A DNA stretch of 38,318 nt from a virus, in IMG/VR virus record IMGVR_UViG_3300027996_001587, positions 1 through 38,318 of that record; one strand, written 5' to 3'. The notes below the pieces were generated by a model. The model was given only the letters and a program-made list of their open reading frames with translations. It ran no database searches and had not been told where the DNA came from. Numbering within the stretch: position 1 is the stretch's first letter; each line of letters begins with the position of its first letter. The position numbers and the translations under genes are program-made. Positions 1 to 38,318 of this stretch are shown piece after piece.

Positions 1-82
1 TGCTGCTCTTCATGAGGGAATTCGTCAGCGTAAGTTGAAAGAGCAAGATGACAAACTAAACTATGAAACAGGAGGCAAATGA
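1..82 (+). CDS. C-terminal end of an upstream gene (partial)
   Basis: An open frame (phase starting at base 2) runs from the left edge to a TGA at 80-82 and encodes a charged tail ending NYETGGK. The stop overlaps the next ATG (79) in an ATGA arrangement, the translational-coupling layout used throughout this window. The tail also contains an AGGAGG Shine-Dalgarno for the next gene (about 70-75). Only 26 residues are visible, so no function can be given. Confidence 0.6.
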   Translation, partial: AALHEGIRQRKLKEQDDKLNYETGGK

Positions 83-297
83 AACTATTAACACTCGAAG
101 ATTATGAATTAGCAGGTCAAACATTTTGGCCTAAGTATTGGTATATTGCCAAAGAACTTGGTGAAGGTGCTAAGACAGAAGACATTCTTAAATGCATGGA
201 AGCAGTTGGTGGTGTTGCACTGAAATTGGCATTAGAAGAAAAGGGAGCAGGTCCATTTGGATTTAATAAAAAAGACATGGATCAATGGACTGATTGA
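79..297 (+). CDS. Small hypothetical phage protein, 72 aa
   Basis: The ATG lies 4 nt inside the end of the preceding gene and directly behind AGGAGG, so the start is well supported. The 72-residue product is acidic and soluble, with a helical middle (AKELGEGAKTEDILKCMEAV) and no signal peptide or membrane segment. It is followed by a short terminator hairpin. It looks like one of the small conserved genes that sit among cyanomyovirus virion genes. I do not recognise a domain and assign no function. Confidence 0.75.
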   Translation: MKLLTLEDYELAGQTFWPKYWYIAKELGEGAKTEDILKCMEAVGGVALKLALEEKGAGPFGFNKKDMDQWTD

Positions 298-305
298 AAT
301 AAATA
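298..305 (+). promoter_or_regulatory. Putative T4-like late promoter (AATAAATA)
   Basis: AATAAATA lies just after the preceding stop codon. It is one base off the T4 late consensus TATAAATA and overlaps the left arm of the hairpin at 305-325, so transcripts started here would lack that arm. It would drive the gene at 327. Confidence 0.4.
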
Positions 306-325
306 GAGGCATACGCCTCTTTTTT
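305..325 (+). terminator. Rho-independent terminator
   Basis: A 6-bp stem AGAGGC/GCCTCT with loop ATAC is followed by five T's. It ends the 79-297 transcript and abuts the ATG at 327 with no spacer, so the next gene has no ordinary ribosome-binding site in this gap. Confidence 0.75.
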
Positions 326-326
326 A

Positions 327-1454
327 ATGCCTTCTCTATCTGGTAATTCTACAAATGGCACTCCGAATTGGGATAAGTATGTAACTAATAATAATTATCA
401 ATCGATCAAATATACTATTGAAACTGCAGCATTACTTTTTAAAAACGTAACAAATACAAAGGAAGAACATATTTTAGAAGAATTGGCACCTGGGACAATA
501 CTGGATATAACAAGTCCGACAAAAGTTAATATAAGTGCAACAAAACCATCTGGAATTGATCGCGCAATTAGCTCAAAACCTGCCGCCAGAGTTAGGATTA
601 ATAGTACAGATGGTTATGTTCTGATTAACAAAATTAAGAAACCCACGAATGCACCAGATAAAGTTGAAAAACGAACCATTACTATGGCACAAAATACACT
701 TACTCAATTGAAAAGAATAGCTCAAGTTGGTAATAAACCTAAGAGTGGTATTGATATTGAGGTTGAAGGATTTGGTTTGATAAACGATGTTGCTACGGTA
801 GAAAAGATTCCAGAAAGAGTTAATAATAGAGAAGCAAAGGCGGATATTGTTCTTAAAGATTCAAAAGGTAACAGATTAATTTACATATCACATAAAGCTG
901 CAGGTGGTGCTGGAGCCTTCCAGCAATATGGTGGAATATCTGAAACTGCTGGTACTAAGGAAATGCCTGGATTAGTTTATAACAATCCAGAAGTACAACA
1001 GTTTTTGAATAATCTGTATTCTCTTTATCAATCTTCTTTGGATGGTACTGGAAATAATTTAAATCCATTTTCAAATGGTCAGTTAACTGTAGGAAGATTA
1101 TATCGACCTATAAGAGATATGACTCTCATAAATCAATCCGTTTTTGGGCCTGGATTTGGTGGACCATCAGGAATTGATAATGTTGATGTGATTGCACAGG
1201 GACCATTCATATTCAAACCATATATAAATTCTGAGGGTGACATTACATTTACTCTGAGATGGGATCATTTTGATTATCGTGGTGGTGACATTGATGATTT
1301 TAACAGTGGTCAATATCAGGCACTTTTAGTTTCAAGAAGTGCAAGTGATAGAAGAACAAAAACATCTCAGGGAGATATACCAGGAGTAAGAACTGGTATT
1401 TTTAACAGATCCTATCTATCTGGTCAGTCTGTAAACATTGATGCAATTTTATAA
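327..1454 (+). CDS. Hypothetical protein with a possible PD-(D/E)XK-like motif, 375 aa
   Basis: The start is the ATG immediately after the terminator T-tract. The 375-residue protein has a basic central part and a C-terminal half rich in Gly, Asn and aromatic residues. Residues 172-190 read ADIVLKDS...LIYISHK, which resembles the core of PD-(D/E)XK nucleases (acidic D173 at the end of a strand, then a strand ending S-x-K190), followed by a glycine-rich stretch and FQQYGG. This is only a pattern resemblance, because the upstream acidic residue of that fold is not clearly assigned. Neighbours are late virion-type genes, so a packaged or structural role is equally possible. Confidence 0.7.
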   Translation: MPSLSGNSTNGTPNWDKYVTNNNYQSIKYTIETAALLFKNVTNTKEEHILEELAPGTILDITSPTKVNISATKPSGIDRAISSKPAARVRINSTDGYVLINKIKKPTNAPDKVEKRTITMAQNTLTQLKRIAQVGNKPKSGIDIEVEGFGLINDVATVEKIPERVNNREAKADIVLKDSKGNRLIYISHKAAGGAGAFQQYGGISETAGTKEMPGLVYNNPEVQQFLNNLYSLYQSSLDGTGNNLNPFSNGQLTVGRLYRPIRDMTLINQSVFGPGFGGPSGIDNVDVIAQGPFIFKPYINSEGDITFTLRWDHFDYRGGDIDDFNSGQYQALLVSRSASDRRTKTSQGDIPGVRTGIFNRSYLSGQSVNIDAIL

Positions 1455-1465
1455 TAAATAATATT

Positions 1466-2578
1466 ATGAAAAACTTTCTAGCGTTTATCACAGAAACATC
1501 GAGAGCCGCTACCCAAGCAAAGGCGATGGGCTTGACAGGAGACGGTCATGGGGACTATTATGATAAGGAAGGAAACCTTATCGCTAAAACTGTGCGCGGT
1601 CAACTGAAGATCTTCCAAAAGAAAACCAAAACTCCAGATCAGGAAACTCAGAAACAACAGACTCAACAGGAACCAGATAATGCTCCACCCGTTGAGAAAA
1701 CAAAAGGAGCACTCACCATAGGATTTGGACGTTTTAATCCACCTACAACTGGTCATGAAAAATTAATCAATAATATCAGGGCTACTGCTGGTCAAGGCGA
1801 ATATAAAATTTACCCTTCACACAGTGAAGATCCTAAGAAAAATCCTCTGGATTCAATCACTAAAGTTGAATTCATGAAGAAGATGTTCCCTGATCATGCC
1901 AATAATATTGTGCATGATACTAAGATGAGAACCATCTTTGATGTTCTCAAGGGAGCGCACAATGATGGTCATACTGAAGTAAATATCGTTGTTGGTGCTG
2001 ATCGTCAAGCAGAATTTGAGAACTTAGCTAATAAGTATAATGGTTCTTTGTATTCATTTGAGAAGATCAATGTAATTTCTGCGGGTGATCGTGATCCAGA
2101 TTCTGAGGGTGTGGAGGGAATGTCTGCATCTAAAATGAGAAAAGCAGCTGCAGAAGGTGATTTTGAGACCTTTGTATCTGGTCTTCCTAAGAAATTAAAA
2201 CCCAAAGATGCCGAGACAATGTTTTTGACTGTCAGGCAAAAGATGGGTATTGAAGAAGGATATGAACTTTGGCAGATTGCACCTAAGTATGATTGGAAAG
2301 GTCTGAGAGAAAACTTCGTTCTTGGAAATGTATTTAAGGTTGGTTCTTTAGTTGAGAATCTGGTAACTGGTTTTATTGGAAAAATTATTAGAAGAGGAAC
2401 AAATCATATTATCTCCGTAACAAAAGAGGGATACTTATTCAAGTCTTGGATTAAAGATGTAAATGAGGTATATGAGTTTGGAACTGATTCCTATCGTGAA
2501 TATGTTCAGGGAATGACTCCAAGAGAGAAAGTTCAGTCATTCATAAATAAAAGTAAGAAAAGACGTACCCGTAATTAA
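1466..2578 (+). CDS. Cytidylyltransferase-fold (nucleotidyltransferase) protein, 370 aa
   Basis: The N-terminal 80 residues are a short conserved-looking head (FITE at 7-10) and a Gln-rich linker. Residues 82-240 then show the cytidylyltransferase-like fold: GFGRFNPPTTGH at 86-97 is the (H/T)xGH nucleotide-binding motif and MSASKMR at 219-225 is the ISxxxR/K-type motif. This fold transfers NMP groups (NMNAT, PPAT and CTP families); the substrate here is unknown. The last 130 residues form an extra domain of unknown kind. The gene ends 5 nt before the next one, and its place among virion-type genes leaves open whether the domain is enzymatic or packaged. Catalytic motifs look intact. Confidence 0.8.
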   Translation: MKNFLAFITETSRAATQAKAMGLTGDGHGDYYDKEGNLIAKTVRGQLKIFQKKTKTPDQETQKQQTQQEPDNAPPVEKTKGALTIGFGRFNPPTTGHEKLINNIRATAGQGEYKIYPSHSEDPKKNPLDSITKVEFMKKMFPDHANNIVHDTKMRTIFDVLKGAHNDGHTEVNIVVGADRQAEFENLANKYNGSLYSFEKINVISAGDRDPDSEGVEGMSASKMRKAAAEGDFETFVSGLPKKLKPKDAETMFLTVRQKMGIEEGYELWQIAPKYDWKGLRENFVLGNVFKVGSLVENLVTGFIGKIIRRGTNHIISVTKEGYLFKSWIKDVNEVYEFGTDSYREYVQGMTPREKVQSFINKSKKRRTRN

Positions 2579-2583
2579 GGACG

Positions 2584-3840
2584 ATGAATAGAACTTTTTT
2601 TGAAGAACTCCCCGCAAGAAAAGTAGGTGGCCCTGTAGTATCTGCTGGTGGTCCTAAAAAACCTGCTGCCAAAAGTAATACCTCTTCAGATGAAGGTGGT
2701 AATACTGAAGAAAAGTCTGCTAAAAAAGTTCGACAGGCTGTATACGATATTAGATATCGTGCTCGTAGAGAGGGTGTTGATCTAAAGGCGGCATATGGTC
2801 AGTATATGGGCAATACAACCATGACTGGCCCAGAGAAAGATTCTGTCAAGCAGAAGTTATTTGGTGAGGCATACAGTCCCATTCAAAAACAAATTATTGC
2901 AAACAAGGAAGAAACTATTAAAAAGATTAAGGGCACTTTTGAAGGACCTAATCACGATAAAAATAAGTACGGTGAACCTGTAGAAGAAGAAACCAAAGGC
3001 GAAGGTCCTAATAAGAAATTTAAGGTACGTGTAACGGATAAAACAAGTGGTAGAACTTATGTTCGTTTTGCCGATAGAGAAAAAATCGGATCACTTCGTT
3101 CCAATCCAAATATCAAATCTGTTGAAATGACAGAATATGGATCACCTTATGAAGGTGAGGCTAAGAAAGGTGAGCAAACTGCTGCTACGAAATCTGGTAA
3201 AGGTCTAGATCCAGTTGGTAAGGAAGATGGTGATGTTGATAATGATGGTGATAAGGATAAGTCAGATAAGTATCTTCTAAATCGTCGTAGTAAAGTTAGT
3301 GCGGCAATCGCTAAGAATGAAGAAGTTGAGAAAGTTGATGAAGGTTTACTTGATTTTTTAAATCCAAAGAGTCAAGAAAATGTAAGAAAAGGAACTTATC
3401 ACAAAGATCCTAAACGTAAGGAGGGAACTATCTACAGCAACGTTTCAAAAAGAAATGAGATGCTGAAAAAACTTCAAAATCAATCCTATCAACCAGAAGG
3501 TGAACAGATTGATGAATTGCTAGGACCTGAAGCTGCAGGAAAAGCAGATAGGTTCATGAAGAAAGTTCAAGGTGGTATGGAGCGAATGGGTATCAAGATC
3601 AATCGTGGAGAGAAGGGCACTGCTCGTCCATCTGCTAAAACTAAAGAGACCATTCGTCAGAATAAGCAGAGTAACGAAGAGTTTACTTATAGAGAAATCT
3701 CTAAGTTTAACAACTGGAGAGAAGAATTTATATATGAAATGGGTGATGAAATTGACTCTGAAACCCAGAAGAAGGTTACTGAAAAAAAGGTTTCAAATAA
3801 AATCAAAATTAATCCTCAGCAAGGAACAGCATCCTCTTGA
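2584..3840 (+). CDS. Putative virion-associated protein with calcium-loop-like motif, 418 aa
   Basis: The protein is 418 residues, highly charged, low in hydrophobics, and rich in Lys/Glu with Ala-Pro-Lys linkers, so it is probably extended or partly disordered. Residues 215-228 contain D-G-D-V-D-N-D-G-D-K-D, a DxDxDG EF-hand or dockerin-like calcium loop, followed by YLLNRR. Proteins with this composition and loop are commonly found in cyanomyovirus particles (established knowledge, not shown here). The gene follows the nucleotidyltransferase with a 5-nt gap. The C-terminus ends in a basic tail. There is no enzymatic motif. A structural or internal capsid role is inferred. Confidence 0.75.
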   Translation: MNRTFFEELPARKVGGPVVSAGGPKKPAAKSNTSSDEGGNTEEKSAKKVRQAVYDIRYRARREGVDLKAAYGQYMGNTTMTGPEKDSVKQKLFGEAYSPIQKQIIANKEETIKKIKGTFEGPNHDKNKYGEPVEEETKGEGPNKKFKVRVTDKTSGRTYVRFADREKIGSLRSNPNIKSVEMTEYGSPYEGEAKKGEQTAATKSGKGLDPVGKEDGDVDNDGDKDKSDKYLLNRRSKVSAAIAKNEEVEKVDEGLLDFLNPKSQENVRKGTYHKDPKRKEGTIYSNVSKRNEMLKKLQNQSYQPEGEQIDELLGPEAAGKADRFMKKVQGGMERMGIKINRGEKGTARPSAKTKETIRQNKQSNEEFTYREISKFNNWREEFIYEMGDEIDSETQKKVTEKKVSNKIKINPQQGTASS

Positions 3841-3883
3841 TAAAGTTAAATTTGATATATATAATGTCTTTTAAGTGACTATC

Positions 3884-4084
3884 ATGTTATCTTTTCTTTT
3901 ACCACTAGCATCAAAAATTATCACTGATGTAGTTGTCAAAATTCCTGATAATGAAGAACTAGGTGAGAAACTAATTGACATTTGCATTGCAATTCTTGAG
4001 AAGGCAGTAACCCTCACTAAGACTGACATGGATGATAAATTACTACTTACCGTTGTTCAGGCAATTAAAACCCGCCCAGAATGA
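3884..4084 (+). CDS. Small helical hypothetical protein, 66 aa
   Basis: The ATG at 3884 begins LSFLLPLASKII, a mildly hydrophobic amphipathic helix, then an acidic middle (IPDNEELGEKL) and a second helix ending in TRPE. A GTG at 3875 would add three residues. There is no clear signal peptide or enzymatic motif. It is followed by a strong terminator and is therefore the last gene of its transcript. Function unknown. Confidence 0.7.
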   Translation: MLSFLLPLASKIITDVVVKIPDNEELGEKLIDICIAILEKAVTLTKTDMDDKLLLTVVQAIKTRPE

Positions 4085-4090
4085 TTATAA

Positions 4091-4121
4091 AGGAGACCCT
4101 TAAATCGGGTCTCCTTTTTTT
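4091..4121 (+). terminator. Rho-independent terminator
   Basis: A perfect 9-bp stem, AGGAGACCC (4091-4099) with GGGTCTCCT (4107-4115), has a 7-nt loop and is followed by a T-tract. It separates the 2584-4084 group from the next late unit. Confidence 0.92.
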
Positions 4122-4128
4122 ATAAATA
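4121..4128 (+). promoter_or_regulatory. T4-like late promoter TATAAATA
   Basis: There is an exact match to the T4 late promoter core, starting at the last T of the terminator tract and 35 nt before the ATG at 4163. It indicates sigma-gp55-type late transcription of the 4163 gene. Confidence 0.75.
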
Positions 4129-4162
4129 TCTTTATACTAAAGTTTAAAGCAGGGCAAGAAAC

Positions 4163-4735
4163 ATGGCTCTTTGGAGTAATAACGACAACATCGGTGTAAG
4201 TTCAATTAATGCACTTGCCAATGTAGGCAGTGGTCTCGGCATTGTGACCGTTACTTCTGCTGGTGCTGTGACTGGTGGTATTGGTGTTTGTACTTTTACC
4301 AACCTTGAAGTTGGCAACACCATCTTACTTGGTCTAGGCCAAACTTCTGGTTTTGGAGTTATCACTTCAATCGCCAGTAGCACCAGCATGAGCATCACAA
4401 CTTCTGCTGTTGATAACAGACCTTGGAATGCAAATAATGATTACGAAACTAGATATATGAAGTTCTCTACTCAGCCAGTAAGTGCTGATGAGGATCCCTC
4501 ATTCGCACCATCTTCTGCTGACGACCAGCGTGGTTACAACAGCAAAATCTTTGCAATCACCGATGGTATTCTTGGTGAGAAAGGAAGCGATTATCTAGAT
4601 GCTATTTCTCATGGCGGTTGGGTAGGTGTTACTACTTACACTGATAATCACGGAGAACTTCGTATCAAGACTGAGACTCTAGTTGCAATGTCTGGAATCA
4701 GCACTGGCAATAGAGATTATCCTATTAACCTTTAA
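4163..4735 (+). CDS. Putative virion structural protein, 190 aa
   Basis: The N-terminal 85 residues are almost all small residues, Val/Ile and Ser/Thr/Gly with a repeating beta-strand pattern. This is typical of phage virion decoration or tail-surface domains. The C-terminal part (from about RPWNANNDYETRY) is more mixed and ends YPINL. It sits alone behind a strong terminator and a consensus late promoter, which supports a virion role. I do not recognise it as a named T4 protein. Confidence 0.75.
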   Translation: MALWSNNDNIGVSSINALANVGSGLGIVTVTSAGAVTGGIGVCTFTNLEVGNTILLGLGQTSGFGVITSIASSTSMSITTSAVDNRPWNANNDYETRYMKFSTQPVSADEDPSFAPSSADDQRGYNSKIFAITDGILGEKGSDYLDAISHGGWVGVTTYTDNHGELRIKTETLVAMSGISTGNRDYPINL

Positions 4736-4742
4736 TTTTTAG

Positions 4743-5114
4743 ATGAAGTTTTCTGAGTTGAACGATAAAAATTATCTTCTTTTTGCCATTAAATATTACG
4801 ACAGTCCACAGGCAGTAACTGAAGATGATTTTTACGATGATTTAAAACGATTTAAGTACGTTAAAAGATTGTTTAAAAGATACGAGTCAACTGGTGTACT
4901 CAAAGTTAATTTGATACTTAACCATTTGATTATCCTCTTTAACATCTTTGGTGAAGCCGCAGTCCCTCTTCTTTTTTATAAGTTGGAACAGGAACTGTGG
5001 CCGTGCGCCAAAACTTTTTTAGTATTTTTGAATCGTTTCCCAGAATACCCAAGATCATCGTTGACTGATATACTACTAGATGATGAATGTCTAAAAATTT
5101 TAAATCAAGTATGA
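4743..5114 (+). CDS. Conserved-type phage hypothetical protein, 123 aa
   Basis: A soluble, mostly helical protein with a long hydrophobic/aromatic core (LILNHLIILFNIFGEAAVPL and LFYKLEQELW), then FPEYPRSSLTDILLDDE. The hydrophobic part looks like a buried helical bundle rather than a membrane segment because it is broken by Asn, His and Glu. It starts 8 nt after the previous gene and its TGA overlaps the next ATG. I recall similar small proteins in many T4-like marine phages without a known function; treat that as unverified. Confidence 0.7.
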   Translation: MKFSELNDKNYLLFAIKYYDSPQAVTEDDFYDDLKRFKYVKRLFKRYESTGVLKVNLILNHLIILFNIFGEAAVPLLFYKLEQELWPCAKTFLVFLNRFPEYPRSSLTDILLDDECLKILNQV

Positions 5115-5359
5115 TGGACAAGTCCAAATTAAACAGAATAATAAATATTTTTCGTGAAGAAATGTCCTTAGGTGGTGGTGGTGCCATGTACAGAGGATCT
5201 GAGAAATCAGACTCTGGATCTCCTACAGCTGGTTATGATCCTGTTCTTGAATTTGACGGCAGAAAAAAAAAGTATAAGTCTCTCAGTAAATTTTATCAGG
5301 ACTCTATAAGAAATCTGAAAAATGGAAACAAACGACAAGCAGCACTACGATCAGAATAA
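5111..5359 (+). CDS. Small hypothetical protein with Gly-rich motif, 82 aa
   Basis: I chose the ATG at 5111 because it forms the ATGA overlap with the preceding stop; an in-frame ATG at 5087 would add 8 residues and a longer overlap. The N-terminal basic helix is followed by FREEMSLGGGGAMYRGSE and TAGYDPVLEF, then a basic C-terminal tail. The TAA shares its last base with the next ATG (TAATG). No domain is recognised. Position between structural genes and primase suggests a small late or assembly protein, but that is inference. Confidence 0.7.
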   Translation: MMDKSKLNRIINIFREEMSLGGGGAMYRGSEKSDSGSPTAGYDPVLEFDGRKKKYKSLSKFYQDSIRNLKNGNKRQAALRSE

Positions 5360-5796
5360 TGGCAGACATTAATTCCGCTATCCTAGAAAGATTAGAAAAG
5401 GTAGTTGATTCATTACAGGATAATTCTGTAAAGATGGGTCAACTACTTGCAGTACATAACGAAAAACTATCCACACAGAGTGAAGTCGATGGAATTCTAT
5501 TTGAAAAAATAGATAGACTTCATTCAGATCTCAATAAAGAGACTGATAATATAAAGAAAGGATGTGAGAGAGACATCCGTCTAGTAGATGATAGACTCAG
5601 GATGATGGAGAAAAAGATGTGGTCCATCTTTGGTGGTCTCGCTGTGATCTCATTCCTGGTTAGTGTGCCAGGTCAAGCATTGCTTAGGTCATTGACACCT
5701 GCCGCAAATACGAGTATGATGACTGGAGAATATTTACTATCTAATGGACCTGATAGACAGCAAATTCATCGGGCTCGTATCCACAAGATTATCTAA
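5359..5796 (+). CDS. Coiled-coil protein with one C-terminal membrane segment (possible holin-like)
   Basis: Residues 1-85 form an amphipathic heptad-like helix (ILERLEKVVDSL... VDDRLRMMEKK). About residue 87-107 is a single hydrophobic segment, MWSIFGGLAVISFLVSVPG, and then a polar tail. The layout (soluble coiled coil, then one TM) resembles XhlA-type haemolysin/holin accessory proteins. No lysis cassette surrounds it: primase follows, overlapping by 53 nt. A membrane-anchored accessory role is supported; holin function is only a possibility. Confidence 0.65.
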   Translation: MADINSAILERLEKVVDSLQDNSVKMGQLLAVHNEKLSTQSEVDGILFEKIDRLHSDLNKETDNIKKGCERDIRLVDDRLRMMEKKMWSIFGGLAVISFLVSVPGQALLRSLTPAANTSMMTGEYLLSNGPDRQQIHRARIHKII

Positions 5797-6712
5797 GTTT
5801 AAAAAAGTAAAGGCAGACTTATATAATTTTCGATGTCCGATCTGTGGAGATTCTAAGAAGAATAAGAATAAAGCTAGAGCATACATTTATGCTATAAAGA
5901 ATAATGCAAACTTTAAGTGCCACAACTGTGGTTCTAGTTTGTCATTCAATAATTTTCTTAAGGATCAAGATCCACAACTCCATAGACAATATAAACTAGA
6001 AAAGTTTAAGAGTGGTTTTACTGGGAAAAACTTTGTAGTTAATGAACCTGAATTTGTTTTTGAAAAACCTAAGTTTATACAGAGAATCGTTCTTCCTTTA
6101 TGTAGTGAGGTAGAAAGTGCTTCAACCTATCTACGTAATCGTGGAATAGATCCTACCAAGTTTCATTTTGCGGAAGACTTTGGTCAATTTGTGCGATCGT
6201 TCAAAGGCATGGATCACCAAAACCTACGTAAAGAGCCTAGAATCGTCATCCCAATCTATTATAAAAAGAATCTAATTGGATTCCAAGGTAGGGCTTTAGA
6301 TTCTAAATCTGTTAAATACATAACCATCATGCTTGAAGAGGGAGCACCGAAAATATATGGACTTGACACAATCGATCAAAAATTACCAGTCTACGTGGTC
6401 GAAGGACCCTTTGACAGCACTTTCATTAACAATAGCGTGGCTTTGTGTGGCGCTGACGGTGACTTGGGTTATCTTAAAGGAAGCGATTGCGTTTATACTT
6501 TTGATAACGAGCCCCGTAATAGCGAGATTGTTAGACGTATCGGAAGAGTTATATCTAGAGGCGAAAAAGTCGTCATCTGGCCAACAAACATAACCGAAAA
6601 AGATATAAATGATATGGTCCTTGCTGGACATAATGCTCAAGAAGTGATAGAATCAAATACCTACTCTGGATTAGAGGCAAAACTTAAGTTCAACACCTGG
6701 AAAAAGATATGA
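5744..6712 (+). CDS. 61: DNA primase subunit (T4 gp61-like)
   Basis: This primase would make RNA primers for lagging-strand synthesis with the replicative helicase. The N-terminal zinc finger has C31-x2-C34 (CPICGDS) and C59-x2-C62 (CHNCGSS). The TOPRIM domain shows VVEGPFDS (E220, D224) and TFDNE (D254). At 322 residues it fits the gp61 family. The start is the ATG at 5744 because the residues MDLIDSKFIG to the zinc finger look like a genuine N-terminus; it overlaps the upstream gene by 53 nt. The TGA overlaps the nrdA ATG (ATGA), linking replication and dNTP supply genes. Confidence 0.9.
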   Translation: MDLIDSKFIGLVSTRLSKFKKVKADLYNFRCPICGDSKKNKNKARAYIYAIKNNANFKCHNCGSSLSFNNFLKDQDPQLHRQYKLEKFKSGFTGKNFVVNEPEFVFEKPKFIQRIVLPLCSEVESASTYLRNRGIDPTKFHFAEDFGQFVRSFKGMDHQNLRKEPRIVIPIYYKKNLIGFQGRALDSKSVKYITIMLEEGAPKIYGLDTIDQKLPVYVVEGPFDSTFINNSVALCGADGDLGYLKGSDCVYTFDNEPRNSEIVRRIGRVISRGEKVVIWPTNITEKDINDMVLAGHNAQEVIESNTYSGLEAKLKFNTWKKI

Positions 6713-9006
6713 GTAACGGCATCAAGGTTAAAAAACGTAATGGATTGATTGAGCCAATCAACCTAGACAAAATGCATCTGATGGTAGATGCAGCATGTGA
6801 AGGACTTGCAGGTGTTTCTGCAAGTCAAGTAGAGATTCAATCTGGTATTCAGTTTTATGATGGAATTACTACAGCAGAAATTCAAGAGATTCTAATTCGT
6901 TCTGCTTCTGATCTGATTGATTTGGAGCATCCTAATTATCAATTTGTTGCTGCACGTCTTCTACTATTTGCTGTTCGCAAACAAATTTATGGAAAGATGA
7001 GAGATCTTCCAGATCTTTATTCTCATATTACTAATTGTTTAGAGAATGGCATCTATGATGAGGCTATCCTAGATAATTATACTGAAGAAGAAATTGAGAA
7101 GATTGAATCTTGGATTGATCATGAAAGAGATTTCTTGTTTACATATGCTGGCCTTCGTCAGGTAGTTGACAAATATCTAGTGCAAGATAGAAGCACTGGA
7201 AATGTATATGAATCTCCACAGTTCATGTATATTATGATTGCACTCACTATTTTCTCAGAGTATCCCAAAGAAACTAGGTTAAATTATGTCAAAAGATACT
7301 ACGACGCAATCTCAAGACACAAAATCAACATTCCCACACCTATCATGGCAGGGGTGCGAACTCCACTTCGACAGTTTGCTAGCTGTGTTCTTGTTGATGT
7401 TGATGACACCCTCGATAGTATCTTTTCTAGTGACATGGCGATTGGCCGCTATGTTGCTCAACGTGCAGGAATCGGTATCAACGCAGGCAGAATCCGTGGC
7501 ATCAACAGTAAGATCCGAGGTGGTGAAGTACAACACACGGGTGTTGTCCCGTTCCTTAAAAAGTTTGAATCAACTGTACGATGTTGCACTCAAAATGGGA
7601 TTCGTGGAGGTTCAGCAACAGTCCACTTCCCAATCTGGCACACAGAAATAGAAGACATTATTGTTCTTAAGAATAATAAGGGAACAGAAGACAATCGAGT
7701 GAGGAAACTTGACTACTCAATCCAAATTTCAAAAATTTTCTATGAACGTTTCATTGCGGATGGGGAGATTAGCTTATTCTCACCGCATGACGTACCAGGT
7801 TTGTATGATGCTTTTGGTACTGATGACTTTGACACTCTATATCGGATGCATGAACTCAATGATGCTGTTCCAAGAAAGACTGTCGGGGCACAGGAACTCT
7901 TTCTAAGTATTCTCAAAGAGAGAGCAGAGACTGGTCGTTTGTATATCATGAACATCGATCACTGCAATTCGCATTCATCCTTCCTAGACAAGGTAAGTAT
8001 GTCTAATCTCTGTCAAGAGATTACTCTTCCTACAGATCCTCTTCAGCATATTGATGGCAAAGGTGAAATTGCTTTGTGTATTCTCTCTGCCGTTAATGTT
8101 GGTAAAGTTCGCACTGATGATGAGTTGGAAGATCTATGTGATCTTTCTGTTCGTAGTCTAGAAGAACTGATTGATTATCAGAAGTATCCTATCATTGCTG
8201 CTGAAATAGCCACAAAGGCACGTAGATCCCTTGGAGTTGGTTATATCGGTCTTGCACATTACCTTGCCAAACTTGGATTCAAGTATGACTCACAGGAGGC
8301 ATGGGACGCTGTTCATGGACTGTCAGAATCATTCCAATATTACCTTCTAAAAGCATCAAATCAACTTGCCAAAGAGAAGGGTGCATGTGAATATTTCCAT
8401 AGGACTAAATATGCAAATGGTATCTTGCCAATTGACACATACAAACAAGATGTAAACGAGATTACTAGTATTGATTATGAGCATGATTGGGAATCTCTTA
8501 GGACATCTATCACCACCTACGGACTACGGCACTCAACATTGTCAGCACAAATGCCTTCGGAGAGCAGTTCCGTTGTGTCAAACGCAACCAATGGAATTGA
8601 GCCTCCTCGCGGATATCTGTCCGTTAAGAAGTCCAAGAAAGGACCTCTTAAGCAAATTGTTCCTGGGTTCAATACATTAAAGAATAATTATACTTTGTTA
8701 TGGGATATGAAATCCAACGATGGATATGTTAAAATAGTCTCGGTCATGCAAAAATTCTTTGATCAAGCCATCAGTGGAAACTGGAGTTATAATCCACAAA
8801 ATTATCCCGATAATGAAGTACCTGTATCAGTCATGGCAAATGACCTATTGACTACATATAAGTACGGGTGGAAAACATCTTACTATCAAAATACTTATGA
8901 TAATAAGACTGATGAAGTTGATGATAGAGATGATAAAATTGAAAAATTAAATTCACTAATTCAAGAAATAGAAGAGGGGGAAGACTGTGAGTCTTGTACA
9001 ATTTAA
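6709..9006 (+). CDS. nrdA: Ribonucleotide reductase class Ia, large (alpha) subunit
   Basis: Reduces ribonucleoside diphosphates to dNDPs, with NrdB supplying the radical. At 765 residues it is family-sized. The N-terminus has an ATP-cone (VKKRNGLIEPINLDKM). Active-site residues are visible: C226 (SCVLVD) and C457 (ALCILSAVN) as the redox pair, and N433/C435/E437 (NLCQEI) for the thiyl radical. The C-terminal shuttle pair is C760-x2-C763 in EDCESCTI. The start overlaps primase by 4 nt and the 3' end overlaps nrdB by 20 nt. All catalytic residues appear intact. Phage nrd genes recycle host nucleotides for phage DNA synthesis. Confidence 0.97.
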   Translation: MSNGIKVKKRNGLIEPINLDKMHLMVDAACEGLAGVSASQVEIQSGIQFYDGITTAEIQEILIRSASDLIDLEHPNYQFVAARLLLFAVRKQIYGKMRDLPDLYSHITNCLENGIYDEAILDNYTEEEIEKIESWIDHERDFLFTYAGLRQVVDKYLVQDRSTGNVYESPQFMYIMIALTIFSEYPKETRLNYVKRYYDAISRHKINIPTPIMAGVRTPLRQFASCVLVDVDDTLDSIFSSDMAIGRYVAQRAGIGINAGRIRGINSKIRGGEVQHTGVVPFLKKFESTVRCCTQNGIRGGSATVHFPIWHTEIEDIIVLKNNKGTEDNRVRKLDYSIQISKIFYERFIADGEISLFSPHDVPGLYDAFGTDDFDTLYRMHELNDAVPRKTVGAQELFLSILKERAETGRLYIMNIDHCNSHSSFLDKVSMSNLCQEITLPTDPLQHIDGKGEIALCILSAVNVGKVRTDDELEDLCDLSVRSLEELIDYQKYPIIAAEIATKARRSLGVGYIGLAHYLAKLGFKYDSQEAWDAVHGLSESFQYYLLKASNQLAKEKGACEYFHRTKYANGILPIDTYKQDVNEITSIDYEHDWESLRTSITTYGLRHSTLSAQMPSESSSVVSNATNGIEPPRGYLSVKKSKKGPLKQIVPGFNTLKNNYTLLWDMKSNDGYVKIVSVMQKFFDQAISGNWSYNPQNYPDNEVPVSVMANDLLTTYKYGWKTSYYQNTYDNKTDEVDDRDDKIEKLNSLIQEIEEGEDCESCTI

Positions 9007-10177
9007 GACAAATGATTCATCAAAATATAATAAGAAGGTAGATTCAATTACAGTTTTTAATTCTCAACCCGTAAACACCTTAAAACAACCAATGTTTTTT
9101 GGTGCTCCACTAGGAGTTCAGAGATATGATTCTTATAAGTATCCTATCTTTGAAAAATTAACCACCCAACAACTGGGGTATTTCTGGCGTCCTGAAGAGG
9201 TTTCCCTCCAAAAGGATCGTGCAGATTATCAAACCCTACGTCCAGAGCAAAAGCACATCTTTACTTCCAATTTGAAGTATCAAGTCATGCTAGACTCTGT
9301 ACAGGGAAGAGGCCCTGGTATGGCGTTCGCGCCCTACTGCTCTCTTCCTGAACTCGAAGCCTGTATGAAGGTCTGGGAATTTATGGAGATGATCCATAGT
9401 CGTTCCTATACATATATCATTAAAAATGTATATGCCAACCCTTCAGAAATCTTCGATACCATACTCCAAGACCCTAAGATTTTAGAGAGAGCAACGTCTG
9501 TCACTGAATCTTACGATGATTTTATATCAAGTGCTGCAGAATATGCTAGCAGTAACATGTGGAGACATGTCTTGGATGAGGTTCCTGTAGCCGAATCAAC
9601 TCTCTATGAACTCAAAAGAAAACTCTACCGAGCAGTCGCAAACGTCAACATCCTGGAAGGAATTAGGTTCTATGTCTCCTTCGCATGTTCGTTCGCATTT
9701 GGAGAACTTAAGCTTATGGAAGGATCGGCTAAAATCATTAGCCTTATCTCCAGGGACGAAAACCAACATTTGGTCATCACGCAAAACATTTTAAATAAGT
9801 GGAAACAAGGTGATGATCCTGATATGCAAAAAATTGCTGCGGAAGAGGAGTCTTGGGTAATTAAAACATTTGAATCTGCAGTCAACCAAGAAAAACTTTG
9901 GGCAGAATATCTGTTCAAAAATGGTTCAATGATTGGTTTGAATGACAAATTACTGAAAAATTATGTGGAATGGATTGCAAACAGGCGCATGAAATCTATT
10001 GGTATCAAACCAATTTATGATATTGCAGCGAAAAACAATCCACTTCCTTGGACCGAACACTGGATTTCTTCTAAAGGACTCCAAGTAGCCCCGCAAGAAA
10101 CTGAGGTAGAAAGTTATGTCGTCGGTGGAATCAAACAAGATGTCAAAAAAGACTCCTTCACAGGATTCAAACTTTGA
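8987..10177 (+). CDS. nrdB: Ribonucleotide reductase class Ia, small (beta) subunit
   Basis: The subunit carries the di-iron centre and tyrosyl radical. By alignment to the E. coli pattern, ligands are D80 (DRADY), E134 and H137 (EMIHSRSY), E224, E258 and H261 (RDENQH), with the radical tyrosine at Y141. All are present, so it is a canonical class Ia protein, not a Tyr-less variant. The start is GTG at 8987, 20 nt inside nrdA, behind a G-rich Shine-Dalgarno (about 8972-8980). The 396-residue length is normal. A small ORF starts inside its 3' end. Confidence 0.96.
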   Translation: MSLVQFKTNDSSKYNKKVDSITVFNSQPVNTLKQPMFFGAPLGVQRYDSYKYPIFEKLTTQQLGYFWRPEEVSLQKDRADYQTLRPEQKHIFTSNLKYQVMLDSVQGRGPGMAFAPYCSLPELEACMKVWEFMEMIHSRSYTYIIKNVYANPSEIFDTILQDPKILERATSVTESYDDFISSAAEYASSNMWRHVLDEVPVAESTLYELKRKLYRAVANVNILEGIRFYVSFACSFAFGELKLMEGSAKIISLISRDENQHLVITQNILNKWKQGDDPDMQKIAAEEESWVIKTFESAVNQEKLWAEYLFKNGSMIGLNDKLLKNYVEWIANRRMKSIGIKPIYDIAAKNNPLPWTEHWISSKGLQVAPQETEVESYVVGGIKQDVKKDSFTGFKL

Positions 10178-10256
10178 TGAGTTTAGAAAAATATGGGAAG
10201 AGATGGATCGTATTGAACCATTGACTCCTATCATAGTAAGGAATGAGAAGGGTTAA
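10140..10256 (+). CDS. Tiny acidic protein overlapping nrdB 3' end, 38 aa
   Basis: An ATG at 10140, inside nrdB in another frame, opens a 38-codon frame (MSKKTPSQDS...RNEKG) ending at the TAA at 10254-10256, just at the terminator stem. The overlap layout and the exact fit between the nrdB stop and the terminator suggest a real small gene. Composition is polar and helical (FDEFRKIWEEMDRI). It is not long enough for a domain call. Confidence 0.5.
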   Translation: MSKKTPSQDSNFDEFRKIWEEMDRIEPLTPIIVRNEKG

Positions 10257-10271
10257 CGCCCTTCTTTTTTT
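10246..10271 (+). terminator. Rho-independent terminator after nrdB unit
   Basis: The stem AGAAGGG (10246-10252)/CCCTTCT (10259-10265) has loop TTAACG and is followed by a T-tract. The TAA of the 38-aa ORF lies in the loop region. Confidence 0.88.
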
Positions 10272-10279
10272 TATAAATA
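10272..10279 (+). promoter_or_regulatory. T4-like late promoter TATAAATA
   Basis: A consensus late core directly follows the T-tract and lies 29 nt before the ATG at 10308. It is the same terminator/late-promoter arrangement as at 4091-4128. Confidence 0.75.
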
Positions 10280-10307
10280 AAAGCAGGAAAAAGTTGTTTC
10301 AAAAAAA

Positions 10308-11687
10308 ATGCAGCCCTCTAATCAATTAAAAGGACTAGTTGAGTCATATAATTCGGTATATGCCAACAGACAGGAACTCGAAGAAGCAAAGGTAATTGCC
10401 GAGACTGTCATCAACTCTGTAGGTGTTTGCATGGTTGAGCAGGGTTATAATGAGTCCGACGTAAAAGAATTCTTTAAAACATCATCAATCGCTAAAATTC
10501 GTGACGTATTTGAAGAGTCACTTCAAAGTGAAGGTGTTCAAAAACATTTGAACCAAGAAACAAATCTATTTGAAACTCATCTAAGATATATTCCTGGTGC
10601 CATGGCAACCAGAATTAAGAATGAGTCTCCAGAGGTTTTTAGTAGACTTACTCTTTGTATCAGTGAAGCATGTCTTGACGAAGCCGAGAATGGCATGTTC
10701 GGTCTCGCAAGAATGGCTGGACAAATCAAAAGAGCTGGCGCAAAGATGTTCGGTAACGCATCACAAAGAAATTCTGCTGTAAGTTACGAGAAGTCTTATG
10801 ATGATATTAATCAGCGCAGAGGGCAAGGCATTGGTACTAGAAAAACTGTAACCAAAGGTGAGATTGACGCAGAAACCGCTGGTCGCCGTAGGGCAGATCC
10901 AAACTACAAGCCTGGTCAAGGTGTTGATAGTGGATCCAAAACTAAGGTAGAACCTAAGGCATCAACAACTAAAGCAGAACCTAAGTCTAGAATCGATACT
11001 ACTATAACAAAACCACAAAAACCTGCTGCAGCTGCAAAACCTGCAAAACCTACACTTACTGCGAAACAAACTGCAAGTAACGCCGAGTATGATCGACTAA
11101 GAAAGTCTGATCCTGCTGCTGCTAAGAAGTTTGGCATGGCTGCATCCAAGTCCAACAAGCCTAAAACTCCTAATCCTTTGATGTCTTCTCCTGCATCAAA
11201 GGCACCTTCTGGAAGAACTGCACTCAAGTCAAGTCGTTTGAGTGCTGCATTGGATGGAGTTAAGAAGGTCAAGAAGGAGTCCAGTGAACTAGACCTAGTT
11301 CTTCAGCACCTCGTCTCTGAGGGCATTGCAGACTCCCTACAAGGCGCTCTAGTCATGGTTGAGGGAATGAGTGATCAGTTCATCAACAGCATCATTGAGC
11401 AGGCTCAGATGGGTTCTGCGATGGTTGAATTCCTACTTCAGAACGGCGAAGCTGAAACTGTTGAGGAAGCACAATACATCATCTCCGAGTTAGACGAAGA
11501 GAACATTGATCTTCTTATTCAGAGTATTACTGAAGGTCCTCAAGCTTTCCCTTTTAAAAAGGTTGAAAAGAAGATGGACAAGTTGCGTCCTGGTGCTAGT
11601 GCCAAAAATATTGACCGAACGTCTACTAGATTCAACGCACTTGGTGCAGCGAGATCAGCAGCACAGCGTCGTGAAGGAGGGGTCTAA
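10308..11687 (+). CDS. Putative virion-associated protein, Ala/Lys/Pro-rich linker, 459 aa
   Basis: Three parts are visible. Residues 1-140 are a helical acidic domain (QELEEAKVIAETVINSVG). Residues about 150-330 are a low-complexity basic linker with repeats such as KVEPKA, KAEPKS, KPAAAAKPAKP and DPAAAKK. Residues about 330-459 are an acidic helical domain (IADSLQGALVMVEG, EEAQYIISELDEE) ending in a basic tail. Transcription from a late promoter and this composition match large internal virion proteins of cyanomyoviruses, like the 2584-3840 gene. The linker may be disordered. There is no enzymatic motif. Confidence 0.75.
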   Translation: MQPSNQLKGLVESYNSVYANRQELEEAKVIAETVINSVGVCMVEQGYNESDVKEFFKTSSIAKIRDVFEESLQSEGVQKHLNQETNLFETHLRYIPGAMATRIKNESPEVFSRLTLCISEACLDEAENGMFGLARMAGQIKRAGAKMFGNASQRNSAVSYEKSYDDINQRRGQGIGTRKTVTKGEIDAETAGRRRADPNYKPGQGVDSGSKTKVEPKASTTKAEPKSRIDTTITKPQKPAAAAKPAKPTLTAKQTASNAEYDRLRKSDPAAAKKFGMAASKSNKPKTPNPLMSSPASKAPSGRTALKSSRLSAALDGVKKVKKESSELDLVLQHLVSEGIADSLQGALVMVEGMSDQFINSIIEQAQMGSAMVEFLLQNGEAETVEEAQYIISELDEENIDLLIQSITEGPQAFPFKKVEKKMDKLRPGASAKNIDRTSTRFNALGAARSAAQRREGGV

Positions 11688-11706
11688 GACATTTCTTAAC
11701 ATTCTG

Positions 11707-11736
11707 AAGGGGGCCTTGACAGGTCCCCTTTTTTTA
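11707..11736 (+). terminator. Terminator whose loop carries a -35 box
   Basis: The stem AAGGGGGCC (11707-11715)/GGTCCCCTT (11722-11730), with one G-U pair, has the loop TTGACA and is followed by six T's. It ends the late 10308 transcript, and its loop is itself the -35 of the next promoter. Confidence 0.88.
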
Positions 11737-11744
11737 TGTACAAT
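11716..11744 (+). promoter_or_regulatory. Sigma70-type promoter TTGACA-N17-TACAAT
   Basis: The -35 TTGACA (11716-11721) is the terminator loop and the -10 TACAAT (11739-11744) follows the T-tract at exactly 17 nt. It should drive the 11768 gene with the host RNA polymerase (early or middle expression). Confidence 0.8.
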
Positions 11745-11767
11745 TGCCTTGTTAGAGGTAAAGAGGG

Positions 11768-11932
11768 ATGAACAAAGCTAAACTTAAAGTATTAGTAATG
11801 GCTATCAAAGAGATTATTGAAGAACTTGAGTCTGAGGTTTATTCAGATACAGAAGCATATACGGCACCAGTCGAAGGGATGGTTGGTGATTATGATGAAA
11901 TATTTGATGACGATGATGGTTATCCAGACTAA
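11768..11932 (+). CDS. Small acidic hypothetical protein, 54 aa
   Basis: The ATG at 11768 lies behind AGAGGG and 24 nt after a strong sigma70-type -10, so expression is well supported. The 54-residue product has an N-terminal basic/hydrophobic helix (NKAKLKVLVMAIKEIIEEL) and a very acidic C-terminus (DEIFDDDDGYPD). Such acidic early phage peptides often bind host factors, but nothing specific can be claimed. Confidence 0.65.
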   Translation: MNKAKLKVLVMAIKEIIEELESEVYSDTEAYTAPVEGMVGDYDEIFDDDDGYPD

Positions 11933-11961
11933 CTAAATATTTTTAGTTTAGTCATGATTAT

Positions 11962-12417
11962 GTGGCAGAAAGCAAAGAATATGAGAATCCCTGGATCTAT
12001 TGTGGCAGCGTCTTTGACGGGAGTCTTATTGGGGACAACTATGGTTTTGTTTACAAGATTACCTGTAGCACCACCAACCGTTCCTACATTGGAAGAAAAT
12101 ACTTCATACAAAAACGAAAGCCTAGAAGTAGTAGTACTACTGGCAAGCGGCGAAGAGTTACAAGTGAGAGTGACTGGAGAAAGTACTATGGTAGTTGTCC
12201 AGAGCTTAAAGAGGATATTAAACAGTATGGACGGGAGTCTTTTGCTAGAGAAATCCTCTCCTTACACCTTACCCCTGGAAAAGTCAACTATGAGGAGACT
12301 CGTCAACTCTTCATCAATAATGTCCTGACCGAGGCCCTTGACAATGGCACCCCTGCCTTCTATAATAGCAACATTCTCGGAAGGTACTACCGCAAAGATT
12401 ATTTTAATTATGATTAA
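11962..12417 (+). CDS. Free-standing GIY-YIG endonuclease-like protein, 151 aa
   Basis: The motif pair YGFVYKIT (about residue 27-34) and SYIGRK (about 41-46) is the GIY-YIG core, with R45 in the usual catalytic Arg position. A basic stretch (KRKPRSS...GKRRRV), a helix with SDWRKYYGSC, E110 near NYEETRQLF and a C-terminal FYNSN follow. This resembles small Seg-type homing endonucleases of T4-like phages. The only in-frame start is GTG (11962), with no Shine-Dalgarno nearby. The 3' end overlaps the lysozyme-like gene by 8 nt. No intron is seen here. Biological role (homing or repair) is inferred. Confidence 0.82.
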   Translation: MAESKEYENPWIYCGSVFDGSLIGDNYGFVYKITCSTTNRSYIGRKYFIQKRKPRSSSTTGKRRRVTSESDWRKYYGSCPELKEDIKQYGRESFAREILSLHLTPGKVNYEETRQLFINNVLTEALDNGTPAFYNSNILGRYYRKDYFNYD

Positions 12418-12997
12418 ACGAATTCTAGCCTTGACAGCACTGACACTTACTAGTTCTGCTTGTGCATATCCATCCATTACAGAGATTGATTCTCCTACTC
12501 CTCCTGTAGCAGAAGTTCCAGCAATCCAATATGATCTCACCTGGAAGTGCCCTGATTGTACTCCCAATGAGCAGTATGTTCTTGAAGAACTTCAAAAACA
12601 AACAAAAATTACTGATAAGAATGCTCTTGCTACCATCTTAGGTAACATTCAGCAAGAATCAAAGTTCATTGCTAACATCTGTGAAGGTGGTGCTCGTGTC
12701 TCCTACACCGAATGTAAGTATGGTGGATTTGGTTTGATCCAGTGGACTAGTATTGGTCGCTACAAAGGTCTTGGTAACTTCTGTGCTAAGTATGTTTGTG
12801 ATCCATCTTCTATTGAAGGTCAAACTCGCTGGATGATTAATGAACCTATCTTCCAAAAGTATCTTCCAGAGTTTGAAGGTAGTGGTCAAACTGTATCTTA
12901 TTACATGAAATCTGCTTACTACTGGTTGGGATGGGGAATCAAAGGAAATCGTGAGATTTACGCATATAATTATGTAAATAAATTAGTATATACATAA
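12410..12997 (+). CDS. Exported lysozyme-like peptidoglycan hydrolase (phage tail lysozyme family), 195 aa
   Basis: A signal peptide, MIKRILALTALTLTSSACA, precedes a Pro-rich linker. The domain from about residue 55 contains NALATILGNIQQES with E83 as the expected catalytic acid, then YGGFGLIQW at about 104-112, the signature of Phage_lysozyme2-type domains. Four cysteines between residues 47 and 130 could form disulfides in the periplasm. I chose the ATG at 12410 because it gives a normal signal peptide and an 8-nt overlap with the upstream gene; a longer frame from 12338 has no such N-terminus. Likely role is cell-wall degradation at lysis or entry. An exported lysozyme in this position is notable but the family assignment is good. 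Confidence 0.82.
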   Translation: MIKRILALTALTLTSSACAYPSITEIDSPTPPVAEVPAIQYDLTWKCPDCTPNEQYVLEELQKQTKITDKNALATILGNIQQESKFIANICEGGARVSYTECKYGGFGLIQWTSIGRYKGLGNFCAKYVCDPSSIEGQTRWMINEPIFQKYLPEFEGSGQTVSYYMKSAYYWLGWGIKGNREIYAYNYVNKLVYT

Positions 12998-13005
12998 AGG
13001 TAAAA

Positions 13006-13713
13006 ATGCAGTACGAAATCAGAGACAATTTTTTCAGTTCTGAAGATCACCAAAGACTATGGGAAGAACTTTGTGAAAGTGGGGATTACTTATATGTAGA
13101 TCTAGATGGTGTCACAAATTCTGAAAAATATATGCCACATGCTATTGCCGATTTTGGGCCAGAATATCGCACTCAAGAAGAACTTGATGCTGCAATTGAA
13201 GCAAAAAGAGTAGAGTATGAAGCAAATCCATGGTTACATACGTATGGTGAAGAAACCCCAGAATCTTTTTATGTCTGGGACCATTTTGATGAACTTACAT
13301 TAGATCGTTGTCCAAAAAAAGAAGAACTTTGGAAGATACTTGTCGATAAAATTTCTGAACAGTTTCCAGATTATGCTGGCCAAACTCCCATCGAAATAAC
13401 TTCAAAGCGTATACTGCCCAATGAAGTTACATGTATCCATCATAAAGATACTGAGGATGATAGTACAACATTTTTGTATTTTGTAAATACGGAATGGCAT
13501 AGGAATACGAATGGAATTTTAGAATTCTTCAATGAAGAAGACAAAACTTCTGTAGGAATCTATCCAATTCCAAATAGAATTGTAAGGTATCCTGGAAATC
13601 AACCTCACAAAGATCATTCATTTGATGACGATCCACAAACTATGGATGATGATATTGACAAAGGATATGGTCGTATTACAATCTCAATAAGATATGAAAG
13701 ATCTTATTCTTAA
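13006..13713 (+). CDS. 2-oxoglutarate/Fe(II)-dependent oxygenase-like protein, 235 aa
   Basis: The C-terminal double-stranded beta-helix pattern is visible: H-x-D iron motif in CIHHKDTEDD, then FLYFVNTEWHRNTNGILEFF, a distal histidine in PGNQPHKDHSF, and the 2OG-binding Arg in GRITISIRYER. The N-terminal part is acidic and of unknown role. 2OG oxygenases hydroxylate proteins, nucleic acids or small molecules; the substrate cannot be told. The gene starts 8 nt after the lysozyme-like gene and ends in TAATG with the next gene. It is one of three such genes in the window. Confidence 0.8.
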   Translation: MQYEIRDNFFSSEDHQRLWEELCESGDYLYVDLDGVTNSEKYMPHAIADFGPEYRTQEELDAAIEAKRVEYEANPWLHTYGEETPESFYVWDHFDELTLDRCPKKEELWKILVDKISEQFPDYAGQTPIEITSKRILPNEVTCIHHKDTEDDSTTFLYFVNTEWHRNTNGILEFFNEEDKTSVGIYPIPNRIVRYPGNQPHKDHSFDDDPQTMDDDIDKGYGRITISIRYERSYS

Positions 13714-13919
13714 TGGGTGATTTAAGTAAGTATACTTTTGGAGGACTTGACAGAGAACCAGCTAATCTGCTAAGATTAATAAGTGAACTTGAGGGGTCAT
13801 ATCAACTCCTCAAGTACATGGGGTTCCAAGAAGATATGGACACCATCAATGAAATGAAAAAGAGGTACTACAAACTCTATTTCAAACTCAACAAAGAGTT
13901 AACAAACAAGGGCAAGTAG
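13713..13919 (+). CDS. Small helical hypothetical protein, 68 aa
   Basis: The TAATG overlap with the upstream gene fixes the start. The product is helical and basic at its C-terminus (EMKKRYYKLYFKLNKELTNKGK). The stop codon TAG at 13917-13919 is also nucleotides 8-10 of the following tRNA-Arg, so the gene and tRNA overlap by 10 nt. Function is unknown. Confidence 0.65.
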   Translation: MGDLSKYTFGGLDREPANLLRLISELEGSYQLLKYMGFQEDMDTINEMKKRYYKLYFKLNKELTNKGK

Positions 13920-13983
13920 CTCAGTGGAATAGAGCAAGGCACTTCTAATGCCTCGGTCGGGGGTTCGAGTCCCTCCTTGCCCG
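13910..13983 (+). tRNA. tRNA-Arg (anticodon TCT)
   Basis: A cloverleaf can be drawn: acceptor GGGCAAG/CTTGCCC with discriminator G, D-stem GCTC/GAGC, anticodon stem AGGCA/TGCCT with loop CTTCTAA giving anticodon TCT, and T-loop TTCGAGT. CCA is not encoded. It decodes AGA, a common codon in these AT-rich genes. Confidence 0.95.
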
Positions 13984-13985
13984 TT

Positions 13986-14028
13986 GGGGGAGTATATAAA
14001 AAGATCTTCTCTATGCAGAAGCGCCCCC
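13986..14028 (+). other. Hairpin between tRNA genes
   Basis: GGGGG (13986-13990) can pair with CCCCC (14024-14028), and inside it CTTCT/AGAAG (14006-14021) forms a second stem. No T-tract follows. It may be a processing signal or the remains of a tRNA, but no cloverleaf can be drawn. Confidence 0.4.
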
Positions 14029-14034
14029 TTTCAA

Positions 14035-14108
14035 TCCCCTGTAGCTCAATCAGGCAGAGCGCCAAACTGTTAATTTGGATGTTACTGGTTCGATTCCAGT
14101 CGGGGGAG
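14035..14108 (+). tRNA. tRNA-Asn (anticodon GTT)
   Basis: Acceptor TCCCCTG/CGGGGGA with discriminator G, anticodon stem CCAAA/TTTGG around CTGTTAA (anticodon GTT), and T-loop TTCGATT. CCA is not encoded. Confidence 0.95.
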
Positions 14109-14111
14109 TAT

Positions 14112-14182
14112 GCGGGATTAGTTTAGAGGCAAAACTAAAGGTTTCCAACCTTTCGTCACCAGTTCGATTCTGGTATTCCGCT
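14112..14182 (+). tRNA. tRNA-Gly (anticodon TCC)
   Basis: Acceptor GCGGGAT/ATTCCGC (one G-U) with discriminator T, anticodon stem AAAGG/CCTTT around TTTCCAA (anticodon TCC), and T-loop TTCGATT. It reads GGA, frequent in this genome. It lies only 3 nt after tRNA-Asn. Confidence 0.93.
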
Positions 14183-14212
14183 TATAGTTGGATTAAAAAG
14201 ATACATATATAA

Positions 14213-14446
14213 ATGAAAAAAAGAAAGTCTATTTGGAGGCTCTGGGCAAAAGCATTATGACAAAAAACTGGTAAGGATGATTATGAGGCAGATGTTGTTG
14301 CAATTGTTCGCACGACTATATTTGCTTCTTATCTAATTACAAACTGTTTTATTATTTCAGGAGTAGTCAGGCATTGGAATGAAAAAGAAGACTCTAAAAA
14401 AGTTAATACAGAAACCATTACGATTCCATCATCAAGATGTTCATGA
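14213..14446 (+). pseudogene. Small membrane protein gene interrupted by in-frame TGA
   Basis: From the ATG at 14213 the frame encodes a basic N-terminus ending WAKAL, then a TGA at 14258-14260, and continues open for another 61 codons to a TGA at 14444-14446. The part after the stop reads like a real protein: KDDYEADVVAIVRT followed by one membrane segment (TIFASYLITNCFIISGVV) and RHWNEKE. There is no ATG, GTG or TTG in frame after the stop, so it cannot restart. Either a GGA-to-TGA type nonsense change has killed the gene, the stop is read through (context TGA-C), or the base is a sequence error. Confidence 0.6.
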
Positions 14447-14579
14447 GGAATTAGATTCTATAAAAGGGAAGTTAGATTATGTTATCTGTCAGATGCAAAA
14501 TTTGCAACAAAGAGTTGATATCGAGTTGCAAGACCCAAAGTTGTGGGTGTCCGAATATGATGACGATTATCTCAGATAA
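14379..14579 (+). CDS. Small coiled-coil hypothetical protein, 66 aa
   Basis: It starts within the tail of the interrupted gene, in another frame. The product has a basic N-terminus (KKKTLKKLIQKP), a predicted coiled coil (EELDSIKGKLDYV...QMQNLQQRVDIEL) and an acidic end (EYDDDYLR). The Shine-Dalgarno is weak. It overlaps the following zinc-ribbon gene by 101 nt, so one of the two starts may be wrong. Confidence 0.5.
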   Translation: MKKKTLKKLIQKPLRFHHQDVHEELDSIKGKLDYVICQMQNLQQRVDIELQDPKLWVSEYDDDYLR

Positions 14580-14727
14580 GATCACAGCTAAAGATCTTAG
14601 TGACGTTGTATTGTTAAATTCTAACAACAATCTAAAGAAGGGTAGCACCTTCAGCAATCAAGAACTAGAATACCAAGAGAACAGGCGGAAACGCAAGGCT
14701 CGCAAACTCGATTTTGAAATCCGATGA
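14479..14727 (+). CDS. Small zinc-finger-like protein, 82 aa
   Basis: The N-terminus has C-K-I-C ... SCKTQSCGCPN, a Cys-rich cluster (C6, C9, C17 and C22/C24) fit for zinc. It is followed by DLSDVVLLNSNNN and a basic helix rich in Arg/Lys (ENRRKRKARKLDFEIR). This resembles a small conserved cyanophage gene, without known function. It overlaps the upstream coiled-coil gene heavily, and its stop overlaps the next ATG (ATGA). Confidence 0.65.
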   Translation: MLSVRCKICNKELISSCKTQSCGCPNMMTIISDKITAKDLSDVVLLNSNNNLKKGSTFSNQELEYQENRRKRKARKLDFEIR

Positions 14728-14939
14728 TTAACCTAGACCAACGCTATCACGATTACCTTCACACCAATAAGTGTTTTAACATTGATGGTGTCTGTGAAAA
14801 AGTAAAAGCTTATGGTTATACTTGTAATAGTAATGAGATCACTGGTTATTATGTTTCAACAGAAAACAAAAAATTATATTATGACATGAATGAAAAATTT
14901 CTTAGAATGGATTCTGTTAAAGTCAAATCTGTTAAATAA
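14724..14939 (+). CDS. Small hypothetical protein, 71 aa
   Basis: The ATGA overlap with the preceding gene supports the start. A soluble Tyr/Lys-rich protein (RYHDYLHTNKCF, GYYVSTENKKLYYDM) with no recognisable domain. It belongs to the run of tiny genes downstream of the tRNAs. Confidence 0.6.
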   Translation: MINLDQRYHDYLHTNKCFNIDGVCEKVKAYGYTCNSNEITGYYVSTENKKLYYDMNEKFLRMDSVKVKSVK

Positions 14940-14956
14940 AACTAATATGTAAACTC

Positions 14957-15130
14957 ATGGAACTACAATCATCGGAAAAACAGTTTGTATATGAGATGCT
15001 TTCTAGACAAGTTACCGAGTGTAATGACATCGAAGAAGTAAAAGATATATTATTGCAATATGCAATGCTTTATTTAAAACAACAAGAAGTTTTATCTTGT
15101 TTGGGTCCACCTCCTACAATAAAAATCTAA
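14957..15130 (+). CDS. Tiny hypothetical protein, 57 aa
   Basis: The ATG at 14957 opens a 57-codon helical frame (SEKQFVYEMLSRQVTE... VKDILLQYAMLYLKQQ) ending PPPTIKI at a TAA (15128-15130), 4 nt before the next ATG. It fits exactly between its neighbours and has the local codon use. No Shine-Dalgarno is visible and no family is recognised. Confidence 0.5.
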   Translation: MELQSSEKQFVYEMLSRQVTECNDIEEVKDILLQYAMLYLKQQEVLSCLGPPPTIKI

Positions 15131-15134
15131 AAAC

Positions 15135-15413
15135 ATGTCCGACCTCAACTTGTCCGATTTAAAATTGGAACGTAAGGAATGCCCTAAATGTGGGGCTGTC
15201 TGGATGAACGGTCAACATTACTGGCATACAGGTGCAATGGGATCCGATTTGGATCTTGCTGGATTAGTTTGCAACAATCATGGTGATGCCAATTGTATCA
15301 ACCCTCTCAAGGGCATAGAAGGTGGGGACACATGGGCTGATCGCTATGTGGACCTGACAAATGATTTCGCAGATCTTCACAAAAAAATGACTGACGAGTA
15401 TGAAAAGGATTGA
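15135..15413 (+). CDS. Small zinc-binding-like protein, 92 aa
   Basis: C-P-K-C (residues 16-19), then W-rich segment MNGQHYWHTG, C46 and C54 (VCNNHGDANCIN) make a possible four-Cys/His zinc site. The C-terminus is an acidic helix (DLTNDFADLHKKMTDEYEKD). It resembles a small protein family found in many cyanomyoviruses; no role is known. A consensus promoter begins inside its last codons. Confidence 0.7.
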   Translation: MSDLNLSDLKLERKECPKCGAVWMNGQHYWHTGAMGSDLDLAGLVCNNHGDANCINPLKGIEGGDTWADRYVDLTNDFADLHKKMTDEYEKD

Positions 15414-15438
15414 CATCCGTCTCTCAATCCCTTATAAT
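15410..15438 (+). promoter_or_regulatory. Consensus sigma70 promoter TTGACA-N17-TATAAT
   Basis: TTGACA at 15410-15415 and TATAAT at 15433-15438, with the ideal 17-nt spacer. It overlaps the end of the 15135 gene and sits 23 nt before the ATG at 15461. It should be read by unmodified host polymerase early in infection. Confidence 0.88.
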
Positions 15439-15460
15439 GACTAGGTAATCAATCAAACCC

Positions 15461-15676
15461 ATGACACTGCCATCTAAGTTCAAGAAAGACATTCAAACTC
15501 TTCGTGGTGCTTCTAACGGTGATTTTCTCTTGGATGTAAAAAATCCAAAACTCTTCAAGAAAGTTCGTCGTTATTATGAGAATGAAGGAGTTGTTTTTTC
15601 TGGTGATCCTCTTGATGATTATGAAATTCTGATGGAACAAATCTACGCTGATCTTGAAATAGTAGAGGTAAAGTGA
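15461..15676 (+). CDS. Small hypothetical protein, 71 aa
   Basis: First gene behind the consensus promoter. The product is soluble and mixed (FKKDIQTLRGASNGDFLLDV, VRRYYENEGVVFSGDPLDDYEIL). The AGAGG in its last codons serves the next gene. No domain is recognised; early expression is predicted from the promoter. Confidence 0.65.
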   Translation: MTLPSKFKKDIQTLRGASNGDFLLDVKNPKLFKKVRRYYENEGVVFSGDPLDDYEILMEQIYADLEIVEVK

Positions 15677-15915
15677 TGAAAGTTCTTCTAGAACGCTTTC
15701 CTTATCGTTATGTTGAATGTGGTACGTTGGAAATCAACGATATGCCAGACTATCGCATTCAAAAAGCAGACAGTTGGACTAAACGTTATAGTGACATGTA
15801 TCTTTGTGACAATCAAATGCAACTTATGACTGCAATGGAAGATTTTGAATACACTAAATGGCTTGATCCTGCTGGTGTACCTAACTACGTAAGAGATATT
15901 GTAAGACGTGATTGA
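15676..15915 (+). CDS. Small hypothetical protein, 79 aa
   Basis: The ATG at 15676 overlaps the previous TGA (TGATG) and lies behind AGAGG; a GTG three bases earlier would add one residue. Composition is Met-, Tyr- and Asp-rich (YRYVECGTLEINDMPDYRI, RYSDMYLCDNQMQLMTAMED). The C-terminus has NYVRDIVRRD. No motif is recognised. Its last 8 nt overlap the next gene. Confidence 0.6.
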   Translation: MKVLLERFPYRYVECGTLEINDMPDYRIQKADSWTKRYSDMYLCDNQMQLMTAMEDFEYTKWLDPAGVPNYVRDIVRRD

Positions 15916-16477
15916 AACTTTTAAACCACCATTTATTTTTTGGACAGAGATTCCAAATCACAAACAAATAAAAGAAAAGTATTTACCTCAAATCAAAAAA
16001 AGTTTTGAGGAAAATAAAGAATCTATGGTAGTTTCTCGATGGAACTGTGAAGATTCTTATTCTTCTATTGATGTTTCAACTCCTTTTCTTAGAGAAACCG
16101 AGTTTGCAGACTCTGTTATTTGGGATCCTTTGGATCAAATGCTTTCCGAGGTTGATATCTGCCAATATCCCATAGAAAGTGAATTGTCAAATATATGGTT
16201 TAATTATTACGTCAAGAGTGGATATCAAGAAGTCCATATTCATGATGGAGCTAACTTTCCATCTTTTTCTGGAATTTATTTGATGGACGTTAATGAACCA
16301 AATACAACAGGTTTTATTGTGATGGATCAAATACATTATCTAAATTCTACAATTTTAACAAAAGATATTAAAGAAGGTAGTGTAGTACTATTTCCCTCAA
16401 ATTTACCTCATTATGTCAATCCAGTAAAAGATAATAGACATACAGTTTCATTTAATATTATATCAAAATTTAAATAA
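15908..16477 (+). CDS. 2OG-Fe(II) oxygenase-like protein, 189 aa
   Basis: The iron-binding H-x-D is in QEVHIHDGANFPSF, followed by SGIYLMDV and TGFIVMD strands; the distal His is in FPSNLPHYV and the 2OG-contact Arg in NRHTVSFNII. This is the double-stranded beta-helix core in its usual order. The start is GTG (15908), 8 nt inside the previous gene. Substrate unknown; it lies just before the glycan cluster, but the structured gap after it suggests a separate transcript. Confidence 0.75.
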   Translation: MIETFKPPFIFWTEIPNHKQIKEKYLPQIKKSFEENKESMVVSRWNCEDSYSSIDVSTPFLRETEFADSVIWDPLDQMLSEVDICQYPIESELSNIWFNYYVKSGYQEVHIHDGANFPSFSGIYLMDVNEPNTTGFIVMDQIHYLNSTILTKDIKEGSVVLFPSNLPHYVNPVKDNRHTVSFNIISKFK

Positions 16478-16483
16478 TATATT

Positions 16484-16518
16484 TGACCCCGTTGGTAAGG
16501 GTCACAAAACATGCCAAC
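16484..16518 (+). other. Possible RNA pseudoknot
   Basis: TGACCC (16484-16489) pairs with GGGTCA (16499-16504). The loop holds GTTGG (16491-16495), which can pair with CCAAC (16514-16518), giving an H-type pseudoknot. It lies in the gap after the oxygenase gene and before a terminator. It could be a 3'-end structure or a small RNA. Confidence 0.4.
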
Positions 16519-16534
16519 TGGCGAGCCTGATCCC

Positions 16535-16565
16535 AAAAAGACCCTTGACAATGAGGGTCTTTTTT
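16535..16565 (+). terminator. Terminator whose loop carries a -35 box
   Basis: The stem AAAAAGACCCT/AGGGTCTTTTT (16535-16545 with 16554-16564) runs straight into the T-tract. The TTGACA at 16545-16550 sits at the stem top and loop. It ends the 15461-16477 transcript. Confidence 0.85.
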
Positions 16566-16573
16566 AGTATGAT
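16545..16573 (+). promoter_or_regulatory. Sigma70-type promoter TTGACA-N17-TATGAT driving the glycan cluster
   Basis: The -35 is in the terminator loop and the -10 TATGAT (16568-16573) follows the T-tract after exactly 17 nt. It is the only strong promoter I see before the 13-kb cluster starting at 16600. AAGGA (about 16581) is the ribosome-binding site. Confidence 0.8.
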
Positions 16574-16599
16574 ACATAGGAAGGAATTTAAATTAAAAC

Positions 16600-17655
16600 A
16601 TGTCCGAATATAAAAAAACAGCATTGGTCCTAGGTGCTGGTGGATTTATCGGGAGTCATATGGTAAAGCGCCTTCGAGCAGAAGGCTATTGGGTGCGTGG
16701 TGTTGATCTGAAGAGACCAGAATATTCAGACACTGAAGCAAACGAGTTTATTCAAGGTGACTTGCGTGATAGAAGTTTTGTTCGTCGTTGTATTCGTACC
16801 ACTGGTATCAATGGTGGGTTCTATGCACAGATTGTAGATAAGTTTCTGTCACCTTTTGATGAGATCTATCAGTTTGCTGCTGATATGGGTGGTGCAGGAT
16901 TCGTATTCACTGGTGAGAATGATGCAGATATCATGCACAACTCAGTGTCTATCAATCTGAATGTACTTGAAGAACAACATCTTCTTAATCTGGATAAGGA
17001 TACAAACAAGACTAAAATTTTCTATTCTGGTTCTGCTTGCATGTATCCAGAGCACAATCAATTAGACCCTGATAACCCCGATTGCCGTGAAGAATCTGCG
17101 TACCCTGCTGCTCCTGATTCAGAGTACGGCTGGGAAAAACTCTTTAGTGAAAGACTTTACTTTGCTTACAACCGTAATCATGGCATTCCTGTTCGGGTTG
17201 CTCGCTATCACAACATCTTTGGCCCCGAAGGAACCTGGGACGGTGGAAGAGAGAAGGCACCAGCTGCAATCAGCCGTAAAGTCGCTTACCTCCCAGAGGT
17301 CGGTGGAGCTATCGAGGTGTGGGGAGATGGCCTACAAACTCGTTCCTTCCTGTACATTGACGAATGCATTGAAGCGACTAGACGATTGATGGACAGTGAC
17401 TTTATGGGACCAGTTAATATTGGTTCTGAAGAGATGGTCACTATTAACGAATTGGTTGAGATTGCTGCTAAAGTTTCTGGTAAGGTTGTTAGGAAGAAGT
17501 ATAAACTGGATGCACCTCAGGGTGTACGTGGACGCAATTCTAATAATGATCTAATTAGTGAGAAACTTGGTTGGGATTATTCACAGTCACTAGAAGAAGG
17601 TATTCGCAAAACATATGAATGGATTGGGGTTCAAATTGAAAATGAAAAATTTTAA
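16600..17655 (+). CDS. GDP-mannose 3,5-epimerase-like extended SDR
   Basis: An extended short-chain dehydrogenase, 351 residues. The Rossmann motif is GAGGFIG (12-18). The segment ADMGGAGF and the active-site triad positions S145/C147 (SGSACMYP) and Y176-x3-K180 (YGWEK) fit GDP-mannose 3,5-epimerase, as do RYHNIFGP, GTWDGGREKAPAA, WGDGLQTRSF and PQGVRGRNSNN. That enzyme converts GDP-D-mannose to GDP-L-galactose or GDP-L-gulose. It is the first gene of the glycan cluster, behind its own promoter, and would provide an unusual L-sugar donor for the downstream glycosyltransferases. Family fit is very good; exact product is inferred. Confidence 0.9.
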   Translation: MSEYKKTALVLGAGGFIGSHMVKRLRAEGYWVRGVDLKRPEYSDTEANEFIQGDLRDRSFVRRCIRTTGINGGFYAQIVDKFLSPFDEIYQFAADMGGAGFVFTGENDADIMHNSVSINLNVLEEQHLLNLDKDTNKTKIFYSGSACMYPEHNQLDPDNPDCREESAYPAAPDSEYGWEKLFSERLYFAYNRNHGIPVRVARYHNIFGPEGTWDGGREKAPAAISRKVAYLPEVGGAIEVWGDGLQTRSFLYIDECIEATRRLMDSDFMGPVNIGSEEMVTINELVEIAAKVSGKVVRKKYKLDAPQGVRGRNSNNDLISEKLGWDYSQSLEEGIRKTYEWIGVQIENEKF

Positions 17656-18481
17656 ACTTTTTTGTGACAGTTTTACCCATCTAACGAACGGAAACAAAGG
17701 ATATACAACTCACGGAAAAGAATCCAAATACATTAGATGGGCTCATGAGGGGCATCAGAATCAATCGGCAACATTCTCAAAACTTCAACAGGGTGATCAA
17801 ACCTTTTATGTTGATAAGTTTTTACCCCTTGGATTAAAGGATACACAAAGTCAAACAAAATACGGAATGATTTTGGAATGTGGTTGGATGATGCAACCAC
17901 TAATTGATGATGTAAAACAAAAACTAACAGAATACATGAACTGTTATGAATATATTTTTACATGGTCAGAAGAGTTGTGTAATCTCCATGAACGGATTAA
18001 GTGGATTCCTGGATCTGGTTCATGGATTCGTGAACCACAAATCTATCCAAAGAGTAAGTTAGTATCAATTATTTCATCTAACAATTCTTTCTTGCCTGGT
18101 CATCAAGACCGCCTACATATGGTAGAGCAACTTAAAGATTATGCTCCTTTGTTTGGACGTGGATTCAACGAAGTAGAATACAAAGAAGAAGCCTTAGCAG
18201 ATTATATGTTCTCAGTGGCAATTGAGAATATGGATAACTGGTTTACTGAAAAACTTCTAGATTGTTTCTTATGTGGTACTGTTCCAATTTTCTATGGGAC
18301 GCCAAATATTGGCAAATGGTTCAATACTGACGGTATCATTATCTTGGACGATAATTTTGATATTGAAGCACTTACCGAAGAAATGTATCACGAAAGAAAA
18401 GATGCCATTGAAGATAATTTCAATCGTGCTTTAAAAATGGAAGTTGTTGAAGATTTTATCTGGGAAAATTATTTCGCATGA
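17642..18481 (+). CDS. GT10 fucosyltransferase-like protein
   Basis: The C-terminal half has the alpha-1,3-fucosyltransferase (GT10) signature: YMFSVAIENMDNWFTEKLLD, then CFLCGTVPIFYG and GIIILDD. In GT10 this segment binds GDP-fucose. The N-terminal half is the acceptor domain and is divergent. I chose the ATG at 17642 (14-nt overlap with the epimerase gene) over one at 17615. GT10 enzymes use GDP-L-fucose; the upstream epimerase yields GDP-L-galactose, a close relative, so the donor may differ. The stop overlaps the next ATG. Confidence 0.82.
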   Translation: MKNFKLFCDSFTHLTNGNKGYTTHGKESKYIRWAHEGHQNQSATFSKLQQGDQTFYVDKFLPLGLKDTQSQTKYGMILECGWMMQPLIDDVKQKLTEYMNCYEYIFTWSEELCNLHERIKWIPGSGSWIREPQIYPKSKLVSIISSNNSFLPGHQDRLHMVEQLKDYAPLFGRGFNEVEYKEEALADYMFSVAIENMDNWFTEKLLDCFLCGTVPIFYGTPNIGKWFNTDGIIILDDNFDIEALTEEMYHERKDAIEDNFNRALKMEVVEDFIWENYFA

Positions 18482-19185
18482 AACCTTGTTTAATTCATCA
18501 TCCTGCAGGTATTGGGGATATTTTTTATCTCCAATCTGTAGCAAGAAAGTATATCTCCATGGGTTATGATGTTGTCTGGCCTATAAAAGATAAACTTATG
18601 TGGATGGCAGAATATATTCCAGATATTAATTTTGTTTCTGAAAATAGTGAATTTCCATTGAAACAATACTGGGGCCAAGATGCAGTTATCGCAACTCCAC
18701 AATATGCATATCTGGGAATCATGCGACCTCACTTATGGGGTATCGGTGATTCTCTTATTATGTCATCTAAGTATTCTGTTCTTGGTTGGGATTCAGATAT
18801 TTGGAGAGATAACTTCAAATATAATAGGAACAAAGAAAAGGAAGATGAATTGTATTATAATGTTCTTGGTTTGAGTGATGATAGTGAATATGTGTATGTG
18901 AATCAGTTTTATAATACTGAAAATAAAACACATGAATTATTTGATGAAAAGGTATTTGATTATCCAATCGTCCTGAATCAAATCATTGACGGATTTACTC
19001 CTTTTGATTGGTGCAAAGTATTTGAAAATGCCAAAGAGATTTATACTCGACCAACATCAATCAGTTTTATCATTGATACTTTGAAAATAAACGCTAAAGT
19101 TTACTATTATACTTTCGACAAAGAAAACTACGATCAAGTTCATTACATCTTTAACAATGTCACAGAATACATTAGCAATGATTGA
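18478..19185 (+). CDS. GT9-like (heptosyltransferase-fold) protein, copy 1
   Basis: The N-terminus LIHHPAGIGDIFYLQSVA followed by GYDVVWPI is the GxGD motif of GT9/heptosyltransferase-like GT-B proteins. The C-terminus TRPTSISFIIDTL matches the donor-site helix region of that fold. At 235 residues it is shorter than classical WaaC/WaaF (about 320). It is paralogous to the gene at 20442: both hold YNVLGL.DD.EYVYVN and FDWCKV. The start overlaps the GT10 stop (ATGA). Donor and acceptor are unknown. Confidence 0.7.
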   Translation: MKPCLIHHPAGIGDIFYLQSVARKYISMGYDVVWPIKDKLMWMAEYIPDINFVSENSEFPLKQYWGQDAVIATPQYAYLGIMRPHLWGIGDSLIMSSKYSVLGWDSDIWRDNFKYNRNKEKEDELYYNVLGLSDDSEYVYVNQFYNTENKTHELFDEKVFDYPIVLNQIIDGFTPFDWCKVFENAKEIYTRPTSISFIIDTLKINAKVYYYTFDKENYDQVHYIFNNVTEYISND

Positions 19186-19804
19186 TAACTACGAGAGAAC
19201 TCCTGAGGGAATAGTTCGTCAAGTAAATGTTGAACCAATCTCATATGACAAATCATATGTTGAGAACAGTTACGTTAGGTATGGTGAGGCTACAAACTAC
19301 ATGTCTCATCTAAGACTTGGTAATATTATTGGAACACTTGGTTTTGTTCCTGAAAGTATTCTTGATGTTGGATATGGCAATGGATCTTTTCTGGAAGCCT
19401 CTTCAAAAATAATTCCAAATTGCTACGGTCACGATATTTCAACATATCCTATTCCACCTAAGTGTAAGTTTGTTGAAGATATTACTAGTAGTTTCTTTGA
19501 GGTTATTACCTTCTTTGATTCACTAGAGCATTTTGAAGATATTGATTTTGTAAAGGATCTGAAGTGTGATTTTGCCTGTATTACGGTTCCAAATTGTCAC
19601 TATATAGATGATGAATGGTTTTTAAATTGGAAGCATAGACGACCCGATGAGCATCTATGGCATTTCAATGAAGAATCTCTCGTTAGATTTATGAATTTAA
19701 GAGGATTTTATCTATTGACTTCTAGTAATATTGAAGATACAATTAGAAAAAATCTAAATCAAAAAGAAGACAACATTTTGACCTGTATTTTTGGGAGACG
19801 TTGA
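19178..19804 (+). CDS. SAM-dependent methyltransferase
   Basis: Motif I is ILDVGYGNGSFLEAS and the acidic motif is VITFFDSLEHFED, a class I Rossmann methyltransferase of the Methyltransf_23 type; WHFNEESL is typical of that group. The ATG at 19178 gives an 8-nt overlap with the previous gene; one at 19157 would add seven residues. The likely target is a sugar or glycan hydroxyl, since all neighbours are glycan genes. Confidence 0.82.
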   Translation: MIDNYERTPEGIVRQVNVEPISYDKSYVENSYVRYGEATNYMSHLRLGNIIGTLGFVPESILDVGYGNGSFLEASSKIIPNCYGHDISTYPIPPKCKFVEDITSSFFEVITFFDSLEHFEDIDFVKDLKCDFACITVPNCHYIDDEWFLNWKHRRPDEHLWHFNEESLVRFMNLRGFYLLTSSNIEDTIRKNLNQKEDNILTCIFGRR

Positions 19805-19806
19805 AA

Positions 19807-20442
19807 ATGGGACAACTGAATGAAGCAGTACGAATCAAAGAAGTACTTGATTACTATGATATCGAAAATTTTGTAGAGACTGGAACAGGTAAAGCTGAAG
19901 TTGTGAGGACTGTTGTAGATGCAGATCCCAATCAAAATATTCATACCATTGAGATCATGGAAGATGTGTATAAATTTAATATGAAAAAGTTTCATTATCT
20001 TGAAAATGTAAATTGGCATCTGGGAAATTCGTTTGAAGTTATTCCTAAAATTCTTTCAGAACTAAAATCAAATACTTTATTCTGGTTGGATGCTCACTTC
20101 CCAGCCACGATGGGTAAAGATAATCTAATCTTTGATTATGGTCTTGAACCTGATCTTGACAAGAGACTTCCTCTTCAAAAAGAACTGGAGATTATTACAT
20201 CTCTTCGTGATGTGAGTAATGATGCCTTTGTTATTGATGATCTTCGCATCTATGAAGATGGAGATTTTGAGACTGGAAACTGGGATGAGAGGTCTAAGTA
20301 TGGTGGAGATGGTATCGATTTCATCGAAGAACTATTTGGCGAAACTCATTGTGTCATTAGATCTTATAATGCTCAAGGATTCATTATTCTTCTACCACTA
20401 TCAACCAAAGATGAAGACTTTGAAAAACTATTGTTGATGTGA
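19807..20442 (+). CDS. Class I methyltransferase-fold protein of unknown role
   Basis: The N-terminal part NFVETGTGKAEVVRTVV resembles motif I, followed by IHTIEI at the ribose-binding position and NTLFWLDAHFPA as a DAH motif. C-terminal FVIDDLRIY is a further acidic strand. It may be a methyltransferase (FkbM-like) or a related glycan-modifying enzyme. The ATG at 19807 follows GGGAG; a TTG at 19801 overlaps the previous stop and would add two residues. Confidence 0.6.
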   Translation: MGQLNEAVRIKEVLDYYDIENFVETGTGKAEVVRTVVDADPNQNIHTIEIMEDVYKFNMKKFHYLENVNWHLGNSFEVIPKILSELKSNTLFWLDAHFPATMGKDNLIFDYGLEPDLDKRLPLQKELEIITSLRDVSNDAFVIDDLRIYEDGDFETGNWDERSKYGGDGIDFIEELFGETHCVIRSYNAQGFIILLPLSTKDEDFEKLLLM

Positions 20443-21188
20443 TGAAAGTAGGATTAATTTATCAACCATGTGGTCTTGGTGATATCCTATTCATGCAGAA
20501 ATTGGGATATCACATTCATGATCAGGGGTACAAAGTTTATTGGCCAGTAATTCATGAATTCAAATGGCTCAATGATTACATTGATGATTTTGAATTTGTC
20601 TCTTGGGAGGACGAGGGTAATCCAACTAGCACGATTCCAGATGCTCCACAGTTTCCTTTTAAAGAAGAATACGTTCTTGGTGCCCCAAATAAGATCACCG
20701 ATGAGTTATATTTCCTTCAGGGATGTGGATATCATGAGCAGATGAAAGGTAAATATGAGAGAGCAGGAGTAGACTGGCAGGATTATGGGGATTATATTAA
20801 GTTCAACAGAAACAAAGAAAAAGAAGATGAACTTTTTTATAATGTATTGGGTCTAAATGATGATGAAGAATATGTATATGTAAATCGAATTTATTTCCCC
20901 AGAGCTGATGGTTTTAAGGATAACATATCTACAGATCCAAAAGATTATGATGGTAAAAGAGTAATTGAAAATAAAATCATTCCTGGTTATACTCTATTTG
21001 ATTGGTGTAAAGTTTTAGAAAAAGCATCTGCATTATTCATGATGGAGACCTCTATTAATTACCTATTGGAATCTCCTCAAATGTATGATACAATAGCAAA
21101 GAAACCTTTGTATCTTTGGAATAGATGGAATCATTTTAATGATGTTTCTTATCTGCATAAATTACCTTGGAAATATCAATACCTATGA
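20442..21188 (+). CDS. GT9-like protein, copy 2
   Basis: It is a paralogue of the 18478 gene: PCGLGDILFMQKL, then GYKVYWPV, then the shared block NRNKEKEDEL.YNVLGL.DD and FDWCKV. It differs by an insert in the middle (about residues 60-105). The start at 20442 overlaps the previous TGA (TGATG). The C-terminus ends in a basic aromatic tail. As for copy 1, donor and acceptor are unknown. Confidence 0.68.
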   Translation: MKVGLIYQPCGLGDILFMQKLGYHIHDQGYKVYWPVIHEFKWLNDYIDDFEFVSWEDEGNPTSTIPDAPQFPFKEEYVLGAPNKITDELYFLQGCGYHEQMKGKYERAGVDWQDYGDYIKFNRNKEKEDELFYNVLGLNDDEEYVYVNRIYFPRADGFKDNISTDPKDYDGKRVIENKIIPGYTLFDWCKVLEKASALFMMETSINYLLESPQMYDTIAKKPLYLWNRWNHFNDVSYLHKLPWKYQYL

Positions 21189-21679
21189 TTGAAACAGTAG
21201 AATATAAGAGACACTTTTACCCAAAGTTCCAGACTGAAGGTAATGCATCTCAGTTTGCTATTCCTTTTGCACTACATGTTTGCAAAGGTCTTGGTTATGA
21301 TATTGGATGTATGAAACCAGAGTGGGCTTTACCTAATGCCACTCCTATTGATCTTGATTTTGATGATCCATGGGATGCTGATAATCTTCCAGAAAATGTT
21401 TCTCCAGACTACATCTTTTCTAGTCATTGCTTGGAACATGTTCCTGACTGGGTGGCTACTATGGATTACTGGCATAATAAACTTACAGTCGGTGGAACTT
21501 TATTTTTATATCTTCCTGATTTTAGTCAAAGGTATTGGAGACCTTGGAATAATTACAAGCATAAGCATGTATTCACTCCAGAAATTATTGAACAATATAT
21601 GTTTGATCGTGGATATAAAAATGTGTTTGTATCAGGTATAGATCTCAATAATTCATTCATGGTAATGGGACAAAAATGA
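21185..21679 (+). CDS. SAM-dependent methyltransferase-like protein, 164 aa
   Basis: LGYDIGCMKPEWALP is a degenerate motif I; IDLDFDDPWD is motif II, and DYIFSSHCLEHVPDW is the motif IV and helix that define Methyltransf_11 proteins. GGTLFLYLPD is the following strand. It starts in an ATGA overlap with copy 2 of the GT9-like gene and so mirrors the GT9-methyltransferase pair at 18478-19804. The motif I loop lacks the usual GxGxG, so binding could differ. Confidence 0.7.
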   Translation: MIETVEYKRHFYPKFQTEGNASQFAIPFALHVCKGLGYDIGCMKPEWALPNATPIDLDFDDPWDADNLPENVSPDYIFSSHCLEHVPDWVATMDYWHNKLTVGGTLFLYLPDFSQRYWRPWNNYKHKHVFTPEIIEQYMFDRGYKNVFVSGIDLNNSFMVMGQK

Positions 21680-22098
21680 AACTGAGACCCAAACTAATTT
21701 TTGTGAATGGATGCTTTGATATCTTACATCCTGGTCATATTAAAATGTTTGAACATGCAAGAAGTCTTGGAACCAAATTGATTGTTGCCATTGACTCTGA
21801 TCAAAAGGTAAAACAAATGAAAGGTGATTCAAGACCTATTAACAATCAAGATGATAGAAAATTTATTCTTGAGGCCATTCGATACATAGATGAGGTAATC
21901 ATTTTTAATTCTAAAGATGAACTACAGGAACTTGTCAAAACGATAAAACCTGCTATAATGATGGTTGGATCTGATTATAAAGGAAAGGAAGTTGTAGGGT
22001 CTGATTATGCAAAGGAAGTTAGGTTTTTCACCAAAGTCGAAGGATACTCTACAAGTAAAATCATTGAAAGTATTACTGATCGGAGAGTCTTGTGTTGA
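21676..22098 (+). CDS. Heptose-1-phosphate adenylyltransferase-like (HldE C-domain/RfaE2)
   Basis: FVNGCFDILHPGHIKMFEHA holds the HxGH nucleotidyltransferase motif; KLIVAIDSD, DDRKFILEAI and MMVGSDYKGKEVVG match RfaE2-type proteins, ending with STSKII. It would activate heptose-1-phosphate to ADP- or GDP-heptose. Glycerol-3-phosphate cytidylyltransferase is a relative and cannot be excluded. In E. coli this domain is the C-terminal half of HldE; here it is a separate gene placed before the kinase. The start overlaps the methyltransferase stop (ATGA). Confidence 0.83.
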   Translation: MKLRPKLIFVNGCFDILHPGHIKMFEHARSLGTKLIVAIDSDQKVKQMKGDSRPINNQDDRKFILEAIRYIDEVIIFNSKDELQELVKTIKPAIMMVGSDYKGKEVVGSDYAKEVRFFTKVEGYSTSKIIESITDRRVLC

Positions 22099-22837
22099 TG
22101 AATATCATTATGGAGAGTGTCGCAGGTTGAGTCCTGAGGCACCAGTTCCTGTTTTTGACTGGAATTATACCAAAGTCTTCCCTGGAATGGCCTCAAATGT
22201 TAAAGCAAACATTGAGGCCTTTGGATGTCAGGTAGACTTTATCTCCAATGATCCAGAGGAACTGACTAAAAAAAGATATATTGATGATAGATCTGGGCAA
22301 CAACTATTGAGAGTTGATTCTGGAAAATTAGTAAGTCAACCATTGACAGAATCAGACTTCTATAAAAAATGTGGAAGAATTCCAAACGAACTAAATTATT
22401 ATGATGCAATCATTTTTTCCGACTATGAAAAGGGATTGATTTCTTGGAATGTGGCAAATCTAATTTGTTCAAATTATACGGGAAAGATATTCGTTGATTC
22501 CAAAAAAACTGATCTTACCTGCTATGAAAATGCATTTCTAAAGATCAATGAATTTGAAGAGGAAGAAGCATTAGATTGGTCAGAAAATTCTGAAGTCATT
22601 GTAACCTTAGGAAAGGCAGGCGCAAAGTGGGATGATTCATACTTTCCTGCACCTAAAGTTGATGTCTATGATGTTACTGGGGCTGGAGATGTTTTCCTTG
22701 CAACTTTTGCAACTTTACATGCATCTGGAGAAACTATTCAGTCATCAATCAAAAAAGCAATTTTGATGGCATCTAAATCAGTACAACACTCTGGCACATA
22801 TCAACTACACAAAGACGACATTGATGAAATACTATGA
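22064..22837 (+). CDS. Heptose-7-phosphate kinase-like (HldE N-domain/RfaE1, PfkB family)
   Basis: A PfkB-family kinase: LIGESCVDEYHYGECRRLSP and EAPVPVF are RfaE1-like, PGMASNVKANIEAFG the N-terminal signature, IFSDYEKGL mid-domain, and VTGAGDVFLATF holds the catalytic GAGD. It would phosphorylate heptose-7-phosphate at C1. The start is probably TTG at 22064, immediately before KVLLIGES, with 35 nt of overlap with the adenylyltransferase gene; an in-frame ATG at 22007 adds 19 unlikely residues. At about 257 aa it is shorter than HldE-N (about 320). The stop overlaps the next ATG. Confidence 0.83.
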   Translation: MKVLLIGESCVDEYHYGECRRLSPEAPVPVFDWNYTKVFPGMASNVKANIEAFGCQVDFISNDPEELTKKRYIDDRSGQQLLRVDSGKLVSQPLTESDFYKKCGRIPNELNYYDAIIFSDYEKGLISWNVANLICSNYTGKIFVDSKKTDLTCYENAFLKINEFEEEEALDWSENSEVIVTLGKAGAKWDDSYFPAPKVDVYDVTGAGDVFLATFATLHASGETIQSSIKKAILMASKSVQHSGTYQLHKDDIDEIL

Positions 22838-23712
22838 AAGTATTAAATTTTTTAAGACCTGAAAATGGTCTCACGGAAGATCCTCTTTATTATCTAAACT
22901 TTGAAAAGTATGAAGATGTAGCAAGAGATTGTTACTTGTTCATGGCAGACTTTTATGGTGACTTGTATTCTGGTAAGTATGAAGACAAGGAGAAAGTAGT
23001 TCTTACGTTAGAGGAACCAAACTTTTGTGTGAATCCTGGAGCTAAAGTCAAACTTCATGAAGTTGCAGATAAGATTCTAACACTGTGCCCATACACAGCA
23101 GAACTATTTGATAATAGGGAGTTAGTTTTCTTCCCATTTAGTGAAGATTGGATTCCACCAGATCATGAAAAGGTTATTGATGTCTCTTATTTCGGTAGTC
23201 TTCCTAAGACAATAAACTGGAAGAGTTATATTGAAAACGTATTTACAAAGTATAACTTTAGATTTGGCCATTACAGTATGGGAAATGTTCCCAGGTGTTC
23301 CTATTCTGATAAGATGAAAATTTTATCCGCTAGTAAAGTCTCCGTGGTTCATGGTATATGTAATATTGATACTAGTATTGTCCACATGTATCGCAATTTC
23401 CCCAAAGGAGAGAACAATAAAGCATTCAGTGAATTGGAAAAAGGATGGGCACCTCAGATTAAATCTAGAATGTTCGAGGCAGCATTTTCTAAATGTGTTA
23501 TACTATGCCAAAGAGATCCTTGGAATCCAATTGAGTATTTCTTTACACCAGATAAAGACTTTTTATACTTTGATGATGAAGAAGATCTAAAGAGACAACT
23601 TGATTGCGTCATCAATAACTATGATCTATTTGACCAGATGAGAGAAAACGCCTATAATAAGGCTGTGAATAACTATACAACCAAGCATTTTGTTGAGAAG
23701 TATCTAAAATGA
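22834..23712 (+). CDS. Glycosyltransferase-like (GT-B, GT1-type C-domain) protein
   Basis: The C-terminal third has APQIKSRMFEAAFSKCVILC, then PWNPIEYFF, and DFLYFDDEEDLKRQLD, which is the pattern of Glyco_trans_1_2 domains (donor-binding Glu region and the D-E-E-D-L helix). The N-terminal part is unlike known families. Length 292. It lies in the run of overlapping glycan genes. Donor sugar unknown. Confidence 0.65.
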   Translation: MKVLNFLRPENGLTEDPLYYLNFEKYEDVARDCYLFMADFYGDLYSGKYEDKEKVVLTLEEPNFCVNPGAKVKLHEVADKILTLCPYTAELFDNRELVFFPFSEDWIPPDHEKVIDVSYFGSLPKTINWKSYIENVFTKYNFRFGHYSMGNVPRCSYSDKMKILSASKVSVVHGICNIDTSIVHMYRNFPKGENNKAFSELEKGWAPQIKSRMFEAAFSKCVILCQRDPWNPIEYFFTPDKDFLYFDDEEDLKRQLDCVINNYDLFDQMRENAYNKAVNNYTTKHFVEKYLK

Positions 23713-24617
23713 AAAAGTTTATCGTAACTACAACCATCAATAGGCCCACACGGGCAACCATGAACTTCTCTGCGATGCCTGGGTGGACCCTGGTGGTCGT
23801 TGGGGATAAAAAGACCCCACATCATCTATATGAAGAGTTAAACTGTGTATATCTGCATCCAGATATGCAGGAGGTTAATTGGAAAGAACTATCCGATACC
23901 ATTGGTTGGAATAGTATTCAACGTAGGAACATTGGTTTTGTTTATGCATACGAGCAAGGTGCAGATGTTATTGCAACTGTTGATGATGACAATATTCCAT
24001 GTGCAGATTGGGGAAAGGATCTTTTAATTGGCAAGACAATTGAGTTTGATTTGTATGAATCTTCTACTGAAGTTTTTGATCCTCTGTGTGTAACCAATCA
24101 TCCTGAACTATGGCATCGTGGATTCCCAATCCAGCAAGTCACCAATCGTCATGAGACACGTTATGTTGGTAAAGATGAGCGTAAAGTATTGATTCAGGCT
24201 GATCTATGGGATGGTGATCCTGATATTGATGCAATGGCACGTCTGACAATGAAACCATGCGTCAAGTTCAACATTGAGAAACCCTATGGTTCTAACTGCA
24301 TCTCACCATTCAACAGTCAGAATACTTTCTTGGCCCGTGAGGTGATCCCATACTATACAGTTCTTCCTCATATTGGACGTATGGATGATATCTGGGGTGG
24401 TTACATTGCACAACTTAAGTTCCCTCAGAGTGTTGTGTACAACAAAGCATCTGTCTATCAAGATCGTAATGTTCAGGATCTTATTACCAACCTAGAGAAG
24501 GAGATTATCGGTTATCGTTACACTCAAGATCTTCTGTACAATCTGAATCTCTGGAAGCAGTATGTTCCTCAAGAGACTGTTGAATTCTATGAGGCATATC
24601 GGAGGTGCTTTAAGTGA
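23709..24617 (+). CDS. STELLO/RGP-like glycosyltransferase (GT-A type)
   Basis: ADVIATVDDDNIP has the metal-binding DDD motif characteristic of the reversibly glycosylated polypeptide and STELLO/DUF288 proteins; QRRNIGFVYAY precedes it. The middle contains WHRGFPIQ and IQADLWDGDPDIDA, and FNSQNTFLAREVIPYY with GRMDDIWGGYIAQ later. These are family traits as I recall. The function may be glycosyltransfer or UDP-sugar mutase-like. The ATGA overlap links it to its neighbours. Length 302. Confidence 0.72.
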   Translation: MKKFIVTTTINRPTRATMNFSAMPGWTLVVVGDKKTPHHLYEELNCVYLHPDMQEVNWKELSDTIGWNSIQRRNIGFVYAYEQGADVIATVDDDNIPCADWGKDLLIGKTIEFDLYESSTEVFDPLCVTNHPELWHRGFPIQQVTNRHETRYVGKDERKVLIQADLWDGDPDIDAMARLTMKPCVKFNIEKPYGSNCISPFNSQNTFLAREVIPYYTVLPHIGRMDDIWGGYIAQLKFPQSVVYNKASVYQDRNVQDLITNLEKEIIGYRYTQDLLYNLNLWKQYVPQETVEFYEAYRRCFK

Positions 24618-24967
24618 TGCGTTATGTAATTGACATAGATGGAACTATTTGTTTTTCTGGTAAATATGATGAAAAGAGATATACTCATGCAACTCCAAGA
24701 TGGGATAGAATTCAGGAAATAAATAAATTGTATGATGAAGGCAACTACGTTGTCTATTTGACTGCTAGAGGTATGGGTAGATTTGACAATTCCCGCGAGT
24801 TGGCGGAAAAAGAATTCTACACTTTCACTGAGGCTCAATTGAAGTCTTGGGGGTGCAAGTACCATGAACTTCATCTTGGTAAACCTTCTGGTGATTATTA
24901 CATTGACGACAAAGGAATCAGTGACAATGACTTCTTCACAAAACGGCCCGATAAAATTTGTTCCTAA
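24617..24967 (+). CDS. HAD-family phosphatase-like protein, 116 aa
   Basis: YVIDIDGTICF is HAD motif I (DxDGT), YLTARGMGR motif II, K103 region (LGKPSGDYYIDDKGI) motifs III/IV. Small capsule-type HAD phosphatases of this kind occur in phage and bacterial glycan loci. Its presence next to the heptose kinase and adenylyltransferase genes makes a GmhB-like bisphosphatase role attractive, but that is inference; its size is smaller than GmhB (about 190). The start at 24617 is the TGATG overlap. Confidence 0.75.
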   Translation: MRYVIDIDGTICFSGKYDEKRYTHATPRWDRIQEINKLYDEGNYVVYLTARGMGRFDNSRELAEKEFYTFTEAQLKSWGCKYHELHLGKPSGDYYIDDKGISDNDFFTKRPDKICS

Positions 24968-25292
24968 AGGATGGGGTTACGAAAAGTGGATCACAAATGG
25001 TCCACTTTACTGTGGCAAAATCCTATTTTTTTGTAAAGGAAAGAGATGCTCCTGGCACTATCATAAGCAAAAAGATGAAGTCTTCTATGTACAAAGTGGA
25101 AGTCTTAATGTATACTGGAGTGAGTTTGATGACTTTGAGATGGCATATCTCAAGGTTTTGAAAGCAGGTGAAAAGTTTCATGTTCCTACTGGCATGAGAC
25201 ATCGTATGGAAGCATTGGAAGACACTGTAATGTTTGAGTTCTCGACAGAACATTTTGATGAAGATAGTATTCGTATTGAAAAAGGAGACTGA
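24927..25292 (+). CDS. Cupin-domain protein, 121 aa
   Basis: A single cupin: CSWHYHKQKDEVFYVQSGSL is motif 1 (HxH, then E) and GEKFHVPTGMRHRMEA motif 2 (H at its end). Its N-terminus WGYEKWITNGPLYCGKIL matches mannose-6-phosphate isomerase type II-like cupins. The start was set at ATG 24927, which overlaps the HAD gene by 41 nt; a frame from 24864 is hydrophobic and looks spurious. Possible role: sugar-phosphate isomerase, supplying mannose for the GDP-mannose epimerase. Confidence 0.78.
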   Translation: MTSSQNGPIKFVPKGWGYEKWITNGPLYCGKILFFCKGKRCSWHYHKQKDEVFYVQSGSLNVYWSEFDDFEMAYLKVLKAGEKFHVPTGMRHRMEALEDTVMFEFSTEHFDEDSIRIEKGD

Positions 25293-26149
25293 TGAAGATT
25301 ACCGTTCTTGGATCAAGTGGCCAAATTGGTGCATACTTGACAACATATCTTCGCGAGAAGAATCATGAAGTAACTGAGTTTGATGTTGCCAGACATCATG
25401 GTGAAGATTTGACTCAGATTCCCAATCATAATCTTGACCGTGCAATCAAGAATGCAGACTTTGTATTTTTTCTTGCATTTGATGTTGGTGGATCAAGATA
25501 TCTGAAGAAGTATCAGCATACTTTTGACTTCCTCAATAATAATGCGCGAATGATGGTCAATGTATTTGATCTTCTAAAAAAATATAATAAGCGTTTTGTG
25601 TTTGCATCATCTCAGATGAGCAACATGAGTTACTCTCCCTATGGTGCTGCCAAGAAAATGGGAGAACTATACACCAAATCTTTGAATGGTTTGACTGTTA
25701 AGTTTTGGAATGTCTATGGTATTGAAAATGACATGGCAAAGGCTCATGTAATTACCGACTTTATCCGTAAGGGATTTGAGGAAGGTGATTTTGAGATGAT
25801 GACAGATGGTACTGAGGAGCGTCAGTTCTTGTATGCAGAAGACTGTTGTGAGGCACTGGAAACGGTAATGGAATCCTATACTGATTTCAAACCAGAAGAT
25901 CCTTTACATATTACATCTTTCCATTCGACTACAATTAGAGAAGTTGCACATATCATTCAGGGATGTTTCAATATAATTGAAAAACCTATCAAGATTGAAC
26001 CTGGACTTGCCAAGGATTCTGTGCAACTAGATAAGAGGAATGGGGCTGATACTTATATTACTGGTTGGTGGTTGCCTAAAACTAACCTACAGAATGGTAT
26101 CAATAAAGTCTTTGAAGAAATGGCAAAACATTATGGGAGCGTATCATGA
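25292..26149 (+). CDS. NAD-dependent epimerase/dehydratase (extended SDR)
   Basis: GSSGQIGAYL is the Rossmann motif, FLAFDVGGSR follows, FASSQMS and YGAAKK (Y-x3-K) are the catalytic strand and helix, and RQFLYAEDC is the nucleotide-sugar strand. At 285 residues it is a compact SDR. The substrate would be a nucleotide sugar or a heptose. The TGATG start overlap and ATGA end overlap show co-translation. It differs strongly from the 16600 SDR. Confidence 0.8.
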   Translation: MKITVLGSSGQIGAYLTTYLREKNHEVTEFDVARHHGEDLTQIPNHNLDRAIKNADFVFFLAFDVGGSRYLKKYQHTFDFLNNNARMMVNVFDLLKKYNKRFVFASSQMSNMSYSPYGAAKKMGELYTKSLNGLTVKFWNVYGIENDMAKAHVITDFIRKGFEEGDFEMMTDGTEERQFLYAEDCCEALETVMESYTDFKPEDPLHITSFHSTTIREVAHIIQGCFNIIEKPIKIEPGLAKDSVQLDKRNGADTYITGWWLPKTNLQNGINKVFEEMAKHYGSVS

Positions 26150-27045
26150 GTATTTCATTTAATGATTTGGGTAGAGCTGGAAGATTTGGTAATCAACTCT
26201 TTCAATATGCTGCACTAAGGTCAATTGCAAAGCATCGTGGGTTTCATTGGATGATTCCTGGCCCCGATGCAGTCAGACCAGATAACTATGGTTTGTTTGA
26301 GTGTTTCAAACTTGATGGATGTAAACCAGAAAATATTGGAGAACAACAACGTCGTCAAATTTCTTGGAGAGAATTTCATTTTAATCAGGAACTATTTGAT
26401 CAGTGCCCTGATAATATCGATCTTGATGGATATTTCCAAACAGATCGGTATATGCGTGAAGCAAATATGGAAGATGAGATTCGCAAGGATTATACATTCA
26501 AAGATGAGTGGAAAGATCCTTGTGTTGAATTCATGAATGAACTTCAGAATGATAATCTAATCTTTCTGCACATCCGTAGAGGAAATCCTAATGTGCAAGG
26601 GGTGAGGGGGGAAAAGTGGTCCTATCAACTACTACAACACACTCACCCTCTAATGAAGGAGGATTACTACAGACAATCTTTGGCACAATTTCCTGAAGAT
26701 ACTCAGGTTATGGTTGTATCAGATGTTATTGAATGGGCTAAGAAGCAACCTTATCTACAGGGAGATCGTTTCATATTCTCTGATAATTCCAAGATGCAAT
26801 TTAATGATGGGGCATCAGTTCCTTATGTTGATCTCTGTCTGATGTCAATGTGCAAAGGTGCTATTATTGCTAACAGTTCTCTTAGTTGGTGGGGTGCATG
26901 GTTGCAAGGTGGAACAGGCAAAGTGATTGCACCTAAGCCTTGGTTTGGTCCAGCAGTTTCTCATTACAACATGGATGATCTTATTCCTGATCAATGGGTA
27001 GAACTATACAATGATCCAAGTGAGGTTCCCCCTGAATATGAATGA
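26146..27045 (+). CDS. GT11 alpha-1,2-fucosyltransferase-like protein, copy 1
   Basis: GRAGRFGNQLFQYAALRSIA is the GT11 N-terminal signature; FLHIRRGNP is the GDP-binding HxRRxD/N motif and NSSLSWWGAWL the conserved C-terminal one. Length 299 is normal for the family. GT11 enzymes use GDP-L-fucose; with the upstream epimerase a GDP-L-galactose donor is possible. It is a paralogue of the 27834 gene. Confidence 0.9.
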   Translation: MSISFNDLGRAGRFGNQLFQYAALRSIAKHRGFHWMIPGPDAVRPDNYGLFECFKLDGCKPENIGEQQRRQISWREFHFNQELFDQCPDNIDLDGYFQTDRYMREANMEDEIRKDYTFKDEWKDPCVEFMNELQNDNLIFLHIRRGNPNVQGVRGEKWSYQLLQHTHPLMKEDYYRQSLAQFPEDTQVMVVSDVIEWAKKQPYLQGDRFIFSDNSKMQFNDGASVPYVDLCLMSMCKGAIIANSSLSWWGAWLQGGTGKVIAPKPWFGPAVSHYNMDDLIPDQWVELYNDPSEVPPEYE

Positions 27046-27847
27046 TCTAACTTATATTCTTCCAACAAAAATTGAGTCCGAAGATCGCCTTAAAAATGTA
27101 ATCACTTCAGTATCTTACATACTTACCAAGTTTCCAAAAGCAAAGGTTCTTGTTAAAGAGGTAGATACCAGATCTGTTTTCAAGTTCAGAGCACTTCCAG
27201 AAATCAAAAAGATTGCTCCTATTGAGAACCTTTCTCATGTATTTGAAGAGAACTCTGACAATCTATTTCATAAGACTAGGATCCTAAATGATCTCATTCT
27301 TATGGCTGATACTAAGGTTATTTGTAGTCATGATGTTGATGTTGTATACCCAGTACAATCACATGTGATGGCCTATGAGTCAATCATAAATGATAATGTG
27401 GATGTTGTTTATCCTTATGGTTGTGGTGTCTGGCAATATCAGGTAGACTATTCAATGGAAACATTTGAAAAGTTTATCAACTCTGGTCACGACCTGAATG
27501 TCATTGCTGATAAATGTAGAACCGAGTCATCAACTATTGGGTGGACTCAGTTCTATCATAGAGATGCTGTAATTAAAGGTGGACTGTGGAATGAAGAGTT
27601 TATTTCATGGGGCGCAGAAGATTGTGAGTTCTATTACAGATTCAATGCAATAGGATATAGAGTCGGTAGAATTGATGGCCCTATCTGGCATTTTGAGCAC
27701 GGTAGGTCACATAATTCTCACTATAACAATCCAAAGTTCATGGAGAATCATCAACTCTGGCAAAGACTTAGAAACACTCCAAAGGAAGAACTAGTTTCGT
27801 ATTATCAAAATGTACCATACCTGAAGAATAGAAATGCTAGCCTTTAA
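27038..27847 (+). CDS. GT2-like glycosyltransferase (galactosyltransferase type)
   Basis: SHDVDVVYP holds the metal-binding DxD, and SWGAEDCEFYYRFNAIGYR with the WGAEDxEF motif is typical of the C-terminal galactosyltransferase/chondroitin-polymerase type of GT2. HFEHGRSH follows. Start at ATG 27038 gives an 8-nt overlap; a start at 27011 would add nine residues. Length 269. It is sandwiched between the two GT11 genes. Donor is unknown. Confidence 0.8.
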   Translation: MNDLTYILPTKIESEDRLKNVITSVSYILTKFPKAKVLVKEVDTRSVFKFRALPEIKKIAPIENLSHVFEENSDNLFHKTRILNDLILMADTKVICSHDVDVVYPVQSHVMAYESIINDNVDVVYPYGCGVWQYQVDYSMETFEKFINSGHDLNVIADKCRTESSTIGWTQFYHRDAVIKGGLWNEEFISWGAEDCEFYYRFNAIGYRVGRIDGPIWHFEHGRSHNSHYNNPKFMENHQLWQRLRNTPKEELVSYYQNVPYLKNRNASL

Positions 27848-28634
27848 TCATCTAGGACAACTCGGTAGACTTGGAAATCAGATGTTCCAATATGCCTCTC
27901 TAAGAGGTATTGCTGCACGTCGTGGTTACGATTTCAGTATTCCAAAATCTAATTTTGAAAATGAGTGGTATGAGCATCAACTCTTTGAAGTCTTTGAATT
28001 GCCACATCTACCAAAGCCCAATATTGGAATGTTGGATATGGGTCATGCTCCCTTTGCAAAAGAGAGGGGATTTGAATTTGATGAACTTCTTTTCAATCAA
28101 TGTCCCAATGATGTTTCTTTGTGGGGATTCTATCAGTCTGAAAAATATTTCAAACACATTGAAGCGAGTATTAGAGAAGACTTTACTTTCCGAGAAGAGA
28201 TTCGCACTCCCTGTGAAGAAATCTTCCAATGGGATAATCCAATCTCACTTCATGTAAGAAGAACTGATTATATTCAGAATAGTGACAATCATTATAATCT
28301 AGGTATGGATTATTATGAAAAGGCCCTGAATGAATTTGAACCAGATCGTCATGTTCTTGTATTCTCTGATGATCCACAATGGTGCGTAGAACATAAATTG
28401 TTTGAGGGTGATAGGTTCTGCATATCTGAGACCAATGACAATCGTCTTGATCTTTGCCTAATGTCAATGTGTAAGACACATATTATTGCCAACTCATCAT
28501 TCTCCTGGTGGGGAGCATGGCTATCTGGATCTGATGATGTTATTGCACCAATGAAATGGTTTGGTCCAAACAATAAAGACAAATCTTTAACGGATTTGAT
28601 TCCTGAAAACTGGAAGCAATTGGATTCTAATTGA
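27834..28634 (+). CDS. GT11 alpha-1,2-fucosyltransferase-like protein, copy 2
   Basis: GQLGRLGNQMFQYASLRGIA, SLHVRRTDY and NSSFSWWGAWL are the GT11 signature motifs. It keeps the canonical Asp in RRTD, where copy 1 has RRGN. Length 266. It overlaps the GT2-like gene by 14 nt. The two GT11 copies probably come from an old duplication within the cluster and may act on different acceptors. Confidence 0.9.
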   Translation: MLAFNHLGQLGRLGNQMFQYASLRGIAARRGYDFSIPKSNFENEWYEHQLFEVFELPHLPKPNIGMLDMGHAPFAKERGFEFDELLFNQCPNDVSLWGFYQSEKYFKHIEASIREDFTFREEIRTPCEEIFQWDNPISLHVRRTDYIQNSDNHYNLGMDYYEKALNEFEPDRHVLVFSDDPQWCVEHKLFEGDRFCISETNDNRLDLCLMSMCKTHIIANSSFSWWGAWLSGSDDVIAPMKWFGPNNKDKSLTDLIPENWKQLDSN

Positions 28635-28635
28635 T

Positions 28636-29415
28636 ATGGATAAGAATAAGTCTACGTTTAAACTGAAGGGCATTCCTCACATCTATTACATCAACCTTGA
28701 TGATAAGGAAGATCGTCGTAGGTATATGGAGGATCAGTTTGAGTATTGGGGTATTGAAAACTATACTAGAATCTCAGCCTGTGATGGACGTGATGATGAT
28801 TTGAGTGATATTCTGACTGGTAGATATCCAGAGAATATGACTTCTGGTGAAGTTGGATGTACAACATCTCACCTAAAGGCACTGAAGTACTGGTTGGAAA
28901 ATAGTGATGATCAGTATTTGATCATGATGGAAGATGATTGTGATATCACTACAGTCAAGCATTGGGGATTCACTTGGAAGCAGTTTGAATCAAAACTTCC
29001 TTATGACTTTGATGTTGTTCAATTGGCCATTATCAATCCACAGCAGGTTACTGTACGCCTCCACAAGCGGTTCGTAAATGACTTTTCTACTGCTTGTTAC
29101 CTAATCACTCGTCATCATGCCCAGAAACTCGTTAGACTGCATTGTAGGGGTAACAAATTTAAATTGGATCAAGGTGTGAAGCCAAGACCAGTTGCCGATG
29201 ATCTGATTTACAACTCTGGGAACACCTTCGCAATCCCTCTGTTCCTATACAAGATTGATCTTGGGTCAGATATTCACGACATTCATATTGAAGTATTTCA
29301 CAAAGGGAGTTATAATGGACTCTGGGATTTCTGGAGAACGTCCGCCTCTCAAATTGAGGACTGGAATCCTTTCTTTGAATATGATCCATTCTATGGCACT
29401 TTGCCACCAGAATAG
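28636..29415 (+). CDS. GT25 (LPS galactosyltransferase-like) protein
   Basis: YYINLDDKEDRR is the GT25 N-terminal motif, GEVGCTTSHLKAL the conserved acceptor loop and YLIMMEDDCD the catalytic EDD. CYLITRHHAQKL continues as in the family. Length 259. Last gene of the glycan cluster, starting 1 nt after the preceding stop. GT25 proteins usually add galactose to LPS core or oligosaccharide; the acceptor here may be host LPS or a phage glycan. Confidence 0.88.
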   Translation: MDKNKSTFKLKGIPHIYYINLDDKEDRRRYMEDQFEYWGIENYTRISACDGRDDDLSDILTGRYPENMTSGEVGCTTSHLKALKYWLENSDDQYLIMMEDDCDITTVKHWGFTWKQFESKLPYDFDVVQLAIINPQQVTVRLHKRFVNDFSTACYLITRHHAQKLVRLHCRGNKFKLDQGVKPRPVADDLIYNSGNTFAIPLFLYKIDLGSDIHDIHIEVFHKGSYNGLWDFWRTSASQIEDWNPFFEYDPFYGTLPPE

Positions 29416-29420
29416 AACGC

Positions 29421-29449
29421 TTGACAAATCTTTAGGTTTCCTATATAAT
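29421..29449 (+). promoter_or_regulatory. Consensus sigma70 promoter TTGACA-N17-TATAAT
   Basis: TTGACA (29421-29426) and TATAAT (29444-29449) match the consensus exactly with a 17-nt spacer. It drives the hli gene at 29477, with GGAG (29467-29470) as the ribosome-binding site. Confidence 0.92.
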
Positions 29450-29476
29450 GTGTAAAGAAACATTACGGAGTGTAAC

Positions 29477-29695
29477 ATGACTGTAACAACTGAAGATGGT
29501 GGACGTACAAACATGTATGCTACTGAGCCCAGAATGTATATCTCTGAGACTGACGCAGAACGTTACGGTTATGAGTCATATGCCGAGCGAGCTGAGAAAC
29601 TGAATGGACGCACTGCTATGGTTGGATTTGTTGCTGCTGTTGTCTCTTATGCTTTCAGTGGTAGCGTATTTTTCTTTGGTGTCTTCGGATTCTGA
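29477..29695 (+). CDS. hli: High-light-inducible protein (Hli), 72 aa
   Basis: A thylakoid membrane protein of the chlorophyll a/b-binding superfamily, thought to protect photosystems from light stress. The signature AEKLNGRTAMVGF (residues 39-51; E40, N43, R45 bind chlorophyll in the family) starts the single TM helix. An N-terminal extension (1-35) is polar. The C-terminal part FFFGVFGF is unusual and aromatic. Behind a perfect consensus promoter, so early, strong transcription is expected. Confidence 0.93.
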   Translation: MTVTTEDGGRTNMYATEPRMYISETDAERYGYESYAERAEKLNGRTAMVGFVAAVVSYAFSGSVFFFGVFGF

Positions 29696-29719
29696 CACCT
29701 GAAATTTGTCTGCTATAAT
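29692..29719 (+). promoter_or_regulatory. Sigma70-type promoter CTGACA-N16-TATAAT
   Basis: TATAAT at 29714-29719 has a -35-like CTGACA at 29692-29697 overlapping the hli stop region. It lies upstream of the 29751 gene. Confidence 0.6.
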
Positions 29720-29750
29720 AGTGGAATAGATAGGGAGAATAGTAAAACGA

Positions 29751-29900
29751 ATGTCTAATCCCAATCAACTCTATGAAGACATGGAGAAACTGAATGCCCT
29801 TTACGAAGAACTCTGTTGGGCACATGATGATGAACTAGTATTCACACATGAAAATGGTAGAGTCATTGTTTACAACAAAACACAGGAGCAAAACAAATGA
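29751..29900 (+). CDS. Small hypothetical protein upstream of hli, 49 aa
   Basis: The ATG at 29751 follows TAGGGAG (about 29730). The 49-residue protein is helical and acidic (LYEDMEKLNALYEELCWAH), with a beta-like end (VFTHENGRVIVYNK). The TGA overlaps the ATG of the second hli gene (ATGA), so the two are co-translated. No domain is recognised. Confidence 0.6.
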   Translation: MSNPNQLYEDMEKLNALYEELCWAHDDELVFTHENGRVIVYNKTQEQNK

Positions 29901-30004
29901 ACGAAAACGCAGAACGCATCAACGGTATGGCAGCAATGATCGGAGTGATCGCTGCTCTTGGGGCATACGCTCTGACAGGCCAAATCATCCCTGGCATTTG
30001 GTAG
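29897..30004 (+). CDS. hli: Second, minimal high-light-inducible protein (Hli), 35 aa
   Basis: A 35-residue product that is essentially the Hli helix: AERINGMAAMIG (5-16) is the chlorophyll-binding signature, with Gly-Met where most have Gly-Arg, followed by ALTGQIIPGIW, the usual cyanophage Hli C-terminus. It starts in an ATGA overlap with the 49-aa gene. The missing Arg is a visible departure from the ExxNxR motif of the 29477 gene. Confidence 0.88.
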   Translation: MNENAERINGMAAMIGVIAALGAYALTGQIIPGIW

Positions 30005-30014
30005 ACCGAACCTC

Positions 30015-30043
30015 TTTACACAAAAGACGTTTTATGTTATACT
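30015..30043 (+). promoter_or_regulatory. Sigma70-type promoter TTTACA-N17-TATACT
   Basis: TTTACA (30015-30020) and TATACT (30038-30043) are 17 nt apart. It starts the long structured leader in front of the 30200 gene. Confidence 0.7.
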
Positions 30044-30077
30044 AAATAAATGGACGTAATTAATGTTACGTTTTACA

Positions 30078-30177
30078 ACAGACTGATGAGTCTCAACTAA
30101 TCGCTCATCAGTCTGTGTTATACTAATTTCAACGAGAGCACGTCGAGCTCTCTTTCATCCGTAGGTTAAACTCTACG
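30078..30177 (+). ncRNA. Structured 5' leader with three hairpins
   Basis: A 13-bp perfect stem ACAGACTGATGAG (30078-30090)/CTCATCAGTCTGT (30104-30116) is followed by GAGAGC/GCTCTC (30134-30152) and CGTAG/CTACG (30160-30177), then AAAGG and the ATG at 30200. No T-tract follows the first stem. It could regulate the exported protein's mRNA or be a separate small RNA. I cannot match it to a known riboswitch. Confidence 0.5.
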
Positions 30178-30199
30178 AGACATACTTAAAGGTACAACA

Positions 30200-30571
30200 A
30201 TGTTTAAATCTGTATTCGCAGCAACTGCTGCTCTTTCCGTTTCTGCTGGTGCTGCTTTCGCTGGCCCCTACGTCAATGTAGAAACCAACGCTGGCTGGAC
30301 TGGTTCTGACTACAATGGAACTGCCACCGATCTTCACCTGGGCTATGAAGGCGCACTCGGTGAGAGTGCTTCATGGTACGTTCAGGGTGGTGCTACTGTA
30401 GTCTCTCCTGACGGCGCTGAGAGCGACACCGTTCCTTCTGGTAAGGCAGGTCTTGGTGTTGCACTGACCGAGCAACTAGGTGCATACGGTGAAGTCTCCT
30501 TCGCGGGCAGTGGCGACAGCGATATCGATCGTGGATACGGTGGTAAGTTGGGCGTCAAGTACAGCTTCTGA
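30200..30571 (+). CDS. Exported small outer-membrane beta-barrel-like protein, 123 aa
   Basis: A signal peptide (MFKSVFAATAALSVSAGAAFA) precedes alternating polar/hydrophobic strands with GPYVNVETNAGW, DLHLGYEGALG, SASWYVQGGATV, GKAGLGVALTEQ and GGKLGVKYSF. The final phenylalanine and the strand pattern are typical of small porin-like or OmpA-like barrels. At about 102 mature residues it could form at most a small barrel. It is expressed from its own promoter and a structured leader. Possible role: altering the host outer membrane. Barrel topology is inferred. Confidence 0.75.
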   Translation: MFKSVFAATAALSVSAGAAFAGPYVNVETNAGWTGSDYNGTATDLHLGYEGALGESASWYVQGGATVVSPDGAESDTVPSGKAGLGVALTEQLGAYGEVSFAGSGDSDIDRGYGGKLGVKYSF

Positions 30572-30580
30572 TCGTTCATA

Positions 30581-30609
30581 TAGACACATAAACATCTAGA
30601 TGTTATAAT
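30581..30609 (+). promoter_or_regulatory. Sigma70-type promoter TAGACA-N17-TATAAT
   Basis: TAGACA (30581-30586) and TATAAT (30604-30609) with 17-nt spacing. The expected start falls inside the terminator hairpin that follows, so transcripts from it would lack the left arm. Confidence 0.6.
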
Positions 30610-30636
30610 GGGGGTGCGACGGCATCCCCCTTTTTT
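30610..30636 (+). terminator. Rho-independent terminator
   Basis: GGGGGTGC (30610-30617) pairs with GCATCCCCC (30622-30630, one bulged T), followed by six T's that abut the ATG at 30637. It ends the barrel-protein transcript. Confidence 0.85.
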
Positions 30637-30846
30637 ATGAAAAAATATTTTATAAACTTCATAACGAATCCAGGAACGCTGACCTCCCTTCTGATGTTGG
30701 GAACGATAGCATTCATAGGGGCATTACATAACCATGCCCACTTCGCAATGAATCAAGATGCAGATGCTTATGTGAGACAGTGGTGTAGATCATCCGCAGA
30801 AAACAAAAAGACCTGTATCAGTTATGGTGGAAACATGGACTACTGA
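30637..30846 (+). CDS. Small single-pass membrane protein, 69 aa
   Basis: A basic N-terminus (MKKYFINFITN) is followed by TM segment LTSLLMLGTIAFIGALH (about 14-31) and a polar C-terminal domain with two cysteines (WCRSS...TCISYGG), perhaps a periplasmic or lumenal disulfide. The ATG lies right after the terminator T-tract, with no Shine-Dalgarno outside the hairpin. Function is unknown. Confidence 0.65.
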   Translation: MKKYFINFITNPGTLTSLLMLGTIAFIGALHNHAHFAMNQDADAYVRQWCRSSAENKKTCISYGGNMDY

Positions 30847-30847
30847 T

Positions 30848-31414
30848 ATGAAGGTGAAACTTGTAACAGATCCAATACATTATCTTTATATTGAAGACTT
30901 GTATGATGATTATGAATTGGAAAAAATATGGATTGAATTGGACTATTTTCAATCATTAGATAATTCGCCATTTGGAGAAACATCTAGTGCAAAGATTGAT
31001 GGTGAAAGATTGAAAAGAAATAGTGGATTTGATATAGATCAATATAGGTGCTCAAGTCTATTGAACTATAGTGAGAAAATTTTTGATATTCTTCGCACAC
31101 AAGAAAATTCTTGGTTTTTTACAAATTTGTATCGACTAGGATTTGGTGGATTATTATCATATTATGACAATGGTGGTTACTATAAACCACATTATGACGG
31201 AGCCATAGTCACTGCTGTAACGTGGTTTCATAAAGATCCAAAATCTTATAGTGGTGGAAATTTTAACTTTACTGATTTTGATATATCTTTTGAATGTAAA
31301 AGTAATTCATGTGTAATATTTCCATCACAAGTAAATCATCATGTTGATCCAGTTATAGGGAAATGTGAAAGAGGCCATGGTAGATATTGCTACACACAGT
31401 TCCTACGTCATTGA
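30848..31414 (+). CDS. 2OG-Fe(II) oxygenase (prolyl-4-hydroxylase-like), 188 aa
   Basis: The core has YYKPHYDGAIVTAVTWF with HxD iron ligands, GGNFNFTDF strands, VIFPSQVNHHVDPV holding the distal His, and GRYCYTQFLRH with the 2OG-binding Arg. This order matches prolyl 4-hydroxylase-like oxygenases. The ATG at 30848 was chosen because MKVKLVTDP fits the fold start and lies 1 nt after the previous stop; an ATG at 30824 would add eight residues. It is the third 2OG oxygenase here. Substrate is unknown. Confidence 0.85.
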   Translation: MKVKLVTDPIHYLYIEDLYDDYELEKIWIELDYFQSLDNSPFGETSSAKIDGERLKRNSGFDIDQYRCSSLLNYSEKIFDILRTQENSWFFTNLYRLGFGGLLSYYDNGGYYKPHYDGAIVTAVTWFHKDPKSYSGGNFNFTDFDISFECKSNSCVIFPSQVNHHVDPVIGKCERGHGRYCYTQFLRH

Positions 31415-31439
31415 CACTTTTACAAAATTGTGTTATTGT
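31411..31439 (+). promoter_or_regulatory. Possible promoter TTGACA-N17-TATTGT
   Basis: TTGACA (31411-31416) and TATTGT (31434-31439) have 17-nt spacing at the end of the oxygenase gene. The -10 abuts the ATG at 31440, so if active the transcript would serve the ATG at 31473 or the 31672 gene. Confidence 0.45.
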
Positions 31440-31766
31440 ATGGATCTACATAACGTAGATTACTTTATTCCTATGTCCGAGTTCCCAAAAGATTGGAGAT
31501 ATGCTGATGATAGGATGCAAATGAGAGCAGCAGTCTTTCGTGCTCTTAGCCATCACTTAGAAGAACATTGTCGATCAGTATATGAATTTTGTCATGACTG
31601 GGTGAGTCAAGGCAATCAAAATACAAACAACATTGAATTTTATTTTCAAAATTATTTGAAGGAGACAAAACGTGAACAAATTTATCAACTTGAAAAGTGT
31701 CTTGAACTCAATCCTAATTGGTACTTGCCTATTAGGGACGAGCCCGAGTCTGGCAAACCCTCTTAA
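31440..31766 (+). CDS. Hypothetical protein, 108 aa
   Basis: A mainly helical soluble protein (MQMRAAVFRALSHHLEEHCRSVYEF), Cys- and His-containing, ending DEPESGKPS. Three in-frame starts exist: ATG 31365, 31440 and 31473; I chose 31440 but none has a Shine-Dalgarno. Its 3' end overlaps the signal-peptide gene at 31672 by 95 nt in another frame. No domain is recognised. Confidence 0.5.
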   Translation: MDLHNVDYFIPMSEFPKDWRYADDRMQMRAAVFRALSHHLEEHCRSVYEFCHDWVSQGNQNTNNIEFYFQNYLKETKREQIYQLEKCLELNPNWYLPIRDEPESGKPS

Positions 31767-32367
31767 AGATGACGAGTATTACTCTAACCATTCAATGGGA
31801 TGTATGTTACTCGGTGAATGTACTGAAGGTGTAGAGAAAATCTATTCTATGTTGGATGTATCATCACAATATCCCAACCCAGAAAAGTTTACTGGAGTGA
31901 CAGGTGAGTTTCATAATATGATTCACTCCTTGAATGAGATTGGAGTTAACGTATTCCTTGCTGATGAAAAGTATTTTCCAGTAGGACATCGTGGTGTCTA
32001 TCATACTGTGAGTAATAACTTCTTCTTGAACAAAAGATTTATGGGTCGTCCTGGTGTATTGATGAGTGTCATGCGACATGAAGGATGGCATGCTGCACAA
32101 GATTGTATGGCAGGTACGATTGATAATAGTATGATTGCTATCATTAAACCCACAGATCAAGTGCCAATGTTATGGCGGGAAATGGTAGAACGTACCTATC
32201 CAGAGTCAGCATGGCCATGGGAGAAGGAAGCAACATGGGCAGGTAAGACAGAAGGTATGACTATGAATGCTCTCGCAGCATGTGCTGGTGGTAATATGTG
32301 GGAAGTTTATGACCCAACACCACTGACCCGTAAGTATCTGATAGATTATGGATACATTAAAGAGTAA
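31672..32367 (+). CDS. Secreted putative zinc metallopeptidase (HExxH), 231 aa
   Basis: The start is GTG (31672) behind AAGGAG. Residues 1-28 form a signal peptide (LKSVLNSILIGTCLLGTSPSLA). The mature part contains RHEGWHAAQD, an HExxH zinc motif with an extra H-A-A-Q-D tail, and two E's in WPWEKEATWAGKTEG that could supply the third ligand. Cysteines (about residues 44, 50, 145, 205) might form disulfides. Likely acts in the periplasm or outside. Whether it is an active protease or a cell-wall enzyme is unknown. Confidence 0.72.
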   Translation: MNKFINLKSVLNSILIGTCLLGTSPSLANPLKDDEYYSNHSMGCMLLGECTEGVEKIYSMLDVSSQYPNPEKFTGVTGEFHNMIHSLNEIGVNVFLADEKYFPVGHRGVYHTVSNNFFLNKRFMGRPGVLMSVMRHEGWHAAQDCMAGTIDNSMIAIIKPTDQVPMLWREMVERTYPESAWPWEKEATWAGKTEGMTMNALAACAGGNMWEVYDPTPLTRKYLIDYGYIKE

Positions 32368-32374
32368 CCTATAA

Positions 32375-32382
32375 AATAAATA
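32375..32382 (+). promoter_or_regulatory. Putative late promoter AATAAATA inside an inverted repeat
   Basis: AATAAATA is 22 nt before the ATG at 32404. It is framed by AGAGTAA (32361-32367) and TTACTCT (32391-32397), a 7-bp inverted repeat. Confidence 0.5.
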
Positions 32383-32403
32383 GAGCTGCCTTACTCTCAA
32401 TTC

Positions 32404-32694
32404 ATGGAATCAAATCCAAAGAAGAAAGAGGAAACCAAAAAGGAAAATAAATTTGAGTGGGCGGACGAGGGTGTATCAACTATTGTCCGCGTTGTTATTC
32501 TTGGATGGTCAGCAGCAATTCTGACTCTTAACTATGTGTCTATTCCTGGAATTCCTCAGAAAAATATAGATCCTACTTTTATTGCTAGTGTGTTTACTGG
32601 AACTTTAGCTACTTTCGGGGTCATGCCTGCTAAGAAGAAAGAGGAACAAAAACAAGCACCCACATTGGAGAAAAAAGATACAAAAATTGATTAA
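32404..32694 (+). CDS. Small two-TM membrane protein, possible holin-like, 96 aa
   Basis: The N-terminus is very charged (NPKKKEETKKENK), followed by TM1 VVILGWSAAILTLNYVSI and a second hydrophobic segment PTFIASVFTGTLATFGVMP, then a charged tail (KKKEEQKQ). Small size, two TMs and charged ends resemble class II holins, and a late promoter precedes it. Lysis genes are not next to it except the HExxH protein upstream, so the holin idea remains a guess. Confidence 0.68.
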   Translation: MESNPKKKEETKKENKFEWADEGVSTIVRVVILGWSAAILTLNYVSIPGIPQKNIDPTFIASVFTGTLATFGVMPAKKKEEQKQAPTLEKKDTKID

Positions 32695-32699
32695 AGGTA

Positions 32700-32876
32700 A
32701 TGAAATTTGAATTAGATGTTGATGATTATGCCATCATCCTCAATGCCTTACACTACTACAAAAAAGTAGAGAAGCGAGGTAATTTTAAGCAATACAATGA
32801 AGAACGTGTAAATAAGTTGAGAGATAAGATGGCATACCAATTAATTCCAAGTACATTTAGTAAAGGAAAAAACTAA
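32700..32876 (+). CDS. Small hypothetical protein, 58 aa
   Basis: The ATG at 32700 follows AAAGGT. The 58-residue frame is helical and basic (HYYKKVEKRGNFKQYNEERVNKLRDKM) and ends one base before the next ATG. Position and codon use are consistent with a real gene. No family recognised. Confidence 0.58.
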   Translation: MKFELDVDDYAIILNALHYYKKVEKRGNFKQYNEERVNKLRDKMAYQLIPSTFSKGKN

Positions 32877-32877
32877 A

Positions 32878-33156
32878 ATGCAAAAACTAATTAACGCTCT
32901 CGCAGTTCTATCTTTCTTAGGAACTGCAACTATCGTAGGTGCTGGAACCTATGTCTATGTGAATAAAGATTCACTTATCGAACAAGCAAAAGAAGCAGCA
33001 ACACAAGCAGCAACAGAAGCAGTCACTCAAGCACTTCCTGGAATGATGGATGGACTTATGCCAGAACTTCCTGATATGACTGGTGGTGCTATTCCTGCTG
33101 TTCCTAGCGTTGGTGGTGGAGCTCCTGCTGTAACTGGTCCTGCTTTACCTTTCTGA
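32878..33156 (+). CDS. Membrane-anchored low-complexity protein, 92 aa
   Basis: An N-terminal TM or signal anchor (ALAVLSFLGTATIVGAGTYVYV) is followed by an Ala/Gln/Thr helix (EAATQAATEAVTQAL) and a Pro/Gly/Val tail with MxxLPxxTGGAIPAVP repeats. It looks like an exported or membrane-tethered filler protein. Function is unknown. Confidence 0.65.
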   Translation: MQKLINALAVLSFLGTATIVGAGTYVYVNKDSLIEQAKEAATQAATEAVTQALPGMMDGLMPELPDMTGGAIPAVPSVGGGAPAVTGPALPF

Positions 33157-33202
33157 TAATTTTCTGAGACCTTGTTAAATAGGTACAGTTATTATAATTA
33201 TC

Positions 33203-33316
33203 ATGGCACAATCAACATATAAGAATCGCCAAAAGAAAGAGGCGACTGAAACATTTTTCCTGTATGTATTTTTTCATTCTATGTTGACAGGAATTTTTAA
33301 ATTATTTGAAGACTAA
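33203..33316 (+). CDS. Tiny membrane-associated protein, 37 aa
   Basis: The 37-codon frame (MAQSTYKNRQ..., then FFLYVFFHSMLTGIFKLF) has a basic head and one hydrophobic helix. Its TAA overlaps the next ATG by one base (TAATG), which supports reality. A weak TATAAT (33192-33197) lies upstream. Function is unknown. Confidence 0.55.
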   Translation: MAQSTYKNRQKKEATETFFLYVFFHSMLTGIFKLFED

Positions 33317-34125
33317 TGCCTGAGATACCTATTATTACAGGTAGGGGCATTAGTATTAAAGGTATTAATATTAATACTATATCTACCTATGACTTTAATA
33401 ATCCTTCAACATCACTACCATTAGCAGCTCCAGTAGTAGTAAACATTGGAACTCCTGTAGTTAATATACCAGGATGTGTTGAGGCGACTGAAACTAATAC
33501 TGCTAAAAATAATCAACTACGAACGGATGATCCTAATGGTGTGGTTACAATTTGTGATTCTGGCGTTCCCAATTTTAATCCTCTTTCTTTTGAACCAAAC
33601 CAGATGATTCTGTCGGGTCCACCTCAGGTGAACTCCCAAAAACCAGATAAACCAAAACCACCAGAAGCAAAAACAGATACACCACCTCCACCTCCACCAG
33701 CTACTGCTAATGTAGAATGCCCAACAAAGGTTCAGGTAGCACAAGAACCTGTAGGAACACTAGTAGAAGGATTTAGAAAAGAAGTTGTTGGATATAAACT
33801 TATTGATAAGACATGTGTTCAGATAACTGAATCAGTAGGAATCCCTACACAAATTCTTGCTGGTCTACCTAGTGGTGGACAGGTAATGCAGGTAGGTGGT
33901 ATTGCTGTCATCGCTACATCATCAGCACTCATAGCAAAACCGTTGGCAGACATACTATTGAAAGTAGTCAAACCAACGGTTAAGAAAGTTATGAAAAAGA
34001 TTTCTACCTTACGTGGTAAGAAACCTCCTATTTTGTCGTCAGGGGAGCGCCGAGCTGAGCAGCGTCAGATGAATCATGCAGTGAAGGCATTACGTTCTGT
34101 ATTCCCGAGGAAGAAAAAGGGATAG
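33316..34125 (+). CDS. Pro-rich putative virion or envelope protein, 269 aa
   Basis: The N-terminus has repeated small/beta-like segments (TGRGISIKGININTIS). Residues about 107-133 are a Pro-rich linker with a run of prolines (PDKPKPPEAKTDTPPPPPP). A hydrophobic segment, GGIAVIATSSALIAKPLADIL (about 194-214), may cross or insert in a membrane. The C-terminus is strongly basic (KKVMKKISTLRGKK... RKKKG). The 3' end overlaps the convergent minus-strand gene by 98 nt. The role could be virion structure; unknown. Confidence 0.65.
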   Translation: MPEIPIITGRGISIKGININTISTYDFNNPSTSLPLAAPVVVNIGTPVVNIPGCVEATETNTAKNNQLRTDDPNGVVTICDSGVPNFNPLSFEPNQMILSGPPQVNSQKPDKPKPPEAKTDTPPPPPPATANVECPTKVQVAQEPVGTLVEGFRKEVVGYKLIDKTCVQITESVGIPTQILAGLPSGGQVMQVGGIAVIATSSALIAKPLADILLKVVKPTVKKVMKKISTLRGKKPPILSSGERRAEQRQMNHAVKALRSVFPRKKKG

Positions 34126-34933
34126 CGTGAACATGTGGATGCTTATGTCCTGGTGGATTGTTTACCACAACATCAGCACACACACTATAGTAAGGACTCT
34201 TAGGATGAAATTGAATTCCTTTCAACTTTAACTCACCACAATTTTTAAGACGAGCTATCTCAAAGTCTAATCTTTTATTAGCTGTGAGTTGTTTCATCAT
34301 CGCGATGTTAGAACTAGCTGCTTCTTTACAAAGATCTTGTAAGTTTTTATCCGTAGGTGTGCTCCATGTCATAGAGAACCCTAGACCTAGACTATAATTA
34401 TCTTTCTGTCCTGTTCTAGTCCTTTTGTTGAAAATAATATCGCCAGGATTATCAATACGTCCATCTGGAATAGGTTTTCCATCATCATCGAAGGCACCGA
34501 TGTTATCGGTAACATCATATACAGGATCCATATAGTATGGTTCATATGGTTTAGAAGCAGACATACTTCCTGTTACATACGGTGTGAAATTGCGAGTGGG
34601 ACCTTGACATTGTATACCACCTCCGTATGTGTTTGTAATGTATGGTCCCTGAAGGACTTGTATAGCCTGGTTTGTAACGGAGCCTGAAGAGTTAGCAACA
34701 GGAGAAGCAGTAGCAGACACACCACCAATAGTCTCAGCATAAGAAGGAGATGCAAATAATAATGCAATTATTGGGAAAAAATGGAGGTTGTATCGGTTAC
34801 GCTTGTAACCTCCGTTACTCTTTGAATAATTGTTTGATTTTGTAATCCAGGGCCGCTGTAAGTTTCTGTGAACTGAAACGCTGCTCCTGGTGTTGTTTGC
34901 GTGAACGATGGTTTGTTTGCTACTCCAGTCCAT
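34028..34933 (-). CDS. Exported hypothetical protein, third gene of minus-strand operon (start uncertain)
   Basis: An open frame of 301 codons from an ATG at 34933, but the first 40 residues overlap the upstream gene and look spurious. From about residue 42 it has a signal peptide, YKRNRYNLHFFPIIALLFASPSYA, then ETIGGVSATASP and a long soluble part with C88 (IQCQG) and C182 (LCKEA). No ATG, GTG or TTG is in frame near the signal peptide; candidates are ATA overlapping the previous stop (34771) or ATT (34846). The C-terminal 98 nt overlap the plus-strand gene. Role unknown; periplasmic or outer surface. Confidence 0.6.
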   Translation of the reverse strand: MDWSSKQTIVHANNTRSSVSVHRNLQRPWITKSNNYSKSNGGYKRNRYNLHFFPIIALLFASPSYAETIGGVSATASPVANSSGSVTNQAIQVLQGPYITNTYGGGIQCQGPTRNFTPYVTGSMSASKPYEPYYMDPVYDVTDNIGAFDDDGKPIPDGRIDNPGDIIFNKRTRTGQKDNYSLGLGFSMTWSTPTDKNLQDLCKEAASSNIAMMKQLTANKRLDFEIARLKNCGELKLKGIQFHPKSPYYSVCADVVVNNPPGHKHPHVHAIPFSSSGIQNVMPSLHDSSDAAQLGAPLTTK

Positions 34934-35184
34934 GATGAAGTCACTCCATTAATAGTTACATTGCTAGCACCTGTTCCTGGTGAAAGGTTTCCAGATGCTG
35001 ATACACCAGTGCCAGTAGCAGAATACTGATACCCAGTGTTATAATCCATCGAGTTGATGGTCTCAGTTACTGTTTGAGTCGTCTCTGTATGGCTCGTCAT
35101 TGAGCCCTGTGTGAAGTTGGGGATGACTGGAACCGCCATTACTGGAGTTCCAATCAAAAACATCATAAGAAATAATTTCTTCAT
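34768..35184 (-). CDS. Exported Thr/Ser-rich protein, 138 aa
   Basis: A signal peptide (MKKLFLMMFLIGTPVMA) precedes a Thr/Ser/Gly-rich beta-like protein (TETTQTVTETIN, GTGVSASGNLSPGTGA, QTTPGAAFQFTETYSG). Such composition fits secreted adhesin-like or curlin-like strands, but no repeat motif of a named family is seen. The TAA at 34768-34770 is followed by a stem that can hide a GGAGG (see the hairpin entry). Middle gene of the minus-strand operon. Confidence 0.72.
   Translation of the reverse strand: MKKLFLMMFLIGTPVMAVPVIPNFTQGSMTSHTETTQTVTETINSMDYNTGYQYSATGTGVSASGNLSPGTGASNVTINGVTSSWTGVANKPSFTQTTPGAAFQFTETYSGPGLQNQTIIQRVTEVTSVTDTTSIFSQ
34783..34813 (-). other. Hairpin hiding a Shine-Dalgarno on the minus strand
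   Basis: On the minus strand GGAGGTT (34813-34807) can pair with AACCTCC (34789-34783); an inner stem GGTTAC/GTAACC (34810-34805 with 34800-34795) competes. The GGAGG would be sequestered, suggesting coupling of the third gene to translation of the second. Confidence 0.45.
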
Positions 35185-35199
35185 GACTATTTACTCAAT

Positions 35200-35694
35200 C
35201 TATTTAATATAGATTTCAGATACAAATTGGCCAGTAGCACTTGTACCTGCTCCACCTGCAGTCAATGACATGACACCAGCAGAATCGATAGAACCAGCCA
35301 AAGTACCAGCAACACCACCAGAAGTTGTCGTGACATTTCCAAACGCAGGTAAGGAAGGGACCACACCACTACTAACGGATGTTCCTGCTGTGTTGACTGC
35401 ATCTCCGTAGACGAATCCTTCTGAAAAGGAAAATGCACTCCCTGCAGTAGTCACAGAGTATGCGCCTTGAATCTGAGTAGCAGCAGCACTGGTGCTACTA
35501 GGAGCTGTGATTCCACCAAAGGTTCCAGCAGTAATATTATTGCCACTTACTGCATATGTGGATCCCATTCTACTTGCCTGTGATGCAGCAGAATCAACTG
35601 TAAGTTGAACAGATGTAGACATTCTTGATGTAATATCGGCATGTGCGGGTGCCGTCAACATTAACATTCCCATGAGCACTAATGTTCTCTTCAT
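35200..35694 (-). CDS. Exported Ser/Thr/Ala-rich beta protein, 164 aa
   Basis: A signal peptide (MKRTLVLMGMLMLTAPAHA) precedes a low-charge protein made of small residues: SRMSTSVQLTVDSAASQAS, SGNNITAGTFGG, SSTSAAATQIQ, GSAFSFSEGFVYGD, MSLTAGGAGTSATGQFVSE. This is typical of extracellular beta-solenoid or fibre-like proteins. It is the first gene of a minus-strand operon divergent from psbA. I recall similar genes beside cyanophage psbA but cannot name a function. Confidence 0.75.
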   Translation of the reverse strand: MKRTLVLMGMLMLTAPAHADITSRMSTSVQLTVDSAASQASRMGSTYAVSGNNITAGTFGGITAPSSTSAAATQIQGAYSVTTAGSAFSFSEGFVYGDAVNTAGTSVSSGVVPSLPAFGNVTTTSGGVAGTLAGSIDSAGVMSLTAGGAGTSATGQFVSEIYIK

Positions 35695-35719
35695 GAAGAC
35701 ACCATTAGACTTATGTGGC

Positions 35720-35727
35720 TATTTATT
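35720..35727 (-). promoter_or_regulatory. Putative minus-strand late promoter AATAAATA
   Basis: The plus-strand TATTTATT reads AATAAATA on the minus strand, 25 nt upstream of the ATG at 35694. It would drive the signal-peptide operon as a late unit. Confidence 0.5.
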
Positions 35728-35737
35728 GTTGAGCCCC

Positions 35738-35771
35738 TTGACAGGGGCCCCAGGCCGTGTTATTATAAATA
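35738..35771 (+). promoter_or_regulatory. Overlapping sigma70-type and late promoters for psbA
   Basis: TTGACA (35738-35743), 17 nt, then TATTAT (35761-35766). TATAAATA (35764-35771) overlaps that -10. The -35 sits in the loop of GCCCC/GGGGC. psbA may thus be read both early and late. The leader to the ATG is about 160 nt. Confidence 0.72.
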
Positions 35772-35780
35772 AGTCAGCAA

Positions 35781-35932
35781 GTTAAGGAACCAACACATTT
35801 CTTAACGCTTCGTAACACTCCTCAAACCAAGACCTATAGGGTGTCTAAACACGTCTTTCATATCCTTGCCTTAGGGTGGCGAGGAAATAGTAAAACCATC
35901 ATTTCCCTGATGATCTTACTTTTTTCAATTCA
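35781..35932 (+). other. Structured psbA leader
   Basis: Stems visible: GTTAAG/CTTAAC (35781-35806), TCCTTGCC/GGCGAGGA (about 35861-35883, one G-U) and CATCA/TGATG just before the start (about 35899-35914). No clear Shine-Dalgarno lies before the ATG, which suggests control of psbA translation at the leader. Confidence 0.45.
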
Positions 35933-37015
35933 ATGGCTACAACAACTCTTTCAAGGCAACAATCAACCTCACCATGGAATGATTTCTGTGAGTGGGTAAC
36001 ATCAACTAACAACCGTTTGTATGTTGGTTGGTTCGGTGTATTGATGATCCCAACTCTGTTGGCAGCAACCACCTGTTTTATTATCGCATTTATCGCAGCA
36101 CCCCCAGTAGACATCGATGGCATACGTGAACCAGTTGCTGGATCGCTCCTCTACGGAAATAACATTATTTCAGGAGCAGTTGTCCCGTCTAGCAACGCAA
36201 TCGGACTACACTTCTATCCCATTTGGGAAGCAGCCTCGCTTGACGAGTGGCTATACAACGGAGGACCATTTCAACTGGTCGTCTTTCACTTCCTTATCGG
36301 TATCTTCGCTTACATGGGACGTGAATGGGAACTTTCTTACCGATTAGGTATGCGTCCATGGATCTGTGTTGCCTACTCGGCACCAGTCGCTGCAGCATCT
36401 GCTGTGTTCCTCGTATATCCTTTTGGTCAAGGTTCTTTCTCTGATGCTATGCCTCTTGGTATCTCTGGTACTTTTAACTACATGCTTGTATTCCAAGCAG
36501 AACACAATATCCTTATGCACCCGTTCCACATGCTCGGTGTTGCTGGGGTATTCGGTGGATCTCTTTTCTCTGCTATGCACGGAAGTCTCGTTACTTCCTC
36601 ACTTGTTCGTGAAACAACTGAAACAGAGTCACAGAACTACGGTTACAAGTTCGGTCAAGAAGAAGAGACATACAACATCGTTGCTGCCCACGGGTACTTC
36701 GGTCGCTTGATCTTCCAATACGCATCATTCAACAACTCACGTTCATTGCACTTCTTCCTTGCTGCATGGCCTGTTGTTGGTATCTGGTTCACTGCACTGG
36801 GCGTAAGCACCATGGCATTCAACCTCAACGGTTTCAACTTCAACCAGTCCATCCTTGATGGTCAAGGACGTGTGGTTAACACATGGGCAGATGTATTGAA
36901 TCGTGCTGGTCTTGGTATGGAAGTTATGCATGAACGAAATGCTCATAATTTCCCTCTGGATCTTGCTGCTGTTGAGTCAACTCCTGTTGCTCTTATCGCA
37001 CCTTCTATCGGTTAA
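35933..37015 (+). CDS. psbA: Photosystem II D1 protein
   Basis: The reaction-centre D1 subunit, 360 residues. Functional residues are present (one higher than standard numbering): E131, Tyr-Z Y162, D171, H191 (hydrogen-bonded to Tyr-Z), H199 (P680), H216 and H273 (non-haem iron), and H333, E334, H338, D343 and A345 for the manganese cluster and C-terminal processing. E131 corresponds to Glu-130, the form associated with high-light D1. The gene is uninterrupted, with no group I intron. Expression in infected cells replaces host D1 lost to light damage and supports phage production. It is divergent from the exported-protein operon. Confidence 0.98.
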
Positions 37016-37016
37016 T

Positions 37017-37118
37017 ATGGAACCTGGTAGTTTTCCCCCCATCACATCATATGTGGTGGGGTTTTTTATAGGTATTTTAACTATTGCAATTCCTTTAATT
37101 TGTGTGGTACTATTATGA
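37017..37118 (+). CDS. Tiny single-TM membrane peptide after psbA, 33 aa
   Basis: It starts one base after the psbA stop. A short polar N-terminus (MEPGSFPPITSY) is followed by one hydrophobic helix (VVGFFIGILTIAIPLICVVLL). Small one-helix peptides are common photosystem subunits, and the location between psbA and psbD makes that attractive, but I do not match it to PsbN, PsbX, PsbM or another named subunit. The psbA terminator lies inside its frame. The TGA overlaps the next ATG. Confidence 0.5.
   Translation: MEPGSFPPITSYVVGFFIGILTIAIPLICVVLL
37037..37067 (+). terminator. psbA terminator (inside the 33-aa frame)
   Basis: CCCCATCACAT (37037-37047)/ATGTGGTGGGG (37051-37061) forms an 11-bp stem with one G-U and a 3-nt loop, followed by six T's. 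It would cut most psbA transcripts before the downstream genes. Confidence 0.85.
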
Positions 37119-37453
37119 TTGGTAAACTTGATCCAGAGGAACGTATTATGAGTGACCTTCTTGATGAACCTTATTCTAGATATCTAGAATTGTCTCAGGT
37201 TGATGAAATTAAACAACTAATTGATAGGTATGGGTGGGAAGCATCAGATAAGATTGTAATTGAAATGGCTGGAACTCAAGTCTCTGGTATCGATGTTGGA
37301 GAAGAGTACAATAAGAAGTGGCAATCACCTATTGGTACTCGTAAGTGCAATAAAGAAGCATTTATTGTTATCAAAAACCTCTCCAGAGATCCATGGACTC
37401 CTTCTCAACCTATGGATAGAGAACACAAACCTCAACATCCATACTCATCATGA
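37115..37453 (+). CDS. Hypothetical protein between psbA and psbD, 112 aa
   Basis: The ATG at 37115 forms the ATGA overlap with the 33-aa gene; an earlier frame start at 37100 is less likely. The product is soluble and acidic at the N-terminus (LDPEERIMSDLLDEPYSRY), with DKIVIEMAGTQVSGIDVGEEYNKKW in the middle and a Pro/His tail ([16 protein letters not shown]). No domain recognised. Part of the psbA-psbD block. Confidence 0.65.
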   Translation: MIGKLDPEERIMSDLLDEPYSRYLELSQVDEIKQLIDRYGWEASDKIVIEMAGTQVSGIDVGEEYNKKWQSPIGTRKCNKEAFIVIKNLSRDPWTPSQPMDREHKPQHPYSS

Positions 37454-37680
37454 ATCTGATAACAAAAGACAGTCCTCAGTATTTTGAATTAACATCTGAA
37501 GAATCTTATGATCGTCATGATTATAAAGTAGTGATGAAAGATGATAGATCATTCATCACTAACGATTGGGAAAATGCTCAACTCATCTGGTTTCAAAATC
37601 CATCACAATTAATATCACACATAGAGGTTTTGGATAAACTCAACACAACCACAGAAAAATCAAAAGGAGGATTTAAATAA
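37450..37680 (+). CDS. Small hypothetical protein, 76 aa
   Basis: It starts in an ATGA overlap with the previous gene. An Asp/Lys-rich soluble protein ([22 protein letters not shown]), with aromatic residues in the middle ([10 protein letters not shown]). The AAAGGAGG in its last codons is the ribosome-binding site for psbD. No family recognised. Confidence 0.62.
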
Positions 37681-37681
37681 A

Positions 37682-38318
37682 ATGGTTGCTTCAACATTAC
37701 AACAACAACGGAGAGGATGGTTTGATGTCCTGGACGACTGGGTTAAACGGGATCGCTTTGTCTTTGTGGGTTGGTCTGGATTATTACTTCTTCCCACTGC
37801 TTATCTGGCCATTGGCGGCTGGCTTACTGGCACAACTTTTGTTACGAGTTGGTACACCCACGGTCTTGCTAGTTCCTATCTTGAGGGTGCTAACTTTCTC
37901 ACAGCAGCTGTCTCGACGCCTGCTGATGCTATGGGTCATTCTCTTCTTCTACTTTGGGGTCCTGAGTCTCAGGGGAATTTCCAGCGGTGGTGCCAACTTG
38001 GAGGGCTTTGGTCCTTTGTTGCTCTCCACGGTGCATTTGCCCTTATAGGTTTCATGCTCAGACAGTTTGAACTGTCACGTCTCATCGGTATCCGTCCCTA
38101 CAATGCTATTGCGTTTTCTGGTCCTATCGCTGTATTTGTCAGTGTCTTTCTTATCTATCCACTGGGCCAGTCTTCATGGTTCTTTGCTCCCTCCTTTGGG
38201 GTAGCAGCAATCTTTAGATTCCTATTGTTCCTTCAGGGTTTCCATAACTGGACACTAAACCCCTTCCATATGATGGGAGTTGCTGGTATACTGGGTGGAG
38301 CATTGCTATCAGCAATCC
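37682..38318 (+). CDS. psbD: Photosystem II D2 protein (N-terminal part, cut by the window edge)
   Basis: The frame from ATG 37682 encodes [19 protein letters not shown], then [18 protein letters not shown], a TM1 of D2, [31 protein letters not shown] and [42 protein letters not shown] carries Tyr-[17 protein letters not shown] holds the P680 His. 212 codons are visible; D2 has about 350, so the C-terminal part is missing from this window. AAAGGAGG lies 11 nt upstream. psbA-psbD pairing is typical of cyanophages. Confidence 0.96.

Follow-up and report, generated by a model that had tools for sequence, protein, structure and literature searches.

Intrinsic (Rho-independent) terminators consist of a GC-rich hairpin followed by a T-tract and are found 3' of a gene. 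The sigma-70 early promoters of T4-like phages and Kayvirus have the form TTGACW, 17 nt, TATANT, and an RNA-seq study of Kayvirus 515A1 gives its early promoters as TTGACW-17-TATANT (PMC7698491). The two kinds of signal can be close neighbors: at t97/p98 of Kayvirus, according to that article, one transcription unit ends and the next begins within tens of nucleotides. In yeast, both roles have been engineered into single bifunctional terminator-promoter elements (PMC10298055). Moreover, RNA polymerase that is retained after termination reinitiates in vitro and can restart at a nearby promoter, with an efficiency that is expected to depend on the distance between terminator and promoter (PMC6978380).

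We examined terminator-promoter arrangements in a T4-like cyanophage. The window, that is, the whole stretch of DNA analysed, is a complete IMG/VR record of 38,318 bases; its closest record in our phage collection is S-T4 (Kyanoviridae, Tamkungvirus), with 82% identity across the parts that align. An earlier note on this DNA had described TTGACA at the top of T-tract hairpins, with a -10 box 17 nt away, at 11707-11744 and 16535-16573, and a hairpin with the same loop and spacing and no T-tract at 35734-35766. This anatomy is borne out at all three places (sites 1 to 3, Table 1), where the -35 and -10 hexamers each time match the consensus at 11 of 12 positions, 17 nt apart. The RNA fold has an energy of -19.0 kcal/mol (z -4.0) at site 1 and -15.3 kcal/mol (z -3.9) at site 2, where the TTG of the -35 box is base-paired within the upper stem; the + strand fold at site 3 is unremarkable (z -0.5). 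The start codons of the next genes lie 24 nt (site 1) and 27 nt (site 2) past the -10 box. Rfam gave no gathering-level match over the hairpins of sites 1 and 2; on this ground, wcaG and other known riboswitches were rejected for site 2, and a GibS match there was dismissed (28 bits; gathering score 115). Directly 5' of the site 2 hairpin lies GGCGAGCCTGA (16495-16530), which is found again 5' of epimerase genes across many diverse cyanophages and has no Rfam match. The window also contains a tRNA cluster at 13910-14182, with tRNA-Arg(TCT), tRNA-Asn(GTT) and tRNA-Gly(TCC).

Table 1. Coordinates in the window of the three sites, their neighbors and two terminators that run into late promoter words.
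Feature	Coordinates	Strand	Details
Site 1 upstream gene	10308-11687		co-directional
Site 1 terminator hairpin	11706..11731	+	arms 11706-11716/11721-11731, 11-bp stem, loop TGAC, then T-tract
Site 1 sigma-70-type promoter	11716..11744	+	TTGACA 11716-11721, spacing 17, TACAAT 11739-11744
Site 1 downstream small gene	11768-11932		predicted promoter target; phrog_878
Site 2 upstream gene	15908-16477		co-directional; 2OG-Fe(II) oxygenase
Site 2 terminator hairpin	16536..16563	+	arms 16536-16547/16552-16563, 12-bp stem, loop ACAA, T-tract
Site 2 promoter	16545..16573	+	TTGACA 16545-16550, spacing 17, TATGAT 16568-16573
Site 2 downstream gene	16600-17655		predicted promoter target; nucleotide-sugar epimerase
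Site 3 GC palindrome around -35	35733..35748	+	GCCCCT 35733-35738, loop TGAC, AGGGGC 35743-35748; no T-tract
Site 3 promoter	35738..35766	+	TTGACA 35738-35743, spacing 17, TATTAT 35761-35766
PhotoRC-II RNA, psbA leader	35803-35898		RF01717, 72.9 bits; starts 37 nt past site 3 -10; psbA next
Terminator T-tract into T4-type late promoter TATAAATA	4089..4124	+	terminator 4089-4117
Terminator T-tract into T4-type late promoter TATAAATA	10245..10274	+	terminator 10245-10266

We counted cases in which a hairpin of at least 6 bp encloses TTGACA and a -10 box lies at 17 nt, scoring the T-tract separately. Among the 36 occurrences of TTGACA on both strands of the window, the strongest enclosing hairpins are those of sites 1 to 3, and all three have the -10 box at 17 nt. 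These 3 hairpin-promoters, 2 of them with a T-tract, compare with means of 0.012 and 0.0017 (maximum 1) in 600 dinucleotide shuffles; the random frequency in shuffled sequence that the earlier note had named as a refutation was thus not seen. The arrangement at sites 1 and 2 is real and not a product of chance. The same note had taken the identical 17-nt spacing as an argument against chance. The departure from chance stands, given the shuffles, but 17 nt is also the spacing peak for TTGACA without hairpins and is the ordinary sigma-70 value; the spacing consequently marks the sites as promoters and not as a special class.

The survey was extended to 250 cyanophage loci plus the window (2.9 Mb, mostly cyanomyovirus), in which 639 distinct terminators were predicted; only exact duplicates were removed, and the counts include relatives and are inflated by related loci. 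UUCG-type words are the most highly enriched in the terminator loops, with CTTGAC/TTGACA next among the most enriched. TTGAC stands at the loop of 60 terminators, of which 56 have a -10 box at exactly 17 nt; applied to the remaining 579, this offset yields 7%. When -35 words of at least 5/6 matches are allowed in the loop, a -10 box lies at 17 nt in 73 of the 639 terminators, and no other spacing between 10 and 25 accounts for more than 12. Sixty scrambled hexamers gave an average of 1.3 at 17 nt; TTGCAT loops account for the outlier among them, TAGCAT (20). The loop -35 elements have 40 distinct right-arm 7-mers, indicating that many of the stems are independent. A same-strand stop codon lies within 400 nt upstream of 55 of the 60 elements (median 33 nt), and the predicted transcription start is a median of 20 nt from the start codon; with distances this short, the element occupies the entire intergenic gap. 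Using a crude gene caller, a hairpin followed by T was found at 40 of 256 codirectional and 8 of 82 divergent promoters. With conserved ORFs, a codirectional gene was found upstream of 34 of the 36 assignable elements, and likewise of 169 of 204 plain promoters. Fused elements are a minority, about 9-11% of the predicted cyanophage terminators. A variant occurs in three loci (L353, L537 and L543), in which an inner hairpin CTGG...CCAG with TTGAC is set within an outer GAGGGG/CCCCTC stem, with a T-tract and a -10 box at 17 nt.

Conservation was followed at the level of single sites. S-T4 carries all three sites at corresponding gene boundaries. Its element at L001:21771 is identical to site 1; its site 2 has other loop bases past the hexamer (ATGA vs TCAA), with pairing retained; L001:3243 is an additional hairpin/promoter. 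For orthologs of site 2 we took the sequence 5' of the nucleotide-sugar epimerase gene at about 80 loci, without requiring a hairpin. In 35 of 82 such regions we found a hairpin and T-tract with a loop hexamer 17 nt before the -10 box. The hexamers at that place are TTGACA, TTTACA, TTGTCA, TTGTAA and TTGCAT-like words, several of the last being listed with a two-base shift in register caused by the overlap of TATAAT and TAATAT. At many other epimerase orthologs there is a plain promoter or no recognised one, indicating that the fusion has been gained and lost. Twenty sequences that share the stem register were aligned; they were selected partly for that register, which biases the percentage paired upward. 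In this alignment, 7 of the 12 stem pairs show two-sided changes, and C-G and G-C are swapped 10:10 at columns 16-27. The covariation score is 0.535, compared with 0.25 for shuffles and at most 0.236 with the stem slid. In the hexamer, T17, T18 and A22 are invariant and G19, A20 and C21 are conserved at 90% or more across the 20 sequences. G-U pairs are present on the transcribed strand of the stem. Selection thus appears to preserve the -35 box, the T-tract and the -10 box, the stem letters being free as long as pairing holds.

We then asked how far the element extends. The pattern with a real hairpin is present in most of the large cyanomyovirus contigs tested, and also in S-PM2, P-SSM2, P-SSM4, S-SM2 and Bellamy; in some cyanophages it is missing or rare. 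It is absent from the whole phage records of T4, RB43, PB1, P-SSP7, SPO1, lambda and Syn9, and the matches in KVP40, HTVC008M and Felix O1 are without a proper GC hairpin. A stem-blind scan of IMG/VR returned at least 115 distinct T-tract promoters; among the matches listed, 46 of 115 have an enclosing hairpin, vs 9.9 after the left flanks are swapped. The matches listed come mostly from cyanomyoviruses or more distant T4-like relatives, and three share no protein with these. We compared T-tract promoters in IMG/VR with a set in which the -10 box was shifted by design and no other -10 box stood at 16-18 nt. A hairpin was present in 52 of 140 (37%) of the correctly spaced promoters and in 2 of 40 (5%) of the displaced ones (Fisher p 3e-5). 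A host origin of the element is unsupported: of 206 terminators in 1.41 Mb of cyanobacterial loci, 2 have TTGAC loops and 0 a -10 box at 17 nt, and in 11 cyanobacterial genomes the stem-blind pattern is no more frequent than its reversed control. In the unrelated Staphylococcus phage K (a herellevirus), 5 elements occur among 33 predicted terminators, and in its RefSeq record 8 of 39 depositor-annotated terminators have a -35 box of at least 5/6 matches and a -10 box at 17 nt. RNA-seq of a Kayvirus relative has established TTGACW-17-TATANT as the form of phage K early promoters (PMC7698491). Phage Twort and Listeria phage A511 have at least one element each. We infer separate origins in the cyanophages and in the phage K family.

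The site 3 promoter very likely serves psbA: the PhotoRC-II leader and psbA come next in the window (Table 1), and in dozens of cyanophages a TTGACR-17-TATNAT promoter stands some 200 nt 5' of that gene. Among the psbA promoters listed, most have AAATA after the -10 box. The earlier note had placed one terminator-promoter element of about 40 nt between transcription units. The comparative data support this well for sites 1 and 2 but not for site 3, which is not a terminator, since it has no T-tract and the gene 5' of it (35200-35694) is divergent; in addition, the hairpin is missing from most orthologous psbA promoters. A conserved hairpin in psbA promoters was accordingly rejected, clear cases being confined to loci L022, L024 and L080, the window and S-T4. 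In those three loci the psbA promoter has the full terminator form and lies downstream of co-directional ORFs; the missing T-tract and divergent neighbor at site 3 fit the terminator reading of the element, in these few cases. Two other psbA-bearing contigs (L311 and L315) are labelled as Gammaproteobacteria and Euryarchaeota MAGs, but appear to be cyanophage sequences that were binned wrongly.

The psbA -10 box also overlaps TATAAATA (35764-35771), the T4 late promoter word, so that the host-type and late promoters share bases. Elsewhere in the window, two terminator T-tracts run straight into the same word (Table 1). Of the 639 cyanophage terminators, 23 have an ATAAATA that begins no more than about 14 nt from the stem, where positions 40-110 would predict 2.8; this is a raw comparison, the tails being T-rich and A-rich. 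Judged by these words, terminators in these phages seem to be fused not only with early promoters but with late ones as well.

Taken together, these results suggest that sites 1 and 2 are very probably compact bifunctional terminator-promoter units, at which one RNA would end and the next would start. This reading is based on the T-tract, the close upstream co-directional stop codon, a start codon about 20 nt past the predicted transcription start, compensation in the stem, and recurrence at dozens of loci and in phage K. As RNA, the hairpin and U-tract would act as the intrinsic terminator of the adjoining upstream gene; as double-stranded DNA, the same letters would form a host-type (sigma-70 family) promoter for the gene that follows. 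The -35 box would come from the loop or upper stem and the 17-nt spacer from the descending arm and T-tract, with the -10 box directly after them. With this geometry, a terminating polymerase would sit on the spacer and -10 box of the next promoter, which it could block or to which it could be handed over. That the element is a hand-over device, in which polymerase terminating in the T-tract restarts at the next promoter without leaving the DNA and thereby couples successive phage units, is a possibility that we consider rather unlikely.

Several other explanations of the elements were weighed. T-rich terminator tails could mimic -10 boxes, the association then being one of chance or ascertainment, and some -10-like word does occur shortly past the stem in 64% of the other terminators. 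An equal frequency for scrambled hexamers or shifted spacings was looked for in the 639 terminators and not seen; the exact spacing (56/60 vs 7%), the scrambled hexamers (1.3 vs 73) and the stem covariation leave this explanation with practically no probability. The promoter could be genuine and the hairpin non-terminating, stabilising only the 3' end or 5' start of a transcript. Termination at the elements is predicted from sequence, and in the Kayvirus study late transcription is reported to nearly ignore t97, directly 5' of the early promoter p98 (PMC7698491). Against this, a GC stem with 6-8 T after it has the textbook shape of a terminator and is annotated as such by the depositors of phage K; we regard a non-terminating hairpin as quite improbable.

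The palindrome might instead be a DNA operator, bound by a repressor or activator around the -35 box, with termination incidental. Site 3, a near-perfect GC palindrome at the -35 box with no T-tract and beside a divergent gene, would suit such an operator, but the stems differ between elements even within one genome (40 distinct arms) with no common operator word, the T-tracts are retained, and G-U pairs occur on the transcribed strand, all of which makes this explanation very improbable. Finally, small, short-looped hairpins (5-8 bp) at promoters recall phage N4, in which case a cruciform would be extruded and read by the polymerase. Here, a canonical sigma-70 -35/-10 pair at 17 nt is present instead. 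Sigma binds the -35 box as duplex, which extrusion would destroy; the T-tract would be unexplained, and the conserved N4 loop is missing. An N4-like promoter is thus extremely improbable.

The preferred reading, a bifunctional terminator-promoter unit, implies that large lytic phages of two unrelated families have recurrently packed two opposite signals of transcription into one stretch of ~40 bases; by the comparisons above, the arrangement is widespread in one of these families and also occurs in the other. Separate annotation of promoters and terminators in phage genomes misses such a combined unit. In the open-licence literature searched, no description was found of a -35 box inside a terminator loop. 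The two halves are of known kinds, and their fusion seems to be undescribed in that literature. Compared with other intrinsic terminators, the loop or upper stem is here constrained to the -35 hexamer and not to, for example, UUCG; compared with the T4-like and Kayvirus early promoters, the -35 box and spacer are made from a terminator. At t97/p98 the sharing of bases is undescribed in the accessible part of the Kayvirus article (PMC7698491), whereas here both signals use the same bases. The yeast elements (PMC10298055) are artificial and eukaryotic. Polymerase recycling was seen in vitro with separate units (PMC6978380), whereas here the distance between terminator and promoter would be nearly zero, and both recycling and terminator-to-promoter coupling become testable in natural sequences.
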